Source: Thermoflavimicrobium daqui (lineage in GTDB: Bacteria; Bacillota; Bacilli; Thermoactinomycetales; Thermoactinomycetaceae). From it: a stretch of 64,000 nt of DNA. Positions within the stretch are counted from its first letter, which is position 1. Each line of letters starts with the position of its first letter. The notes beneath the pieces were generated by a model, which searched no databases, was not told the origin of the DNA, and saw nothing but the letters and a program-made list of their open reading frames with translations. Positions 1 through 64,000 of the stretch are shown piece after piece. The position numbers and the translations under genes are program-made. Where the stretch lies: the NCBI RefSeq assembly GCF_003313465.1, contig NZ_KZ845676.1:1-64000 (forward strand), given 5' to 3'.

Positions 1-169
<169 letters not shown>

Positions 170-266
170 TACTTACTCTCACTCTGACTTCATTTCCTTT
201 CTAATTTTCAAGGTGTGTGATTCACACATCTAAATATTGTCCCAGAATCGCAGATTCTGGGAAACG

Positions 267-383
267 TCTGGTGATTATAGCGAAGGGGTTCCACTCGTTC
301 CCATCCCGAACACGACAGTTAAGCCCTTCAGCGCCGATGGTACTTGGGGTGCAGACCCCTGGGAGAGTAGGTCATTGCCAGGC
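267..383 (+). rRNA. rrf: 5S ribosomal RNA
   Basis: A 117-base stretch matches the 5S consensus: the loop text 'ttcccatcccgaacacg', then 'agttaagcccttcagcg' and 'gccgatggtacttgg', and the terminal helix in which 'tctggtgat' pairs with 'attgccaggc'. It sits between the 23S end and a strong terminator, so it closes the operon. No tRNA genes follow it. Confidence 0.96.
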
Positions 384-388
384 AATAA

Positions 389-421
389 CAAAAGCCATCC
401 AGTTTTTCTGGATGGCTTTTT
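389..421 (+). terminator. rRNA operon terminator
   Basis: Intrinsic terminator: aaagccatcc pairs with ggatggcttt around a short U-rich loop, and a T run follows. It lies directly after 5S rRNA. Confidence 0.92.
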
Positions 422-961
422 AGTATGTTTTATATAAGAAATCTTTTGATAGAAGAGAGTAAAGGTTCTTATTAAATAAAAAATATTTTAAATTATATTT
501 TTTAATTAAATTTAGATTTATATTCACATAACTTGGTTGACAAATTATATGATAAAAATTATTATTTAAATAAATATTAGTATATTAGTAAATAGTTATA
601 CTATTTGCATTCCCGGAGATTGAGCGTGTATTTTTCGTAAAAAAACTAATACATTTTTCCATTTCCTCTATTAGTCTAATAAACTCTGTACTCTCCATTT
701 CTACTAATACAATCTGAGGATATTCCCCTTTTTTAAGATAAAAATTGTTCCCATAACGTTCAAATCTAAAAAAGTAATAATTTTGTTATCTCTTATCAAT
801 TAAGATTATCTTCTTAATCTACCACTTACCGCTTTTGAAATTACTCCTTTTGCCTTGATTCTTACATAGAATCTCTTAGAACTCAATTCTTAAGAGAATT
901 ATGTTCCTAAGGGTAAAGACAATGATAGACCCATTATATCTAAAAGGGAGCTGTATTCCCT
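422..961 (+). promoter_or_regulatory. AT-rich intergenic region with a promoter at 537-565
   Basis: A sigma-A-like promoter TTGACA, 17-base spacer, TATTAT lies at 537-565 and points to the lyase-like gene at 962. If it is used, the transcript has an untranslated leader of nearly 400 bases. Short dyads (gattct/agaatc near 857-873 and attct/agaat near 885-898) lie in the last 110 bases. I found no recognised riboswitch and no gene in the stretch. Confidence 0.5.
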
Positions 962-2461
962 ATGAAAGAAAGATTAACAGGACGTATTTCGAAGACACCA
1001 GCCCATATGGTGCATGAGGAAGTTTTAGAACCACAATTTACATATGAGGTTGAGTATTTATTGCCAGCGTATATTCAAATTGAACAGGTTATGCTTTTGG
1101 AATATGTAAGAATGGAGTGGATTACGAAACAAGAAGCGCAATCTCTTTCCCTTCTACTTCAGTCTATTAATCGTGACACACTGGTGGCAGATCCTAAAAG
1201 TAACATGTCGGACATTGCGTTTGCAATTGAGCGACGGGTGGAATCTTCCCTTGCTGAGCCTGTTTCTTGCTGGCATATGGATCGAAGTCGTAATGATTTT
1301 CAAGCCTGTGCTCAGATCATGTTTGGGCGGACACAGTGGCTTGAGCTTATGGGGTGTCTGCAAGAATTAATTAAGTCCATGTATATCATTGCTGATCGTT
1401 ATCGAGAGATGCCGATGCCTGGGCATACCCATTTCCAGTCTGCACAAATTATTACTCCCGGTTTTTATCTAAGTTCGGTCAACGAGGAACTCTTGCAAGC
1501 GCTGGTGCGCTGGGTACAAATATACGATGAACTCAATCAGTGTCCTCTTGGCTCAGGAGCGATGGCTGGAGTTGAATTGGATTGGAATCGTGAACGCCTT
1601 GCAAGTCTACTAGGATTTTCTAGAGCCCGCCCTAGTGCACTGGTAGCCGTTGCGTCTCGAGAGTGGGTATTAAGAATATCAGCTGAACTATCCATTTTTT
1701 CTGTTCTGATTTCAAGACTTGTGACTGATTTAATTCAATGGGGCAGTAGTGAAATGAGCTTTATTGATTTACCTGATCAGCTGTCAGGTATCTCTTCTGC
1801 GATGCCTCAAAAGAAAAATTTCCCGATTTTAGAACGGATACGAGGAAAAAGTGCCCATTTGTCTGCATTTCATCTTGATATGGTTCTCGGACAACGTAAT
1901 ACCCCCTTTACCAATTTAGTGGAGACATCGAAAGAAGCTGGAACGCATCTATTAACTTTATTTCATACTACCAAGTCGCTGCTTCGTTTGTTAAAAACAG
2001 TAGTTGATCATCTGAATTTTAATGAAGAGCGAATGCTTAGGATCTGTAAGCGTGATTTCTTTGGTGGATTTACCCTTGCCAATTTATTGACCATGCAAAC
2101 AGGGATTCCATATCGAAAAGCCCAAGTTATCGTTGGGCGATATATTATGAGTGCAGTTCAACGCGGTTTAGCACCCAGCGAGGGAGATCCACAGCTATTG
2201 GCAGAAATGTGCGTTGAGGAAGGATTTGAAGTCTCTAATTTAAATCATCTACTCAAGGTAGCATTCGATATTCGAAAAAGTTTGTATATGAAAAATTCTT
2301 CGGGATCAACTCATCCAGAGAAAGTTTTAGAGCTTCTGTTGGCACAAAAAGAACGAGCCCAGAGTTTAGGAAAAGAGATTGATGAGCGGACCTCTTACTT
2401 ATATGCAGCAGATATGAAACGAGAACGTCTTTTAGATAAGTTAGGATCAACCAAGAGGTGA
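962..2461 (+). CDS. Argininosuccinate lyase-like protein (fumarase/ASL superfamily)
   Basis: A 499-residue member of the argininosuccinate lyase/fumarase superfamily, cytosolic enzymes that make or break a C-N bond next to a carboxylate, releasing fumarate or a related acid. Visible motifs are GHTHFQSAQ (the family's Thr-His loop), GSGAMAG, and the catalytic signature loop SSAMPQKKNFP followed by ERIRGK. The loop has Phe-Pro where most family members have Asn-Pro. It lies 16 bases before a cysteine-synthase-like gene and shares an operon with an ATP-grasp ligase. No other arginine gene is nearby, so a role in a small-molecule pathway is more likely than in arginine synthesis; that is inference from context. 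The start is ATG after AAAAGGGAG. Confidence 0.85.
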   Translation: MKERLTGRISKTPAHMVHEEVLEPQFTYEVEYLLPAYIQIEQVMLLEYVRMEWITKQEAQSLSLLLQSINRDTLVADPKSNMSDIAFAIERRVESSLAEPVSCWHMDRSRNDFQACAQIMFGRTQWLELMGCLQELIKSMYIIADRYREMPMPGHTHFQSAQIITPGFYLSSVNEELLQALVRWVQIYDELNQCPLGSGAMAGVELDWNRERLASLLGFSRARPSALVAVASREWVLRISAELSIFSVLISRLVTDLIQWGSSEMSFIDLPDQLSGISSAMPQKKNFPILERIRGKSAHLSAFHLDMVLGQRNTPFTNLVETSKEAGTHLLTLFHTTKSLLRLLKTVVDHLNFNEERMLRICKRDFFGGFTLANLLTMQTGIPYRKAQVIVGRYIMSAVQRGLAPSEGDPQLLAEMCVEEGFEVSNLNHLLKVAFDIRKSLYMKNSSGSTHPEKVLELLLAQKERAQSLGKEIDERTSYLYAADMKRERLLDKLGSTKR

Positions 2462-2477
2462 AAGGGATGGTACGTAG

Positions 2478-3530
2478 ATGCTGTATGAAAATATGGTAGG
2501 GGTCATAGGCAATACGCCGTTGGTGAAGTTACGTCTAACCTCTCAATCAGTAGGGACGGTATATGCCAAGCTAGAATTGATGAACCCGTTTGGAATGAAA
2601 GATCGAGTAGCTAAACAAACCATTCTTACGGCTAAATTATCTGGAGAACTGAAGGATGGTATGCCGATCATCGAGAGTTCATCAGGAACAATGGCTTGTG
2701 GGGTAGCGCTTGTTGGCCGACATCTTGGGCATGAGGTACACATTGTGACTGATCCACGTATTGACTCAATCACATATGCTAAGCTTGTATCACTTGGTTG
2801 CCAAGTACATATTGTGAAAGAAATGGGCAAAAACGGATGGCAAAGTGCACGACTCGAGCGGCTGTATGAGTTGATGGAAGAATTTCCAGATGCATTTTGG
2901 CCCCGCCAGTATGAGAATCCAGAAAATCCCCGTGCATATCAAGAGCTTGCAATAGAGGTAATGAATGATATTAAACGTGTCGATATTCTGGTGGGTTCTG
3001 TCGGCAGTGGCGGCTCACTGTCAGGAACTGCATCTGCATTAAAGAAATTTAATCCGAACTTAAAAGTGGTGGCAGTTGATGCGACAGGGAGTGTAATTTT
3101 TGGCCAGCCAGATCGCCCTACTCGTTTGCAGGGAGGGCTTGGAAATAGTTTAGTGGCACAAAATGTAGATTTTAGTGTCATTGATTATGTTCACTGGCTA
3201 AATGATGAAGAGGCGTTTGCCTCCACATTGCAACTTGCTCGTAACGAGCATATTTTTGCTGGAAACAGTTCAGGATCCGTGTATATGGTCGCCTGTTGGT
3301 TAGCTAGCCAGGTCTCACAAGATTGTCATATTGTAGCGATTTTTCCTGATCGTGGAGATCGTTATACTGATACGATCTACAATCATCAATATCGCGAGCA
3401 GAAAGGTCTTGAAGAACTCAGCATACCCAAAGAACCACAGTATGTTGATTTGAATTCAGTAGTCACTTCTTGGTCTTATGCTAAGTTAATGGGAGTGCAT
3501 CCGCATGACAAAAAAACTCATGTTCGTTGA
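2478..3530 (+). CDS. PLP-dependent cysteine synthase family protein
   Basis: A 350-residue fold-type II PLP enzyme related to cysteine synthase and to SbnA-like enzymes. It opens with the family's IGNTPLVKL. The PLP lysine is in NPFGMKDRVA. ESSSGTMACGVAL matches the substrate loop, and GSVGSGGSLSGTA is the phosphate-binding Gly/Ser loop. Family members replace a beta leaving group on serine, O-acetylserine or O-phosphoserine with a nucleophile. The exact substrate cannot be read here. It is tightly linked to the lyase-like gene upstream, and its end overlaps the ATP-grasp gene by 26 bases, which implies co-translation. A plausible but unproven role is to make a non-standard amino acid for the ligase. 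Confidence 0.85.
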   Translation: MLYENMVGVIGNTPLVKLRLTSQSVGTVYAKLELMNPFGMKDRVAKQTILTAKLSGELKDGMPIIESSSGTMACGVALVGRHLGHEVHIVTDPRIDSITYAKLVSLGCQVHIVKEMGKNGWQSARLERLYELMEEFPDAFWPRQYENPENPRAYQELAIEVMNDIKRVDILVGSVGSGGSLSGTASALKKFNPNLKVVAVDATGSVIFGQPDRPTRLQGGLGNSLVAQNVDFSVIDYVHWLNDEEAFASTLQLARNEHIFAGNSSGSVYMVACWLASQVSQDCHIVAIFPDRGDRYTDTIYNHQYREQKGLEELSIPKEPQYVDLNSVVTSWSYAKLMGVHPHDKKTHVR

Positions 3531-4731
3531 AGCAAATACAACTGGTACAGGAATATTGGCTATTGGTAAGGCACAAGAACTCGGATATGAAGCGATATTT
3601 TTGACACAAAAGGCAAGTCGATATGATGGGCTTTCTTCGTTTAAATGCCGAGTGATCGAGACAGACACAAATTCAATGGACGCCTTAAAGCTCTGTATAT
3701 CCAAAGAGAATATAAATGAGATCGCGGGAATCTTAACGACCAGTGATTATTATCTAGAAACGGTAGCCGAACTGGTACAATTATTTGGACTTAGAGGTAA
3801 CTCTCCTCAAACGATAGCAATATGTCGTAATAAAGCGTTATTTCGAGAAAAACTCCGAATAGAAAAGCTGTTACAACCCAAGTTTAAGACTATACGCTCG
3901 ATCGATGACCTTGATGCGGTGCGTGGGTCAGTGTCTCTCCCCTGCGTGGTAAAGCCGGCTGATGACAGTGGATCCAACAATGTGCGCTTTTGTTCTAGTT
4001 GGGAAGAGGTAGAACTACTTACAAGCAAGATACTTGAGAAGAAACTTAACGCACGAGGACAGAAGACAGTACAAACCGTATTACTTGAAGAATATATTGA
4101 AGGGTCCGAATATAGTGTGGAGATGTTTTCATGGGAGGGCAATTCATATTGTATTGGGATTACCGAAAAACGGCTGACTGGATTCCCGTACTTTGTAGAA
4201 TCCGGACATATTTTTCCAACTCAACTCCCAGCAGATGTACAACAGGAGATCATATCGACAGTGAAACGTGCACTTCAAATGGTAGACCTGCAATTTGGGG
4301 CATCGCACTCCGAAGTAAAATGGACGCCAAATGGCTGTTTGATAATTGAAGTTAATGCTCGGCTCGCAGGTGGTATGATTCCAGAGCTGATACGTTACTC
4401 GACAGGAATGGATCTACTCAAATACCAAATTCTCTGTGCTGCAGGTGTTGCTCCAGAATGGGATGCAAATATACGACATCGCTTTGCGGGCATTCAGTTT
4501 CTAACAGCAAAAGAATCTGGGAGACTTAACTGTGTAGATAACATGGAGGAAGTAAAGAGGCTTCCAGGTATACAAGAGTTAGTCGTTAAGGCGCAAATCG
4601 GACAAGTCGTACAACCTCCCGAAAATTTTTCTCATCGGCTTGGGAATATCATTGCCTGTGGTGATACGTATAAAGAAACAGTTGAGTGTCTCGAAAAGGC
4701 AGCAAAGATGATTTCCCTAAAAATCAAGTAA
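3505..4731 (+). CDS. ATP-grasp domain ligase
   Basis: A 408-residue ATP-grasp protein of the kind that joins a carboxylate to an amine or amino acid through an acyl phosphate. The N-terminal third is a Rossmann-like pre-ATP-grasp domain with GILTTSDYYLE. The nucleotide-binding segment LPCVVKPADDSGSNNV lies near residue 150. LLEEYIEGSEYSVEMF and the metal-binding EVNARLAGGMIPEL near residues 280-295 complete the fold. The family includes dipeptide ligases of the BacD/DdaF type. It follows a PLP enzyme and a lyase-like enzyme in one operon, so it probably couples the amino acid they make to another acid. The start overlaps the previous gene and follows GGGAG. Substrates are unknown. Confidence 0.83.
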   Translation: MTKKLMFVEANTTGTGILAIGKAQELGYEAIFLTQKASRYDGLSSFKCRVIETDTNSMDALKLCISKENINEIAGILTTSDYYLETVAELVQLFGLRGNSPQTIAICRNKALFREKLRIEKLLQPKFKTIRSIDDLDAVRGSVSLPCVVKPADDSGSNNVRFCSSWEEVELLTSKILEKKLNARGQKTVQTVLLEEYIEGSEYSVEMFSWEGNSYCIGITEKRLTGFPYFVESGHIFPTQLPADVQQEIISTVKRALQMVDLQFGASHSEVKWTPNGCLIIEVNARLAGGMIPELIRYSTGMDLLKYQILCAAGVAPEWDANIRHRFAGIQFLTAKESGRLNCVDNMEEVKRLPGIQELVVKAQIGQVVQPPENFSHRLGNIIACGDTYKETVECLEKAAKMISLKIK

Positions 4732-4758
4732 ATGTGCGAGATAAGGGGTGTGAAAGAT

Positions 4759-5793
4759 ATGATTGAACTAAGAAGTGATACATTTACGTTACCCACGCGT
4801 GAGATGATGGACGCAATGCAAGAGGCTGTGCTTGGTGATGATGTTTATGGAGAGGATCCAACAGTTCGCCATTTGGAAGAAGAAGCTGCCCGAATGCTGG
4901 GCAAGGAAGCAGCTATTTTGATGCCAAGTGGTACGATGGCTAATCTTGCTTCACTACTTGCTTATTGTCCCCGTGGTTCGAAAGTTCTCGTTGGTAATGA
5001 GTCCGACATTTATATTTATGAAGCAGCTGGGGCATCTGTTTGTGGCGGTATTATGTATGAACCTATTCCAACCCAAACAGACGGACGATTGGCAATTGCT
5101 GACTTAGAAAAGGCGTTCCCATTGGAGCCAGAAGATCCACAATTTGCTTTACCATCATTGATTTGTCTTGAAAATCCACACAATCGGATGGGTGGACGTG
5201 TACTGTCTCTTTCATATCTAGAGGAGATTCGTTTATTTGCTAATTCCAAAGGAATCCCTGTGCACATGGATGGAGCCCGTTTGTTTAACGCGTCCGTGGC
5301 ACTAGGCGTTGAAGCATCAGAAATTGCACACTTTGCAGACTCAGTACAAATTTGTTTATCCAAAGGTTTGTCAGCACCGATTGGCTCGATTGTTGCTGGT
5401 ACGAAGCTGTTTATTGAAAAGGTATATCGTTTACGAAAAATGCTTGGTGGTGGTATGCGTCAGGCAGGTATTATTGCAGCACCTGGGCTGGTTGCTCTTA
5501 AGCAAATGGTTGACCGTATAGCTATAGATCATGCTCATGCGCTACGTTTAGCAAAAGGGCTTGCTAAAATTCCAGGCATTGTGATTCGTGTTGAAGATGT
5601 AGAGACGAATATGGTCTTTTTCCGCATTGAACATCCGAAACATACTTGGCAGACATTGATTAAGGCTGCACATGAGCGTGGGCTAAATGTGGCGGAACTT
5701 GGTCATGGACGGATTCGGGCAGTTACGCATTCGGGTATTCAATCGGAGGATATTGACAAAGCGATTTTGATTGTTCGTGAAATTTTGTCCTGA
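4759..5793 (+). CDS. ltaE: Low-specificity L-threonine aldolase
   Basis: A 344-residue fold-type I PLP enzyme that cleaves L-threonine or L-allo-threonine to glycine and acetaldehyde. The family N-terminus is visible as IELRSDTFTLPT, with GDDVYGEDPTV, the PLP lysine in ICLSKGLSAPIGS, and RMLGGGMRQAG. I chose ATG 4759 over the upstream in-frame ATG 4732 because the family begins here and AAGGGG precedes it. It follows the ATP-grasp gene closely in the same orientation and may supply glycine or beta-hydroxy amino acids to the pathway, or may simply be co-transcribed. The family call is secure; the pathway role is inference. Confidence 0.88.
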   Translation: MIELRSDTFTLPTREMMDAMQEAVLGDDVYGEDPTVRHLEEEAARMLGKEAAILMPSGTMANLASLLAYCPRGSKVLVGNESDIYIYEAAGASVCGGIMYEPIPTQTDGRLAIADLEKAFPLEPEDPQFALPSLICLENPHNRMGGRVLSLSYLEEIRLFANSKGIPVHMDGARLFNASVALGVEASEIAHFADSVQICLSKGLSAPIGSIVAGTKLFIEKVYRLRKMLGGGMRQAGIIAAPGLVALKQMVDRIAIDHAHALRLAKGLAKIPGIVIRVEDVETNMVFFRIEHPKHTWQTLIKAAHERGLNVAELGHGRIRAVTHSGIQSEDIDKAILIVREILS

Positions 5794-5837
5794 AGAAATG
5801 GTACTACAAATGCAAACAGATGAACTACATTTAATAA

Positions 5838-5966
5838 GAAGGATTGACTGTTTATACGAGCGAAGATGAGATCAAGAATTTGCTAGTCTTACAGCTGACG
5901 CGACCTGTTCGCTGGTTGGAGACGTTGAAGTATATGAAGGACATAGGTGCTAGCGGGTTAAACTAG
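5838..5966 (+). pseudogene. Remnant of a FabD/trans-AT malonyl-acyltransferase C-terminus
   Basis: An open stretch of 42 codons bounded by TAA and TAG reads YTSEDEIKNLLVLQL, then TRPVRWLETLKYMKDIG. This is the late part of FabD and of the discrete trans-acyltransferases of polyketide systems, where the segment reads like YTSxDEIKxLLxxQL-TxPVRW. The expected end after it (IGPG and onward) is missing, and there is no start codon or upstream domain in frame. It therefore looks like a decayed piece left by deletion. It lies directly behind the biosynthetic genes. Confidence 0.6.
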
Positions 5967-5975
5967 TATGAATAA

Positions 5976-6010
5976 GAAAAGGGATAAATCAATACTCCCT
6001 TTTCCCGCCT
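5976..6010 (-). terminator. Hairpin at the end of the MarR gene
   Basis: The arms gaaaaggga and tcccttttc form a 9-bp hairpin that overlaps the stop codon of the MarR gene. The T-rich stretch on the minus-strand side is weak, so termination efficiency is uncertain. Confidence 0.35.
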
Positions 6011-6441
6011 TTTTTGACAAACTTCCAATCCATCTCAATGTTTTTTCTAATTTTATACAGAAGTTGGTAAGCAGTTTCGACTTCTTCTGGAGTAAGTCCA
6101 TTTAGAGCGACTTTAGTAGAATATTCTTCTTCATTCTTAAGAACGAGATAAATATCTTTCCCTTTCTCCGTAGGAAACAAGCGCTTTACTTTTTTATTTA
6201 CAGGGTGATCCACTTTCTGAATAAATCCTTCTAATTCTAATTTCTGTATCGCTCGAGCAGCAGTAGTGCGGTCTATTTTAAGAATATCTGCAACTTTCTC
6301 TTGAATAATACCGGGATTTTCACAAATACGAACCAAATATAAATATTGACCTTTCGAAAGCTGAAGTTCCTTAAATTCGTAGTTACTAATTGAATCGAGA
6401 CATCGAGCAATCATTCCTACTTCACGTAGGATTTTTGTCAT
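5989..6441 (-). CDS. MarR family transcriptional regulator
   Basis: A 150-residue winged-helix repressor. Its centre (QEKVADILKIDRTTAARAIQ, then LELEGFIQK and VKRLFPTEKG) is the helix-turn-helix and wing of the MarR family, which bind palindromes as dimers and often respond to phenolics or oxidants. The longest open frame reaches 6753, but it would run through the divergent GNAT gene. ATG 6441 has AAAGGGG just upstream and matches the family's length. A perfect 24-bp palindrome lies 24 bases upstream of the start, between this gene and the divergent acetyltransferase, so autorepression and control of the neighbour are likely. Confidence 0.85.
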   Translation of the reverse strand: MTKILREVGMIARCLDSISNYEFKELQLSKGQYLYLVRICENPGIIQEKVADILKIDRTTAARAIQKLELEGFIQKVDHPVNKKVKRLFPTEKGKDIYLVLKNEEEYSTKVALNGLTPEEVETAYQLLYKIRKNIEMDWKFVKKGGKREY

Positions 6442-6464
6442 TTCCGATCCCCTTTCATGAAACT

Positions 6465-6488
6465 GTTTTGTTGTATTTACAACAAAAC
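6465..6488. promoter_or_regulatory. Perfect 24-bp palindrome, probable MarR operator
   Basis: The arms gttttgttgta and tacaacaaaac are perfectly complementary around a 2-base centre. The site is in the 107-base divergent spacer between the MarR gene and the GNAT gene. The TTGTNN-type symmetric core fits MarR operators in general. Confidence 0.7.
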
Positions 6489-6548
6489 TTAATTCGTTTA
6501 TACTAACTAACATAACACAAATAGATAGTAATATCGAAGAGGAGATGA

Positions 6549-6983
6549 TTGAATTTGCATACAAAACGTGTACAGAACCAAAAGGAACTAGACATTGTAT
6601 TTCAAATTCGCAAAGAGGTTTTTGTAGATGAACAAGGGGTACCGTTGGAACACGAAATTGATGAGTTTGAAAATGATGCAGAGCATATCCTTGTCTATGA
6701 TGGAAATCAACCGGTTGGTACTGGAAGAGTGCGCGTGATAGAGAATGTAGCAAAATTAGAAAGGATTTGTGTATTAAAAACCCATCGAAAACATGGACTG
6801 GGCAAGTTGATCATACAAGAATTGGAGGAAATTGCTAAAGAAAAAGGGATTTCGAAAGCGAAATTACATGGTCAGACACAAGCAGAGGGCTTTTATCAAA
6901 AATTAGGTTACAAAACGAACTCAGATATATTTATGGAAGAGGGAATTCCACATATTGTGATGATTAAAGAAATTGGGAACTAA
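6549..6983 (+). CDS. GNAT family N-acetyltransferase
   Basis: A 144-residue acetyl-CoA-dependent acyltransferase of the ElaA/YjcF type. EVFVDEQGVPLEHEID is the conserved N-terminal segment of this subgroup. VAKLERICVLKTHRKHGLGK is the acetyl-CoA pyrophosphate loop (R/Q-x-x-G-x-G/A). KLHGQTQAEGFYQKLGYK is the C-terminal motif. The acceptor is unknown. The start is TTG after GAGGAG. It is divergent from the MarR gene with the palindrome between them, and the membrane-protein gene follows about 30 bases later, so both may belong to a MarR-controlled unit. Confidence 0.88.
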   Translation: MNLHTKRVQNQKELDIVFQIRKEVFVDEQGVPLEHEIDEFENDAEHILVYDGNQPVGTGRVRVIENVAKLERICVLKTHRKHGLGKLIIQELEEIAKEKGISKAKLHGQTQAEGFYQKLGYKTNSDIFMEEGIPHIVMIKEIGN

Positions 6984-7012
6984 CAATCTATATTTTAATG
7001 GTGGGGAAGGGT

Positions 7013-7627
7013 ATGTGGTTACGATGCAGACAATTCATGTTTTACTTGATAGGTATCCTTCTGCTAACCCTAGGTGTGACTTTAACGATCCGATCCAATC
7101 TTGGAACGTCACCATTTGATGCTCTACTGGTAGGATTATTTAAGACAATCGGTCTTACTGTTGGTAGCTGGGAAATCATTCTAGGTTTAACCATCGTACT
7201 AATCAATGCAATGATACAAAGACAACAACCAGAATATATGGCTTTATTAACATCATTGATCACAGGAATGGGTATTGATGGCTGGTTATGGATGCTTCGA
7301 TGGATTCATCCGGATACTTTCATGAGTCGATTTCTATTAATCGCTTTGGGAATGATCATAGTAGGACTAGGAACAGCCATCTATTTACAATCTCGTTTTG
7401 CACCGATTCCGATCGACCGTTCCATGCTTATCATCCAAGAGTTAACAGGGAAAAGTATTACTTATTCACGAGCCCTTATTAGTATTTTACTTGTTATCTT
7501 AGCTTTTATATTGAAGGGACCTATTGGCATTGGAACATTATTAAATGCTTTTTTGGTAGGTGGGATTATTCAATTTTTTATGCCCTATGTGTCCCAGTTT
7601 GAACAAAGGATTTCAAAGCAAGCCTAG
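7013..7627 (+). CDS. YczE/YitT-like integral membrane protein
   Basis: A protein of about 204 residues with five or so hydrophobic segments and no soluble domain. The segment LTLGVTLTIRSNLGTSPFDAL is the hallmark of the YczE/YyaS/YitT group of membrane proteins, whose biochemical role is not established. Two ATGs are in frame. ATG 6998 has no ribosome binding site, while ATG 7013 follows GTGGGGAAGGG, so I chose the latter. It follows the GNAT gene in the same direction and ends before a strong terminator. Confidence 0.75.
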   Translation: MWLRCRQFMFYLIGILLLTLGVTLTIRSNLGTSPFDALLVGLFKTIGLTVGSWEIILGLTIVLINAMIQRQQPEYMALLTSLITGMGIDGWLWMLRWIHPDTFMSRFLLIALGMIIVGLGTAIYLQSRFAPIPIDRSMLIIQELTGKSITYSRALISILLVILAFILKGPIGIGTLLNAFLVGGIIQFFMPYVSQFEQRISKQA

Positions 7628-7645
7628 TTAGGACAAAAGTAGATT

Positions 7646-7696
7646 AGTTGCCCCAACTATCTCTATCAAGTAGATGGTTGGGGCAACTCTATTTTC
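7646..7696 (+). terminator. Intrinsic terminator of the GNAT/membrane-protein unit
   Basis: A 17-bp stem (left arm agttgccccaactatct, with one G-T pair) and a short loop are followed by a T-rich stretch. Confidence 0.85.
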
Positions 7697-8086
7697 GATT
7701 AAATAGGGATAGTAGAATAAACGCGATAGATGATAAGCTTTCTTCATCACATAATCTCTATCAACAGGCTGTATACTCTATTAATCTATTGTTTGATATA
7801 ATATATTTTAAATAGTCTTTTGTTATTTTAGGAATATCAGAATATCTGGAACCCCTGCGTTGATAGCTTATAAAAATCCAGAGGAAGTGATAAGGGATTG
7901 AAGTGAGTAAATCATTCCAATAGGATGTAAGCCGACACGACTGTTAGTTTATGATATTTATACCAAAATTCTTTATCAATTTAGTATAATAATTCAGTGG
8001 AATAATGTTATAAGTTCACAAGCATCATCGGATGATTTTAGAGGGGAACTTTGAGTTGATTTAGTAGAGAGAAAGGTGTACATCAT
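7697..8086 (+). promoter_or_regulatory. Intergenic region upstream of ung
   Basis: No gene can be supported here. A TATAAT box lies at 7985-7990 about 100 bases before ung, but no good -35 is at the right distance, so the promoter call is weak. A second AT-rich patch (gatataatat) near 7795-7805 could be an alternative -10. Confidence 0.3.
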
Positions 8087-8761
8087 ATGGCCATCTTAAA
8101 AAATGATTGGAATGACGTCGTTGGGGAAGAATTTAAGAAACCGTACTATATACAGCTTCGTAAGTTTTTAGTTGATGAATATAATACACGAACGATTTAC
8201 CCTGATATGTACGACATATACAGTGCCTTACATTTAACTCCCTATGCCCAAACGAAAGTAGTAATTATTGGACAAGATCCTTATCATGGAACGGGTCAAG
8301 CTCATGGATTAAGTTTTTCGGTTAAACCAGGTGTTGCTATCCCGCCTTCTTTACAAAATATATATTTAGAACTACAGCATGATTTGGGATGTTATATCCC
8401 TAACAATGGATATTTAGAAAAATGGGCAAAGCAAGGTGTATTGATGTTAAATACCGTTTTAACTGTACGAAAAGGGACGCCCAACTCTCATCGTGGTAAA
8501 GGTTGGGAAATGTTTACAGATCAAGTGATTGTAAGCCTAAATCGCCGTGTAAAACCGGTCGTCTTCATTCTATGGGGGAAAAATGCGCAAGAGAAAAAAG
8601 CGCTAATCACCAATCCGCATCATTTTATTATCCAATCCGCTCACCCTAGTCCATACTCTGCTGATCGAGGGTTTTTTGGTAGTCGTCCTTTCTCAAAAGC
8701 CAATCAATTTTTACAAAAAATCGGAGAGGAACCTATCGACTGGCAAATTCCTAATATCTAA
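8087..8761 (+). CDS. ung: Uracil-DNA glycosylase, family 1
   Basis: A 224-residue base-excision repair enzyme that removes uracil from DNA. The water-activating motif GQDPYHG is intact (within [20 protein letters not shown]), as are the uracil-pocket region [11 protein letters not shown], the LNTVLTV segment, and the C-terminal DNA-intercalation motif HPSPYSA. Length is normal for the family. The start is ATG 8087, a few bases after AGAAAGGTG. It appears to be a single-gene unit. Confidence 0.97.
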
Positions 8762-9100
8762 TTGAAGGTTTGATAAGCAAGTATTTCGAGGCTGGATAAG
8801 TGACTATTGAGCTAATTATATCTTTTGACGAGTAATCCTTTACTTAGGAGATTATTGTACGGTTTTCCTTTCCCGATTAAACGGCATTTTCTAGTTTATT
8901 CATTAGTGGGAATTAAACGGAAAAGGAAAACCGTTATTTACAAGTGATAATGTTTCTCTTAGAAAACATTGTTCTATATAAGATAAAAAATGATTGACGA
9001 TGATAAGTGGAGATGTTATTCTTTATATGTCCCATATGAATACTAGTTTTTAAGGGAGTCTTAAGGCAGTACTTATAGTTATTCCTAATATTTTTTTGTT
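8762..9100. repeat. Intergenic region with a 13-bp inverted repeat at 8859-8934
   Basis: acggttttccttt at 8859-8871 is exactly complementary to aaaggaaaaccgt at 8922-8934, with a 50-base spacer. Inside the spacer, attaaacgg occurs twice as a direct repeat. There is no T run, so it is not a typical terminator for ung. No gene is visible in the rest of the stretch. Confidence 0.5.
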
Positions 9101-9128
9101 ATATTGTATTCTTATATGAATACAATAT
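9101..9128. promoter_or_regulatory. 28-bp palindromic operator upstream of the DoxX gene
   Basis: The arms atattgtattc and gaatacaatat match perfectly around ttatat, ending 31 bases before the start codon. The position suggests an operator overlapping the promoter. DoxX-type genes in Bacillus are often controlled by MarR/DUF24 repressors, which is why such a regulator is a reasonable guess. Confidence 0.6.
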
Positions 9129-9159
9129 TTCTATTTGAATAAAGGGGAGGATTCAATTA

Positions 9160-9591
9160 ATGAATAAGCAGCAAATCGGAAACCTTGTTCTAAGGTTGGT
9201 ATTGGGAATTATCTTTCTGGTTCATGGTATTGCAAAATTTCAAACAGGTTTAGATAATACTGCTGGGTGGTTCCAAAGTATTGGACTACCAGGAGCTTTA
9301 GCCTATATTGTAGCAATTATGGAAGTAGCTTGCGGCCTTGCTGTCATTGTAGGATTGGCTACCCGCTGGGTTTCTGCTGGACTGACCATTATTCTACTTG
9401 GAGCAATCTTTACGGTTAAGCTATCAGCAGGATTTACAGGAACAGCTGGAAAAACAGGATATGAATTTGACCTTGCGCTGCTAGCCATTTCGGTATATCT
9501 TACATTAGTGGGTTCAGAAGGGTTGTCGATGGATCGATGGTTACTTCGTGGAAAAAAGAGTGAGGGAGTAAAAGAGAATCCCTCCTCTTAA
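9160..9591 (+). CDS. DoxX family membrane protein
   Basis: A 143-residue protein with four hydrophobic segments. The family signature LRLVLGIIFLVHGIAKFQTG at the N-terminus and MEVACGLAVIVGL in the second helix place it in the DoxX/CatD group. These are small inner-membrane proteins linked to quinone, thiol or oxidant stress, and their precise activity is unsettled. The tail is short and charged. ATG 9160 follows AAAGGGGAGG. It stands alone between a palindromic operator and a terminator. Confidence 0.88.
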   Translation: MNKQQIGNLVLRLVLGIIFLVHGIAKFQTGLDNTAGWFQSIGLPGALAYIVAIMEVACGLAVIVGLATRWVSAGLTIILLGAIFTVKLSAGFTGTAGKTGYEFDLALLAISVYLTLVGSEGLSMDRWLLRGKKSEGVKENPSS

Positions 9592-9606
9592 TTAGCCAAT
9601 AGCGAA

Positions 9607-9647
9607 AATCCAAGACTTCAATATATATTGAAGTCTTGGATTTTTTT
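9607..9647 (+). terminator. Intrinsic terminator after the DoxX gene
   Basis: aatccaagacttcaa pairs with ttgaagtcttggatt, followed by seven T. It may serve both strands, because the regulator gene ends at 9661 from the other side. Confidence 0.9.
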
Positions 9648-9660
9648 GCAACCTTAATTA

Positions 9661-10191
9661 CTATAATCCGGTATAAACCGCGATTAAGACTTGGGCAGTT
9701 TGATCACCAATATTTTTTACATAATGAGGAACACTTGCACACCAACTAAATGAATCTCCTTCTTCTAGAATGACCATATCCTCTCCTTGTTGTGCAAGAA
9801 TTTTTCCTTGAAGAATGACATGACATTCCTTTCCTTGGTGAGCATGCGCATCGTCACCTGTTGACATTCCTGGTGGAAGCTCGGCAATCATCATACGTAA
9901 GCCTTCATAAGAAGCAAGTAGCTCTACCTTAGATTGATATTTGCCAAAGGTTGTAATTTCCCGTTCCTGTTTTCGTACGACCTTCATACGTTCATTTTTT
10001 TCGAGAAAAAGATAAGGTAAGGGAACGTTTAAAAATTTAGCTATCGAGTTCAGGGTTTCGACGGAAGGGGAAGTTTTGTTATTTTCTACATTGCTTAAAA
10101 AGCCTTTAGATAAGCCTGTTCCGTCTGCTATTTGTGTAATAGTTAATTTTTTTTGTTTTCGTATTTCACGAATGTTAGCTCCGATATCCAT
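9661..10191 (-). CDS. XRE family regulator with C-terminal cupin domain
   Basis: A 176-residue regulator with two parts. Residues 1-65 are a helix-turn-helix of the Cro/XRE type (IREIRKQKKLTITQIADGTG, LSKGFLSNVENNKTSPSVETL). The C-terminal half is a cupin barrel (HAHQGKECHVILQGKI, GDSFSW, VPHYVKN). Such proteins usually sense a small ligand and control metabolic or transport genes. ATG 10191 matches the family start, but its ribosome binding site is weak. A TTG at 10263 would add 24 residues without a better site. It could control the transporter on the other side of the spacer; that is inference. Confidence 0.83.
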   Translation of the reverse strand: MDIGANIREIRKQKKLTITQIADGTGLSKGFLSNVENNKTSPSVETLNSIAKFLNVPLPYLFLEKNERMKVVRKQEREITTFGKYQSKVELLASYEGLRMMIAELPPGMSTGDDAHAHQGKECHVILQGKILAQQGEDMVILEEGDSFSWCASVPHYVKNIGDQTAQVLIAVYTGL

Positions 10192-11055
10192 TGGTTTTTC
10201 TGCTACAACTAGGATTGATCCATGTTCACATTCCTGTTCTTTATGTGTCTTCCCTCTTATCAAGAGTATGGGTAGAATTAGGTTACAAAATATACAACAG
10301 TAAAAAGAACTCGCTAATTTGATGGACCATGACTTAAAGTAGCAGTTTCCTCCTTCACGTTTATTAATCTGTTATCTAATATGAATATATATTTTTTATT
10401 GGGAAACTGCAAACCATGGTACAGTCTGTAGTGGAACGATGCGTTGACTCGAAAAAGGGTTGTAGGTTATAGTCCTAAAAAGAAGGAATACTAGGAAATG
10501 CCGTCATTCCTCTACGCCTTTGAAAAGGCGAGCCTCTTGTCGGTGATTTTCGTGGAAATTTAAAAAAGTCATTTAACCAGATGAAGTTCTTTCATTTATA
10601 TATTCCATTTTTCTATAGTATAAAAAAGTTGTTTTATAAAATCGATTACTAAATAGAATAAATTCATAAATTACCCAACTATTATGTTATACTTAGTATA
10701 ATAGTAAAATTCATAAAATATATACACTAACACAATAAATCTATTCTACATATTAAACTAAGCAAATGCTTTTTCGATTTATGTATTTACAAGAAGGAGG
10801 TAACTATTAATATCTTAGAATTTTCCTTTTATAAATAGGAGTCGGAAAGCAGTTATATTTTAAAATTACCATTATGTCATAATAGTATTACTAATTAATA
10901 AGCAGCGAATTACTGAACAAAATGTGAATGAAATGATTTATTTTTAGTTAGTAATTTGTTATATTACTTATTAATTACTTGAAGGAGGTGTAGATTCCCT
11001 CTGTTCTTACGGAGTGAATATTCCGAAATTTGAAAGAGCAGTAGGAGAAGAAAAG
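10192..11055. other. Long AT-rich intergenic region before the sodium symporter gene
   Basis: No gene is supported. It contains a compact structured stretch near 10440-10570, an 11-bp inverted repeat (taattaataag at 10892-10902 with cttattaatta at 10967-10977), and two orphan Shine-Dalgarno-like sites: AAGAAGGAGG near 10790 and GAAGGAGGTG near 10981. Neither orphan site is followed by a usable reading frame. The true start of the transporter gene has its own site at about 11043. Confidence 0.4.
10440..10570. other. Structured intergenic element, possible IS200/IS605 right-end or RNA remnant
   Basis: The stretch stands out from its AT-rich surroundings. It has a tight hairpin cgcctttgaaaaggcg flanked by two copies of an AGAGG-like word (read on the minus strand: aagagg and tagagg) and by ccg/cgg arms. 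On the minus strand the pattern recalls the structured right ends of IS200/IS605 elements. No transposase gene is next to it. The assignment is from memory of the pattern only. Confidence 0.25.
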
Positions 11056-12558
11056 ATGGAACAAAGAGAACAATGGGGATCAAAAGCAGGTTTTATCATC
11101 GCTGCGATCTCATCAGCAGTTGGCCTAGGGAATATATGGCGATATCCATATGTTGTTTATGAAAATGGTGGCGGAGCCTTTTTAATCCCATATTTTATCG
11201 CTCTGCTTACAGCAGCGATCCCAATTTTAATTATGGAATATGCTTTAGGGCATCGATCTCGTGGTTCGGTACCTCGTACTTTTCAGGGCTTATCCCGCCG
11301 ATTTGAATGGATAGGTTGGTGGCAGATTTTTATTTGTGTCGTTATCATCTCTTACTATATGGCTATTATCGGATGGGCATTAAGCTACACCTATTATTCG
11401 ATCGGAACCCAATGGGGAAATGACCCGGAATCTTTCTTCTTTAAAAACTTTTTAGGAATGTCGGATAGCTTTTGGAATTTTGGCGGCATTCAGTGGAAAG
11501 TACTTCTTCCTGTTTTATTAGCATGGGCAGCTCTTTATTTCGTACTCATCAAAGGTGTCAAAAAAGGAATTGAAAAAAGTGCCAAAATATTAATGCCGAT
11601 TCTAGTAGTGTTTATGATCATTATCACGATTCGAGGAGTGACACTCCCAGGATCAGTAGAAGGATTAAATGTTCTTTTAACGCCGAAATTTTCAGCATTA
11701 GCTGATCCAAAAGTATGGATTGCAGCTTATGGACAAGTTTTCTTCTCATTAAGCATCGGATTTGGTATCATGATGACTTATTCTAGTTATCTTCCTAAAA
11801 AGTCAGACTTGTCTAATAGTGCATTTATCGCTGGTTTAGCGAATAGTGGATTCGAATTTTTGGCAGCTCTAGGGGTATTTGGAGCTTTAGGCTTTTTGGC
11901 AGTTCAGCAAGGAGTAGGCGTAGAAAACGTAGCTAAAGCGGGAGTGGGATTGGCGTTTGTTGTCTTCCCGAATATTATTAATGAGTTTCCCGGACTTAAC
12001 TCTCTTTTTGGAGTTTGCTTCTTTGGAGCTTTGTTATTCGCTGGTTTTACCTCTGCGGTCTCCATCTTAGAACCTTGTATTTCAGCAGTTAGAGAAAAGT
12101 TTAATCTGACCCGGAAAGCAGCAGTAAATTGGGTTTGCGGAATTACCTTTGTTCTTAGTCTTCTTTATACAACGCGCGGTGGATTACGCTATCTCGATAC
12201 GATTGATCGTTTTATCAATAGTTATGGTATCGTATTGGCCGGTCTAGCCGAAGTGATTGTACTTGCATGGGTATTAAGACAATTAGATCAGATCCGTGAC
12301 CATGTCAATGGGGTTTCGATTATACGAATTGGTCGTTGGTGGAATTTTGTCTTAGCAGTAGTGACTCCTATCATTCTGATTATTATGACAGCCTTTAACT
12401 TAGTGGATGAGTTGAAAAAACCATATGAAGGCTATCCAATGAGTGGATTGATTGTCATGGGATGGGGCGTTGCGGCACTTGTGATTGTGTTTGGTTGGAT
12501 TGCCCAGTCTATTTCTTGGAAAGATCAAGCAATGACGACAGGGAGGGATGAGCAATGA
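11056..12558 (+). CDS. Sodium-dependent transporter of the SNF/NSS family
   Basis: A 500-residue membrane transporter with about 11-12 hydrophobic segments. The NSS signature GLGNIWRYPYVVYENGGGAF lies in the first unwound helix and forms sodium and substrate contacts; AGFTSAVSILEP is in the eighth segment. The family imports amino acids or similar small molecules with Na+. I chose ATG 11056 (MEQREQWGSKAGF) over GTG 11014 because AGGAGAAG precedes it and the family begins here. Its stop overlaps the start of a 34-residue small subunit gene, which points to the MetP/MetS-type two-component NSS transporters that carry methionine and alanine in Corynebacterium. Substrate here is not proven. Confidence 0.9.
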   Translation: MEQREQWGSKAGFIIAAISSAVGLGNIWRYPYVVYENGGGAFLIPYFIALLTAAIPILIMEYALGHRSRGSVPRTFQGLSRRFEWIGWWQIFICVVIISYYMAIIGWALSYTYYSIGTQWGNDPESFFFKNFLGMSDSFWNFGGIQWKVLLPVLLAWAALYFVLIKGVKKGIEKSAKILMPILVVFMIIITIRGVTLPGSVEGLNVLLTPKFSALADPKVWIAAYGQVFFSLSIGFGIMMTYSSYLPKKSDLSNSAFIAGLANSGFEFLAALGVFGALGFLAVQQGVGVENVAKAGVGLAFVVFPNIINEFPGLNSLFGVCFFGALLFAGFTSAVSILEPCISAVREKFNLTRKAAVNWVCGITFVLSLLYTTRGGLRYLDTIDRFINSYGIVLAGLAEVIVLAWVLRQLDQIRDHVNGVSIIRIGRWWNFVLAVVTPIILIIMTAFNLVDELKKPYEGYPMSGLIVMGWGVAALVIVFGWIAQSISWKDQAMTTGRDEQ

Positions 12559-12659
12559 GTAGTGGCGCATGGACCATGTTGGCTGTAGGCGCTATCGGTT
12601 TATGGGGAGGGCTCATCTACTTTTTGTGGGTCGCTTACAAAGCAAGAAATAATGAGTGA
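12555..12659 (+). CDS. MetS-like NSS transporter small subunit
   Basis: A 34-residue single-helix membrane peptide, MSSGAWTMLAVGAIGLWGG followed by LIYFLWVAYKARNNE. Its ATG overlaps the transporter stop (ATGA), with GGGAGGGATG upstream as ribosome binding site. It matches the known pattern of the MetS small subunit, needed for transport by MetP in Corynebacterium: a short N-terminal segment, one helix with a Gly-rich face and a charged tail. It is too short for most gene finders. Confidence 0.85.
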   Translation: MSSGAWTMLAVGAIGLWGGLIYFLWVAYKARNNE

Positions 12660-12710
12660 TGGTTTAGTAGTATCATTGTTATAAATGGTTAAATATATGA
12701 AAATGATCAG

Positions 12711-12750
12711 ATAATGGTTAGCTCATTCTAAGAACTAACCATTATCTTTT
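12711..12750 (+). terminator. Intrinsic terminator after the symporter operon
   Basis: ataatggttag and ctaaccattat form an 11-bp stem followed by cttttt. Confidence 0.85.
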
Positions 12751-12826
12751 TGGTTACACAAATTTCCTGTTATTTGGACTGCTTTTCAGAGAGAGATTGA
12801 TTAGAAAAAAAGAAGAGGAGAGATCA

Positions 12827-12898
12827 TTGAAGAAGGCAAGATCATTACCAAGTTACGAGGAAGGAATTGGTTGCTGGTTAAGTTGTTTACTGGAATAA
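12827..12898 (+). CDS. Possible 23-residue small protein
   Basis: TTG start with AAGAGGAGAGATCA upstream. It encodes MKKARSLPSYEEGIGC then WLSCLLE, with two cysteines near the C-terminus. The frame lies between two clear terminators (12711-12750 and 12909-12948), so it would be its own transcript. I see no homologue to name. A promoter is not obvious. It may be a real small protein or a chance frame. Confidence 0.35.
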   Translation: MKKARSLPSYEEGIGCWLSCLLE

Positions 12899-12908
12899 GC
12901 CAAAGTAC

Positions 12909-12948
12909 CAAAGAAAAAACAGCCGAATGATGGGCTGTTTTTTCTTTG
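12909..12948 (+). terminator. Strong intrinsic terminator before the lut operon
   Basis: A 16-bp perfect stem caaagaaaaaacagcc / ggctgttttttctttg with a six-base loop and a T run inside the 3' arm. Confidence 0.85.
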
Positions 12949-13058
12949 AAATCGCTAATGATTATAAATATTCCTCCTTTTCAAATATCGATGGTTCTAA
13001 TGGGAATAGGGAAGGGAAGTACATATATAATCAACGTTAATTGGAGGAGTCTAGCGCG

Positions 13059-13796
13059 ATGAATATATCTATTCTAGTTACCTGTTTATGTGACGCGATA
13101 TATCCACATGTGGCTGAGTCAATGGTTAGAATCCTGCATCGCTATGGTATACCGCTTGATTTTCCTGAAATGCAAACTTGTTGCGGGCAACCAGCTTTTA
13201 ATAGTGGATATTGGGAAGAAGCGAGAGTTGCAGCCATGACAACAATAGCTAGTTTTGAAGATAGCGACTTTGTGATCGCTCCATCCGGATCTTGTGTAGG
13301 AATGATTCGACATCATTATCCTACTTTATTTAAAGAAGACCAAGAGATGTTAAGAAAAGTAAATGCATTGATGGAGAAAACCTATGAATTTACACAATTT
13401 CTAGTTCATGTATTAGGTATAACGGATCTAGGTGCAACTTTCCCTTATAACGTGACCTATCATCCATCCTGTCATGGGAATCGCCTCTTAGGAGTAAAAG
13501 ATGAACCGTACCAGCTCTTAAGCCATGTGAAAGGCTGTAAATTGATTCCGCTACCTTTTGCAACCGATTGTTGTGGCTTTGGTGGAACCTTTTCGGTTAA
13601 GCTATCTGATTTATCTGGGGCGATGGTTCAAGAAAAGGTGGAGCATGTCATGGAGACTGAAGCTGAAGTGTTGGTGGGACTTGATATGGCTTGCTTGATG
13701 AATATTGGTGGTAGATTAAGTCATGAAGGAAAAAACATTCGGGTAATGCATTTGGCAGAACTATTGTATGAAGGAGTGAAAAGAGCGAATGAGTGA
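13059..13796 (+). CDS. lutA: L-lactate utilisation protein LutA (CCG-domain subunit)
   Basis: A 245-residue subunit of the LutABC complex that oxidises L-lactate to pyruvate. Two cysteine-rich CCG modules are visible: CCGQPAFNSGYW near residue 40, and HPSCHGNRLLG followed by DCCGFGGTFSVK near 135-175. These bind Fe-S or heterodisulfide-type centres. ATG 13059 is chosen because TTGGAGGAG lies 9 bases upstream and the family begins with short text before ITCL/VTCL. The gene overlaps lutB by eight bases. Confidence 0.95.
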   Translation: MNISILVTCLCDAIYPHVAESMVRILHRYGIPLDFPEMQTCCGQPAFNSGYWEEARVAAMTTIASFEDSDFVIAPSGSCVGMIRHHYPTLFKEDQEMLRKVNALMEKTYEFTQFLVHVLGITDLGATFPYNVTYHPSCHGNRLLGVKDEPYQLLSHVKGCKLIPLPFATDCCGFGGTFSVKLSDLSGAMVQEKVEHVMETEAEVLVGLDMACLMNIGGRLSHEGKNIRVMHLAELLYEGVKRANE

Positions 13797-15294
13797 ACAA
13801 AGAGATATGGACGATTTAAAAGAGCGTGTACGGGTGGCATTAAATAACGATTTTTTACGAAACGCAGTTAAATTTACCACAGAGAAGTTACGGAAGGGGA
13901 AGCAAGCAGCAACGGATGAATTGGGAAATTGGGAAGAATGGCGTGAGCGTGGAAAGCAGATTCGTCTTCAGACGATTGCCCATCTTGACTACTATCTTTC
14001 CTTATTTGTTGACAATTTGCGGGCTGCTGGAGGAAAGGTTCACTTTGCATCAACAGCAGAAGAAGCTGTGCAAATATCCTTGAAAATTATGAAAGCAAAG
14101 CAAGCGAAATCGGTGGTTAAGTCGAAATCGATGGTTTCAGAAGAAGTACAAATCAATCAAGCTCTCGAAGAAGCAGGAATCGAAGTTGTGGAAACGGATT
14201 TAGGTGAATATATTATCCAACTTGCGAATGAAACGCCATCTCATATTATTATTCCGGCAATCCATCGAAATCGTAATCAGGTGGCCGAGCTATTTTCCGA
14301 GGTAGCTGGAGAGAAACTTCCTGCGGATACTACTGTGTTAGCGGGATTTGCTCGCTCGAAGCTAAGAGAGAAATTTTTACAAGCGGATATTGGAATAACT
14401 GGGTGTAATTTTGCGATTGCTGAATCGGGTTCCATGGTTTTATTTTCGAATGAAGGAAATGCAAGGATGGTAAGTACATTGCCTAAAACGCAAATTACCA
14501 TGATGGGAATGGAGAGAATCATTCCTTCTTGGGAAGATCTGGAGGTCATGGCTACCCTTTTACCACGAGCAGCCACAGGGCAAAAACTAACCGTTTATAT
14601 GTCAGCGATTCATGGTCCAAAACGAAACGATGAGGTAGATGGACCTGAGGAATTACATGTCATTATTATTGATAATGGACGTTCGCACCAATTAGGTGAT
14701 CCTGATTTTCAAGAAGTACTTCATTGTATTCGATGTGGGGCTTGCCTTAATGCATGCCCTGTTTATCGTCATATAGGAGGACATGCTTATGGATGGGTGT
14801 ATAGTGGACCAATAGGAGCTGTACTAACACCTGTTCTTAATCCTGATAAAGGTGAGTGGAGAGAAGTAGCCAATGCTTCTAGCTTATGTGGAGCTTGCTA
14901 TGAAGCGTGTCCTGTAAAGATTCCTCTTCATGATATGTTAGTTTATATTCGTCGCCGCAATGTGGAGGAAAAACGGACAGATGTTATTGAGAAGTTAGGA
15001 ATGAGCGCTTTTGGGAAGATCGCTTCGAACCATAAGCGGTTTCGTTTGGCGGTTAAAGCAGGGCAACTTGGACAGAAGTTCATAGCGAGAAAAGGAAAAA
15101 TTACCGCGAAAGTTGGACCTCTAAAAAATTGGACAACTTATCGTGTGGCTCCAACCTTCGCCCAACGATCTTTTCGTGAGTCATGGCGTCAGTTAGATCA
15201 AGAACTAAAACAAGAGATGTCACTGCCACAAAATCAAGAAATTCGACAAAGGATGCAAGAAATCATAGCCAAACGAGGTGAGAAAAGTGAATAA
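13789..15294 (+). CDS. lutB: L-lactate utilisation iron-sulfur protein LutB
   Basis: A 501-residue iron-sulfur subunit. The N-terminal two thirds is the LUD/YkgG-type domain (GITGCNFAIAESGSMVLFSN, TLPKTQITMMGMERI). Two [4Fe-4S] ferredoxin motifs follow: CIRCGACLNACPVYRHIGG near residue 313 and CGACYEACPVKIPLHDML near 365. It passes electrons from lactate oxidation together with LutA and LutC. It overlaps lutA at its start and lutC at its end, so the three subunits are translated from one message in the usual order. Confidence 0.96.
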   Translation: MSEQRDMDDLKERVRVALNNDFLRNAVKFTTEKLRKGKQAATDELGNWEEWRERGKQIRLQTIAHLDYYLSLFVDNLRAAGGKVHFASTAEEAVQISLKIMKAKQAKSVVKSKSMVSEEVQINQALEEAGIEVVETDLGEYIIQLANETPSHIIIPAIHRNRNQVAELFSEVAGEKLPADTTVLAGFARSKLREKFLQADIGITGCNFAIAESGSMVLFSNEGNARMVSTLPKTQITMMGMERIIPSWEDLEVMATLLPRAATGQKLTVYMSAIHGPKRNDEVDGPEELHVIIIDNGRSHQLGDPDFQEVLHCIRCGACLNACPVYRHIGGHAYGWVYSGPIGAVLTPVLNPDKGEWREVANASSLCGACYEACPVKIPLHDMLVYIRRRNVEEKRTDVIEKLGMSAFGKIASNHKRFRLAVKAGQLGQKFIARKGKITAKVGPLKNWTTYRVAPTFAQRSFRESWRQLDQELKQEMSLPQNQEIRQRMQEIIAKRGEKSE

Positions 15295-16027
15295 GCAAGA
15301 TCGTTTGCTAATACTAAAAAGCTTAGAGGAAGAATCGAAGAAAAAAGAGGAGGCTTTTTTTTCCCGGATTGCTAATCGATTAGGACGACCTCGAATGACT
15401 ACGCCTCCTGTACAACCTGTGCGTGGTGTACCGGATTTTTGGAAGCAATATGCTCTACAGCCAGCCGAACGGGTCGAACTTTTTATGAAAAACTGGGCGG
15501 ATTTAGGAGGGGTTGCCAAAAGGTTTTCGACCAAAGTAGAGTTATCCACATGGATCAACCAAATTTCAACTGAATGGGAAGCGAAACGCCTGATTCGCTG
15601 GGATCACTCTCTTTTGAATGATATCCATTTTAATCAGGAAAATTCTCAGATGGAGATCACCGTATGGAATGCCAAGCACGAAGAATTACTTGGCAAGGCT
15701 GCTAGAGCTGATATTGGCTTGGTGGTCGCAGACTATGCGATTGCCCATACGGGAACCGCTGTTGTTACTTCAGGAGCAAAGCGAGGTCGTTCTGTTAGTT
15801 TACTACCCACTGTATTAATCGTGATTATACCTACCTGTGTGATCAAAACAAAAATGGGTGAAGTATTAGCTGAAATTCATCGTTGGGATGGAAAGAGCAT
15901 GCCAGCAGGAATTCATTTTATTACTGGGCCAAGTCGTTCATCCGATATTGAAAATGATCTCACGATTGGCGTCCATGGACCAGGAATTGTTTATGCCCTA
16001 ATATTGGAAGAAAATCATGATGGATAA
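15287..16027 (+). CDS. lutC: Lactate utilisation protein LutC
   Basis: A 246-residue LUD-domain protein, third part of the lactate oxidation complex. The family core is seen as ADIGLVVADYAIAHTGTAVV, the RGRSVSLLPTVLIVIIP strand, and the closing GPSRSSDIENDLTIGVHGPG. GTG 15287 follows AGGTGAG and is preferred; GTG 15278 is also in frame and would add three residues. It overlaps lutB. A bidirectional terminator follows. Confidence 0.95.
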   Translation: MNKQDRLLILKSLEEESKKKEEAFFSRIANRLGRPRMTTPPVQPVRGVPDFWKQYALQPAERVELFMKNWADLGGVAKRFSTKVELSTWINQISTEWEAKRLIRWDHSLLNDIHFNQENSQMEITVWNAKHEELLGKAARADIGLVVADYAIAHTGTAVVTSGAKRGRSVSLLPTVLIVIIPTCVIKTKMGEVLAEIHRWDGKSMPAGIHFITGPSRSSDIENDLTIGVHGPGIVYALILEENHDG

Positions 16028-16101
16028 AAGCATAGTGAAAGTATATGTGTCATTTAATTGTTGAATAGTTCTACTGTTAGCTATACTAATCTATAAATAA
16101 T

Positions 16102-16137
16102 AAAGAAAAACAGCCTAACTGTCGGCTGTTTTTCTTT
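16102..16137. terminator. Bidirectional terminator between lutC and argS
   Basis: aaagaaaaacagcc / ggctgtttttcttt form a 14-bp stem with T runs on both strands. It overlaps the argS stop codon. Confidence 0.85.
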
Positions 16138-17818
16138 ACATCGACTGTGGTGCTTTAATCCCTAAGATGCGTAGACACTCTTTAATAATGGTTGCTACTG
16201 AAAAAACTAAATGCAGGCGAGCGTTTTTGTTTTCCGAATCAAGGATCCGTACTTTTGCATAATAGCTATTAAAGGAACGGGCGAGGTCGAGAGCATACCG
16301 CGCAATTTTGGATGGGTCATAGTCTGTCCAAGATTGTTTGACCACTTCTCCAAATTGAGAAAGAAGGAAGATAGTCGACCAAGCTTCATCTTCATCAAGT
16401 GAATAACCTATTTGTGGAACAAAGTCCCCTGACTTTCGTAACAACGAGTGGCAACGAGCATGTGTATATTGTAAATAGGGTCCTGTTTCTCCATCAAAGT
16501 TAAGCATATGTTCAAAGGAGAAATCTACATCATTGGTACGGAAGTTTTTTAAGTCTTGAAAGATGACAGCTCCTATTCCAACCTGTTTAGCAATTTCATG
16601 TTTATTCTCTAATGTAGGATTCTTTTGATCGATAATTTGATAGGCGAGCTCTATTGCTTCATTTAAGACTTCCTCTAGTAAAATCACTCGTCCAGCTCTG
16701 GTAGACATTTTCTTGCCGTTTTGCAACATCATACCAAATGGAATGTGAATGATGTCCTTTGCCCAGTCAAAACCTGCTTTTTGAAGGACCAGTTTGACTT
16801 GCTGAAAGTGGAGAGTTTGTTCACTTCCTACTACATATAAAGAGCGAGCGAAATCAAAGTTACGTTTACGATATATGGCAGTAGCAAGGTCACGAGTAGC
16901 ATAGATAGTAGCCCCATCAGATTTTTGAATTAGACAAGGAGGAAGATCATTTTCATCTAATTGAACAACAAGAGCTCCGTTACTTTCTTCAATAAGTCCT
17001 TCTGCTGTTAGTAACTCTATCACTTCGTCCATTTTATCATTATAAAATGACTCTCCATGAAGATAATCAAAGGAAATATCTAATAATTGATAGATACGGA
17101 AAAATTCTTTTAATGATTCCTCGCGAAACCAGCTCCATAATTTAAGTGTTTGTGGATCTCCCTCTTCTAGCTTTTTAAAATAAAGTCGTCCTTCATCATT
17201 TAATTCAGAATGCTTGTTAGCTTCGTCGTGAAACTTGATATACAGACGTAGTAACTCAACGATCGGTTGCTGTATTACCTTTTCTTCGTCTCCCCATTTG
17301 AGGTATGCAACAATTAGTTTTCCGAATTGCGTTCCCCAATCTCCTAAGTGATTAATTCGTATAGGACGATATCCATTTTTGGCAGTAAGGTTCGCAATGG
17401 AATGACCAATCACTGTGGAGCGTAGGTGACCCATTGAGAAGGGTTTAGCAATATTTGGCGCAGAGAGATCGATAGGGACATTTTGGTTTTCTCCATCATT
17501 GTTTGAGCCGAAGCTTGCCGCTTTTAAGACGATCTGATTGAGTAATTCTTGACTGATTTGTTTTTTATCTAAGAAGATATTGATATAAGGACCGACAGCA
17601 TCTACTTTTAAGAAAAGTGGATGGTGAATCGACAAGGCCAGCTGTTCAGCAATCTCTTTTGGAGAGCGCTTAAAGGTTTTGGCCCATGAGAAACAAGGGA
17701 TTGCATAATCTCCAAAATCAGGATTTTTTGGCTTTTCAATCACGATGGAAAGATCGTGATGAATCATTCGATCTAGAGACTCTTGAATTACCTGCTTCAC
17801 CATTAGCTTGATATCCAA
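16136..17818 (-). CDS. argS: Arginyl-tRNA synthetase
   Basis: A 560-residue class I synthetase that charges tRNA-Arg. The HIGH-like motif is in APNIAKPFSMGHLRSTVIG (here Ser-Met-Gly-His for His-x-Gly-His), followed by HLGDWGTQFGKL. The KMSKS-like motif reads KKMSTRAG. The N-terminal Arg-specific add-on (PKNPDFGDYAIPCFSWAK) and the anticodon-binding C-terminus (LQYTHARCHSLLRK, DLARSFNSYYAKVRIL) are present. The open frame extends to 17971, but TTG 17818 has AGGAGG at the right distance and gives the family length. The extra upstream codons lie in the T-box terminator region and are not translated. Confidence 0.95.
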   Translation of the reverse strand: MDIKLMVKQVIQESLDRMIHHDLSIVIEKPKNPDFGDYAIPCFSWAKTFKRSPKEIAEQLALSIHHPLFLKVDAVGPYINIFLDKKQISQELLNQIVLKAASFGSNNDGENQNVPIDLSAPNIAKPFSMGHLRSTVIGHSIANLTAKNGYRPIRINHLGDWGTQFGKLIVAYLKWGDEEKVIQQPIVELLRLYIKFHDEANKHSELNDEGRLYFKKLEEGDPQTLKLWSWFREESLKEFFRIYQLLDISFDYLHGESFYNDKMDEVIELLTAEGLIEESNGALVVQLDENDLPPCLIQKSDGATIYATRDLATAIYRKRNFDFARSLYVVGSEQTLHFQQVKLVLQKAGFDWAKDIIHIPFGMMLQNGKKMSTRAGRVILLEEVLNEAIELAYQIIDQKNPTLENKHEIAKQVGIGAVIFQDLKNFRTNDVDFSFEHMLNFDGETGPYLQYTHARCHSLLRKSGDFVPQIGYSLDEDEAWSTIFLLSQFGEVVKQSWTDYDPSKIARYALDLARSFNSYYAKVRILDSENKNARLHLVFSVATIIKECLRILGIKAPQSM

Positions 17819-17844
17819 TGTAATTCCTCCTAGTCCTTTATCAA

Positions 17845-18075
17845 TAAAAAAAACTCGTCTCCTATGAGGAGACGAGTTTACCACCCGTGGTACCACTCCG
17901 CTTGCACGTGAAAATGCCACTCTGAAAATTGATAACGGAATTAAGTTCCGGTTACGCCTAAAGGTATTCAACGTAACATCTCACGAGTGCGCTTCAAAAA
18001 GGGATGTTTACTAGGCTCCCAGCACCCCTAGCTCGCTGTAAAACAAGCCCCTTTTTTACTTTCTCAGTCATTGAT
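17845..18075 (-). promoter_or_regulatory. T-box riboswitch (tRNA-Arg responsive leader)
   Basis: Read on the minus strand, the leader carries the T-box antiterminator core GGAGTGGTACCACGGGTGG at about 17880-17897. It is followed by a terminator with stem ctcgtctcc/ggagacgag and a T run (17845-17877). Upstream is a long Stem I-like hairpin with the GGTGCTGG-type distal loop and a specifier-like segment GAAGCGCAC, where CGC (Arg) would be the specifier codon. Uncharged tRNA-Arg is expected to stabilise the antiterminator and switch argS on. Confidence 0.88.
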
Positions 18076-18099
18076 AATCGTTGATTTTATTTTTATAAG

Positions 18100-18128
18100 A
18101 TCTTAACAGATAAAAATAGAAATGTAAA
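18100..18128 (-). promoter_or_regulatory. Promoter of the argS leader
   Basis: On the minus strand TTTACA, a 17-base spacer and TAAGAT lie just upstream of the T-box Stem I. Confidence 0.6.
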
Positions 18129-18230
18129 GAAATTGCTAATAATTATACTCCCTTTTAACCTACAAGATGACAAACAGTAGAATCTATGAAATTTCTTTTG
18201 TTTTCAAGTGCTTTCTTCTTTATCATTTTT

Positions 18231-18239
18231 TGATATAAT
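18231..18239 (+). promoter_or_regulatory. Extended -10 promoter of the que operon
   Basis: TGATATAAT (TG-n-TATAAT) lies 48 bases before the queE start. The -35 is poor, which fits an extended -10 promoter. A short hairpin (cctct/agagg) follows, but the preQ1 riboswitch pattern is not met. Confidence 0.55.
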
Positions 18240-18287
18240 GCCTCTGTCTGTTGTAATGAAAGAGGGAAAAAGAAGGTGTCTTTCTCA

Positions 18288-18998
18288 ATGAATCTATTAG
18301 AATATGAAGAAATCAAACTTCCTATGGTAGAAATCTTTGAAACTGTTGAAGGAGAAGGAACTCGAGCGGGGTTTTCCACGACATTTGTCCGAGTATATAA
18401 TTGTAATTTACGCTGTACTTGGTGTGATACTCCCTATAGTTATGCGCCAGCTAAGCCAGAGTTCTGGGCGACGATCAGTGAAATCGTTTCTGAAGTTAAA
18501 AAGTACCCCCATCAACATATTTGCTTAACCGGCGGTGAACCGCTCATGCATGGCAAGAAGTCGCTTGCACTGATTCAAGCCCTCGCGGAGATCGATTATA
18601 TACAGGATATTCATATTGAAACCAATGGAGCCATTCATTTGGGACTGTTTCAAGAGTTGCGAGAGATGCATCCACTCGTACAAAATAAAGTACGTTTTGT
18701 TTTGGATCATAAACTACCAGCAAGTGGAGAACATGACAAAATGGTACTGGAAAACTTTCAGTATTTAACTGAACAAGATGAGATTAAGTTTGTGATTGGC
18801 AGTGAAGAAGATTTCGACTATGCTGTCGATATTCTAAACAAATGGCATCAAAACGGCCTTCCTTTATTTAGCCCTGTTTGGGAAACGATGCCACCAGCAA
18901 AATTGGTATCCTTGATGTTAGAGCATCAATTAACTCATGTGAAATTAAATCTACAACTTCATAAAGTGATTTGGGATCCAGAAGCACGTGGAGTGTAG
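18288..18998 (+). CDS. queE: 7-carboxy-7-deazaguanine synthase QueE
   Basis: A 236-residue radical SAM enzyme that turns 6-carboxytetrahydropterin into 7-carboxy-7-deazaguanine in preQ0/queuosine synthesis. The [4Fe-4S] motif is C39-NLR-C43-TW-C46, in the QueE style (RVYNCNLRCTWCDTPYSY). VEIFETVEGEGTRAG is the N-terminal substrate segment and LTGGEPL is the SAM-binding strand. ATG 18288 is chosen; GTG 18276 is in frame and would add four residues. It opens a queE-queC-queD-queF series, though a 300-base gap lies between queC and queD. Confidence 0.93.
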   Translation: MNLLEYEEIKLPMVEIFETVEGEGTRAGFSTTFVRVYNCNLRCTWCDTPYSYAPAKPEFWATISEIVSEVKKYPHQHICLTGGEPLMHGKKSLALIQALAEIDYIQDIHIETNGAIHLGLFQELREMHPLVQNKVRFVLDHKLPASGEHDKMVLENFQYLTEQDEIKFVIGSEEDFDYAVDILNKWHQNGLPLFSPVWETMPPAKLVSLMLEHQLTHVKLNLQLHKVIWDPEARGV

Positions 18999-19021
18999 TT
19001 AAAGAAAGGGGAAGTGGACGG

Positions 19022-19705
19022 GTGAAAGAGAAAGCCGTGATTGTGTTAAGTGGCGGATTGGATAGTACCACCTGTATGGGGATTGCTAAACAAAAAGGGT
19101 ATGATTTATATCCCATCACCTTTTTTTATAATCAACGCCACAATCGTGAAGTAGAACAAGCTAAAAAAGTAGCTGAATATTATGGCGTGGAGCATCATCA
19201 TAAAATTGTCAATGTTTCCTTTCTAGGCGATATAGGTGGCAGTGCCTTAACTGATCAAGCTATGGATGTACCTACAACCAGCATAGCTGAGGAGATTCCA
19301 TCGACTTATGTTCCAGCGCGTAATTTGATCTTTTTATCTTTAGCGACAGCCTATGCAGAAGTGATCGGTGCACAAGCGATTTATACAGGGGTTACGGCGG
19401 TAGACTATAGTGGTTATCCCGATTGTCGTCCAGAATTTATCCAGTCGATGACAGACACGATCAATCTAGCGACGAAAATGGGTGTAACTGGTGAAGATCG
19501 ATTAAGGATCAAAACCCCACTCATTCATTTAAGCAAAGCAGAGATTATTCGTATTGGATTAGATTTACAAGTACCATATGAGTTGACCACTTCTTGTTAT
19601 TTAGGTGAAGAAGAAGCGTGTGGTGTATGTGATAGTTGTCGTTTACGCTTAAAAGGTTTCGCGGAAAATGGGGCTCAAGATCCCATTCGTTATCAGTCGT
19701 GTTAA
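19022..19705 (+). CDS. queC: 7-cyano-7-deazaguanine synthase QueC
   Basis: A 227-residue ATP-dependent enzyme that makes preQ0 from 7-carboxy-7-deazaguanine and ammonia. The P-loop of the PP-loop family is VLSGGLDSTTCMG. YVPARNLIFLSLATAYAE and GVTAVDYSGYPDCRPEF are family motifs. Four zinc cysteines are in CYLGEEEACGVCDSC with an upstream Cys. GTG 19022 after AAAGGGGAAG is chosen over the longer open frame, because the family begins about six residues before SGGLDS. It starts 23 bases after queE. Confidence 0.95.
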   Translation: MKEKAVIVLSGGLDSTTCMGIAKQKGYDLYPITFFYNQRHNREVEQAKKVAEYYGVEHHHKIVNVSFLGDIGGSALTDQAMDVPTTSIAEEIPSTYVPARNLIFLSLATAYAEVIGAQAIYTGVTAVDYSGYPDCRPEFIQSMTDTINLATKMGVTGEDRLRIKTPLIHLSKAEIIRIGLDLQVPYELTTSCYLGEEEACGVCDSCRLRLKGFAENGAQDPIRYQSC

Positions 19706-20013
19706 TACCAGCATAATGGGTATAGTATGGGCATAGTTTCGTCACGTGACTGATGATGTCGAGCAAAGATGAGTTCGAGTTCGCGTAAGTATATTCCATC
19801 AGATAGAACGCGCAAAGCCTTATGGAAGTAACACAAGGAAGCAGTTTGCGCTAAATGCTTACTGACTCCATAGCCTTCCGCTAGGTAAGACATCATAGGT
19901 CAACATAGCACCGAAAAATGCTTTTTTTTATTACCTATTTCTAGCTAATCAACACTACAGACATGTTATAGAAGATTACTAGCTAAGCAGTGTGGAATGA
20001 AGAAGGTGAAGAG
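19706..20013. repeat. Intergenic spacer carrying repeat copy A (19801-19893)
   Basis: The 93 bases at 19801-19893 (minus orientation) resemble 57449-57541 (plus orientation) at about three quarters identity by hand alignment, with two compensating one-base indels. Shared words include atgtcttacctagcggaa, tttagcgcaa and gtgttacttccata. Reading frames exist in both copies (minus 19896-19702 here), but neither has a ribosome binding site and the indels shift the frame in the middle, so it looks like a DNA or RNA element rather than a gene. Confidence 0.55.
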
Positions 20014-20406
20014 ATGCCAGGAAAATACACGTTAATCAAGCACTTTTGGATTTCTTGTGCCCATAGTGTTCCAAGAGCGGGAAAGTGTGAACGCGTCCAT
20101 GGTCATAACTATAAGGTAACATTTTGTGTTGAGGGAACGGAATTAGATCAAACACAGATGTTGATTGATTTTCGTCTGGTCAAACATGCACTAGAAAAGA
20201 AATATGACCATCATTTACTAAATGAATTTCCCGAGTTTAATCCCGAACAGGGAGGAAGTATCCCTTCAACGGAAAAGGTCGCTGAGGTGTTTTATTGGAC
20301 GATTCATAAGCTTTGTCAAACGAAAGAAAATAAACCAACGCTAAAATGGATTGAAGTTCAAGAAACCAATGAAGCCTATGCACGCTATGAGTGGAACGAG
20401 GAATAG
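20014..20406 (+). CDS. queD: 6-carboxytetrahydropterin synthase QueD
   Basis: A 130-residue enzyme of the 6-pyruvoyltetrahydropterin synthase fold that makes 6-carboxy-5,6,7,8-tetrahydropterin from dihydroneopterin triphosphate, the step before QueE. Zinc ligands and the catalytic Cys are in the N-terminal His and [23 protein letters not shown] and ...[14 protein letters not shown] are family segments. ATG 20014 with AAGGTGAAG upstream is preferred to GTG 19990. It is followed 13 bases later by queF. Confidence 0.94.
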
Positions 20407-20419
20407 GGGGAAAAAGCAA

Positions 20420-20908
20420 ATGCATAATAAGTTGGATGAAGAATTAACCTTACTTGGAAATCAAGGAACAAAGTATACCTTTGAATATAACCCGGATATC
20501 TTAGAAACATTTAGTAATGCACACCCTGATACGGATTATTTTGTGAAATTCAATTGCCCAGAGTTTACAACCTTATGCCCCATTACCGGGCAACCTGACT
20601 TTGCTACCGTCTATATTAGCTATGTGCCTGATGAGAAACTCGTTGAAAGCAAATCATTAAAATTATATTTGTTTAGTTTTCGGAACCATGGTGATTTTCA
20701 CGAGAATGCTGTTGTTGTGATTATGAAAGACCTCATCAAGCTATTAGATCCGAAATATATTGAAGTATGGGGTAAATTCTTACCACGCGGTGGAATTAGT
20801 ATTGATCCCTATGTGAACTACGGGAAGAAAGGCACTGCATGGGAAGATATCGCGAAACGGCGACTAGCCAATCATGATTTATATCCAGAGAGAGTAGATA
20901 ACCGATAA
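20420..20908 (+). CDS. queF: NADPH-dependent preQ0 reductase QueF (type I)
   Basis: A 162-residue tunnelling-fold enzyme that reduces the nitrile of preQ0 to the amine of preQ1. [19 protein letters not shown] holds the catalytic Cys, which forms a thioimide with the nitrile. [20 protein letters not shown] is the QueF motif with NADPH-contacting residues. [15 protein letters not shown] is the C-terminal segment. ATG 20420 follows AGGGGGAAAAAG. Its length is that of the short bacillus-type enzyme. Confidence 0.96.
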
Positions 20909-20930
20909 AAGAATAGGATTCTGGAGAATG

Positions 20931-20967
20931 ATACCCATATCACATTAAAAGTGATTTGGGTTTTTTA
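20931..20967 (+). terminator. Intrinsic terminator after queF
   Basis: acccatatcac / gtgatttgggt stem followed by tttttt. Confidence 0.85.
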
Positions 20968-21242
20968 TTTGGTTTCAGATGATGTGTATAAGAGGGGAGG
21001 AGAATTCTTATGAGGATCAAGTGTGAATAAGATAGATGAATAACTTCCTTTCTGGATTGGATATATTGAAAATGCTTCAAAAAGAGAGGAAGATGACTGG
21101 TTCAAATGTAAATAAATTGTTTGTTAATAATTAAATTATCAATTTATTTATATGAATTTGATTATTAATTATTCAAAAAAGGGTATAAGATTATAATGAT
21201 ATAATTCTTTAAAATATTGGGTTGTAGAGGAGATGAAAGATT
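20968..21242 (+). promoter_or_regulatory. Upstream region of the ACP operon, with a 6-codon frame and AT-rich dyad
   Basis: At 21010-21030 an excellent Shine-Dalgarno (GGGGAGGAG) precedes a six-codon frame, MRIKCE. At 21126-21175 an imperfect AT-rich inverted repeat lies where an operator could be. Several TATAAT-like boxes (21192-21197) are present without a clear -35. The ACP gene has its own GAGGAGATG site. Confidence 0.4.
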
Positions 21243-21497
21243 ATGCATCAAACGATTATGAATCTATTAAGTGAAGTAAAAGGAACTCCAGAGTTAGTTC
21301 ATCAACTTACTCCAGAAACAGATATGATTAATGAGGTTGGACTTGATTCACTGCAAATGATCAACTTTATTTTGGCAGTGGAGACGACATTTGACTTACA
21401 GATAGATTATGAAGAGTTTGATATGGCACATCTTTCATCGATTAATCAATTTGTCGATTTTTTACACAGTGTGAAAGAGAAGGCGGGTAGTCTCTAA
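21243..21497 (+). CDS. Acyl carrier protein (phosphopantetheine-binding)
   Basis: An 84-residue stand-alone carrier protein. EVGLDSLQMINFI carries the phosphopantetheine serine (Ser36) in the GLDSL motif, with acidic helices on both sides. It would hold an acyl or aminoacyl group as thioester. It is not the housekeeping AcpP by context: the next gene overlaps it by one base and encodes an ATP-grasp ligase, as in butirosin-type systems where BtrJ loads an amino acid on the BtrI carrier. That comparison is inference from gene order. Confidence 0.88.
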   Translation: MHQTIMNLLSEVKGTPELVHQLTPETDMINEVGLDSLQMINFILAVETTFDLQIDYEEFDMAHLSSINQFVDFLHSVKEKAGSL

Positions 21498-22861
21498 TGA
21501 CAGAATCCCCTTCTATTATTCTGGGGACATTTGATGCCGAATCGATTTGGCGAGATTCCCATTTAGCTCAGCTTCCTTTTTTCCCAGATCATGAGAGAAG
21601 ACTACTCATTCTTGCGATGGATGAGCTATTGTTTTCACTTTGTCAGTCACAAGATTACTGGATTACCCGTTTTCCGATTGACGATGCCTTTCGATCTTAT
21701 TTAAAAGTTTTAGGATATGAGATGAATCATTACGCTGTGGTTCCTATCGAACAGATGGCTTATCATGTCGAGCGGTCCACTTGTCTGTTTGAAGAGTTGC
21801 TGGAGCCTCACATTTTAGACGATTTACAACCAACTATGTTGGATCATGCTCGATGTGTCCCCTATGCGATCATGCCACAAACAGCAAGGGTATGGGAAAC
21901 ATATCAGCTAAAAGGTAGGTTGCCAGATTATGAACGAGTGAGAAAAGTGAATTCCAAAGTGTATAGCCATCAATTACGAAGACGTTTATCATTTAAGCAT
22001 GATGGGACAATTATAAGAAGTGTCCGGGAATTGGAGATGGTAGGGGAACGATTTTCAAGGGATTCTTTTTTAATCAAAGATCCTTATGGTGTATCAGGTA
22101 AAGGAAACTTACTAATCCAATCGAATCGGATGCTTCAACGTGTTATTGCTTATATTCAAAAACAAGAGCAAGCAGGGAAAAAAGTAACCTTTCTCTTGGA
22201 ACCTTATCATAATAAAGTGCGGGACTTTTCCTGTCATATGGTTATTGAAGAACAGGGAGATATTCGTTTGCTAGGGATTCAAGAAATAATAAACCAACAA
22301 TTTAATTATATGGGATCACGAAGTATGTCGGATTTGGAAATAGAAGCATTGGCTCAACAGGGCTATATAGAACAAATGTTCATGGTAGCAAAAGCCTTAT
22401 ATGAAGATGGGTACTTCGGATACTTAGGAATCGATTCGATGGAGTTAACAAATGGGGAGATCATTCCGATCGTTGAAATTAATGCCAGACAATCGATGGG
22501 ACTGCTCAACCATGCGCTTGATCAAAAACTAAGGCAATGGGGAAAGCAAGGCTCCATCTTATTTATATCGTTGGGATATACAGAAAGATTGGATATAAGT
22601 AAGGTATTGACTGAATTAGATGATAGGAAGTTGCTCTATGAACCAGACAAAGATCAAGGCATTATCCCCCTTACCAGTAATCTATTAACGATTCATTATG
22701 ATGTAATCTCGCAGCAGAGACATAAGGGAATGTCCGTGCCGAGCTTGTATAAAGGTAGATGGTATATGTCGGTTGTTGCTCAGGATATAGAGGAGAAAAA
22801 ACGCCTAGTGCAAGAAGTAAGCACATTGTTTGAAGAGTGGGGCTGTAAAATCTTTTCATGA
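21497..22861 (+). CDS. ATP-grasp ligase linked to the acyl carrier protein
   Basis: A 454-residue protein. The first 180 residues are unlike familiar domains; residues 185 onward have ATP-grasp features. FLIKDPYGVSGKGNLLIQ is the ATP lysine and Gly loop. FLLEPYHNKVRDFSCHMVI matches the middle strand. YLGIDSME and IIPIVEINARQSMGL hold the metal-binding Glu and Asn. Known ATP-grasp enzymes that work with carriers make aminoacyl-ACP thioesters (BtrJ is one). Its start overlaps the ACP stop (ATGA-type overlap), a strong sign that the two act together. Substrate unknown. Confidence 0.8.
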   Translation: MTESPSIILGTFDAESIWRDSHLAQLPFFPDHERRLLILAMDELLFSLCQSQDYWITRFPIDDAFRSYLKVLGYEMNHYAVVPIEQMAYHVERSTCLFEELLEPHILDDLQPTMLDHARCVPYAIMPQTARVWETYQLKGRLPDYERVRKVNSKVYSHQLRRRLSFKHDGTIIRSVRELEMVGERFSRDSFLIKDPYGVSGKGNLLIQSNRMLQRVIAYIQKQEQAGKKVTFLLEPYHNKVRDFSCHMVIEEQGDIRLLGIQEIINQQFNYMGSRSMSDLEIEALAQQGYIEQMFMVAKALYEDGYFGYLGIDSMELTNGEIIPIVEINARQSMGLLNHALDQKLRQWGKQGSILFISLGYTERLDISKVLTELDDRKLLYEPDKDQGIIPLTSNLLTIHYDVISQQRHKGMSVPSLYKGRWYMSVVAQDIEEKKRLVQEVSTLFEEWGCKIFS

Positions 22862-22888
22862 CTTTTAGTCGTAGAAGGAGGGATCTCT

Positions 22889-23989
22889 ATTTCTTCTTGT
22901 GTAACATTACTAGGCTCAGGAAATTCACTGGGTGTATATATTCCAGCACTTCACTTACAAACTCAATTAATCAGCCATGGTGTCCATGCAGAAGTGTTCA
23001 TTCTCGAAAATTTATATAAAGAAGAAGTAAGGGAAAGAATTCCACTATATAAGAAAGCATTCCACCAAAGTTTTTCAGTAGCATTAACAGGTTATAAGCT
23101 GACTCGGGATATCGGGCCTGTCTTAGACGAAAAGCAGGTTGAACAATGTTTATGTACATGGGCAAAAGAAAAGCGAAAACGATTTGTTGCATTAACGGGA
23201 TTTTGGATTCCCATATTAGAGCGATATAAACAACGTATTGCACCTGAGTTGATCGAGATCGATTTGCTACATTTGGATGCATGTGACTCTCCTTCTTTTC
23301 GAGTCTATGCATCCCATATCGATGACTCTTATCAACATATTTGGTTGTATCGCTATGATCAGAAACAAATGTTTTATGAGATTTCGATTACAAAAAAGGA
23401 ACCTATTCCCTTCGAACAAAGAGAAGATCGGTTTATGATTCATGGAGGGGGTTGGGGAATTGGTACTTATCAAAGTAAAATTCCAGAATTACGTAGTGAA
23501 GGATTTAAATTAAATATCACTGCTTATTATCCAGAGGATCTTGAAGATCCAAGTGAACGAGATCAGTTTTTTATCATGGATCCCTCGTGGCAACCATGGC
23601 ATCGCAGTAAACAGAATCATCATACTTTTCCACCGATGAGGCAAGTAGGGCATACACGCCCGATATCGCCGATAAAATGTGAAACCCGTTATGCATGGTT
23701 TGATGTGATTCGTCAGTGTAAAGCAATCATTAGTAAGCTAGGCGGAGCTACCTTGGTTGATTCACTTGCAGCAGCTACACCTATTATATTTTTAGAACCC
23801 TTTGGTGATCATGAGCAAAAGAATGCGGATCTATGGGAGCATTTTGGATTTGGGATATCCTATGAACGATGGAAACAATCGGGATTTTCTGAGGACCTCT
23901 TACGGTCGTTATCTGCCAATTTATTCAAAGCTAGAGGATCATCAATCGATTATGGAGGGACATTTTATGCAACCAAAAACATCCGTTAA
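22889..23989 (+). CDS. Glycosyltransferase-like protein (GT-B fold), apparent ATT start
   Basis: The protein reads VTLLGSGNSLGVYIPALHLQ at its N-terminus, the first Rossmann strand and helix of a GT-B glycosyltransferase. Near its C-terminus KLGGATLVDSLAAATPIIFL then EPFGDHEQKNA is the donor-sugar segment of MurG/UGT-like enzymes. The frame has no ATG, GTG or TTG before GTG 22994, which would cut off the first domain half. ATT 22889 lies at good distance after GAAGGAGGG and gives 366 residues. The frame is continuous with the previous gene across its TGA. A donor and acceptor cannot be named. Confidence 0.65.
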   Translation: MSSCVTLLGSGNSLGVYIPALHLQTQLISHGVHAEVFILENLYKEEVRERIPLYKKAFHQSFSVALTGYKLTRDIGPVLDEKQVEQCLCTWAKEKRKRFVALTGFWIPILERYKQRIAPELIEIDLLHLDACDSPSFRVYASHIDDSYQHIWLYRYDQKQMFYEISITKKEPIPFEQREDRFMIHGGGWGIGTYQSKIPELRSEGFKLNITAYYPEDLEDPSERDQFFIMDPSWQPWHRSKQNHHTFPPMRQVGHTRPISPIKCETRYAWFDVIRQCKAIISKLGGATLVDSLAAATPIIFLEPFGDHEQKNADLWEHFGFGISYERWKQSGFSEDLLRSLSANLFKARGSSIDYGGTFYATKNIR

Positions 23990-25139
23990 GTTTGATCAGA
24001 AAACGTTTAACAATATAAAAAGAACGATTAAAAATATGTCTGTGGCGGGTCGGGCGCAACTACAGGATCCTACTTATGCAGTAGATATTCCTGAAGATAT
24101 TGGGATTAAATTAAATAATGGGTGTAATCTACGTTGCAAACACTGTTTTGAATGGAATAGTGATGGGTATCATCACGAAATGGACAAAAGTGTGAAAAAT
24201 GGTGAGATTGATTTTACTGTATTTGAACAAATCATGGAACAGACGAGAGAGAAAAAATCAAGATTATATCTCTGGGGCGGTGAACCCCTTTTTTATAGTC
24301 AATTTGATCAACTAGCTGAGTTGTTGGCAAAAGATCCACGAGAAACAACGATTTGCACAAATGCGATATTAATTGAACAGAAGTTGGACGCTATTTTGAA
24401 AATGTCAGATCAATTAACCTTACTTGTCAGTTTAGAAGGGTTTGAACAAGAAAATGATGCTATTCGTGGCAAAGGAACTTTTCGCCGTGTTGTTAAAGCC
24501 GTCGAGCGGCTACGTGATCTGCAGGAGAAAGGCATTTACAAAGGTCGTGTATCCATCAGCTTAACAATTAATGATGCGATGATTGGAAAGTTATATGACT
24601 TCATGGTCTTTTTTGAAGAGATCGGTGTAGATACTGTTTATTTTGTATTTCCGTGGTATATCCCTGAAGCAGTAGCCAATACCATGGATGATTTTTTCAT
24701 GGAGCAATTCCCGTGGTTGGCTAAGCAGATTTCAGCACAAAAATATAGTTGGCATTCTTTTACCTTTCATATTTCACCAGCGAAAGTGGAGCCACTCATT
24801 GAAGAAATGGAGCGAATGAATCAACGGATCTGGCAAAGTCGAATTCGCTTTCAACCTGCTTTAGAGCCAGATGAAGTACGTGACTTTGTCTTAGGGGTTC
24901 CAAAGCCGGCGATGAAACGAACCCAGTGCCTATCGATTGCGAGTCGTGTCGATATTATGCCCGATGGAAAAGTCAATCCGTGTAAATTTTTCCCAGAATT
25001 TACGCTTGGAGATTTAACCCAAAAGAATGTCACAGAAGTTTTTCATAGTGACAATTTCAAAAAACATCGAGAGGTTTTGGGATGTGGACTGATGCCGATT
25101 TGTTCGCGTTGTGTCCTCCTATACAATCATGGTCGCTAG
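23967..25139 (+). CDS. Radical SAM protein with SPASM/twitch-type C-terminus
   Basis: A 390-residue radical SAM enzyme. The cluster motif is C53-NLR-C57-KH-C60, in NNGCNLRCKHCFEW. YLWGGEPLFY is the SAM-binding GGEP segment. The C-terminus has a Cys-rich auxiliary-cluster region: CLSIASRVDIMPDGKVNPC, then a CGLMPICSRC ending. Such enzymes do oxidations, epimerisations or cross-links on peptides or carrier-bound substrates. ATG 23967 follows GGAGG and overlaps the previous gene by 23 bases. No precursor peptide gene is visible nearby, so a carrier-bound or sugar substrate is more likely here. Confidence 0.88.
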   Translation: MQPKTSVKFDQKTFNNIKRTIKNMSVAGRAQLQDPTYAVDIPEDIGIKLNNGCNLRCKHCFEWNSDGYHHEMDKSVKNGEIDFTVFEQIMEQTREKKSRLYLWGGEPLFYSQFDQLAELLAKDPRETTICTNAILIEQKLDAILKMSDQLTLLVSLEGFEQENDAIRGKGTFRRVVKAVERLRDLQEKGIYKGRVSISLTINDAMIGKLYDFMVFFEEIGVDTVYFVFPWYIPEAVANTMDDFFMEQFPWLAKQISAQKYSWHSFTFHISPAKVEPLIEEMERMNQRIWQSRIRFQPALEPDEVRDFVLGVPKPAMKRTQCLSIASRVDIMPDGKVNPCKFFPEFTLGDLTQKNVTEVFHSDNFKKHREVLGCGLMPICSRCVLLYNHGR

Positions 25140-25155
25140 TGAAAGGGAGATAACC

Positions 25156-26115
25156 ATGCAAAACGTAGCGTTTTATCTAACTGACTTTTCTGTATATATT
25201 CCAGAGAACAAACGCAGTATCGCCCAACTGATCCAACAAATACAAAAAACAGGCTATACAACTAAAGACGAAGCGGATTATACCGAACGTGGGATTTTCT
25301 ATGCTCCAGTAGAAGAAGAGCGATCTTGGGAGGAAATGATCGAACAGGTGGTTACACCGGTCTTAGCGAGATGTGCAACTACAGGACAAAGGATAGGACA
25401 AATTTGGTTAGTTCAATCTTCGCTTAAGCTTTGGCATGAACGTAATCCGGTTAAAGGCCTATTAAAGAAATGGGAATTAGAGCATCTTCCTTTGTTTACA
25501 CTCGAAGAATATTTTTGTGCCAGTTATCATGCAGTATTACAAATGGCACCTGGTTTTTTTTCACTGCATCCCGATGAAGCACTCCTCTTGATTGTGGCGG
25601 ATAAAGGGATGCATCCATCTTGTCGTTTGAATGACTATGTCATGTTTGGAGATAGTGCAAGTGCTTGTCTCTTTACCTTGCAAGGTGGAAAGCATAAAAT
25701 CTGGACCATTTGTAATCAAATCGATGGAGTCGTATATGATGATGAAGATCACGAAGGTTTAAGCTCGTTAGGAACCACATTTTATTTGGGGATTCGGAAA
25801 GTATTTCAAGATGTTTTGCGAAAATCAGGTATTCCATTAGAGCAAATTCGCCAAGTCATTGGAACCAATGTAGATCAACCGATGTGGGACATGGTTGGTC
25901 AGATTTGTGGCATTCCTACTGATCGAGTATATCAGGCTACATTATCGGAAACAGGGCACTTGTATAGTACTGATGTAATCTATAATGTGCAACATGCTAT
26001 ACAAAATGGTCTTCTTAAGCCGGGGGATTACTATCTCACTTTCTCCCTAGGTTTCGGTGGGGTTTATGGCTGTGCACTACAACAAGTCGTCGAAGAAGAG
26101 CAAGGAGGAAGGTGA
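25156..26115 (+). CDS. Divergent 3-oxoacyl-ACP synthase III-like protein (first of a pair)
   Basis: A 319-residue thiolase-fold protein. EEYFCASYHAVLQM holds a cysteine at the position of the KAS III nucleophile, followed by LLIVADKGMHPS and FGDSASACLFT, the fold's second strand and the FGDGA-like motif. The usual His-Gln-Ala-Asn reads TNVDQPMWD, and the usual Gly-Asn reads SETGHLYSTDV, so the Cys-His-Asn triad is altered. It may transfer an acyl group (as CerJ-like enzymes do) rather than condense. ATG 25156 follows AAAGGGAGA. The next gene encodes a second, weaker homologue 1 base later. Confidence 0.75.
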   Translation: MQNVAFYLTDFSVYIPENKRSIAQLIQQIQKTGYTTKDEADYTERGIFYAPVEEERSWEEMIEQVVTPVLARCATTGQRIGQIWLVQSSLKLWHERNPVKGLLKKWELEHLPLFTLEEYFCASYHAVLQMAPGFFSLHPDEALLLIVADKGMHPSCRLNDYVMFGDSASACLFTLQGGKHKIWTICNQIDGVVYDDEDHEGLSSLGTTFYLGIRKVFQDVLRKSGIPLEQIRQVIGTNVDQPMWDMVGQICGIPTDRVYQATLSETGHLYSTDVIYNVQHAIQNGLLKPGDYYLTFSLGFGGVYGCALQQVVEEEQGGR

Positions 26116-26116
26116 A

Positions 26117-27055
26117 ATGGGACGGCTGCTTCTTCATGTTCATACGGTTATCCCCGATACAGTCACTACCTTAGAACAGGATGAACAAGATCAGGAAAAT
26201 CCTTGGATGGAAAGCGAACCATTTCAATGGATGAAAAGAACTTATCACTTTCCACAAGAAACCCGTTTGGCATTTCGTCATATTCCGATTCCTGAGCTTA
26301 GGATGAGTACGGCTGACTTTGCTTATACTCATTTACAAAGTCAGCCTTCTTTTCAACTACAGATCGATGGCTTGATCTATTGTCATGAAACGTTGGAATT
26401 GTCCCCTTCATTGATCCCCAGCTTAAAATTAAGAAAGCGAATGAAGTGGAAAAAATCACTTCCACTTACATTGGGACAAATGGGTAGTCTTAGTTGTATC
26501 AATGGGCTTACCTTAGCTAACCAAATGATACAAAGTCAAGCAGTAGAGACTCTTTGGCTTCTTTGTATTGCCGACCGCGTCTCTTTTCCATTTCATCGTC
26601 ATCAGTGGTCGGGTTATCCCAAAGGAGACGGAATCACCTGTTTGAGTGTGTCACGTAAGCAAGGTGGATATGCGTTGTTAGATAGCCAGTTTCACTTAGG
26701 GAGTATACAGCCAGATATCCAAACCTGGAGCTTTGCTGAGTATGAGCAAGCAGTCCATCGGCTAATCGATCACGTGAAAGAGCTGTGGAAACGATACAAA
26801 GATCATGATCAACCAATTGACCTCATCATTCCTCAGATGATTCATGAAGAATTCATCAGTCAGTTGGTACAACAGCTTGAAGCCAATGTATTCTTACGAA
26901 CGAATTGGCCACAAATCAATTTGCTAGGAAGTGATCCTTGGTATTCGCTAAGTGAAGCAGAGAAGTCAGGTCAAGTCAAGGAAGGGCAAATGATCTTATT
27001 AATTTTTGGCAGTGTCGATTATGGTATTGGTTCATTGCTATTAAAAAAGAGGTAA
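26117..27055 (+). CDS. Second KAS III-like protein, strongly diverged
   Basis: A 312-residue protein with the fold's nucleophile-elbow segment GQMGSLSCINGLTLANQMI and a closing strand GQMILLIFGSVDYGIGSLLL. These resemble the Cys-containing helix and the C-terminal Gly-rich strand of KAS III. The catalytic His and Asn motifs are not seen. It is placed directly after the first KAS-like gene (ATG 26117 after AAGGAGGAAGG), and may form a heterodimer with it, like chain-length-factor partners in type II systems. The family call is moderate; function is inference. Confidence 0.6.
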   Translation: MGRLLLHVHTVIPDTVTTLEQDEQDQENPWMESEPFQWMKRTYHFPQETRLAFRHIPIPELRMSTADFAYTHLQSQPSFQLQIDGLIYCHETLELSPSLIPSLKLRKRMKWKKSLPLTLGQMGSLSCINGLTLANQMIQSQAVETLWLLCIADRVSFPFHRHQWSGYPKGDGITCLSVSRKQGGYALLDSQFHLGSIQPDIQTWSFAEYEQAVHRLIDHVKELWKRYKDHDQPIDLIIPQMIHEEFISQLVQQLEANVFLRTNWPQINLLGSDPWYSLSEAEKSGQVKEGQMILLIFGSVDYGIGSLLLKKR

Positions 27056-27101
27056 AGAAAAGCCTAGGCATACCAGATATTTGGATGCCTGGGCTTTTTC
27101 T
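27056..27101 (+). terminator. Intrinsic terminator of the ACP operon
   Basis: aaagcctaggcat / atgcctgggcttt stem followed by tttct. Confidence 0.85.
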
Positions 27102-27256
27102 ATAGTGATAAACAGTCTCTATTTTTAGGCTTCAGAGAAAAAAAGACGAATAGCAAATGTCTCGTAAGCTAAGGTCATTTGATAAGCTAACCTTCCTTTT
27201 GTAAATCGTTCATTGCTTCATCTATTTTTTTAGTATTACAATATCAAAATTTATGA

Positions 27257-27285
27257 TTGAATATACTAAAAGTACTTGTTATACT
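27257..27285 (+). promoter_or_regulatory. Promoter of the helicase operon
   Basis: TTGAAT, a 17-base spacer and TATACT lie 56 bases before the start codon. The half-sites ttagtat upstream (from about 27230) and atactaa at 27263-27269 form an inverted repeat that overlaps the promoter. Confidence 0.6.
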
Positions 27286-27341
27286 ATATTTACACACAGT
27301 CATTCCTATTTCGACAAGTAACAGAAGGTAGGGTGAATTTC

Positions 27342-29789
27342 ATGAAGATCAACCCGAATTATTCGGTGATCATCTATACGACTGAGATTAATAAAAAAAT
27401 GATCGAACAAATAGAACAATGGATACAATCAGGAATTAAAGTACTATTATTCACGACGGATATATTGGAAGAATATGAGGAAAAGACTCTTTGGCAAAAA
27501 TGGAGGAAGCAACAATTTTACTACTGGTTTGAAATTCCGTTTCGTGCTGAATACGATAACCGAACAGTCTATTTTATCGATGGACAGATTACAGACTTAG
27601 GATTATTTGAGTATCTATGCAAACATAGTCAACAGCAAGGATTCTACTCTTTTAACTCTGAGCAGTATCGAGTTGAACATGCGCCACCACATCATCATTT
27701 ATTTGTCATGGCTGGATCGGGAACAGGTAAAACCACCGTCATGATTAATCGGCTCCTCTATTTAAAACATTTGAACCCTACCTTTCTATTTTCACAAGTA
27801 GCGATGATCACTTTTACCAACGAGGCTGCAACCGTCATCCGTCAGAAGCTTCATCGACGCATTAGAGATTACTATGAACTAACGATGAATCGAAAATATC
27901 TGGATTGGATCGATGAGCTTAGGAATGTAGAGATAAGTACCATTCATACTTTTGCAAAAAAGCTATTTGAAAGAGACGGAAGAGAGATAGGCTTTTCGAA
28001 AAAGATTCAGATTCGAGGCTATCAAGAAGAGAGAAGGTTTCAGATCGAGAGAATGATTGATCAGTTTGCTCATGATCATCCAGAAATTTATCAGCAGTTT
28101 GAGACAAACAGGTACTATCATTTGGTTCAGTCGATTCAATCTGTCATTGAACAATTGGATCATCAATCTCTACATGAAACGGATATCGAGTCGATCGATT
28201 TTGGTTATGATGACAAAGGTTTTGGTCAGCTACTAAAATATGTCATTGTCAATGGGATGAGAGAACTGCAGTTGATCAAGGAAGAAAATGACCAATGGGA
28301 AGTTCATGACCTGATTCGCAAACTGCACGATTTACAGCAAGTAGAAGGATTTAAACCACAGGTTAAGCTGCAATATATCATGGTTGACGAATTTCAGGAT
28401 ACAGATGCGGTTCAGGTTCAATTTTTATTATGGTTACAAAAAGTTATACCATATTGTCGACTCTTCGTGGTTGGCGATGTCAAACAAAGTATTTATCGCT
28501 TTCGTGGAGCTGATTATACCGCTTTTACCCAATTGCGAAAAGGATTACCAGATCAACCTCTCACCCAGATTCATCTCAATAAAAACTATCGAAGTCAAAG
28601 CACATTGCTCGAGGAGATGGATAGCCTGTTTAAAAATTGGGGTGCGAAAATTGAAGGGTTTCCTTATCAGTCGAAGGATAAATTACAAGCGATGAATCGA
28701 GAGGGCGAAGGAGGAATTTATGAGCAGGATTTTAGCTTGAATGTGGTTTGGAAAAAAGTCCTTAGTGAATTAGAAGGGAAAGAGACAGCGATACTGGTTC
28801 GCTCAAATGCATTGGTACAAGAAACGATTGCAAAATGTGAACAAATGGGTTTTTTCTGTGAGGGGAATACGAGTGGAAGTTTTTACCGTTCTCTTCCCGT
28901 CCGAGAGCTGTATCTGGTGATTCGCTTTTTGCTTCTGCCCCAATCTAGCTCCAGCCTTTATGCTTTACATCGTTCTTCTTATGGCGATGATACTCTGTCT
29001 CATCAAGAGTTGATTCACCATTTTACACCCGATCGAGATTATGCCCTGTCTTTATTACAAAAACAACCTGATTATGATTATTGGCAACAGATCTTGCGGA
29101 TGGCGAAGTATACCCCACCTGTGATTTTATTGGAAGAAATCATCAAAACGAGGCAACCACATCAGCGATATGGCGAACGACTTTGGCTAAGGATTTCACG
29201 CAAGCGGTCAGAAGTAGATCCGCCATTACTTAAAAAACAATGTCTGTACCTGTTGGATCAATATCAAACCCGTTTAAGCTATCTGCTCTATCTCTTGAAA
29301 AAGCATTTTTCTGACTCGATTGCGACCTTGCATGGACTGGAACGTTTTCTACGCATTCATATGCAGACAGATACGGAAGAAAAAGATCCGAAAGTACCAG
29401 AGCGTGTAGGAAACCAGACGCATATTTTCCGCTGTATGACCGTTCACCAAGCCAAGGGGCAAGAATTTGATCATGTGGTGTTACCACGGACTGACTCGGC
29501 TTTTATCGTGCCAGAGCATCCGCATATTTTTGTCGATTTAAAAGGGAGTACTCCTAGTGTTGCCTATCAGCTCAAATTGGACGATCAACTTTTATGGAAT
29601 AGTATATATAGTCAATTGAAACAAAAAGAACGAGATGAGTTAATTGCGGAAGAAACACGGCTTCTCTATGTGGCGATGACTCGGGCAAGGAAGAGTTTAT
29701 TTATTCAAACTCCGGCTATTTTTAAACAAAAACGACCAAATAGCTGGGCTGATCTGCTGAGTTGGAAAGGAGAGAAAGTGATTGTTTAG
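27342..29789 (+). CDS. UvrD/AddA-type SF1 helicase with a novel N-terminal domain
   Basis: An 815-residue SF1A helicase. Walker A is AGSGTGKTT (Lys130). Other motifs in order are MITFTNEAA, VDEFQDTDAVQ (II), VVGDVKQSIYRFRGAD (III), HLNKNYRSQ (IV), MTVHQAKGQEFDHVVLP (V) and LLYVAMTRARKSLF (VI). The first 120 residues precede the helicase and match nothing I know. There is no C-terminal PD-(D/E)XK nuclease, unlike AddA. ATG 27342 follows GGTAGGGTGA. Its stop overlaps the AddB-like gene, so the two probably form a complex. A housekeeping RecBCD/AddAB role is possible, but a defence role fits the neighbourhood. Confidence 0.85.
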   Translation: MKINPNYSVIIYTTEINKKMIEQIEQWIQSGIKVLLFTTDILEEYEEKTLWQKWRKQQFYYWFEIPFRAEYDNRTVYFIDGQITDLGLFEYLCKHSQQQGFYSFNSEQYRVEHAPPHHHLFVMAGSGTGKTTVMINRLLYLKHLNPTFLFSQVAMITFTNEAATVIRQKLHRRIRDYYELTMNRKYLDWIDELRNVEISTIHTFAKKLFERDGREIGFSKKIQIRGYQEERRFQIERMIDQFAHDHPEIYQQFETNRYYHLVQSIQSVIEQLDHQSLHETDIESIDFGYDDKGFGQLLKYVIVNGMRELQLIKEENDQWEVHDLIRKLHDLQQVEGFKPQVKLQYIMVDEFQDTDAVQVQFLLWLQKVIPYCRLFVVGDVKQSIYRFRGADYTAFTQLRKGLPDQPLTQIHLNKNYRSQSTLLEEMDSLFKNWGAKIEGFPYQSKDKLQAMNREGEGGIYEQDFSLNVVWKKVLSELEGKETAILVRSNALVQETIAKCEQMGFFCEGNTSGSFYRSLPVRELYLVIRFLLLPQSSSSLYALHRSSYGDDTLSHQELIHHFTPDRDYALSLLQKQPDYDYWQQILRMAKYTPPVILLEEIIKTRQPHQRYGERLWLRISRKRSEVDPPLLKKQCLYLLDQYQTRLSYLLYLLKKHFSDSIATLHGLERFLRIHMQTDTEEKDPKVPERVGNQTHIFRCMTVHQAKGQEFDHVVLPRTDSAFIVPEHPHIFVDLKGSTPSVAYQLKLDDQLLWNSIYSQLKQKERDELIAEETRLLYVAMTRARKSLFIQTPAIFKQKRPNSWADLLSWKGEKVIV

Positions 29790-32352
29790 AGTTGAAACCT
29801 ATCAGGATCCGAGAGAGTATTTTTCCACTCTAGAGTTAGAAAAAGATGCATTACATATCACAGGGGATTCGTCTTTGCGCCTCTTTTTAAGAAATAAGAA
29901 TCCGAGAGAGAGGAATCGCATCTTAACCTATGAGGAATTGCAGCAAAAGCTATTTCCCAAATGGACTTCACCATTTGCTCATCTTCTTCTAAAGTCCAAA
30001 ATGCGGGAAGTGATCCAACAACTCTGCAAGGATCAAATTCACTTACAGAGAAGTATGATCGCTTCGTTGGATCCATGGGTGGAACGTTTTCGTTTTCTAG
30101 TGGAGTTAAGTTTAACCCAGATCGCACCTCCTCAAGATCAAAGCCAGCTTACACCAGAAAGAGTACTATTTGTCCAAGTTTGGGAACGATTGCTTGCTGA
30201 TGGGCAGGTGAGACGACTCCTTTTCTCAAGACAAAAAATGGAGCTAGGGCAACGATTGGAACAAGCTTTGGGCAAAAGGCCCCGAGCGTTATATGTATAT
30301 CAGATGATTCAGATGGATGCAAGTCGTGTCTATTTTTTCTTGCAATGCGCCCAGCACCATATTCCGGTTATTTTCCGAATTCCTTACTTAAGTTCTTTGC
30401 CAAAAGTGTATTCCCCTTGGAAAAAGGTTTATGAAAAAATAGCAGGTCATCATTGGCCAGACGATCAGCAGGAAGTATTGATGAAACGGGGACAGAAGTG
30501 GGCTTCCTATATTTCAGATGAAGTTCAGATATTTCCAGAAAAGGATGAAGCCACTCCCCAATTTTATCAATTTGCTTCTCCGATCCATTTTCAGCGTTAC
30601 TTAGAACAAAATCCGATTGTGATCGGTAAAAAACGGATATTGGCAAATAGCAGTATAGAGTTAAACCAAGTGTTTCGTGAATCCAATAGCCTAGTCAAGA
30701 ATCCATTCACTTTTGCGCAACTTCCCTGTAATCGTTTTTTCTTTCATTTATATCAATGTCAAAAGAAAGATGGAAGCATTTATCTGGAATATCAAAATCT
30801 CGTAGAATGCCTAACTTCAGGGTGGATCATGGTTAAAGAGGTGAATGGGATCGAGGCTCACTCCTTACTATTCGACTTGGAGCCTTATATGAAAGGAGCT
30901 CGTCATATTGATGAGATCATCGATAGGATCCAACAATTAAAAGCACTTCAAGAGTCCAGTGAACTATTTGATCAGCAGGCAAGAGAGAAGACGGGGCGAA
31001 ATAAGATAAAACGGTATCTGTCCAATCCCCTACGCCTCTTCCCCTATGTTCACAAAAGTCGTTACTCAATCACGTTAAAGCAGCTGGAAACCCTCGTGAT
31101 TCGCTTGAAGCAAGTTGCCTTACAGCTCCTTCCGGAAGAAGGAAAAGATATTTATTTGAAAGAACATTTTCGTTTATTGAAAGAATTATTTAAGCAAGTC
31201 AAAAGTCATTTGCCATTTGGAAGTGAAGAAGCGAAAGAAGGGATGGAAAAAATTTTTCAAACGACGATCTTTGAGTATTGGCATGCGTCGCGCAAAGAAT
31301 TAAGTGAATGGATGTCTATTCTTCTGTCCAGACCGATCTTTGAATCAGTCGAGACCGAAGGAGATATCGATAATCTAGATCAATTGGAAGGATTAGTTAT
31401 CCAAACAAAAGATATACATGTGACCGATTTATCGCTGTACGCATTGAACCATTATGCCTATCATACTGATATCGCTCCGTTAACCTTCCCTTGGTTAAAA
31501 GAGTTGGGGAAGATGCAATTTTCCCCAGAAGATCCACGATCCCGCATGTATCGGCTCGCTCTATATGTGCACTATCAATGCCATGAGTCAACGAGAGAGT
31601 ACTTGCCTTTTCAAATCTTTTATCTGCTTGCTTTTTCACAAGGAGAGGTCACGTTTAGTTGGATTCAAGACCTACGCGATCATGATGAAAAAGGATTATT
31701 ACTAGAAACTCTTTATCTTCTATATGGGGATCAAGAAGAAGAAATACCGTATTGGCATGAACCAGTCGAAGAAACTAGGTGGAATCCCGGCTTAAGCCAG
31801 CCCCAGCAAAAAATAGACGGGAAACCTTTGCATGGTCAAATTCCAACCGTATACTGGCTGGACAAAGATTTTTGTGCTCGCAAGTTTTTCTTAACTAGTT
31901 TGATCGAGCTACAGCCAATCTACGAATCTGATTATCATCAGCGCATTGCGTTTGGGATCTTAGCAAAGCTGTTTGCCCAGCAGTACGATGGCGAAGAAAA
32001 TGTTTTTGCCTATTTGTTTCCTTTATTTCCGCAATGGAATGAAACATTAAAAAAGAACTTATATCAAACTCAATACCCAACCGATTTATACGATGATCGC
32101 TCATTTCAAAATCTTTCTTATCCCAAGGACATAGGACGCTTGCAACGACTATACAGTTTGTACCAGGTCACCAAACGTTGGAAAGTAAAAAATGCTTATC
32201 GACATGATCGCGAGCATGATTCACAGTGGCTTCAGGAATGGTTAGAATCGATAGACGATAAGCATGTCAAGGCGGAAACCGGACAACATTGTTCGATGTG
32301 TCCATATCTGATGATTTGTGATAAAGGGGAGTTTAGCATTGATCGTCAATGA
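29782..32352 (+). CDS. AddB-like protein with Fe-S cysteines
   Basis: An 856-residue protein that looks like a shortened AddB. Near the C-terminus Cys698 in DKDFCARKFFLTSL and the triple CSMCPYLMIC (Cys837, Cys840, Cys846) give the C-x(n)-C-x2-C-x5-C pattern of the AddB-type iron-sulfur nuclease domain. I could not find the nuclease residues (a G-x-x-D-R-x-D segment and a D-Y-K-type motif) between them, so the nuclease may be dead or much changed. No Walker A is seen. TTG 29782 follows AAAGGAG and overlaps the previous stop. The next gene overlaps it by 14 bases. Confidence 0.65.
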   Translation: MFRVETYQDPREYFSTLELEKDALHITGDSSLRLFLRNKNPRERNRILTYEELQQKLFPKWTSPFAHLLLKSKMREVIQQLCKDQIHLQRSMIASLDPWVERFRFLVELSLTQIAPPQDQSQLTPERVLFVQVWERLLADGQVRRLLFSRQKMELGQRLEQALGKRPRALYVYQMIQMDASRVYFFLQCAQHHIPVIFRIPYLSSLPKVYSPWKKVYEKIAGHHWPDDQQEVLMKRGQKWASYISDEVQIFPEKDEATPQFYQFASPIHFQRYLEQNPIVIGKKRILANSSIELNQVFRESNSLVKNPFTFAQLPCNRFFFHLYQCQKKDGSIYLEYQNLVECLTSGWIMVKEVNGIEAHSLLFDLEPYMKGARHIDEIIDRIQQLKALQESSELFDQQAREKTGRNKIKRYLSNPLRLFPYVHKSRYSITLKQLETLVIRLKQVALQLLPEEGKDIYLKEHFRLLKELFKQVKSHLPFGSEEAKEGMEKIFQTTIFEYWHASRKELSEWMSILLSRPIFESVETEGDIDNLDQLEGLVIQTKDIHVTDLSLYALNHYAYHTDIAPLTFPWLKELGKMQFSPEDPRSRMYRLALYVHYQCHESTREYLPFQIFYLLAFSQGEVTFSWIQDLRDHDEKGLLLETLYLLYGDQEEEIPYWHEPVEETRWNPGLSQPQQKIDGKPLHGQIPTVYWLDKDFCARKFFLTSLIELQPIYESDYHQRIAFGILAKLFAQQYDGEENVFAYLFPLFPQWNETLKKNLYQTQYPTDLYDDRSFQNLSYPKDIGRLQRLYSLYQVTKRWKVKNAYRHDREHDSQWLQEWLESIDDKHVKAETGQHCSMCPYLMICDKGEFSIDRQ

Positions 32353-34012
32353 GCAAACGTATATCGAACAGAGAAGGCAATTTTTTATTAGAACAGCCCG
32401 AGCTTGGCAGAAATATTTTGACGCCGAAGGACTATTACCAGGGATTACTCCTTCTGATGAACAAAAGGCGATTATCCAGCAGGAAGATGATCAACTCATG
32501 ATTAATGGATCAGCAGGAAGTGGGAAAAGTATTACACTAATGTATAAACTATTGAAAGTGATGAAGCAAGAGCAGGAACCACAGCGTATTTTATATGTGA
32601 CATATAATAAAACCTTATTAGACGACTCACGAAAGCGATTAGAGGCAGCGAAAGCATTTCATTCGTTAAAAGAGAGACATCAGCTTCATATGGTGACCTT
32701 TCATCAAATGGTCTACTATCTCATGAAAGAGATGGGATATAAGAAGATTAGAAAAGTAGAATCATCAACTCGTGGGATGCAAAAAATAAAAGATCAGGTT
32801 TATAGACGAATTGCAGCCATATATGGTGAATTAACGGAATCAAAGGAATATAAAAAACTACCAGCAGAGCAACATTTATCTTCCAAGCATACAGTCGAGT
32901 TTCTAGTAGATGAAATCAGATGGATAAAGGAAAATGGTTTTATCACTAAAGAGAAATATTTACAAGTCGAGCGTACCGGGCGGAGTCATAATCCTCGATT
33001 AACCAGACAGCAACGTAAAACCATTTTTAAGATTTATGAAAAATATCAGGAGGACATGGAGAAAAAATATCATCACGCGATGGATTTGGAAGATTATGCG
33101 CTGGAACTATTAAAAATCATGGATCAAGTGCCAGAGAAGCTATATTATGACTATATTTTTATTGATGAAGTTCAAGATTTGCAACCGATGCAGATTTTTG
33201 CCCTTGCCAAGTTAAAAAAGAAGAAAATGGTGCTGACTGGAGATCCAAAACAACGGATTTATAAGACAAGCCCTCATTCCTATAGCTCACTCGGGCTTAA
33301 TCTATCCGGGCGGCGAAATCGCACTTTGCGCCAAAATTTCCGTTCCACCCGACAGATTATGCTGTTAGCGGAATCACTAGAGTTTGAGGATGTGGAAAAT
33401 GACCGACTCGATCATCTCACATTCGTCCGAGAAGGAGAAAGACCAATGATCTCCTATCACCCTGGTTCCCGAAAACTGGCTAATGCCATTATTAGAAATG
33501 TAAAGAAAATCCAAAAGCAAGACCCGTCAGCGTCCATTGCTATTATTCACCGTGATGAGGATCACATGAACAATGGATTAGAGAACCAGTTGAAACAATA
33601 CCTTCAACAACAATTGATGCTGATTTCAACCGAAGAGTATCGTAAAAAGTTTGACCACCAGGCAATCAAAAAGCCAGTCTTTTTTACTGATGTATATAGT
33701 GTGAAGGGATTAGAGTTTGATCATGTCTTTGTCATTCAATTTGACCGTTTTCACTATCCATCGGAAAAGCGCTTGAAGGAGCTAGAGGCACGGTGTACCG
33801 AAGGGATGGACTCCGATAGTTTTCGAAAGGATTTCGATCATTTCTATAGTGATGAGAAAAAGCTTCTCTATGTAGCGATTACCCGCGCGAAACAAACGCT
33901 ACAGATCATGTATGCAGCAGATAAGGACACGAAAATCTCCCAATTTATTCGGGACTTTCCCGTTCGTGCTTATGAAGCAAAAGGCTTTGATAAGAGTAAG
34001 TATGGAAAGTGA
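32339..34012 (+). CDS. UvrD-like SF1 helicase, third gene of the operon
   Basis: A 557-residue SF1 helicase. NGSAGSGKSITLMYK is Walker A, then ILYVTYNKTLLDD, IFIDEVQDLQPMQI (II), VLTGDPKQRIYKTSP (III), LRQNFRSTRQIM (IV), VYSVKGLEFDHVFVIQFDR (V) and LLYVAITRAKQTLQI (VI). The helix-rich 1B insert differs from that of the 27342 gene. TTG 32339 follows AAAGGGGAG inside the end of the AddB-like gene. All three genes overlap, so they are translated together. It resembles the helicase half of the gene at 42747, which lies in the restriction island. Confidence 0.85.
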   Translation: MIVNEQTYIEQRRQFFIRTARAWQKYFDAEGLLPGITPSDEQKAIIQQEDDQLMINGSAGSGKSITLMYKLLKVMKQEQEPQRILYVTYNKTLLDDSRKRLEAAKAFHSLKERHQLHMVTFHQMVYYLMKEMGYKKIRKVESSTRGMQKIKDQVYRRIAAIYGELTESKEYKKLPAEQHLSSKHTVEFLVDEIRWIKENGFITKEKYLQVERTGRSHNPRLTRQQRKTIFKIYEKYQEDMEKKYHHAMDLEDYALELLKIMDQVPEKLYYDYIFIDEVQDLQPMQIFALAKLKKKKMVLTGDPKQRIYKTSPHSYSSLGLNLSGRRNRTLRQNFRSTRQIMLLAESLEFEDVENDRLDHLTFVREGERPMISYHPGSRKLANAIIRNVKKIQKQDPSASIAIIHRDEDHMNNGLENQLKQYLQQQLMLISTEEYRKKFDHQAIKKPVFFTDVYSVKGLEFDHVFVIQFDRFHYPSEKRLKELEARCTEGMDSDSFRKDFDHFYSDEKKLLYVAITRAKQTLQIMYAADKDTKISQFIRDFPVRAYEAKGFDKSKYGK

Positions 34013-34197
34013 TTTTGACTTAAAATTCGGATTATATTTCACAAAGTTGTTCCATTAAGAGAGCCAACCAATTAAAATAAGCTTAGAACACATTTTCGTC
34101 ATTGTCTCTCTCCATAACATATTATGTTTCGGAAATGGTTATAACTGCACCAGATCGAATCGGATAAATACATAAACAGAAAATCACACACTAGTAG
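34013..34197. other. Short intergenic stretch without visible genes
   Basis: AT-rich spacer between the helicase operon and its terminator. I see no frame, promoter or repeat that can be supported. Confidence 0.4.
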
Positions 34198-34226
34198 AGA
34201 TGAGGATATTGGTTCTCATCTTTTTT
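34198..34226 (+). terminator. Intrinsic terminator after the helicase operon
   Basis: agatgag / ctcatct stem with a 10-base loop and a run of T. Confidence 0.7.
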
Positions 34227-34249
34227 CTTGTCATATAAGGGCTTCGAAA

Positions 34250-34306
34250 TTTAGTATCATAATACTAAAAATGGTTATTGAAAATACCAAGGCCTTCGAT
34301 TATACT
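34250..34306 (+). promoter_or_regulatory. Promoter and palindrome upstream of the hsd genes
   Basis: tttagtat / atactaaa is a perfect 8-bp palindrome around cata at 34250-34269. TTGAAA, a 17-base spacer and TATACT follow at 34278-34306. The palindrome half-site also occurs upstream of the helicase operon. Confidence 0.6.
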
Positions 34307-34352
34307 ATAATCGAGAGGAGGGAATGATGGGGATTCAGGGAGGCACATAACT

Positions 34353-35936
34353 ATGTTAAGTCGTTTTATAGAACTGCTTGATCAGCGAAATATGGTAGAT
34401 AGGGAGCAGATCGCGATCGAGCTTTTACGAGTTCATATCACTCACAGAGCCTATAAACAAAAGATAGGCACAAATCAATCGGTAGATGAAGATGTTTTAT
34501 ACGCTTTGATGATAGAGAATACAGAGGAGCGTTTGGGATACTTCCCAGGGGATCAGAGTTGGTTCGCTCAGCTATATCACTCGGGCAAGGAGCTGGATCT
34601 AACTTTGGCGATTCAAGAGCTTTTTCAAAAAGACCGCTTTGGAACGATCATTAGTCCAAGATACCTCGTTGACTATTTTACCCGTCAGATCGCCGGTCAT
34701 GTGGAAACGATCCTAATACCCGAAGCGCATAAACATCTTCATGGGCTGACCGATATGATTGAAGTGCATTTGGATAAATACTTTGTTTTAACTGCTGAGA
34801 AAAAGTGGCTAGTTGAACTGCTTCGCTTTATCTTTGAGGCACACCCTCATGTCGAAGTGCTCCAACTCTCCATCTATAGCCTCTTAGATCTGGAATACGA
34901 ATTTGATTGGATTCTCTCTATTCCAGCATTTGGCTTAAAACCAGATATAGACACCGGTCGCTTTCTTACGAGAGAATCAGAAGGGATTGCCGCTCAGAAC
35001 TTACTCGACTGGCTAGGTGAATTTGGTGAGCTGCAGATCATTGTCCCAGCGAGGTTTACCTTTTCGGGAGGAACCTTTGCTAGTCTGCGGACATGGATTC
35101 TACAGCATTTCTCAGTGAAATCGATTTTTACTTTACCGGAAGGAACACTCCGTCCCTATACAGGGATGAAAACATATTTGATCACTATTTCCGCCCAGCC
35201 TGTCGAAGAGATCCAGCTAGGCAGCTTTGAGCGAAGGGAAGAAGGCTTCCTACCTATGGTGGAAAAGGAAATCTCACAGGAGACACTAGCCGATCGGGAA
35301 GATTGGCGTATGGAGATCCTTCTGGCTCATGAGCAATTGGATCTACTTGATCAGTTGACCGGAGCCAATCGGAGTATCGTGAAGCTGAAGGAGATCGCTG
35401 ATCTTTTTCGAGGAAAGTCGATTATGAAAAGTCATATCCAGCCCGGCGAGATCTCCGTACTCAATATCTCGAATATCGAAGAAGGGGAGATTTTCTGGGA
35501 TCACATGGATACGATTGATGAGGAACTGCGCAAGGTGAGGCGTTATGAGCTGGAAGTGGGCGATCTGGTGATGACCTGCAGAGGAACTGTCAATAAGGTA
35601 GCGGTGGTTCGAGATTTACCCAAAAAAGTGATCGCTTCGGCGAATATCATCGTAATGCGCTTTCAAAAGAAGGTGATCAGTGAGTATGTGAAAATCTTTT
35701 TAGAAAGCCCAGTCGGACTCGAACTCATTAAAACATTCCAGCGAGGTACAACGGTGATGAATATCAATCCAAAAGACTTAGGAGAGATGGAAATCCCCTT
35801 GCCAGAGATCGAAGTGCAAGAGCGGATCGTTGCGGAATATCGGAAGGAACAGCAACTTTATCTGGAAGCAGTTCGAAAAGCGAATGAACGTTGGGAGAAC
35901 GTGCGAAAGCGAATCTATGAGCAACTATTAGACTAA
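34353..35936 (+). CDS. Type I methyltransferase-like/specificity fusion, methyltransferase motif lost
   Basis: A 527-residue protein in two parts. Residues 1-300 follow the order of an N6-adenine methyltransferase of type I systems, but the catalytic NPPF site reads S-I-P-A-F at residues 189-193 (Asn and second Pro replaced by Ile and Ala). The SAM motif (D-x-x-x-G-S-G) is not seen. Residues 330-527 are one target-recognition domain plus the coiled-coil spacer of HsdS ([57 protein letters not shown]). A complete hsdM starts 14 bases later. It may add a second specificity or act as a modulator of the neighbour. Confidence 0.7.
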
Positions 35937-35950
35937 GGAGGCTGGTCAAA

Positions 35951-37495
35951 GTGGCAGTATCAAATAACAACAGTGCTGAACTTGGTTTTGAACAAAATCT
36001 ATGGCAGATGGCGGATAAACTTCGGAATAACATGGACGCAGCAGAATACAAACATGTGGTACTCGGTTTACTATTTTTAAAATATATCTCTGATGCTTTT
36101 GAAGAAAAGTATGAAGAGTTAAAGCAAGATGAATGGAGCGATCCAGAAGATCCAGACGAATATATCGCCCATAACATCTTCTGGGTACCACAGGAAGCCC
36201 GTTGGTCCCGAATCAAGGAAAACGCAAAAAAGCCGGAGATCGGACAGCTGATCGACAATGCCATGCTTGCCCTTGAAAAAGAGAATGATTCCCTCAAAGG
36301 TGTTCTACCAAAAAACTATGCCCGACCTGAACTAGACAAAACCAAGCTAGGTGAGATTATCGATCTCTTTTCCTTTAAAGTGGGCGACAAAGAAGGTCAA
36401 GCCAAAGATATATTGGGACGGGTCTATGAATATTTCCTCAATAACTTTGCCAGTGCAGAAGGGAAAAAAGGCGGACAATTCTATACCCCGCGCTCCGTTG
36501 TTAAGCTCCTTGTCGAAATGATCCAGCCATATAAAGGGCGGGTCTATGACCCATGCTGTGGATCGGGCGGAATGTTCGTACAAAGCTTAGAGTTTATCAA
36601 GTCCCATCAAGGGAAAATTCGGGATCTTTCTGTCTATGGACAAGAATCCAATCCCACCACCTGGCGTCTGTGTAAGATGAACCTCGCCATTCGTGGAATT
36701 GATAATAACTTGGGCGAGAGGGCAGCTGATACCTTTTTCCATGATTTACATAAAGCCTTACGTGCCGACTATATCTTGGCCAATCCTCCTTTTAACGTAA
36801 GCGACTATTGGGATGAAGATGGAACCCTCGCCGACGATGTCCGCTGGCGATATGGTGAGCCACCAAAAGGAAATGCCAACTATGCCTGGATTCAGCACAT
36901 GGTTTCCAAGCTCGCGCCGAGTGGAACCGCCGCTTTTGTCCTAGCCAATGGCTCTATGTCAACCAACCAAAGTCAGGAAGTAAAGATTCGGAAGGCGTTA
37001 ATTGAAGCCGACCTGGTCGAAGCGATTGTTACACTACCTGGACAACTATTCTACTCGACCCAAATCCCCGTCTGTGTATGGGTGATCACCAAAAATAAAG
37101 CAGCGAAGGGACAAAGGGATCGTAAGGGAGAAATCCTCTTTATCGATGCCCGGAAGCTAGGACAGATGGTCGATCGCGTCCATCGGGAGCTAAGTGATGA
37201 AGACATCCAAAAAATCGCCCAGACGTTCCAAGCATGGCGTGGACAGAAAGATGCTGGCGAATATGAGGATATCCAAGGGTTCTGTAAAGCAGCGACTCTC
37301 GAAGAAGTACGGGAGCACGAGTATATCCTCACCCCTGGGCGATATGTAGGGATTGAAGAGGTAGAAGAGGATGGGGAGCCGTTTGCAGAGAAGATGACAC
37401 GGTTAACGGCAGAGCTAAAGGAGCAGTTTGCCAAGTCACGAGAGCTGGAAGAGGAGATTAAAAAGAATCTGCGGGGGATTGGGTATGAGTTTTGA
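35951..37495 (+). CDS. hsdM: Type I restriction-modification methyltransferase subunit HsdM
   Basis: A 514-residue N6-adenine methyltransferase. The helical N-terminal domain ([20 protein letters not shown]) binds HsdS. SAM motif I is [10 protein letters not shown] at residues 200-209, and catalytic motif IV is NPPF from residue 278. It methylates the host target site and forms the M2S core with HsdS. GTG 35951 follows TAAGGAGG. The gene overlaps hsdS by 11 bases. Confidence 0.96.
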
Positions 37496-38780
37496 GGAGT
37501 GGAAGGAAGTTCAACTTGAAGAGATTATCTCATTTAATCCAAAGGAGACAATAAAGAAAGGTACTAAGGCAAAGAAAGTCACTATGCAGGATTTAGAGCC
37601 TTTTACAAGAAAAATTCAAGGATATTCTGAGGAAATAGTAACAAGCGGATCGAAATTTAGAAATGGAGATACTTTACTTGCAAGAATTACACCATGTTTA
37701 GAAAATGGAAAAACCGCTTTTGTGGATATTTTGAATGCAGATGAGGTAGCTTTTGGTTCTACAGAGTTTATTGTAATGAGAGCGAAGAAAAATCTAGCTG
37801 ATGAAAAATTTGTCTACTACCTTTCTATATCTCCTTGGTTTAGAGAAATTGCTATACAATCGATGACGGGAAGTTCTGGAAGACAAAGAGCTCAAGTTGG
37901 TGTATTAGAGAAATCAAAATTAAAACTCCCAACCATAGAGGAACAAAAGGAAATAGGAGAAATACTTTCCTCTATCGACAACAAAATCGAACTCAACAAT
38001 CAAATCAACAAAAACCTCGAAGAAATGGCACAAGCGATCTTTCAATCTTGGTTTATCGATTTCGAACCCTTTCAGGATGGGGAGTTTGTTGAAAGTGAGC
38101 TAGGGATGATTCCGAAGGGATGGGAAGTTAAAAAAATAGCAGATTTGGATGTAGTTGTAACAGATTATGTTGCAAATGGTAGCTTTGCGAAATTAAAAGA
38201 GAATGTGACTATTTTAGAAAACGAAGGTTATGCTTTATTTGTTCGAAACACTGATTTGAAAATTGATTTTACAGGGACAAGAAAATATGTCAATAAAAAT
38301 AGCTATGAGTTTCTTAATAAAACAAAATTATTTGGTGGAGAAGTTTTAATATCAAACGTTGGAGATGTTGGAAGTGTATACTTATGTCCACCATATAAAA
38401 TACCTATGACATTAGGCAATAACTTAATAATGATAAAATCGGAAAAACGTGACATTAATAACAATTTCTTATTTAGATTGTTTAAATCAGTTTTTGGGCA
38501 AGGGCTTATAAAATCTATAACTACTGGATCTGTGCAGTCTAAATTTAACAAAACTGACTTTAGAAATTTAAAATTAGTCGTTCCAAATACTGGAATATTA
38601 GAAGAATATAATGAGAAATTTGGGGTTATAGAAAAAATGCTTTTTGATAATAAACTTCAAAATACAAAACTAACCCACCTCCGCGACACCCTCCTCCCCA
38701 AACTCATGTCCGGAGAAATTCGCGTCCCCCATGATACGGAAGGGAGTGAGATCATCGATGAGCAACTTTTACGAATCTGA
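37485..38780 (+). CDS. hsdS: Type I restriction specificity subunit HsdS
   Basis: A 431-residue DNA-recognition subunit with two target-recognition domains, about residues 1-160 and 215-385. The central conserved helix ([20 protein letters not shown], then [20 protein letters not shown]) and the C-terminal one ([19 protein letters not shown]) separate them. Base use changes sharply inside the gene: the recognition parts are AT-rich, the conserved spacers are rich in C-ending codons like hsdM and hsdR. This is the mark of recognition domains exchanged by recombination. ATG 37485 is taken because the family begins here. Confidence 0.93.
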
Positions 38781-41700
38781 ACTGGAGAAGGCTGTCTTGG
38801 AGTGGTTTGAGGAACTACACTATGAAGTCCAGTATGGTCCTAATATCGCTCCAGAATCAGACTATCGGGAACGAGACGAATATAGTGATGTGATCCTCCA
38901 AGGGAGATTGCGGGAAGCCCTTTCCCGCATCAATCCCCGCTTTTCTAATGAGGTGATCGAGGAAGCGATCCGGAAAGTCTCTATTCCCCAAAGCCCTGAT
39001 CTGCTTGTCAATAACCAGGCTTTCCACCAGATGGTAACCGATGGGATCGATGTCCAAGTTAGGCAAGAGGATGGAAGTTTTAAGACGGAGAAAGTTTGGC
39101 CGATCGATTTGACTCGCCCACAAAACAACGATTGGCTGGTAGTCAATCAGTTTCGCATCAAAGAGGGAAACACTGAAAAACGGCTGGATGTGGTCGTCTT
39201 TGTCAATGGGATTCCAATGAGTGTGTTCGAGCTCAAGAGTATGATTGATGAACAAGTGGATATCACCCATGCCTATGAGCAAATGAAAACCTATCAAAAG
39301 GCTCTGGGTACGCTCTTTACTTATAATGCTTTTAATGTGATTAGCGATGGCTATCATGCCCGCTTCGGCTCATTGACTGCCGACTTCGATCGTTATATGT
39401 GGTGGCGCACGGTTGATGGGCAAGAGGTGGCTCCCACCAATGTCCCGCAACTCGATATTCTGATCAAAGGAATGTTTGCAAAAGAGCGGTTTGTCGATCT
39501 CCTCCGTCATTTTATTTTGTTCCAAACCGATGGCAAAAACATCTATAAAATCATTTCCGCCTATCATCAATACCATGCGACGAATAAAGCGGTGGAGCGC
39601 ACCTTTGCTGCGACCGATGAGCAAGGCGATCGCAAAGTTGGAGTGATCTGGCATACCCAAGGTTCGGGAAAAAGTTTATCCATGACGTTCTATACCGGGA
39701 AGCTGGTGGCGGAGCTGAATAATCCGACCGTCGTCGTGGTTACGGATCGTAACGATCTCGATGACCAACTGTTTACCACCTTTAGTAGATCCAAACAGCT
39801 CCTGCGGCAAACACCGAAGCAAGCAGGCTCCCGTCAAGAATTACGCGAACTTTTGTCCGTTGAATCAGGTGGGATCGTCTTTACCACGATTCAAAAGTTT
39901 GCTCCCGAAGTTAAAGGGGATCAGATGCCAATCTTAACGGATCGGCGCAATGTGGTGGTGATTGTCGATGAAGCCCATCGCAGCCAATATGGGTTTGCTG
40001 CTGAAGTGATGGGCGACAAACAGCAAGCCGAAATCAAGTTTGGGCTGGCCAAACACATGCGTGATGCGCTTCCGAACGCTTCGTATATCGGCTTTACCGG
40101 GACACCCGTCGAGTTAGCGGATAAGAATACGCCTGCAGTCTTCGGGGATTATATCGATATTTATGATATGACTCGAGCGGTGGAAGATGGAACCACCGTG
40201 AAGATTTTCTACGAAAGTCGGCTGGCCATTCTAAACTTGCCAGAGAAAGAAAAACAGGAAATCGATCGAGCCTATCAGCAAATCGCCGAGTACCAAGAAG
40301 CGGATGAAAGTACACAGAGCAAGCTAAAAGCGAAGTTTAGTCGCCTAGAAGCCTTGGTTGGCTCAGAAAAAAGGCTGAAGCAGATCGCGCAAGATATCGT
40401 GACCCACTTTGAAACCAGGCAAAAGGCAATTTTCGGTAAAGCGATGATTGTCACGATGTCACGGCAAATCGCAGTCCAGCTTTATGATCAGATCATTAAG
40501 CTAAGACCCAAGTGGCATCATGATGAAGTGAGCCAAGGTATGATCAAGGTGGTCATGACCGCAGGTGCAAGTGATGATGAAGCGATGAAGAAGCATCATA
40601 CCACCAAGCGGGAACGGGAACAACTGGCTAGCCGGATGAAAGATCTAAATGATGAACTAAAGCTAGTGATCGTCTGTGATATGTGGCTAACCGGATTTGA
40701 TGTCCCATGCTTACACACCATCTATATCGACAAAGCGATGAAAGGGCATAATCTCATGCAGGCAATCGCCCGAGTGAATCGGGTATTCAAAGATAAACCG
40801 GGGGGCTTAATCGTTGACTATATCGGCATTGCCCCTTCGCTCAAACAAGCCCTTCAGCAATATACCCAAGCGGATCGGGAAACGACCGGGATCGATACCC
40901 AGTTGGCTATCGATCTTATGAAAGAAAAGCTCGATCTTCTACAAGAAATGTTATATGGACATGACTATAGCGCATTTGCTACGGGAACACCAAAAGAACG
41001 GGCGCAAACGATTGTAAACACGGTGGATTATGTCTTAAGCCTAGGGCAAGAGAAGAAAAAACAGTTTATCAAGTGGGTGACCGAGTTAGCGCAAGCTTAT
41101 GCCTTATGTGCCACAACACCCGAAGCTCAGTCCCTTAATGTAGAAATTGCTTTCTTCAAAGCGGTTAAAGCTGGGATAGTCAAAATGGTTCAACCCGAGA
41201 AAAAAAGAAGACCCATTCGTGGGATGGATTCCGAAATCAATCAGTTGATTTCTAAATCGATCATTACCGAAGGCGTTGTCGATATTTTAGCCGAAGTGGG
41301 ACTCAATAAACCCAACCTCGCCATCTTATCGGATGAATTTTTGGAAGAGGTTAAAGGGTTAAAACAGAAAAACTTGGCTGTCGAGTTATTACAACGTTTA
41401 CTGAAGGATCGGATCCGGATTATCTCGAGAAGAAACCTAATCCAATCGAAGAAGTTCTCGGAGATGCTGGAAGAAGCCATTGAAAAATATTACAACCGCT
41501 TGATTGACTCGACGGCGATGGTTCTAATGCTGATCGAAATGGCTAAGGAAGTGAATCAGTCACAAAAGCGAGGAGAAGATCTAGGACTGTCCGACGCCGA
41601 AGTCGCCTTCTATGATGCCTTATCCAACAGTCAAGATGCCAAAGAATTGCTTGGCGATCACGTATTAAAGCAGATTGCTCGCGACCTTACAGCAGCACTC

Positions 41701-42714
41701 AAAAAGAACTTAACGATTGACTGGCATCTGCGTGAAAGTGTGCGTGCCCAGATTCGCCTTTTCATTAAAAAATTGTTAAAAAAATACAACTATCCGCCCA
41801 AGCAAAACCAGCAGATCGTCGAAATGGTGGTCAAGCAAGCGGAGTTAATGTCTCAGTATGATGAAGATCTTTTGGCAGATGATACAGAATCAGAGGCAAC
41901 AGAAGAACATCATGAAGAAAGTCCTAAAGTAGAGCCACAAGAAGAAATAACTGAGGCAAACAGGATAGAATCAGAGGCTACAGAAGAGCAGCAAGAAGAA
42001 ATCAATGAATCAGCCGAAGAACCTGAAGACAAGGAACCACCTTTAAAACCAGTAGCACCTATAATAGAGCCTACTAATGAAAAAGCGGAAGCGCATTCTT
42101 ATTCGGAGTCACAACGTTCCATAGACCGGGTAGCAGAGGATTCACACAAGTGGCTAGAACTGATCCATCCATCTTATCAAAAAGTGGTCGAACACATGAC
42201 AAAAGCAGGTATACCTCGACCGGAAGTAGGCTATGAGTTTGAGGAAAATGGCGAAATCATTGGCGAGGCGGAGCTAGTCTGGCCAGAGTCGAAAATCTGT
42301 CTCTTGACCCCTGCGCAAAGTGTGGATCGTGATTCGATCGAAAAGCTGGGTTGGCGGGTTTGGGATCTGCCGGGTGATGTAACGGAAGAGATCGATTGGC
42401 TTCATTTGTGGAAACAGATGCAGGAGCCAGATACCACAGAGCCTAAGCCCAGCCTAGAAGAAGGAGTAAAAGAGCAAATAGAGGTAAGTTTAGGAAACGT
42501 GACCTATCGCATTGAGCAGCATCATAATAAGTCGATTAAGGTTTATCGTCTTAACGACTATGGGAAAGAAAAGATGCTTGCTAAATTAATCCTTCGGAAA
42601 GTGATTGCAGAGAAAAAGCTGGATATTTCCCTCTATTATGCTACCGGAACGGCTAAAAATACACAGACATTAGGCAGAGAAGTGATTAGGGAGCTACGTA
42701 AACAAGGGAAATAG
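38758..42714 (+). CDS. hsdR: Type I restriction subunit HsdR with an extra C-terminal module
   Basis: A 1318-residue motor and nuclease subunit, longer than the usual ~1000-1050. The PD-(D/E)XK nuclease is at D144 (RLDVVVFVNG) with E158-L-K160 (VFELKS). The SF2 translocase has Walker A GSGKS at 302-306 and DEAH at 404-407. After residue 1040 comes an acidic, Glu-rich linker of about 70 residues with repeated SEATEE words. A 190-residue module follows, including AELVWPESKICLLTPAQ and KLGWRVWDLPGD, text like that of nuclease-type domains at the ends of other helicases. It starts inside the end of hsdS. Confidence 0.92.
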   Translation: MSNFYESELEKAVLEWFEELHYEVQYGPNIAPESDYRERDEYSDVILQGRLREALSRINPRFSNEVIEEAIRKVSIPQSPDLLVNNQAFHQMVTDGIDVQVRQEDGSFKTEKVWPIDLTRPQNNDWLVVNQFRIKEGNTEKRLDVVVFVNGIPMSVFELKSMIDEQVDITHAYEQMKTYQKALGTLFTYNAFNVISDGYHARFGSLTADFDRYMWWRTVDGQEVAPTNVPQLDILIKGMFAKERFVDLLRHFILFQTDGKNIYKIISAYHQYHATNKAVERTFAATDEQGDRKVGVIWHTQGSGKSLSMTFYTGKLVAELNNPTVVVVTDRNDLDDQLFTTFSRSKQLLRQTPKQAGSRQELRELLSVESGGIVFTTIQKFAPEVKGDQMPILTDRRNVVVIVDEAHRSQYGFAAEVMGDKQQAEIKFGLAKHMRDALPNASYIGFTGTPVELADKNTPAVFGDYIDIYDMTRAVEDGTTVKIFYESRLAILNLPEKEKQEIDRAYQQIAEYQEADESTQSKLKAKFSRLEALVGSEKRLKQIAQDIVTHFETRQKAIFGKAMIVTMSRQIAVQLYDQIIKLRPKWHHDEVSQGMIKVVMTAGASDDEAMKKHHTTKREREQLASRMKDLNDELKLVIVCDMWLTGFDVPCLHTIYIDKAMKGHNLMQAIARVNRVFKDKPGGLIVDYIGIAPSLKQALQQYTQADRETTGIDTQLAIDLMKEKLDLLQEMLYGHDYSAFATGTPKERAQTIVNTVDYVLSLGQEKKKQFIKWVTELAQAYALCATTPEAQSLNVEIAFFKAVKAGIVKMVQPEKKRRPIRGMDSEINQLISKSIITEGVVDILAEVGLNKPNLAILSDEFLEEVKGLKQKNLAVELLQRLLKDRIRIISRRNLIQSKKFSEMLEEAIEKYYNRLIDSTAMVLMLIEMAKEVNQSQKRGEDLGLSDAEVAFYDALSNSQDAKELLGDHVLKQIARDLTAALKKNLTIDWHLRESVRAQIRLFIKKLLKKYNYPPKQNQQIVEMVVKQAELMSQYDEDLLADDTESEATEEHHEESPKVEPQEEITEANRIESEATEEQQEEINESAEEPEDKEPPLKPVAPIIEPTNEKAEAHSYSESQRSIDRVAEDSHKWLELIHPSYQKVVEHMTKAGIPRPEVGYEFEENGEIIGEAELVWPESKICLLTPAQSVDRDSIEKLGWRVWDLPGDVTEEIDWLHLWKQMQEPDTTEPKPSLEEGVKEQIEVSLGNVTYRIEQHHNKSIKVYRLNDYGKEKMLAKLILRKVIAEKKLDISLYYATGTAKNTQTLGREVIRELRKQGK

Positions 42715-42746
42715 AAAAATCTTCGGATAAAAAGGGGAGGAGTTAC

Positions 42747-44837
42747 ATGAGCTTAGTGGCGATTCAAGATACATTTTTAGAGTCCTTTTCCAAACTCCCG
42801 AAGGTGGAACAAAAACGGACTCGTAAAATGATTGATCTTCTGCGGACTCAGCCTGATAGCAATGGATTAAATCTAGAACGCTGTAAAGGAAGTTTGGACT
42901 CCAAGGTCTATTCGATCCGTGTTAGTCAGCATTACCGTGTTGTGGCTATACGTCCAGAGCATGAGGACGTAACCCTCCTCGTCTGGGTAGATCATCACGA
43001 CGAAGCTTATCGTTGGGCCGAGCGGAAACGATTTGATGTGAATCAAAAGACCGGTCTGCTCCAGATGTGGACCAGTGTGGAAAAAACGCCACTTACGGAG
43101 GAGTCGTTTGATTTATTTGCTGCCTATACGGATATACAACTTCTAGAGCTTGGCGTTCCAGAAGAATTGCTCCCACTCCTAAGAAATATGGGTACGGAAG
43201 CTGAATTTGCCCAACATCAAAAAGTTTTTCCGGCGGATGTTGTGGAGTATCTTTACTTCCTAATCCATGATGATCCTTATGAAGACGTACTCGAACTGGC
43301 ACAGGAAAGTAAAAGAGCAAAGCCCAAAAAACTGACTTTTGCTGAAGCGGTATCCAGTCCTGGGGCTAGTCGCCATATCGCCATCATTACTTCAGACGAA
43401 CAATTAACGGAAATGCTAGATCAGCCTTTGGATCGATGGCGAACTTTCCTCCATCCGAGTCAAAAAGAGCTGGTGGAGAAAAGCTACAAAGGACCTGTCC
43501 GGGTCTTAGGTGGGGCTGGAACGGGGAAAACGGTTGTCGCTATGCATCGGGCTCGTCAACTGGTACGTACCCTGTTGCCAAAAAATGAGAAAGTACTTGT
43601 TACCACTTATACCGTAACCCTTGCCAATAACATTCGTGAGATCCTCACCACTATGTGTACAGCGGAAGAGATGGAACGGATTGATGTCCAGTCCATCGAT
43701 AGTTTAGCGAAGGAAATCGTGGAAAAAGCATATGGTATCCGTGTCCGACGAGTAAGTAGCGATGATACGAAAGTCAAAGCGATTTGGAAGCAAGCCGTAG
43801 CGGAGTTTGGATGGAATGATGAAGATTTACCCTTTTTAAAAAATGAGTATGAACGAGTCATCCAACAAAATGGCGTAGAAACATGGGAGCAATATCTAGA
43901 TACGACTCGTGTAGGAAGAAAAAAGCGGATTTCCCGCGCTGAACGTAAAAAGATTTGGGATACCATTGCTTGGGTTAGACTTACGATGGAACAAAAGTAC
44001 CTTTTTGAATATACCGATGTACTTCGCAAAGCTCGGATCTGGCTGGAGGAAAATCCTGATCGCTATACTTATGTATATCGTTCAGCCATTGTTGATGAAG
44101 CACAGGATTTCCATCCCGAAGGATTTAAATTGATTCGTGCGTTAGTTCCGGAAAATAATAATGACCTCTTTATGGTCGGTGATGCTCACCAACGGATTTA
44201 TTCACGCCGAGTTGTGTTAGGAAGATGTGGAATTAATATCCGTGGACAACGTTCGAAGCGCTTGCGGATCAATTATCGGACAACGGAACAGATCCGTAAG
44301 AAAGCGATGGAGTTTATTCAGCACCTTAGCTTTGACGATCTCGATGGAGGTAAAGATCAAGGAAAGGATATTTCACTTTTAGCTGGAGCTGTCCCCGAAA
44401 TCCAAAATTTTGCGATGGCAAAGCAAGAAAAAGCATTTGTCGTTGAAAAAGTGAAAGAATTAATCGATACAGGCTTTAAGCCGAATGAGATCGCCATTTT
44501 AGCCCGATTTAACCACATTGCGGAGGGCTATCTCAAAGAATTGGGAAAACATCGGATTCAAGCGAAAAAGCTGTCGCCCAATATGACCAAGGCAGAAGCA
44601 GAAGTGCAGTGTGGAACCATGCATAATAGCAAAGGTCTAGAGTTTCGAGCTGTGTTTCTTGTAGAGATCAATGAAGAACATGTTCCACCAGAATGGGTGA
44701 TCGAGAAGATGGAGGACGAGGAAGAAAAAAATGAGTTTATCAAGCAAGAACGTTCTTTAATCTATGTTGCAACCACTCGGGCTCGTGAGAAAGTATTTAT
44801 TTCTTCCTGCGGTACACCTTCCAAGTTGCTATTCTAA
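42747..44837 (+). CDS. RelE/ParE-like domain fused to an SF1 helicase
   Basis: A 696-residue protein. Residues 1-105 have the RelE/ParE toxin fold pattern (NLERCKGSLDSKVYSIRV, SQHYRVVAI, VDHHDEAYRWAERKR). An SF1 helicase follows: GGAGTGKT at 255-262, IVDEAQDFHPEGF (II), MVGDAHQRIYSRR (III), INYRTTEQI (IV), TMHNSKGLEFRAVFLVE (V) and LIYVATTRAREKVF (VI). Fusions of this kind are known in bacterial genomes, but their job is not settled. ATG 42747 follows AAAAAGGGGAGG, 33 bases after hsdR, so it is probably co-transcribed with the restriction genes and may be a defence component. Confidence 0.85.
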   Translation: MSLVAIQDTFLESFSKLPKVEQKRTRKMIDLLRTQPDSNGLNLERCKGSLDSKVYSIRVSQHYRVVAIRPEHEDVTLLVWVDHHDEAYRWAERKRFDVNQKTGLLQMWTSVEKTPLTEESFDLFAAYTDIQLLELGVPEELLPLLRNMGTEAEFAQHQKVFPADVVEYLYFLIHDDPYEDVLELAQESKRAKPKKLTFAEAVSSPGASRHIAIITSDEQLTEMLDQPLDRWRTFLHPSQKELVEKSYKGPVRVLGGAGTGKTVVAMHRARQLVRTLLPKNEKVLVTTYTVTLANNIREILTTMCTAEEMERIDVQSIDSLAKEIVEKAYGIRVRRVSSDDTKVKAIWKQAVAEFGWNDEDLPFLKNEYERVIQQNGVETWEQYLDTTRVGRKKRISRAERKKIWDTIAWVRLTMEQKYLFEYTDVLRKARIWLEENPDRYTYVYRSAIVDEAQDFHPEGFKLIRALVPENNNDLFMVGDAHQRIYSRRVVLGRCGINIRGQRSKRLRINYRTTEQIRKKAMEFIQHLSFDDLDGGKDQGKDISLLAGAVPEIQNFAMAKQEKAFVVEKVKELIDTGFKPNEIAILARFNHIAEGYLKELGKHRIQAKKLSPNMTKAEAEVQCGTMHNSKGLEFRAVFLVEINEEHVPPEWVIEKMEDEEEKNEFIKQERSLIYVATTRAREKVFISSCGTPSKLLF

Positions 44838-45119
44838 ACAAAAAAAGTGAAAGGGGGGATGCCTGGAAACCAAACGAATGTAGAATATAGCGGATGGAAG
44901 TGCCAGTTCCATACCTATTCTTTATCCTGCTCATCTTGCGCCAACAAGCTGAGCAGATGGTAAGTACACCATCGCCAAATGGATGTACTTATACGCTAGG
45001 TCTTTGCGCAAAGAGTTACGTTATACATCCCCCAAAATTCACTCTCCTCTTATTGTAACGGACTCTTTGCGCTCTATTCAAGTGAGTCATTTCGAAGAGA
45101 TCATAGGAGGAAACAACAG
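44838..45119. other. Intergenic region with short palindromes
   Basis: It contains the 14-base palindrome tctttgcgcaaaga at 45001-45014 and a ctgctca/tgagcag hairpin near 44928-44957. A 34-codon frame at 44859-44963 (with the words CQFHTYSLSCSSC) starts directly on a GGGGGG run, which is too close to serve as a ribosome binding site, so I do not call a gene. Confidence 0.35.
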
Positions 45120-45527
45120 ATGAAAAAATGGCTACTAGGAATTGGAGCGTTTATTGTGATAGCTGCAATGATTGGAGCAATGAATGATGATGGAAAAACA
45201 AGTACAGTTGAAGAAACAACACAAGCGGCTACATCAGAAAGTTCGTCACAAGAAAATAGTACACCAGAACCCTCTTCTCAACCCGTAGAGCAAAATGCCA
45301 CAGAGAATAAAGAAGTTACTATGGAGAAATTTAAGCAGATCAAAAGTGGGATGAGCTATGAAGAGGTCGTGAAGATTATCGGCTTTGAAGGCACAGAGAT
45401 GAGCTCAAATGAGTTAGCTGGGATTAAAACAGTGATGTATTCTTGGCAAAATGACGATGGTTCTAACATGAATGCCATGTTTCAAAATAATAAATTAAAC
45501 TCAAAAGCTCAGTTTGGTTTAAAATAG
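45120..45527 (+). CDS. DUF3862-like exported/membrane-anchored protein
   Basis: A 135-residue protein with an N-terminal hydrophobic segment (MKKWLLGIGAFIVIAAMIGA) and no lipobox cysteine, so it is membrane-anchored or secreted. A Ser/Thr/Glu-rich linker follows. The C-terminal 60 residues (FKQIKSGMSYEEVVKIIGFE, YSWQNDDGSN) form an SmpA/OmlA- or DUF3862-like domain, which is usually a protein-binding module in the envelope. ATG follows ATAGGAGGAAACAAC. Function is unknown. Confidence 0.72.
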   Translation: MKKWLLGIGAFIVIAAMIGAMNDDGKTSTVEETTQAATSESSSQENSTPEPSSQPVEQNATENKEVTMEKFKQIKSGMSYEEVVKIIGFEGTEMSSNELAGIKTVMYSWQNDDGSNMNAMFQNNKLNSKAQFGLK

Positions 45528-45535
45528 CCGAAGAA

Positions 45536-45571
45536 GTAGCCCTGCCTATTTGGAAAGGGTAGGGCTTTCTA
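45536..45571 (+). terminator. Probable terminator after the 45120 gene
   Basis: agccct...agggct hairpin (outer arms agccctgcc, gggtagggct) followed by a short T-rich stretch. Confidence 0.6.
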
Positions 45572-45796
45572 AATAAAATACGTGATGTAAATAAGCTACT
45601 TGTTTTCATCATAAAAATTAAATGGAGAACTGCTGGGAAGGAGAAATAAGCAGGGGTTTTATCTTGTAAATTGAGAAAATATAGTTTCAACTATGATATT
45701 CAATATAAAATATTAAGATTTCATGTAGCTTACTATAAGTTAATAAGGTTTCCATCTTTAATAAAATAGGATCAAAAATAAATGGATCAATCTATA

Positions 45797-46522
45797 TTAA
45801 AAGGGAGAATGTGATTGATTCGATGAGCCATTAGTATCATCATCTGCATCTGGACTATCTGTACCATCACTGGGTTGATTTGGGTTCGGATTCGTTGGTG
45901 GCTTAGATGGATTATCTGTTCCAGGTTGTGTAGATGGGGGTTCTTTGGTTGGCAGATCAATGGGTGGTTCGTTGGTCACAGGTGGATCTGCTGTTAGATT
46001 ATCATCGATATTCGGTGGTTTCGTACTGGGATCTGGCTTTGGTGTAAGTGACATAGGGTCAATGATTACTTTGTTGTTTATCCCGATTCCATACATCACA
46101 TCGATCACACCATCATAAGTAAACCAATCATCTGTACCATAATGTGCATCCAAGGCAGTTACAAAATAACTAGAGTTTACAAGAATTTGGAAGTTATTCG
46201 ATTTCCATTGTTTTAAAATACCTTCAACGAAACTGTGTTTTCGTTTTTCTTTTTCCTTCTTATCTTTTTGCTCTGGATCTTGTTGGCTGAGATTTCGTGT
46301 TTGATTCGTTTGTATGGGAGTAGCTGCTACAACGGTCGGAGTGGGTATTGCGACAGCTTTTTTCTTGTCTTGTGGCTCTTTCTTGGGCACATGAATCATT
46401 TGTTTCACGACAGATATCAAAGGGGATTGACTACTCATCTGCTGATAGTAAATAAGACCTGCGCCTGTGAGAAAAACAGTGATGACCATTCCGATAAAAA
46501 TAAAGAAGAGATTTTTTCTCAT
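45797..46522 (-). CDS. Membrane-anchored protein with proline-rich tail, function unknown
   Basis: A 241-residue protein with an N-terminal membrane helix (FFIFIGMVITVFLTGAGLIYY), a basic Lys/Gln/Glu-rich segment (residues 45-95), and a folded-looking middle (GILKQWKSNNFQILVNSSYF, DAHYGTDDWFTYDG). A C-terminal 90 residues are dominated by Pro, Asp, Thr and Asn, as in wall- or surface-exposed linkers. There is no sorting signal. I do not recognise the middle domain. ATG 46522 has a fair ribosome binding site (AGGTGGGA) upstream. Confidence 0.6.
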   Translation of the reverse strand: MRKNLFFIFIGMVITVFLTGAGLIYYQQMSSQSPLISVVKQMIHVPKKEPQDKKKAVAIPTPTVVAATPIQTNQTRNLSQQDPEQKDKKEKEKRKHSFVEGILKQWKSNNFQILVNSSYFVTALDAHYGTDDWFTYDGVIDVMYGIGINNKVIIDPMSLTPKPDPSTKPPNIDDNLTADPPVTNEPPIDLPTKEPPSTQPGTDNPSKPPTNPNPNQPSDGTDSPDADDDTNGSSNQSHSPF

Positions 46523-46747
46523 GATGTCCCACCTCTTGAAGTAAACCCCTTTTTCTTTATGAAAGTTTTTCAGATGTCAATTTTATATTTTTTCATTGTT
46601 CGATCTAAAAATTATGACAAAAGGGAAAATGAAACGTATTTATCTTATCATATTGGAAAGAAAAAGGCTAGAGAATAAATTTCATTTTTTCGAAAAATAC
46701 TGTTGAGAAATTTACTAACCTTAAATATAAAGGAAAAGTATTTGGAA

Positions 46748-47224
46748 ATGAAGAATCTTGAACAGCTTAGAAACTTATTGTATGAGGAAGATGAAGTAAA
46801 AGTATTAGATGAAATCAACAGAATAGAAAATGCGTTGGATCTCCATATCTTAGCAAGAAACATAAATATGAATGATGGATTTCAAGTGGCTTGTTCGATA
46901 TTAAATAATCCATACTGCGATCTAGGTACAGCTCTGCTCCTTTTTTATGACGCGGATGGTTATCGCTTACTTACAGAAGATATAGAGAAGATTTCGGACA
47001 GGCTTAGGGAATGGAAAGAATTTGTTCTCCTTTTGTATAATCGGATCGTGAATGATGAATTTAGCAACAAGCATATTTCATTTATCCCTCCTCTCGGAAA
47101 AGTAGATATTTATAAAATGAAGAAGAAAAATCCAGATATACCTAAAGTATTTTTAGAGCCATCTCCAGGAAAAGAAATCGGTATCTTATCTATAGTTGAA
47201 AAAAAGAGAGGGTCTCAAACCTAG
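46748..47224 (+). CDS. DUF4274 domain protein
   Basis: A 158-residue cytoplasmic protein. ALDLHILARNINMNDGFQVA, then NNPYCDLGTALLLFYDADGY and LREWKEFVLLLYNRIVND, match the DUF4274 pattern. Members are small proteins of unknown role, sometimes found next to toxin or immunity genes. The C-terminus ends IPPLGKVDIYKMKKKNPDIP. The start at ATG 46748 is uncertain because the upstream TTG 46703 is also open and neither has a strong ribosome binding site. It may be part of a polymorphic-toxin immunity set, but no toxin lies beside it. Confidence 0.6.
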   Translation: MKNLEQLRNLLYEEDEVKVLDEINRIENALDLHILARNINMNDGFQVACSILNNPYCDLGTALLLFYDADGYRLLTEDIEKISDRLREWKEFVLLLYNRIVNDEFSNKHISFIPPLGKVDIYKMKKKNPDIPKVFLEPSPGKEIGILSIVEKKRGSQT

Positions 47225-47230
47225 TAAAGT

Positions 47231-47270
47231 AACAGCCCATACCACTTTAGATATGATATGGGCATTTTTT
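47231..47270 (+). terminator. Intrinsic terminator after the DUF4274 gene
   Basis: gcccata...tatgggc stem followed by atttttt. Confidence 0.75.
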
Positions 47271-47754
47271 TAAGAAATTCTTTAGATGAAGTTCATTTTC
47301 TAAAATGAGAAGTAACAACATCTATCGGCTGTGAGCCCAGCGCAATTTTGTGTCGCATTTTATTGAATAGTGGCGTTCTTGATAGGAGTGGCATTAGGAT
47401 TCTTCTTAACTCGAGAAGGAAAGGATTTTTTATACCAATTAAGTTTGCTTGTATACTTTGTATTTTTTGTATTTGTGAAACGGAGGGGCGTCTTATCTCC
47501 TCGTATGGTTTTAATAAGTTTATCGATAATGGAGAGGAAGTATGTGTTAGTGCTTTCATAATCACATCATGAGCAACAACAGCATCTTGAATAGCCAACT
47601 GTTTGCATACATAATTCTCCCTTGATTTTTACTAAGTAAATACTTAATGAAATAGGTAAAAAAATTAATGAAAGATTTTAAGTTTAGAAGTAGTGTTCTA
47701 TATTTAATATGACCAGTCAGTTTAGGTATTGATAAAATAAAAAGGCTCTTCGTT
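47271..47754. other. Unresolved region with overlapping frames on both strands
   Basis: On the plus strand from about 47371 a frame encodes a two-helix peptide (GVALGFFLTREGKDFLYQLS, LLVYFVFFVFVKRRG). It looks like a membrane protein fragment but lacks a start with a ribosome binding site. On the minus strand a frame (47598-47293) begins with Ala-Ile-Gln-Asp-Ala-Val-Val-Ala-His-Asp. I cannot decide which, if either, is real; a decayed gene is likely. Confidence 0.3.
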
Positions 47755-48381
47755 TTATTCAATTTGACTTTTCCTAGCTTCTGTTAATTTTCGTGCAGTT
47801 TTACTCATAGGTATTTCTTTTTCATCCCGATAGGTTCCCATGATTCGATCACCTGTTAGATGTGTTACACCATACCAATAATTTTCGTTTTTAAAGTGGT
47901 GGAGGAGATGAAATTTTTTTAACTTTCTTCCCCATGGAGTAAGCGGTTTAATCGGTCGATGTGCTACATAGTGTTTCCATTCATAATGGAGATGATAACA
48001 AATAGCACCCGTTGTATAAGCGCAGGTTAGCACGATGTCCCTTGTAAATAGATACCCAATGCCACTTGCTAAAATAAATAGAGGTCCACTATACCAAATG
48101 GGGACGAATAATCGCTTTAAGTTAGTAGGATCTTCATGATGATCGTAATGTAAGCGCCTTAAAAGTGAGAGAAAAAAAGGATTTTTGGGAGGGGGTAAAT
48201 GAAAGAGAAAACGATGAATCAGATATTCACTTAGAGCAAAAGATAGTAAACCAAGTAACCAAGCAAGCCCAATCCATGAAGTGGTTATGTGAAAGACTAT
48301 AAAAGTGATTCCAACGAGTGCAATGATACACATGAAGAAAATGTCTGGAAAGAAGAAGAATTCTTTTAAATATTTCCTCAT
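47755..48381 (-). CDS. Fatty acid hydroxylase/sterol desaturase family membrane protein
   Basis: A 208-residue di-iron membrane enzyme. The His boxes are HRFLFH, HYDHHED, HYEWKHYVAHRP and HLLHHF, with several hydrophobic segments around them. The family puts hydroxyl groups or double bonds into lipids, carotenoids or sterols. ATG 48381 is preferred: AAAGAGGAG lies nine bases upstream, and the longer frame start (48405) would translate over that site. It stands alone, so substrate cannot be inferred from neighbours. Confidence 0.85.
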   Translation of the reverse strand: MRKYLKEFFFFPDIFFMCIIALVGITFIVFHITTSWIGLAWLLGLLSFALSEYLIHRFLFHLPPPKNPFFLSLLRRLHYDHHEDPTNLKRLFVPIWYSGPLFILASGIGYLFTRDIVLTCAYTTGAICYHLHYEWKHYVAHRPIKPLTPWGRKLKKFHLLHHFKNENYWYGVTHLTGDRIMGTYRDEKEIPMSKTARKLTEARKSQIE

Positions 48382-48695
48382 AGATGTCAACTCCTCTTTT
48401 TGCATGTGGCATCATTCGAGTCAAAACCTAGATGATTCTTAAAGTTAGAGGAAGCAAGTGACTTTTGACTGATAGGATACAGGAACGAGTGGGGAAGCGA
48501 TGAGCAGCCGATTCATGCAACAAACTCATAGGATGATCTAAGTATATTATAGGACAATTTTAAATAGTTTTGCAATCGGTGAGGACATTAGATTATTGTA
48601 TAACTTTATTTACTTTTCAACTAAAAAATGTTTGATTTTCTAACTGTAACACAGTATTGTTAACATGATTCTTTTGAAAAAAGGGGGTATTCGTA
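48382..48695. repeat. Intergenic region with dispersed repeat copy 1 (48418-48460)
   Basis: The stretch starting tcaaaacctagatgattctt resembles 62908-62945 (tcaaaacctagattgttctt). Both continue with related but not identical text (agttagag versus agtcagag). No gene is visible. A weak AT-rich promoter zone lies before the permease gene. Confidence 0.4.
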
Positions 48696-50036
48696 TTGCA
48701 CGAAACAGAACAAAACAAGTTGAAATTAAAAAGGACGCTAACATTAGCTCCAATTGTACTGATTGGGTTGGCTTATATGGACCCATTGGTGGTATTTGAT
48801 TCATATGGTGTTGTTGCACAAGAGACGAAAGGTCATGTGGCTTTATCGTATATCGTTATTCTGGTAGCCCTTTTGTTTACTGCCTATGGTTATGGACAGA
48901 TGGTGAAGGCATATCCTTCGGCAGGGTCAACTTATACTTATACCCAAAAAAGTATCCATCCGATGATTGGATTTTTGGTCGGATGGTCTGTACTACTGGA
49001 CTATTTATTTTTGCCTATGGTAAATTTCGCCATCGGCAGTGCATATCTAAAAGCAGCTTTTCCTAAAGTTCCACATGCTATCTGGGTTTTTGCCTTAGCA
49101 GCAATTGTAACGATCATTAATATCCTAGGTGTTAAGTTAACAGCGAATATGAATACGCTCTTTGTCACTTTTCAGACACTGGTATTAATTGTGTTTGTCG
49201 GATTTGTAGTGAAGGGGCTCATTAGTGGAATGGGACAGGGGACTTTAGTATCCATCTCCCCTTTTTATACAGCCAATATTGATCTTTCGTTAATTATGAC
49301 TGGCGCGTCAATTTTGTGCTTTTCATTTTTGGGTTTTGATGCGGTTACCACTTTATCAGAGGAGACGTTAAACCCCAAGAAGACCATCCCAAGAGCGATT
49401 TTTCTGATTGCTTTGATTGGAGGGGTACTGTTTACTGCGACCTCCTACTTTTTACACCTTATTCATCCAAACTATTTGTCTTTTAAGAGTGCAGATGCGG
49501 CTTCATTAGAAATTGCCTCTTATATTGGCGGAGCTTTTTTACATTCATTTTTCCTTGTTGGGACGATGGTCGCTGTTTTTTCATCCTCTTTATCATCATC
49601 GACGAGTGCTTCACGTTTATTATTTGCGATGGGACGAGAAGGCTCATTTCCCAAAATTTTTGCTTATCTCCATCCAAAATGGAAAACACCCGTGTTTAAT
49701 CTTTTATTGATCGGTTTTATTTCATTGACAGCGATTTTTGGGGAATTAGAAGTAATCTACTCGTTTATTAGTTTTGGGGCATTGATCGGCTTTTTGTTTG
49801 TCAACCTCTCAGTCATTTTCCATTATTATTTACGTCAAAAAAGAAGAAAAGGATTTGATTTTGTGCGTTATTTTATTGTTCCGTTGATAGGAGCAGCTTT
49901 TACTTTGTGGCTATTTACCAGTCTAAACTTATCCGCAATGGCTTTAGGTTTTAGCTGGTTAATCATTGGTGTATTATATAGTGTGATTGTTTCAAAACGA
50001 AAGAAAGAGCTAGCTTTTAAATTCGATAAAGGATAG
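48696..50036 (+). CDS. APC superfamily amino-acid/polyamine permease
   Basis: A 446-residue transporter with 12 predicted membrane segments. Signature text includes LTLAPIVLIGLAYMDPLVVF at the first helix, AYPSAGSTYTYTQKSIHP after the second, and FDAVTTLSEETLNPKKTIPR near residue 215, typical of the amino acid-polyamine-organocation family. It imports an amino acid or polyamine with protons. The start is TTG after AAAAGGGGG. It is a single-gene unit with its own terminator. The exact substrate cannot be read. Confidence 0.9.
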   Translation: MHETEQNKLKLKRTLTLAPIVLIGLAYMDPLVVFDSYGVVAQETKGHVALSYIVILVALLFTAYGYGQMVKAYPSAGSTYTYTQKSIHPMIGFLVGWSVLLDYLFLPMVNFAIGSAYLKAAFPKVPHAIWVFALAAIVTIINILGVKLTANMNTLFVTFQTLVLIVFVGFVVKGLISGMGQGTLVSISPFYTANIDLSLIMTGASILCFSFLGFDAVTTLSEETLNPKKTIPRAIFLIALIGGVLFTATSYFLHLIHPNYLSFKSADAASLEIASYIGGAFLHSFFLVGTMVAVFSSSLSSSTSASRLLFAMGREGSFPKIFAYLHPKWKTPVFNLLLIGFISLTAIFGELEVIYSFISFGALIGFLFVNLSVIFHYYLRQKRRKGFDFVRYFIVPLIGAAFTLWLFTSLNLSAMALGFSWLIIGVLYSVIVSKRKKELAFKFDKG

Positions 50037-50040
50037 ATGA

Positions 50041-50083
50041 AAAGTCTAATGATCTAATGGATGGATCATTAGACTTTTTTTAG
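50041..50083 (+). terminator. Intrinsic terminator after the permease gene
   Basis: aaagtctaatgatc / gatcattagacttt stem, then a run of T. Confidence 0.9.
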
Positions 50084-50136
50084 GTGCTTCCGGAGGTTTT
50101 ATTATCGTAATATTAGCACAAATGCTGTATTTGAAG

Positions 50137-50194
50137 GAAAATGAATGAAAATGAGAGAAAATGATTGAAAGTTTTTGATTGATTTTGGTATGAT
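50137..50194 (+). promoter_or_regulatory. fru promoter with tandem decamer repeats (FruR operator)
   Basis: Three consecutive 10-base repeats, GAAAATGANN, occupy 50137-50166, and GAAAG continues the series. TTGAAA (50165-50170), an 18-base spacer and TGG-TATGAT (-10 at 50189-50194) form the promoter. Direct repeats with helical periodicity are usual operators for DeoR-family repressors. Confidence 0.7.
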
Positions 50195-50230
50195 AACCAT
50201 ATAAATGGCGAATCGAACGAGGTGATGAAA

Positions 50231-50986
50231 GTGCTTACATCCCAGAGATATCAGCTGATTTTAGATATGTTAAAGAAGAAGGGATTTGTAAAATTACAAG
50301 ATCTGATACTTGCAACCGGTTTATCTGAGTCAACGATTCGCAGAGATCTTATTTATTTAGAGAAAAAACGACAGTTAAAACGTGTGCATGGTGGAGCAGC
50401 CTTACTACAAGGAAAAACAGTAGAACCGAGTATCGCTGAAAAGTCCTCCAAAAACCTTCAAGAAAAAAAGAGAGTAGCCACTTTTGCAGCTTCTTTATTA
50501 GAAGAAGGAGATTGTATATATCTTGATGCGGGTAGTACAACGATCGAAATGATTCCAGAGCTCGTCGGCAAAAAGGTTACGGTTGTGACGAATGGGATTA
50601 GTCATTTGGAAGCGCTTGTGGAAAAAAATATTCCTGCCTATGTTTTAGGAGGAAAAATGAAGGAATCGACTCGAGCTATTATTGGTGCGTTAGCCGTTAA
50701 CGGGTTACAACAATTTCGCTTTGATAAATGCTTTTTAGGAGTTAATGGCATTCATCCTCAAATGGGATATACAACGCCTGATCCGGAGGAGGCCCTTTTA
50801 AAAAGAACAGCAATGCAGTTTTCGAGCCAAACTTATTTTTTAGCAGATCATAACAAATTTATGGAAGTATCGTTTGCCAAAATAGCTAGCTTAGATGATG
50901 CAATTTTAATAACCGATAAAGTACCAACAGAAATTAGAAAGGACTTAGAAGGTAAATTACAAATATTTGAGGTAGATCAGTCATGA
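50231..50986 (+). CDS. fruR: DeoR family fructose operon repressor FruR
   Basis: A 251-residue DeoR repressor. The N-terminal winged helix reads TSQRYQLILDMLKKKGFVKL, LSESTIRRDLIYLEKK. The C-terminal sugar-phosphate sensor has YLDAGSTTIEMIPEL, VVTNGISHLEAL and GVNGIHPQMGYTTPDPEE. It represses its own operon and is released by fructose 1-phosphate in related bacteria. GTG 50231 matches the family N-terminus and follows GAGGTGATGAAA. The next gene overlaps by four bases. Confidence 0.95.
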   Translation: MLTSQRYQLILDMLKKKGFVKLQDLILATGLSESTIRRDLIYLEKKRQLKRVHGGAALLQGKTVEPSIAEKSSKNLQEKKRVATFAASLLEEGDCIYLDAGSTTIEMIPELVGKKVTVVTNGISHLEALVEKNIPAYVLGGKMKESTRAIIGALAVNGLQQFRFDKCFLGVNGIHPQMGYTTPDPEEALLKRTAMQFSSQTYFLADHNKFMEVSFAKIASLDDAILITDKVPTEIRKDLEGKLQIFEVDQS

Positions 50987-51900
50987 TATATACAGTTACT
51001 TTAAATCCAAGTATTGATTTCTTTATAGAAGTAGAAAATCTTAAAATAAATGATTTAAATCGAATGAAAAAAGAACAAAAAATCCCAGGAGGAAAAGGGA
51101 TTAATGTTTCTAGGGTGTTATCTCACTTGGGAATCCCATCGACCGCCTTGGGTTTTGTTGGTGGGTTTACGGGTGAATTTATTCGTAATACGTTGATAAA
51201 AGAAGGACTACAAGTTGATTTTGTAGAGGTCGAAACCGACTCTCGGATTAATATTAAGCTTCATTCAAACTTGAAAGATGAAACTGAAATCAATGGACAA
51301 GGACCCATCATTTCACCAGAGAAGTTGGCTGAACTCTGTAAGAAATTAAAGCGAATTCAACCTCAGGAATGGGTTGTATTGGCAGGAAGTATCCCGGCAT
51401 CGCTCCCTGAACATATCTATGAAGATTGGACGAAGGATTTAAGTCAGCGAGGAATTCGATTGGTCGTCGATGTAGCTGGGAAATCTTTATTAAATGTAGT
51501 GAAATCTCGTCCTTTTTTAATCAAACCAAACCATCATGAACTTGGGGAGTTATTTCATGTTCACTTAAACAGTGTGCAAGAGATCATTCCGTATGGATGT
51601 GAATTAGTTGAGCGAGGGGTAAAAAATGTGATTGTATCGATGGGAGGAGACGGAGCCTTACTCTTTACTACCGAAGCGATTTATTGGGCACGAACACCCA
51701 CATGGAAAGTAGTTAATTCTGTAGGAGCGGGAGACTCTTTAGTAGCTGGTTTTATTGGAACTTATACGCAAACCAAAGACTTACTCTATTCGTTCCGATA
51801 TGGTGTTGCGGCAGGAAGTGCGACCGCTTTTTCGCAAGACTTATGTACAAAAGACATGATTGAACAAGTATTACCTCAAGTGAGAATTCAAAAGATATGA
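50983..51900 (+). CDS. fruK: 1-phosphofructokinase
   Basis: A 305-residue PfkB-family kinase that makes fructose 1,6-bisphosphate from fructose 1-phosphate and ATP. YTVTLNPSIDFFIEVENL and KIPGGKGINVSRVL are the N-terminal family motifs. GAGDSLVAGFIG is the C-terminal ATP and catalytic-Asp signature. It overlaps fruR by four bases and precedes fruA, the usual order of the fructose operon. Confidence 0.96.
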   Translation: MIYTVTLNPSIDFFIEVENLKINDLNRMKKEQKIPGGKGINVSRVLSHLGIPSTALGFVGGFTGEFIRNTLIKEGLQVDFVEVETDSRINIKLHSNLKDETEINGQGPIISPEKLAELCKKLKRIQPQEWVVLAGSIPASLPEHIYEDWTKDLSQRGIRLVVDVAGKSLLNVVKSRPFLIKPNHHELGELFHVHLNSVQEIIPYGCELVERGVKNVIVSMGGDGALLFTTEAIYWARTPTWKVVNSVGAGDSLVAGFIGTYTQTKDLLYSFRYGVAAGSATAFSQDLCTKDMIEQVLPQVRIQKI

Positions 51901-51912
51901 GGTGTAAACTCC

Positions 51913-53778
51913 ATGAAGATTATTGATCTATTGAAAAAAGAAACAGTCATTATGAATCTGAAGGCTACTACGAAAGATCAAGTCATTGATGAATTAGTGG
52001 ATCAATTAGACCAAGCAGGGTGCTTAAATGATCGATCAGAATTTAAACAAGCTATTTTAATACGAGAAAACCAAAGCTCAACGGGGATAGGAGAAGGAAT
52101 TGCGATCCCTCATGCCAAAACAAAAGCTGTTAAAGAACCAGCGATTTGCTTCGGGAAAAGCGAACACGGAATTGACTATGAATCTTTGGATGGACAACCT
52201 AGTCATTTATTTTTTATGATAGCGGCTTCAGAAGGGGAACATGAAGAACATTTGGAAACACTATCACGTTTGTCAACAATGTTAATGAATGAAGAATTTC
52301 GACAAAGATTAATTCAAGCTAAAACGATTGATGAAGTTTTTCGTTTGATGGCTGATGCCGAAAAACAAATCGAGAACGAAGAGGAAATAGACCAATCAAA
52401 AGAAGAAATAGGAGGATCAAAGGGGTTAGTTTTAGCTGTTACAGCATGTCCGACCGGAATTGCTCACACGTATATGGCGGCAGATACGTTAAAAACGAAG
52501 GCAGGAGAGCTAGGAGTTCCCATTAAAGTTGAAACGAATGGTGCAACAGGTATTAAAAACGCATTAACTAAGGAAGATATCGAAAATGCAACGGCTATCA
52601 TCGTTGCAGCAGATAAGCAAGTAGAGATGAATCGTTTCCAAGGTAAGCGAGTCATTCAAGTACCTGTAGCTGATGGCATTCATAAAGCAGAACAATTAAT
52701 TCAAAAAGCCATCAACCAAGATGCACCGATTTTTCATGGAGGAAGTAAAGATTCGAGCAAAGAAGATACGAGTGAAAAGCAAGGTTTTGGTTTTTATAAG
52801 CATTTGATGAATGGTGTAAGTAATATGCTTCCCTTTGTAGTAGGGGGAGGAATATTAATCGCTCTAGCATTTGCTTTTGGTGGCATTGATACGAAAGGAC
52901 CCATCGCAAAAACATTGATGCAAATCGGTGGAGATGGTGCATTTCATTTTCTTGTGCCCATTTTAGCTGGTTTTATTGCAAGTAGTATCGCTGATCGTCC
53001 AGGTTTTGCGCCAGGAGTGGTAGGAGGTTTTCTAGCAGCGACAGCTGGAGCTGGATTTCTAGGTGGGCTTATCGCTGGATTTCTAGCAGGTTATATCGTG
53101 CAAGGGTGTAAGAAAGTATTTTCGTACCTTCCCAACCAATTAGAAGGAATTAAACCTGTGTTGTTGTACCCCGTCTTTGGAATCCTAATTACAGGGGTGT
53201 TGATGGTAACCGTCATCAATGGTCCTGTTGTTACGATCAATAAAGCTCTTATTGCTTGGCTAAATGGCCTTAGTGGAACGAATGCCATCATTTTAGGATT
53301 GATTTTGGGAGGAATGATGGCGATAGATATGGGTGGTCCAATTAATAAAGCGGCCTTTACTTTTGGGATTGCTGCGATATCGTCTGGGAATTTTGGCCCC
53401 CATGCTGCGATCATGGCTGGTGGGATGGTACCACCATTGGGAATAGCATTGGCGACTACATTCTTTCGATCAAAGTTTACAGATGCAGAGCGAAAAGCAG
53501 GCATAACCAACTATATTATGGGAGCTTCCTTTATTACAGAAGGAGCTATCCCATTTGCCGCAGCAGATCCTCTTCGTGTTCTAGGTAGCTGTATTGTTGG
53601 ATCAGGAATAGCAGGAGCCCTCACTATGTTATTTCAGATTACCCTCCCTGCTCCGCACGGTGGAATTTTCGTTATTCCTCTTGTGAATAAGCCGTTGCTA
53701 TATATTTTGGCCATTTTAGTAGGATCTGTGGTAACGGCGTTGATTCTAGGAGTTTGGAAGAGAAAACTGCTACGATAG
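51913..53778 (+). CDS. fruA: Fructose PTS transporter EIIABC
   Basis: A 621-residue phosphotransferase protein that imports fructose as fructose 1-phosphate. The IIA part (1-150) has the phospho-His67 in GEGIAIPHAKTKA. IIB (about 170-270) has phospho-Cys179 in AVTACPTGIAHTYMAADTL. IIC (about 290-620) has around eight membrane segments with GGPINKAAFTFG. It is 12 bases after fruK and closes the fru operon. Confidence 0.97.
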   Translation: MKIIDLLKKETVIMNLKATTKDQVIDELVDQLDQAGCLNDRSEFKQAILIRENQSSTGIGEGIAIPHAKTKAVKEPAICFGKSEHGIDYESLDGQPSHLFFMIAASEGEHEEHLETLSRLSTMLMNEEFRQRLIQAKTIDEVFRLMADAEKQIENEEEIDQSKEEIGGSKGLVLAVTACPTGIAHTYMAADTLKTKAGELGVPIKVETNGATGIKNALTKEDIENATAIIVAADKQVEMNRFQGKRVIQVPVADGIHKAEQLIQKAINQDAPIFHGGSKDSSKEDTSEKQGFGFYKHLMNGVSNMLPFVVGGGILIALAFAFGGIDTKGPIAKTLMQIGGDGAFHFLVPILAGFIASSIADRPGFAPGVVGGFLAATAGAGFLGGLIAGFLAGYIVQGCKKVFSYLPNQLEGIKPVLLYPVFGILITGVLMVTVINGPVVTINKALIAWLNGLSGTNAIILGLILGGMMAIDMGGPINKAAFTFGIAAISSGNFGPHAAIMAGGMVPPLGIALATTFFRSKFTDAERKAGITNYIMGASFITEGAIPFAAADPLRVLGSCIVGSGIAGALTMLFQITLPAPHGGIFVIPLVNKPLLYILAILVGSVVTALILGVWKRKLLR

Positions 53779-53796
53779 AAAATTTTTTAACAAGCT

Positions 53797-53848
53797 AAAA
53801 GAGGTGACCCAAAAGGTACTTATGTGCCCTTTGAGGTCACCTCTTTTT
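53797..53848 (+). terminator. Intrinsic terminator after fruA
   Basis: aaaagaggtgacc / ggtcacctctttt with an inner hairpin, then T-rich. Confidence 0.9.
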
Positions 53849-54074
53849 CACCAAGAAACAAATAAAAAATCACTTGCTTTATGTATTCCTGAAAATCACA
53901 AGTATATCAATATATGCTATCTATTTACTATGCTTGTTCTTCTTCCAATCCTGTACAAAAAATATGATGCTTGCTGTTACACCAAAGACACTAGCTAAAG
54001 TAATTCTCCATGTCGAATCTATGGACTTTCAACATTAAATTCCATTTTATTCCTCAATTTCTTCTTTCGAATTA
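53849..54074. other. Intergenic region with a possible remnant membrane peptide
   Basis: On the minus strand an open stretch of about 30 codons ends TLASVFGVTASIIFFVQDW and a basic tail. It looks like a single-helix peptide, but no start codon with a ribosome binding site is in frame, so I do not call a gene. Confidence 0.3.
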
Positions 54075-54126
54075 AAAAAGAGCTTTATCTAAAAGAGGAA
54101 AATCCTCTTTTGAGTCAGCTCTTTTC
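54075..54126 (-). terminator. Terminator after cshA
   Basis: An inner stem aaaagagga / tcctctttt at 54091-54111 is nested in aaagagct / agctcttt, with T runs on both sides. It is probably used from the cshA side. Confidence 0.65.
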
Positions 54127-54141
54127 TTCATACAATGCTTA

Positions 54142-55593
54142 CTAACGTGTTTTTATTTTCTTTTTACGTCTGCGTTTACGCTCTTTTGGGATGGATAAAG
54201 AACCTTTATTCGGGGAATGTCCTTTTTTGTTTTTTGGCTTTTTCTCCCCTTTGTCTCTGCCTCTTCCTTTTCCGAAGTAAGGATGGTCTTCGCTGATTTG
54301 GATAGGGGTTTTATTTGGTTCTTTCGTAATCATTTTCAACGCAGCCGATAAAAGGGTAACTGAATCGGTATGCTCGAGTAGCTCTTCGGCTAAGGCAATA
54401 TAGTTTTGGAATTCATTTTCTTCAACGACTTGAAGCAGTTTTTCAGTAGCGATCCGCTGTTGTCCTGCGATTACTTCATTAATGGTAGGGATTGATTGGC
54501 GTATCATTTTTCTTTTAATAGAACGCTCGATATTGCGAAGATGTTCTATTTCTCTATGGGTGACAAAAGTAGTGGCAATACCCGTTTTGCCAGCGCGCCC
54601 TGTACGACCAATACGATGAACATAGCTCTCAGGATCTTGAGGGATATCAAAGTTATAGACATGGGTGACACCAGAGATATCGAGTCCACGAGCAGCAACA
54701 TCAGTTGCCACCATAATATCAATCGTTTCATCACGGAAGCGACGAATGACTGTATCACGACGAGCTTGTGATAAATCACCGTGTAATCCTTCAGCTGAAT
54801 ATCCCCGTTTATTTAACGCTTCGGAAATTTCATCTACACGCTTTTTCGTCCGAACAAAGACGATAGCTAATTCGGGAGATTGAATATCTAATAAATCGCA
54901 TAGACTATCAAATTTTTGTTTTTGGGACATTTCAATGTAATATTGCTCGATTTTTGGCATGGTTACTTCTTTTGCTTTGATTTTTACTTCGATAGGATTT
55001 ACCATGAATTTTTCGGCAAGAGCTCTGATGTCTTTGGGCATCGTAGCGGAGAAAAGTAATGTTTGTCGTTCGGCAGGAATTTCCGATAAGATCTCTTCGA
55101 TCTCTTCGAGAAAGCCCATTTGTAGCATTTCATCTGCTTCATCTAAGACGACTTGGTTAATCGTATGGAGTCGAATGGTACGACGACGAATATGGTCTCT
55201 TAAACGACCAGGTGTACCTACAATGATTTGGGGTCTTTTTTTGAGAGAACGAATTTGTCGATTAATATCTTGTCCTCCATAAATCGGTAGTGCACGCACC
55301 TGTTTAAACTGGGCAATCCGGTTTATCTCTTCAGCTACTTGCATGGCTAACTCGCGTGTAGGTGTAATGACGATCGCTTGTACCTGATCTGATTCGATCG
55401 ATACTTTTTCAATCAAAGGAATACCAAAAGCTGCTGTTTTGCCCGTACCAGTCTGGGCTTGTCCTAATAAATCATGACCTTCCATTGCAATGGGGATCGT
55501 TTGGGCTTGAATGGGTGTGGCTTCTTCAAAGCCCATAGCCCGAATTGAGTCAAGTATAGCATTACTTAGTTCAAGATCACTAAATTTAGCCAA
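54142..55593 (-). CDS. cshA: DEAD-box RNA helicase, CshA-like
   Basis: A 483-residue RNA helicase. The Q motif is [20 protein letters not shown]. Then [16 protein letters not shown] (I), [12 protein letters not shown] (Ia), [11 protein letters not shown] (II, the DEAD box), LFSATMP (III), [11 protein letters not shown] (V) and [12 protein letters not shown] (VI). A basic C-terminal tail after residue 430 suits RNA binding. CshA-type helicases work in mRNA turnover and cold adaptation in Bacillales. TTG 55593 follows AAAGGAGCTG. Confidence 0.94.
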
Positions 55594-56077
55594 GAGATCA
55601 GCTCCTTTTTTTGTTTGGTAGCAAAGGCATACAGATCCATTATCTAAGTAAAATCAAAGAATATATTGAGTGATTTTTTCATTAGTGTTTTTAATTTTTA
55701 ATTAGCTATACCTTGTTTAGCTCCACTTAACAAAAAAGTCATTGGAAAATGATAGTAAATACCAATTTGTTGAAAAAATTTCTTATGCGGCCGTTTTCTT
55801 TTTCCGTTCGCTCATTTTACTTCTGATCATGTAAATAAAAAAGGATTGACGACATGCTCTTCAAAGCGACATTTAGCGCATGCTAGTCGTCAATCCTTTC
55901 TCATATCTTATGGACCTGAACGTGCTATGCATGAATTTCAAGTATATACGAAAAAGGAGTCAGGTGCAAATCAATTGATTGGCAAAAGTGGGAGCAATGT
56001 GGAAATAAAAATGTTCAACTGTAACTAAAAGTTTCCGATCCAATTCAGATTCTAGAGAAAATGTCATACTTATTCAT
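55594..56077. other. Intergenic region upstream of methionine gamma-lyase with a large hairpin
   Basis: A long hairpin at 55838-55901 has aaaggattgacgac / gtcgtcaatccttt arms. On the minus strand a T run follows, so it could be a terminator for minus-strand transcription, but no minus-strand gene is present. The palindrome aatcaattgatt at 55969-55980 lies about 110 bases upstream of the sigma-54 promoter and may be an activator site. The frame at 55846-56028 lies in the hairpin and is not called. Confidence 0.45.
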
Positions 56078-56093
56078 TGGTATCCTTCTTGCA
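56078..56093 (+). promoter_or_regulatory. Sigma-54 promoter of the methionine gamma-lyase gene
   Basis: TGGTATCCTTCTTGCA matches TGGCAC-N5-TTGCA with the GG and GC doublets at exactly the required spacing. It lies 39 bases before the start codon. A sigma-54 activator gene is at 59623. Confidence 0.75.
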
Positions 56094-56131
56094 TAGTCAT
56101 GCAATGAAAAACATCTAGAAGGGAGCCATTG

Positions 56132-57325
56132 ATGAATATGAATGGATCTAAAAAAGAAATGCATTTGTCGACAAAAGTGATTCATGCAGGTAATTCAATA
56201 GATCCGCTGGGCGCATTAGCTACTCCGATTTACCAAACATCTACTTTTGTCTTTTCTTCCGTTGATCAAGGAGCTAGTCGATTTGCTGGCGAAGAAGCAG
56301 GTTATATCTATTCAAGATTGGGAAACCCAACGATAGATGTACTTGAGCAAAAAGTTGCCACACTTGAAAAAGCAGAAGCAGGTCTAGCGTTTGCATCAGG
56401 CATGGCTGCTGTTTCCGCTGTGATCTTAGGGCTTGTCAAAACAGGGGATCATATCCTTTGTTCTAAAGGACTTTATGGTTGTACTTATGGCTTTTTCAAT
56501 TGGTTAAAAGAGAGGTTTGGTGTCAATTTCTCATTTTGTGAAATGACGGATGAAAAAACAGTGATGCAAGCCCTTCAGGATAAAACGAAAGTGATTTATA
56601 TAGAAACGCCAATCAATCCCACGATGGAACTAGTAGACTTAGCGATGATCGCTAAAATCGCCAAACAAGCTGGAATTAAGACTATCGTGGATAATACATT
56701 TATGTCTCCTTATTTGCAGCGTCCACTTGAATGGGGCTGTGATATTGTTATCCATAGTGCTACCAAATATATCGGAGGGCATGGTGATGTGGTTGCCGGT
56801 CTTGCTGTGGGTTCCAAGGAATTGATCGATGAGATTCGATTGACCACACAAAAAGACATAGGGGGAATTTTAGCTCCTCTTGCTGCATACCTACTCATTC
56901 GGGGAATCAAAACACTGAGTGTGCGGATGGAGCGTCACTGTGAAAATGCACAAAAAGTAGCGGAATTTTTAGAATCCCATCCAAAAATCGCTGCAGTTTA
57001 TTATCCGGGCTTAGCTAGCTATAGCCAAAACCCATTAGCCAAAAGACAGATGGATGGATTTGGTGGAATGATTAGCTTTTGTTTAAAAGGAGGATTTGAA
57101 GCTGGTATACGGATGATGAATCATGTGACTTTATGTAAGAGGGCAGTAAGTCTAGGAGATGTCGAATCACTGATTCAACATCCCGCTTCCATGACACACG
57201 CAGTAATACCGAGAGAAAAGAGAATACAAATGGGAATATCGGATGGACTTATTCGCTTATCAGTCGGTCTTGAAGATGTCGGGGATATCATCGAAGATTT
57301 AGAGCATGCACTTTTATATGTCTAG
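56132..57325 (+). CDS. mgl: Methionine gamma-lyase (Cys/Met metabolism PLP enzyme)
   Basis: A 397-residue fold-type I PLP enzyme. STKVIHAGNSIDPLGALATPIYQTSTF opens the family (the contiguous part here is STKVIHAGNSIDPLGAL). The PLP lysine is K212 in SATKYIGGHGDVVAG. C117 in GLYGCTYGFF is the cysteine that distinguishes methionine gamma-lyases from cystathionine enzymes. It would split methionine to methanethiol, 2-oxobutyrate and ammonia. ATG 56132 follows GAAGGGAG. It stands alone behind the sigma-54 promoter, so its expression probably depends on the nearby activator. Confidence 0.88.
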   Translation: MNMNGSKKEMHLSTKVIHAGNSIDPLGALATPIYQTSTFVFSSVDQGASRFAGEEAGYIYSRLGNPTIDVLEQKVATLEKAEAGLAFASGMAAVSAVILGLVKTGDHILCSKGLYGCTYGFFNWLKERFGVNFSFCEMTDEKTVMQALQDKTKVIYIETPINPTMELVDLAMIAKIAKQAGIKTIVDNTFMSPYLQRPLEWGCDIVIHSATKYIGGHGDVVAGLAVGSKELIDEIRLTTQKDIGGILAPLAAYLLIRGIKTLSVRMERHCENAQKVAEFLESHPKIAAVYYPGLASYSQNPLAKRQMDGFGGMISFCLKGGFEAGIRMMNHVTLCKRAVSLGDVESLIQHPASMTHAVIPREKRIQMGISDGLIRLSVGLEDVGDIIEDLEHALLYV

Positions 57326-57673
57326 ATCAGGAATGTTGATTAACCAAAAATAGGTAAGAAAGGGAGGCATTTTTCGACTCAGTCGACCTCATGCCCCGCT
57401 CTACGGGATAAGAAGTTCTAAGAGGCAAAACCTATAAGAACTTCTATCATGTCTTACCTAGCGGAAATGAATGGAATCAGAGGGGCTTTTAGCGCAATGA
57501 CTTCCGCGTGTTACTTCCATACGGCTTTGCCCGTTCCATCTAAAAGAAGCCCGTACCACCTTCCTTGTGCACTTGTGATACGGGCTTCTAAACGGAATAT
57601 AAGGATTAGTAAGTGGAGATATCCTCTAGATAGATGGATGGGATCTAAAAGGATCATTCACAGTTTAACTTCT
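57326..57673. repeat. Intergenic region with repeat copy B (57449-57541)
   Basis: The 93 bases at 57449-57541 resemble 19801-19893 in inverted orientation. The open frame starting here has no ribosome binding site and runs through a terminator, so it is not called. A duplicated word aagaacttct / agaagttct sits just upstream. Confidence 0.5.
57547..57590 (+). terminator. Terminator-like hairpin downstream of the lyase
   Basis: agaagcccgta / tacgggcttct stem around a 22-base loop. A similar gcccgta...tacgggcttct hairpin occurs at 61241-61277. Confidence 0.6.
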
Positions 57674-58696
57674 CTATTTTTTGGGATGCCATTCGGCTAC
57701 TTTTACTAGTTGTTTCCCAAGATTTTCACCCTTAAATAAGCCGAGAAATGCTTTTGGTATGTTTTCAAATCCTTCCACAATGTTTTCAGCATATTTAATT
57801 TTTCCTTCTTTCACCCATTGGGATAGTTGAAGTAATCCTTCATTAAAACGCTGACTATAGTCACCGACAATAAATCCTTTCATGAGAGCACTATTGATTA
57901 GCAAGGCGGTTTGAGCTCTTGGACCAATATCCGCTTTTTCAAGGTTATATAGGGAGATTTGGCCACATAGTGGGATGCGAGCCCCTTTATTGATTAAAGA
58001 AAGAACTGCATCAGAGATGTCTCCGCCTACATTATCAAAATATACATCAATACCATTAGGACAAGCTTCTGCTAAAGCTTTTTTCATATTTTCAGTCGTT
58101 TTATAGTTAATAGCGACATCAAAGCCAAGTTCTTTAATTAAGTAGTCAACTTTTGTATCGGAACCAGCAATTCCAACTACTCGACATCCTTTGATTTTGG
58201 CGATTTGCCCTACAATCATACCAACTGCACCTGCTGCACCGGAGATGACCACGGTTTCGCCTTGCTTAGGTTGTCCAATATCAAGAAGACCAAAATAAGC
58301 CGTTAGTCCTGGCATCCCTAGTACACCCAGCGCTGTACTAATAGGAGCTAAGGTAGGATCGATTTTGGTGACTTGATTAGCTTCTACTGCATTATATTTA
58401 CGCCATCCAAGATAGCCTACAACCACGTCTCCCACATTTAGATGATCTGCCTTCGTCTCGATGACTTCTCCGACCACTCCACCTATAATCACTTCATGTA
58501 AAGCATAAGGAGGAACATATGATTTTTTATCACTCATTCTTCCTCGCATATATGGATCAACAGAAACATATAAACTGCGAACAAGTACTTCTCCTTCTTT
58601 TATAGTGGGAATAGAAGTATCTAATATTGAAAAATTATCCTCATGAGGTAGCCCTTTTGGTCTACTTACTAATAGAATTTCTTGGTTTTTCTCCAT
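57674..58696 (-). CDS. NADP-dependent oxidoreductase, MDR family (YfmJ/CurA-like)
   Basis: A 340-residue medium-chain reductase of the leukotriene B4 dehydrogenase/CurA type. LYVSVDPYMRGRMSDKKSY is the substrate-side motif. The NADPH fold is VVISGAAGAVGMIVGQIAK with CRVVGIAGSDTK. DVYFDNVGGDI follows. There is no zinc site. Members reduce alpha,beta double bonds of enones. ATG 58696 follows AAAGGAGATAACG. It is divergent from a TetR gene with repeats in between, so it is probably under that repressor. Confidence 0.92.
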   Translation of the reverse strand: MEKNQEILLVSRPKGLPHEDNFSILDTSIPTIKEGEVLVRSLYVSVDPYMRGRMSDKKSYVPPYALHEVIIGGVVGEVIETKADHLNVGDVVVGYLGWRKYNAVEANQVTKIDPTLAPISTALGVLGMPGLTAYFGLLDIGQPKQGETVVISGAAGAVGMIVGQIAKIKGCRVVGIAGSDTKVDYLIKELGFDVAINYKTTENMKKALAEACPNGIDVYFDNVGGDISDAVLSLINKGARIPLCGQISLYNLEKADIGPRAQTALLINSALMKGFIVGDYSQRFNEGLLQLSQWVKEGKIKYAENIVEGFENIPKAFLGLFKGENLGKQLVKVAEWHPKK

Positions 58697-58753
58697 AATC
58701 GTTATCTCCTTTCTTATTTCAGTTTCTCTTATTTAAGCACTGTTTATGAATAC

Positions 58754-58800
58754 AGACTAAGTTTATCATACTAAATAAACTAAATAAACCTTTTTAGTCT
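58754..58800. promoter_or_regulatory. Operator-like repeats between the oxidoreductase and TetR genes
   Basis: agactaa (58754-58760) and ttagtct (58794-58800) are inverted. Between them gtttat/ataaac forms a smaller dyad, and ctaaataaa occurs twice in tandem. The position suits a TetR-type operator serving both genes. Confidence 0.5.
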
Positions 58801-58922
58801 ACTTTCTAAGAATCGTTGATTGGTTATAATAGAGATAAGGATCTGAAGATAAATGATGAAAGCCATGATTTAAGAAAGTGTGAGGTGAAAAATCTGCCAC
58901 TATAACATAGTTGCAGGATGAT

Positions 58923-59570
58923 ATGAGAATAGATTGTAAAAAATGTATTGATAAATTGCTTCCGATCATTCAAAAAAAGGGATTTAACGCACTTAAAATT
59001 GATGATGTAGCGAAATATATGGATATTAGTAAGGCAACCTTATATAAATATTTTTCCTCAAAAGATGAGATTGTTGAAAAAGTCGTTGATGTTTATGTTG
59101 ATTGTATTAAAAATATTGACCAACTCATTGTGAATGAAGAAGCCCCTTTTTCTATTCGTTTCCAAAGGTTATTTGAACAATCAATGTTAATTGCTGTTTA
59201 TATCTCAGATATCTTTTTGGAGGATCTTAAGACTTCGTATCCTCAATTACTAGATAGAATCACTCAAGCACAATTGGAGCGAAGCTGGCATCTTGATCAA
59301 TTTTATGCTTCTGGAGTGAGTCAAGGTGTATTTAATCCGATTCACTTTAAATTATTTATGTTTCAAGATGAGATCATGTTACGCAAAATCATCCAGCCGA
59401 ATTTTCTTATTCCCAATGATTTAACGATCAAACAAGCAATCTATGAGTATTATACTTTAAAAAAATTACAACTTTTTAAACCAGAGTATCTCGAACAAAT
59501 GGATGACTCATTGATCAAAGGTGCGATTCATACGATTGTTCAGAAGTTGACGTATCCGTATACTACATAA
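58923..59570 (+). CDS. TetR/AcrR family transcriptional regulator
   Basis: A 215-residue repressor. The N-terminal helix-turn-helix is typical: [20 protein letters not shown] then [20 protein letters not shown]. The C-terminal 150 residues form the ligand domain and are not assignable to a substrate class. The start is uncertain: TTG 58911 is also in frame, but ATG 58923 has AGGATG close by. It faces away from the oxidoreductase gene across an operator-like repeat. Confidence 0.8.
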
Positions 59571-59622
59571 TGCTGTAAAGTGTTTAACATCTATTTATTT
59601 TAAAGAAGAAAGGAGTTATATT

Positions 59623-61191
59623 GTGAATTATGCGACTTTCAAGATTCAGACAGTTAACCGGGTTGGTATTACACATGATATTGTTGGACAATTAAGGCAA
59701 ATGGATATTATTCGTATGGAAGTTAAGCCACGCTACATCTATTTAAAAATAGACATTATGGAACAAAGCTTAATCAATAAAGTTATTACTAGCATACAGA
59801 AAATTATCGGGGTAGAAAAAGTGGAGGTGATTAACTTTCTTCCTTCTGAAATTAGAGAAAACCAAATGAATACCATACTTTCTACGGTATCTGAAGGAAT
59901 TATTTCACTAGATCATCAACTTCATATAAAAACAGTCAATCGAGCTGCAGAAGAAATGCTCGATATGAATCAGAAACAACTGATTGATCAACCCATCCGT
60001 CAGTTATGGAAAGGTATTAAAAAAGAGATCAAACGTTGTTTGTTTGAAGGAGTCGAAATTCTGAATATACCTACAGTGGTCAAGACAGTCAAAAGAGGCG
60101 CTTCGCAACTGATCTTGAGTTATCTTCCTATCAGGACCAAGGAGGAAAGTCAAGGGATTGTCATTGTTTTACGAGATATGAAGCAAATTCACGGAATTAT
60201 TCAATCGGTGAAAGAAACAGGAATGGTTCCGTTTGCTGGAATTATTCATAATAGTGGGAAGATGAAGCGATGTATAGAAATAGCAAAAAGAGTGGCGAAA
60301 AGTGAAGCGACCATTTTTCTACATGGGGAAAGTGGAACAGGAAAAGAGCTTTTTGCCAGAGCCATCCATTTTGAAAGCGAAAAGGCGAATGGCCCCTTTA
60401 TCCCAATGAATTGTGCTGCGATTCCTGAAACTTTATTAGAAAGTGAATTGTTTGGTTATGAGGAAGGCGCTTTCACTGGAGCGCTTAAAGGAGGAAAAAA
60501 GGGATTAATCGAAATGGCACAAGGTGGAACTTTATTTTTAGATGAAGTGGGGGAGCTTCCTTATCATCTACAGGCAAAATTACTTCGAGTACTTGAAGAG
60601 AGAGCCATTCGTCGATTGGGAGGACATAAGCTAATTCCGATCGATATTCGTATTATCGCGGCAACGAACCGTGATATTTCAGCCATGATTGAGGAGGGAA
60701 CGTTTCGAAAAGATTTATACTACCGTTTACATGTCATTCCTATTTATATCCCTCCTTTACGAGAGCGAATAAGTGATATCCCATTATTATCAGACTTCTT
60801 TATCAAACAGTTTTGTCATCTCATCCATCGCCCACCACTTTCTCTTACTTATCAAGCGATTCAATTCCTACAGTCCTATCATTGGCCTGGCAATGTGCGT
60901 GAATTAAAAAATGTTATCGAGCGAACAGTCTACCTTTGTCCTGACGATTTAAACGAACTAGAGTCCGTTTATTTAGAACAACAATCAACGATAGCTTCCT
61001 GCCATCCATATGATTCGAAAAAAAGTTTTAAAGAGAAGATAGAGGCATATGAAAAAAAATTACTCATTGAAATCCTCAAGACATGTAAATCAGCCCGTCA
61101 AGCTGCGAAACAAATAGGACTTAGTCATACGGCTGTATTAAAGAAGATAAAAAAATATGGGCTAGATGATTACTATACTTATATCTCATGA
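59623..61191 (+). CDS. TyrR-like sigma-54 activator (ACT-PAS-AAA+-HTH)
   Basis: A 522-residue enhancer-binding protein. Residues 1-75 are an ACT-like domain ([20 protein letters not shown]) that can sense amino acids. Residues 80-190 are a PAS domain. The AAA+ core has Walker A GESGTGK at 235-241 and the sigma-54 loop GAFTGA at 282-287, plus [13 protein letters not shown] and [15 protein letters not shown]-like helix-turn-helix ends the protein ([20 protein letters not shown]). It is close to the TyrR group. GTG 59623 follows AAAGGAG. It is the likely activator of the sigma-54 promoter before the methionine gamma-lyase, where an ACT domain sensing an amino acid makes sense. Confidence 0.9.
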
Positions 61192-61240
61192 TAAGGGAAT
61201 GATTTAAAAGGATTGGATTTAATAAGGTTATTCTAAAAAA

Positions 61241-61277
61241 ATGCCCGTATCACATTTGAAGTAGTACGGGCTTCTTA
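61241..61277 (+). terminator. Intrinsic terminator after the sigma-54 activator gene
   Basis: atgcccgta / tacgggc stem followed by ttcttat. Weak T run. Confidence 0.55.
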
Positions 61278-61321
61278 TATTTCACTTCATTGGAGTAAAC
61301 CAATAAGAAAGCATACGTTCC

Positions 61322-62680
61322 TTAAAAAATCAGCAGTGCACCTCCAAAGAAGATAAAACCAAAGATTAGAGCCATCACACAATATCCCATAATGTCTCGA
61401 ATGGATAAGCCGGCTAATGCAAGAATGGGTAAGGCCCAGAAAGGTTGAATCATATTGAAAACGCCTTCACCAAATGCGACAGACATGGATATTTTGCCTA
61501 GATATTGAGGTGAAGTTTGTTTTAGTGCCATTGCTGCTTCAATCGAAACAGGACCTTGTACGGCCCAATGTCCTCCACCTGATGGTACAAAAAGCGTAAT
61601 GATGCAGGAAGCTAAATAATTCAAAAAAGGAAGGGTATAAACATTGGCTGTTTCTACAACTGCTTTTGCTAAAACGGTTTGTAACGGTTCGACACCTGAA
61701 TGAGGAGTATAAGCCATTAAAGCCATAATTCCACCATATAAAGGATATTGTAATAAGAGAGAGCCAGCTGTTTTGGCTGATTCACAAAAGGCCTTTACAT
61801 AACGGATCGGTGTCCAATGAAAGAGTAATCCTAAAATAGTAAAAAGTAATATCATCGAATCGATCGTTACTTTTCCTTTTAAAGGACCACAGAATACATA
61901 TAAACCGGCTATAACGAAGATCAAATTTAAAATCCAAGCATTTTCTAATCTACTGGCAAATGTTTTACTAGGCTTTTCGATTTGAGTTGTTTCTTCTTCT
62001 AGTAAGAAATTGCGTTGAATCGGTTTGATTTCTTTTGGAGCCATCCATTTTAAGATGAATGGAAAAGCGATCAATGTAAGGATAATAGGAATGATGTTAT
62101 ATAGTGTAAAAATATCGTTTTCAAGACCGACTGTTTGTTTGGTCATTTTATAAATAATATTAAGCGAGCTAGTAGGATCGGCATTCGCTAATACAATCGA
62201 ACTAGAAAAGCCAGAAGTCCAAGTGATAAAGCCCATATAAGCTGCAGCAACGACGTATCCGAAGTCAATCTCTTCCAATCGTTTGGCGATTTCTTTGGCA
62301 AGTATCGTTCCAATTACCAGTCCAAGACCCCAATTTAAAAGTGAACCCAATGCACCAGCTAAAAAGCACATAATGGCTGCCTGTACTTGATTTTGTGGAT
62401 AGGAAGCTAAATATTTAAGTCCTTTTTTGATCAGAGGAGCTTGGGCAAGTGTAGTTCCACAAATTAAGATCAGGGTCATTTGTAGGGCAAAAATGAAAAT
62501 ATTTTGCTTACCCCAAACACCTTGATACCAAACATGTACCATATCTCCTAAGTTGGACTGTGGAACAAGGATCAAGTTAAGTAGAACAACGATAAGCGTA
62601 AGAATAATAGCAAATAAATAAGGATCAGGCATAAATCGTTGGATGTAACGAATAAAAATATTTGTGATACGTGCAAACAT
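61322..62680 (-). CDS. Short-chain fatty acid transporter, AtoE family
   Basis: A 452-residue membrane protein of the AtoE/TIGR00366 group, with about a dozen hydrophobic segments. FMPDPYLFAIILTLIV opens the family. GLGLVIGTILAKEIAKR, MAYTPHSG and FVPSGGGHWAVQGPV are characteristic loops. Members carry short-chain fatty acids such as acetoacetate or butyrate. ATG 62680 follows AGGAGGTGCTATC; the longer frame (62722) is not needed. Products of methionine breakdown (2-oxobutyrate and its acids) could be its cargo, which is speculation. Confidence 0.88.
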   Translation of the reverse strand: MFARITNIFIRYIQRFMPDPYLFAIILTLIVVLLNLILVPQSNLGDMVHVWYQGVWGKQNIFIFALQMTLILICGTTLAQAPLIKKGLKYLASYPQNQVQAAIMCFLAGALGSLLNWGLGLVIGTILAKEIAKRLEEIDFGYVVAAAYMGFITWTSGFSSSIVLANADPTSSLNIIYKMTKQTVGLENDIFTLYNIIPIILTLIAFPFILKWMAPKEIKPIQRNFLLEEETTQIEKPSKTFASRLENAWILNLIFVIAGLYVFCGPLKGKVTIDSMILLFTILGLLFHWTPIRYVKAFCESAKTAGSLLLQYPLYGGIMALMAYTPHSGVEPLQTVLAKAVVETANVYTLPFLNYLASCIITLFVPSGGGHWAVQGPVSIEAAMALKQTSPQYLGKISMSVAFGEGVFNMIQPFWALPILALAGLSIRDIMGYCVMALIFGFIFFGGALLIF

Positions 62681-62837
62681 GATAGCACCTCCTGGTTCAA
62701 TATATGTAGCATAAAATTTCAATTTATATAAAAATACCCTAAAATAGTTAGTTAATATCTATAAATAAAATAAGTTGCTTGAAAAGGTGCAATCGAAGGA
62801 TGAAAAGGTAAAAGATCTATAAATGATGTTTTTATAA

Positions 62838-62881
62838 AAAAAGCCATCCTACTTTTATTTAAGTATGGATGACTTTTAATA
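62838..62881 (-). terminator. Terminator downstream of the 63047 gene
   Basis: aaagccatcctactt / aagtatggatgacttt-type stem, with a T run on the minus strand, at the end of the secreted-protein unit. Confidence 0.6.
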
Positions 62882-63046
62882 TTTAGAGCATGTTGTATTA
62901 TAAATTGATTCAAAACCTAGATTGTTCTTAGAGTCAGAGTAAATCGCTTCACAGGGACAAGAGTTTCTAAGAGATTTACTCTTAGAAACTCTATGAGCCG
63001 TTTGTTTAAAGCTATGGGAGTGAGTTTAAAAGCGATGACGGCTTTT
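62882..63046. repeat. Intergenic region with dispersed repeat copy 2 and a 13-bp hairpin
   Basis: 62908-62945 resembles 48418-48460 (see that entry). A perfect hairpin gagtttctaagag / ctcttagaaactc lies at 62961-62991. No gene is visible. Confidence 0.5.
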
Positions 63047-63457
63047 TTAGAAGGCAATCTCATTTCGTTTATTTTTCCAACTTTGTATAGTTCCCTTTGC
63101 TTGACAGCCGTTAATAGTAATGTACTTACATACTAATAAAAGAGCATATTTGCCTGGAGGAACTTGAACCTTTTTTTGCTTAACCGAATCGATACCGTAA
63201 TCAGCAACAGGTTTCTCTTTATCATTGTATTTAATTATTCCCCAATTAATTTGACCCTCTCCTCCTTTGTTTTCAACATCGACAACGATATAGCCATTTT
63301 CATGAACAGTAATAAATTTGGAAAGGATGTGATCTTGTTTTACTGATGAAAATTGGATCTGATCTTTTTCTTGTAAAGTAGCAGCCGATACACTGATGCT
63401 AAAAATAAGGAGTAAAGATAACACGAAGCTAAAACAAATAGAAAAAGCCTTTTTCAT
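63047..63457 (-). CDS. Secreted protein of unknown function
   Basis: A 136-residue protein with a clear signal peptide (KKAFSICFSFVLSLLLIF, then SISVSA before a likely cleavage site near residue 25). The mature part is about 110 residues, beta-rich in appearance, with GYIVVDVENKGGEGQINW and LLLVCKYITINGCQ, and two cysteines that could pair. I do not recognise the family. ATG 63457 follows AAGGGGTGG. Confidence 0.6.
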   Translation of the reverse strand: MKKAFSICFSFVLSLLLIFSISVSAATLQEKDQIQFSSVKQDHILSKFITVHENGYIVVDVENKGGEGQINWGIIKYNDKEKPVADYGIDSVKQKKVQVPPGKYALLLVCKYITINGCQAKGTIQSWKNKRNEIAF

Positions 63458-63680
63458 TTAAAATCCACCCCTTCATAATTAAAACATGTTATAATTTTTA
63501 TATAATTCCTATTTACGTATCCATCGTAATATAACTACCTAGCTAATTTTTTTAATATTTGGTTGGGTATGGATGCTAAAAATAAGCTATTAGATGTAAG
63601 TATCTTTGTTATTCTGTTTATTTCTATATGTTTCTCGGGAACAACTTTTATTTCATTGCGAAAAGGTGGAGGAGAGATCA

Positions 63681-63866
63681 ATGGGGAAAAAGTTTCGTTT
63701 TGGGATCATTCATGCTAAGGATGATCCGGAATTGGAGGCCGTTTCAAAAGAATTACAGAATGTGGGAAGAATGCTTGAAGATATAAGTGAACAGATCAAT
63801 GGTATTTTTGGGAAGGATCCAAAGAGTGGAGAAAATCAAGCGCAAACCAAAAAGAAAAGCTTTTGA
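63681..63866 (+). CDS. Small protein of unknown function
   Basis: A 61-residue soluble protein, MGKKFRFGIIHAKDDPE onward, with a helix-like centre (LEAVSKELQNVGRMLEDISE) and a polar, Lys-rich tail. The longer open frame (from 63606) starts without a ribosome binding site, while ATG 63681 follows GGAGGAGA at good distance. A terminator follows. I do not recognise a family. Confidence 0.6.
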   Translation: MGKKFRFGIIHAKDDPELEAVSKELQNVGRMLEDISEQINGIFGKDPKSGENQAQTKKKSF

Positions 63867-63906
63867 TATAAAGTTATTTATATTGAATGGGCCAATTGAA
63901 GTAATT

Positions 63907-63951
63907 TAAAAGGCCTCAGATTGAAGAAGGACATGATCAAGAGGCTTTTTT
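63907..63951 (+). terminator. Probable terminator near the window end
   Basis: aaaggcctc / gaggctttt stem with one bulged base and a run of T. After it, TTGACT near 63980 may be the -35 of a gene beyond the window. Confidence 0.6.
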
Positions 63952-64000
63952 TAGTTAATTATTTTATTTAAAAAAGATGTTGACTTATTCACTTGTGCAT

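Follow-up and report, generated by a model that had tools for sequence, protein, structure and literature searches.

A 64,000-nucleotide stretch of Thermoflavimicrobium daqui DNA (hereafter the window) contains six closely packed genes, all on the plus strand (positions 21243–27055), and raises the question of what a carrier protein, an ATP-grasp ligase, a sugar transferase, a radical SAM enzyme, and two KAS III-like proteins could make together. An earlier note had described them as one operon with overlapping acyl carrier protein (ACP) and ATP-grasp genes and a closing terminator, and this layout is confirmed. The intergenic gaps are −1, 27, −23, 16, and 1 bases in 5′ to 3′ order, the first being the 1-base ACP/ATP-grasp overlap, and the operon ends in a strong intrinsic terminator, which was not among the matches of a simple terminator scan.

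21243–21497, plus strand: free-standing acyl carrier protein, 84 amino acids (PF00550, 33.7 bits)
21348–21350, plus strand: Ser36 codon, predicted phosphopantetheine site in a DSL motif (sequence)
21497–22861, plus strand: ATP-grasp ligase, proposed carrier loader (PF02655; kinship with solved peptide/amino-acid ligases)
22875–22881, plus strand: AAGGAGG ribosome-binding site ahead of the ATT start (sequence)
22889–23989, plus strand: GT-B glycosyltransferase, likely ATT start (sequence, AlphaFold model, fold match)
23967–25139, plus strand: radical SAM enzyme, twitch/SPASM type (PF04055, 73.2 bits; PF13186, 38.3 bits)
24123–24146, plus strand: CxxxCxxC radical SAM cluster motif (C53, C57, C60) (sequence)
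25156–26115, plus strand: KAS-A, KAS III-like, with a CerJ-like Cys-His-Asp set (PF08541, 44.7 bits; alignments)
25516–25518, plus strand: KAS-A Cys121 codon (sequence, alignments)
25957–25974, plus strand: KAS-A stretch from His268 to Asp273 (sequence, alignments)
26117–27055, plus strand: KAS-B, divergent KAS III-like partner lacking the catalytic His in alignments read by eye (profile comparison, alignments)
27057–27099, plus strand: intrinsic terminator (−27.6 kcal/mol, z −6.1)

The protein assignments of the earlier note largely hold. Ser36 of the free-standing ACP lies within its DSL motif as described, and the ATP-grasp identity of the second protein is borne out by its match to PF02655 (23.8 bits, just over the cut-off of 23.2) and by its family profile. 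Among solved proteins, the top match of this profile is the ATP-grasp peptide ligase 8ynd, and the nearest solved ATP-grasp proteins, 8ynd and 8yi6, bear names of peptide or amino-acid ligases; PGM1 is a weak match (0.0048), ranked under several biotin carboxylases. The third protein, formerly called sugar-transferase-like, has no Pfam match, but its AlphaFold model (pLDDT 91.5) matches GT-B enzymes, with CalG3 as the best hit (E 1.2e-9), indicating a GT-B fold in the predicted structure. Its reading frame opens upstream of the first ATG, GTG, or TTG codon (22994), and the start codon is most likely the ATT at 22889, behind the AAGGAGG sequence.

For the fourth protein, the note had proposed a radical SAM/SPASM enzyme with C53, C57, and C60. 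The radical SAM domain and the three cysteines stand, whereas a full SPASM domain is the less likely assignment. Twitch domains, which hold one auxiliary cluster, can be told from full SPASM domains by their cysteines. The C terminus has four well conserved cysteines, and Cys373 falls outside the 90% conserved set (residue conservation of this enzyme, the ACP, the ATP-grasp ligase, and the glycosyltransferase was taken from the first 60 sequences, the window's own excluded). With the CxxxCxxC motif and cysteines for one auxiliary cluster, the enzyme appears to fit the twitch type better, although the Pfam SPASM model does match it and the twitch model scores 93.5 bits, under its cut-off of 170.

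The check set beforehand was whether the six genes are conserved together, and this is the case for four of them. We compared 89 distinct loci bearing the glycosyltransferase (window included; three doubles merged, L027/L053, L030/L108, and L032/L115), the named relatives being the best-scoring 80 of 181. ACP, ATP-grasp, glycosyltransferase, and radical SAM genes all lie within 6 kb in 67 of the 89, and after grouping at 70% glycosyltransferase identity all four are present in 30 of 43 groups. Taken singly, an ACP is nearby in 87 loci, an ATP-grasp in 82, and a radical SAM gene in 70; one Paenibacillus group is devoid of the latter. Neighbors were counted by six-frame translation (counting on chosen ORFs overlooked short ACP genes), and L072, on a 3.6-kb contig where neighbors are not visible, is included as a miss. 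The class search also gave weak glycosyltransferase matches, in 25 of 37 matched genomes (E 2e-6 or weaker); these cover only ∼40 to 110 residues and were dropped. The first four genes are thus a conserved cassette, recurrent across many bacteria, mostly Paenibacillus but also Clostridium, Pedobacter, and others. The radical SAM enzyme is its most conserved member, with a median identity to the window of 62.6% (68 loci), followed by the ACP (46.0%), the glycosyltransferase (44.3%), and the ATP-grasp ligase (35.4%). The KAS pair does not belong to this core and appears, by comparison, to be an exchangeable end of the pathway. A full-text literature search, whose coverage left out most subscription papers, found neither a description of the cassette nor a characterized cluster with the same six genes.

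What charges the carrier is suggested by the exceptions. Seven of the 89 loci have no ATP-grasp gene nearby, and three of these (L061, L062, and L084, cyanobacterial or Rhodospirillales loci) retain a radical SAM gene. In all three, the gene directly 3′ of the radical SAM gene encodes an AMP-forming ligase, and the glycosyltransferase is followed by an NRPS condensation domain. The presence of an AMP-forming ligase where the ATP-grasp is absent favors the ATP-grasp protein as the carrier loader, and we assign it this role with good confidence. The loaded unit is likely an amino acid rather than another acid; the relatives of the three AMP-forming ligases include gramicidin synthase and fatty-acid ligases alike. 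The earlier statement that no adenylation gene is present applies to the window, but not to these three relatives, in which such a gene replaces the ATP-grasp.

That an ATP-grasp enzyme can charge a carrier is already known in outline. In butirosin biosynthesis, the ATP-grasp enzyme BtrJ loads the carrier BtrI, and the window resembles this system, at the level of domains, in its free-standing ACP and ATP-grasp loader. In addition, BtrH is described as an ACP:aminoglycoside acyltransferase, and delivery of the ACP-bound acyl group to an acceptor that bears a sugar may be a further similarity. Genes for BtrH_N and PLP decarboxylases occur in some relatives of the window, whereas the operon itself has neither and instead encodes the glycosyltransferase, the radical SAM enzyme, and the KAS pair. 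Indeed, BtrH_N has no match anywhere in the genome, and a BtrK-like PLP decarboxylase was found neither among the six proteins (Pfam) nor in the window (profile), although several relatives possess one. In closthioamide biosynthesis, which is NRPS-independent, the ATP-grasp enzyme CtaD is predicted to load β-alanine on the carrier CtaE. That pathway differs in its thioamide chemistry, and the available account of it names no glycosyltransferase, radical SAM enzyme, or KAS III pair; conversely, Pfam names no AANH domain, as in the thioamide synthetase CtaC, among the six proteins. Because of these two precedents, one known and one predicted, the earlier view that the operon matches no standard class was too strong.

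The two KAS III-like proteins, in which the earlier note had rightly seen odd members of this fold, probably act at the end of the pathway. KAS-A is recognized by Pfam, whereas KAS-B has only a weak match (E 0.18–0.2) and is linked to KAS-A at 97.5% by profile–profile comparison. Cys121 of KAS-A aligns with the cysteine of both FabH and CerJ, His268 with H295 of CerJ, and Asp273 with the CerJ aspartate five residues on; the CerJ alignment is weak overall (28.1 bits), and the CerJ cysteine lies in a very weak piece of it (4.5 bits). All 13 aligned KAS-A sequences, the window's among them, have these three residues, whereas the position of the FabH histidine is occupied by Thr, Asn, Gln, or His. 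In the window, the FabH Cys-His-Asn set is reduced to its Cys, with Thr for His and His for Asn, and we rejected an ordinary FabH on these residues. In contrast, CerJ and ChlB3, KAS III-like enzymes described as moving acyl groups to a sugar hydroxyl and to an ACP, respectively, use a Cys-His-Asp set at the same positions. This match suggests that KAS-A is a releasing acyltransferase with KAS-B as its partner, and an acyltransferase is the rather likelier assignment over a condensing enzyme. Unlike CerJ and ChlB3, KAS-A comes with a divergent second protein. The structure model of KAS-B was poor (pLDDT 47.7), so its residues were read by eye from alignments; it keeps a cysteine of its own, Cys127, in four of four sequences. 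The four sequences of L025/L026 keep both the FabH and the CerJ histidine and may therefore differ. When KAS-A was used as the seed, all 15 strong matches (window included) had an ATP-grasp of the same family nearby; weak matches (6 of 21 genomes) were set aside, and none of the three inspected had an ATP-grasp.

At the position of the KAS pair, many relatives encode a protein distantly related to BtrH, and a few a condensation domain. Among 85 loci with glycosyltransferase and ATP-grasp (three of them, the doubles named above, counted twice), a c5/BtrH-linked protein is the only candidate releaser in 69 and KAS-A in 8; both occur in 2 and neither in 6 (Fisher p 2.4e-6, uncorrected, with relatives that are not independent). 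Counted by identity groups, p is 0.0024 (36 of the 43 groups, those having an ATP-grasp). “c5/BtrH-linked” lumps five families (c5, BtrH, u7, c23, and u19), and c5 alone among them shows a link to BtrH: u7, the sole candidate in 8 loci, links to c5 at 84.8% and to BtrH at 0.2%, and c23 and u19 show no link (1.1–1.2%). Under a stricter definition, which accepts only matches to the c5 or BtrH profile at 1e-10 and leaves out the doubles, the 82 loci divide into 56, 8, 2, and 16 in the same order (p 6e-4). KAS genes thus tend to occur where the distantly BtrH-related protein is missing, but the exchange is not strict: the two co-occur at 2 loci (at one, L051, through a KAS match that is weak), and between 6 and 16 loci have neither, according to the definition used. 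Moreover, c5, the commonest supposed releaser, is doubtful as an acyltransferase because it shares 14% identity with BtrH and has no cysteine conserved in 85% of 56 sequences.

Taken together, comparison supports predicted roles for ATP-grasp loading, the glycosyltransferase, and a final KAS-like transfer. A phosphopantetheinyl transferase encoded elsewhere in the genome, where two PF01648 genes are candidates, would arm the ACP, and the ATP-grasp ligase would load its thiol with an acid, an amino acid being the likeliest. The GT-B enzyme would use an activated sugar donor to glycosylate either the carrier-bound unit, with about even chances, or the compound in which that unit ends, and the radical SAM enzyme would modify this unit or its sugar. 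The acyl group would then move to Cys121 of KAS-A, assisted by His268 and Asp273, and on to a hydroxyl or amine acceptor, with KAS-B as a non-catalytic or acceptor-binding partner. We give this complete route an even chance. Against it counts that the ABC-2 exporter and the Gfo/Idh/MocA gene, both common in relatives, are missing from the window.

The note had the KAS pair pass the modified unit on to a glycosylated product, and comparison supports this proposed transfer role rather than a condensing one. KAS III kinship in sequence and fold would also suit a pair that extends the aminoacyl unit with malonyl or a second acyl group, yielding an aminoketone for glycosylation. Some relatives have four KAS-like genes adjoining ATP-grasp, decarboxylase, and acyl-CoA dehydrogenase genes, and larger clusters, by eye, hold more ketosynthase-looking genes; the substituted FabH residues of KAS-A, however, make condensation unlikely. 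Similarly, the kinship with 8ynd and 8yi6 means that the ATP-grasp could form an amide off the carrier. An amide or dipeptide made in solution, with the ACP carrying something else, is nevertheless improbable, as the ACP and ATP-grasp genes travel with each other, and overlap by one base in the window, and an AMP-forming ligase accompanies the radical SAM gene in the three loci mentioned.

We also doubt, to a similar degree, that the product is a glycolipid of the cell surface, or that the operon attaches aminoacyl or acyl groups to a surface polymer, with a glycosyltransferase of the diacylglycerol-glucosyltransferase kind. The only solved sequence match of the glycosyltransferase profile is a processive diacylglycerol glucosyltransferase, an MBOAT gene follows the KAS pair in three KAS-bearing relatives (Pfam run on one), and ABC-2 export genes are common among relatives. 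Furthermore, the decarboxylases tested (L031, L025) and the three AMP-forming ligases score best to the exosortase A-associated families TIGR03099 and TIGR03098. All these scores are under the curated cut-offs, however, and the window operon has neither gene, nor an MBOAT or exporter gene. The glycosyltransferase fold is nearest to natural-product enzymes such as CalG3. Finally, many of the weaker NCBIfam matches of the radical SAM enzyme are RiPP maturases, but all 25 matches listed fall below their cut-offs, the enzyme travels with an ACP, and gaps of ≤27 bases leave no room for a precursor peptide gene, of which none was found between the six genes. A RiPP cluster is accordingly very improbable and was set aside.

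If the complete route is correct, the operon would represent a small-molecule class, possibly with new chemistry, that is made without a large assembly line, with a radical enzyme acting on a carrier-bound unit, and it would be a test case for whether KAS III folds can serve as paired aminoacyl transferases. More tentatively, and with the odds somewhat against it, the loci may form a modular class across phyla, in which a fixed carrier, GT-B enzyme, and twitch radical SAM enzyme yield a glycosylated, radical-modified amino acid on the carrier. Lineages would then differ in their loader, either an ATP-grasp or an AMP-forming ligase, and in their releaser, for which a KAS III pair, a BtrH-related protein, and a condensation domain would be interchangeable. 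In this view, the KAS III pair is a heteromeric aminoacyl transferase of a new kind. A separate ten-gene cluster of KAS, ATP-grasp, and decarboxylase genes also came up in the comparison.

The six genes of the operon follow one another in the order ACP, ATP-grasp, glycosyltransferase (GT), radical SAM enzyme, and two KAS III-like proteins, here termed KAS-A and KAS-B:

21243 to 27055, + strand, six-gene operon with gaps of -1, 27, -23, 16, and 1 bases between consecutive genes

A hairpin with a T run (-27.6 kcal/mol, z -6.1 against shuffles) forms the terminator 3' of the operon. Pfam assignments are clear for ACP and radical SAM enzyme and barely above cut-off for the ATP-grasp protein; KAS-A is recognized through its C-terminal domain (44.7 bits), KAS-B is matched weakly (E 0.18-0.2), and the sugar-transferase-like third protein has no match. 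By the usual start codons the third ORF starts at 22994; its frame begins further 5', with LLGSGNSLGVYIP as in relatives, directly after an ATT at 22889, 35 codons earlier. AAGGAGG ends 7 bases before this ATT, which is likely the start codon of the GT gene, placed behind a strong ribosome-binding site.

Because Foldseek places its AlphaFold model (pLDDT 91.5, alignment of 33 sequences) among GT-B enzymes, the third protein is, by its predicted fold, a GT-B glycosyltransferase. The best match is calicheamicin CalG3 (E 1.2e-9, TM 0.6), followed by SsfS6, SnogD, SpnG, YojK, and others, with MurG lower. At a threshold of E 0.01, the sole match of the GT sequence profile to solved proteins was a processive diacylglycerol glucosyltransferase (85 positions).

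Searching 398 class genomes with the GT returned 37 matches; twelve of these, among them the window, cover nearly the full length and have E < 1e-70. Neither of the two further genomes in the genus has a match to the ATP-grasp or the GT, and the operon therefore looks accessory. With the GT alignment as query, a scan of the GTDB species collection yielded 181 relatives. The best 80 of these 181 were fetched, so that the loci described here are the top-scoring part; they belong mostly to Paenibacillus, with further members in Cohnella, Clostridium, Ruminiclostridium, Cellulosilyticum, Pedobacter, Nostoc, and Chamaesiphon and in assemblies of Chromatiaceae, Methylococcaceae, Rhodospirillales, and Chitinispirillaceae. 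Merging three doubles left 89 distinct loci, window counted. Within 6 kb of the GT and on its strand, an ACP is encoded in 87 of these 89 loci, an ATP-grasp in 82, and a radical SAM enzyme in 70. All four core genes occur together in 67 of the 89 loci and in 30 of 43 groups at 70% GT identity, which upholds, for the core part, the conserved neighborhood that the earlier note had looked to. Our full-text literature searches, in a collection without most subscription papers, yielded no account of the operon's gene set.

Among solved proteins, the ATP-grasp profile matches the ATP-grasp peptide ligase 8ynd (E 2.7e-13) and the L-propargylglycine-glutamate ligase 8yi6 (E 4.9e-9), which we take to be BesA; several biotin carboxylases and then, weakly, PGM1 (3wvq, 0.0048) rank lower. 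On their own, these relatives would fit amide ligation as well as carrier loading. Gene context favors the carrier loader, because an ACP gene almost always lies near the ATP-grasp and because an AMP-forming ligase adjoins the radical SAM gene in three loci that lack an ATP-grasp. Seven of the 89 loci have no ATP-grasp near the GT. Three of them (Nostoc L061, Chamaesiphon L062, and Rhodospirillales L084) contain a radical SAM gene directly followed by the AMP-forming ligase, and the other four (L063, L072, L100, and L106) are incomplete or show neither gene close to the GT. The three ligases score best, below cut-off, with TIGR03098 (exosortase A-associated ligase). The order in L062 is radical SAM, ligase, ACP, GT, and a condensation/adenylation/carrier/thioesterase protein; in L061 and L084, too, a condensation domain lies downstream.

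In the two cyanobacteria, the cassette of radical SAM, AMP ligase, ACP, GT, and condensation domain is joined to NRPS parts (L061:3045-8615 and L062:6914-15464), the radical SAM of L061 being split into two ORFs. A Streptomyces plasmid locus (L119) encodes, in this order, a radical SAM enzyme, ACP, ATP-grasp, Gfo/Idh/MocA oxidoreductase, phosphotransferase-like protein, GT, and condensation-domain protein. Two further loci (L031 and L107) join a butirosin-like set to the core cassette: next to the GT lie two ATP-grasp and two ACP genes, together with genes for a BtrH-family protein, a PLP decarboxylase, and an ABC-2 exporter.

The radical SAM protein possesses C53, C57, and C60 as well as counterparts of four C-terminal cysteines whose conservation across 60 family sequences is 90% or higher. 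Such a C-terminal pattern marks twitch-type enzymes, which have a single auxiliary cluster, and the cysteine set fits this type; the score against the NCBIfam twitch model is 93.5 bits, below the cut-off of 170. Across the 68 loci with all four core genes (doubles counted), it is the best conserved core protein, with a median identity to the window of 62.6%, compared with 46.0% for the ACP, 44.3% for the GT, and 35.4% for the ATP-grasp. This conservation is a hint that the enzyme may act close to the carrier. One group of Paenibacillus, to which P. elgii, P. tyrfis, and P. ehimensis belong, lacks the radical SAM gene: L059, L066, L069, L075, L078, L081, L086, and L087 keep the ACP, ATP-grasp, and GT, with no radical SAM gene nearby.

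Besides the window, KAS-A followed by KAS-B accompanies the core in three Paenibacillus loci (L038, L044, and L046). There, the pair is followed by an MBOAT gene (PF03062, 123 bits in L038; region L038:17294-19758) and a gene without Pfam match, L038 being the locus on which Pfam was run. KAS-A occurs with the core without KAS-B in Clostridium L088, L089, L097, and L104 and in L047. Many other loci encode a c5-family or BtrH_N protein in its place. Profile alignment relates c5 to the BtrH family (96.9% probability, E 1.6e-10, 14% identity); no cysteine reaches 85% conservation across the 56 c5 sequences, and the BtrH set keeps Cys79. The smaller families u7, c23, and u19 link to c5 at 84.8, 96.2, and 49.0%, respectively, and show no link to BtrH directly (0.2 to 1.2%); they were counted together with c5.

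With this broad definition, the 85 loci with GT and ATP-grasp divide into 69 with the c5/BtrH lot alone, 8 with KAS-A alone, 2 with both, and 6 with neither (without correction for kinship, Fisher p 2.4e-6; p 0.0024 for the 36 of 43 identity groups with an ATP-grasp). Restricting the definition to c5/BtrH at 1e-10 and removing doubles gives 56, 8, 2, and 16 of 82 loci (p 6e-4). One of the two loci with both, L051, has a weak KAS match at its edge (2e-5 or 2e-4). By these counts, the KAS pair tends, with exceptions, to take the place of the c5 or BtrH protein of relatives. The window's genome has no match to BtrH_N (one match, below cut-off, in 14 control genomes) and none to one c5 protein, a search run without a positive control.

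In the phmmer alignment of KAS-A with CerJ, His268 corresponds to CerJ His295 and Asp273 to the Asp five positions further along; a very weak segment of the alignment (4.5 bits) pairs Cys121 with CerJ Cys116. Against FabH, Cys121 aligns with the FabH Cys, the FabH His is replaced by Thr, and the FabH Asn corresponds to His268. All 13 aligned KAS-A sequences, window included, keep Cys, His, and Asp, with T, N, Q, or H at the FabH His position. According to passages of PMC9573744, ChlB3 and CerJ use this set for acyl transfer, CerJ mutants C116S, C116A, and H295N are inactive, and the Asp mutant, named D301A there, retains 0.3% activity. KAS-B has by eye a Ser in place of that His and keeps an Asp; its model is poor (pLDDT 47.7), with FabH nonetheless the best Foldseek match (E 2e-4).

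The KAS-A profile gave 21 matches at 1e-10 or better over the 398 genomes. The 15 strong matches, at 1e-28 or below and counting the window, all have an ATP-grasp of the core family near a KAS-A; the other six are weak, and the three inspected show no such neighbor. Eleven of the 15 (L025, L026, and L159-L167) share a single ten-gene order: KAS-A, ATP-grasp, PLP decarboxylase, ACP, c28 (weakly KAS-like), KAS-A, unassigned gene, acyl-CoA dehydrogenase, KAS-B, and MATE. No core-family GT or core radical SAM was seen in these eleven, which probably represent a second uncharacterised ATP-grasp/ACP pathway. Since KAS-A-seeded loci carry the ATP-grasp, the KAS-A family is tied to ATP-grasp and ACP genes with the GT not used as bait, with the caution that two of the eleven contributed to the ATP-grasp profile. 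Three genomes of one other family each contain three adjacent KAS-A/KAS-B pairs (L132-L138) in large clusters that also encode an ATP-grasp, PLP decarboxylase, AMP ligase, and PhyH oxygenase and contain what look by eye like sugar genes. The KAS-B profile found only these three genomes and the window among the 398.

The analysis shows the genes with their order and conservation, the predicted GT fold, and the KAS-A residue set. For the chemistry, all of it inferred, the most likely course is that the ATP-grasp would load an amino acid onto the holo-ACP, that glycosylation and then radical modification would follow, and that Cys121 of KAS-A would transfer the modified unit to an acceptor last. 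The window's genome has two genes of the phosphopantetheinyl transferase family (PF01648). Operons of relatives frequently contain a Gfo/Idh/MocA oxidoreductase gene and ABC-2 export genes; the window operon has neither. In the genome, a different contig carries an ABC-2 pair together with an ATPase, with no core genes in the 19 kb examined, and all counterparts of the oxidoreductase are weak relatives.

In butirosin biosynthesis, the ATP-grasp enzyme BtrJ loads an amino acid onto the carrier BtrI. The window operon shares an ACP and an ATP-grasp with this system, but not the decarboxylase and BtrH_N, which some of its relatives also have. As it lacks these two, the operon falls outside the butirosin type, yet may work alike (butirosin background in passages of PMC11405602, PMC10318531, and PMC4431377). 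For closthioamide, part of PMC6772006 describes the ATP-grasp CtaD as predicted to load beta-alanine onto CtaE.

A separate feature of the window is a T-box leader (125.3 bits), upstream of a gene that by eye resembles arginyl-tRNA synthetase (16136-17971):

17865-18080, - strand, T-box leader
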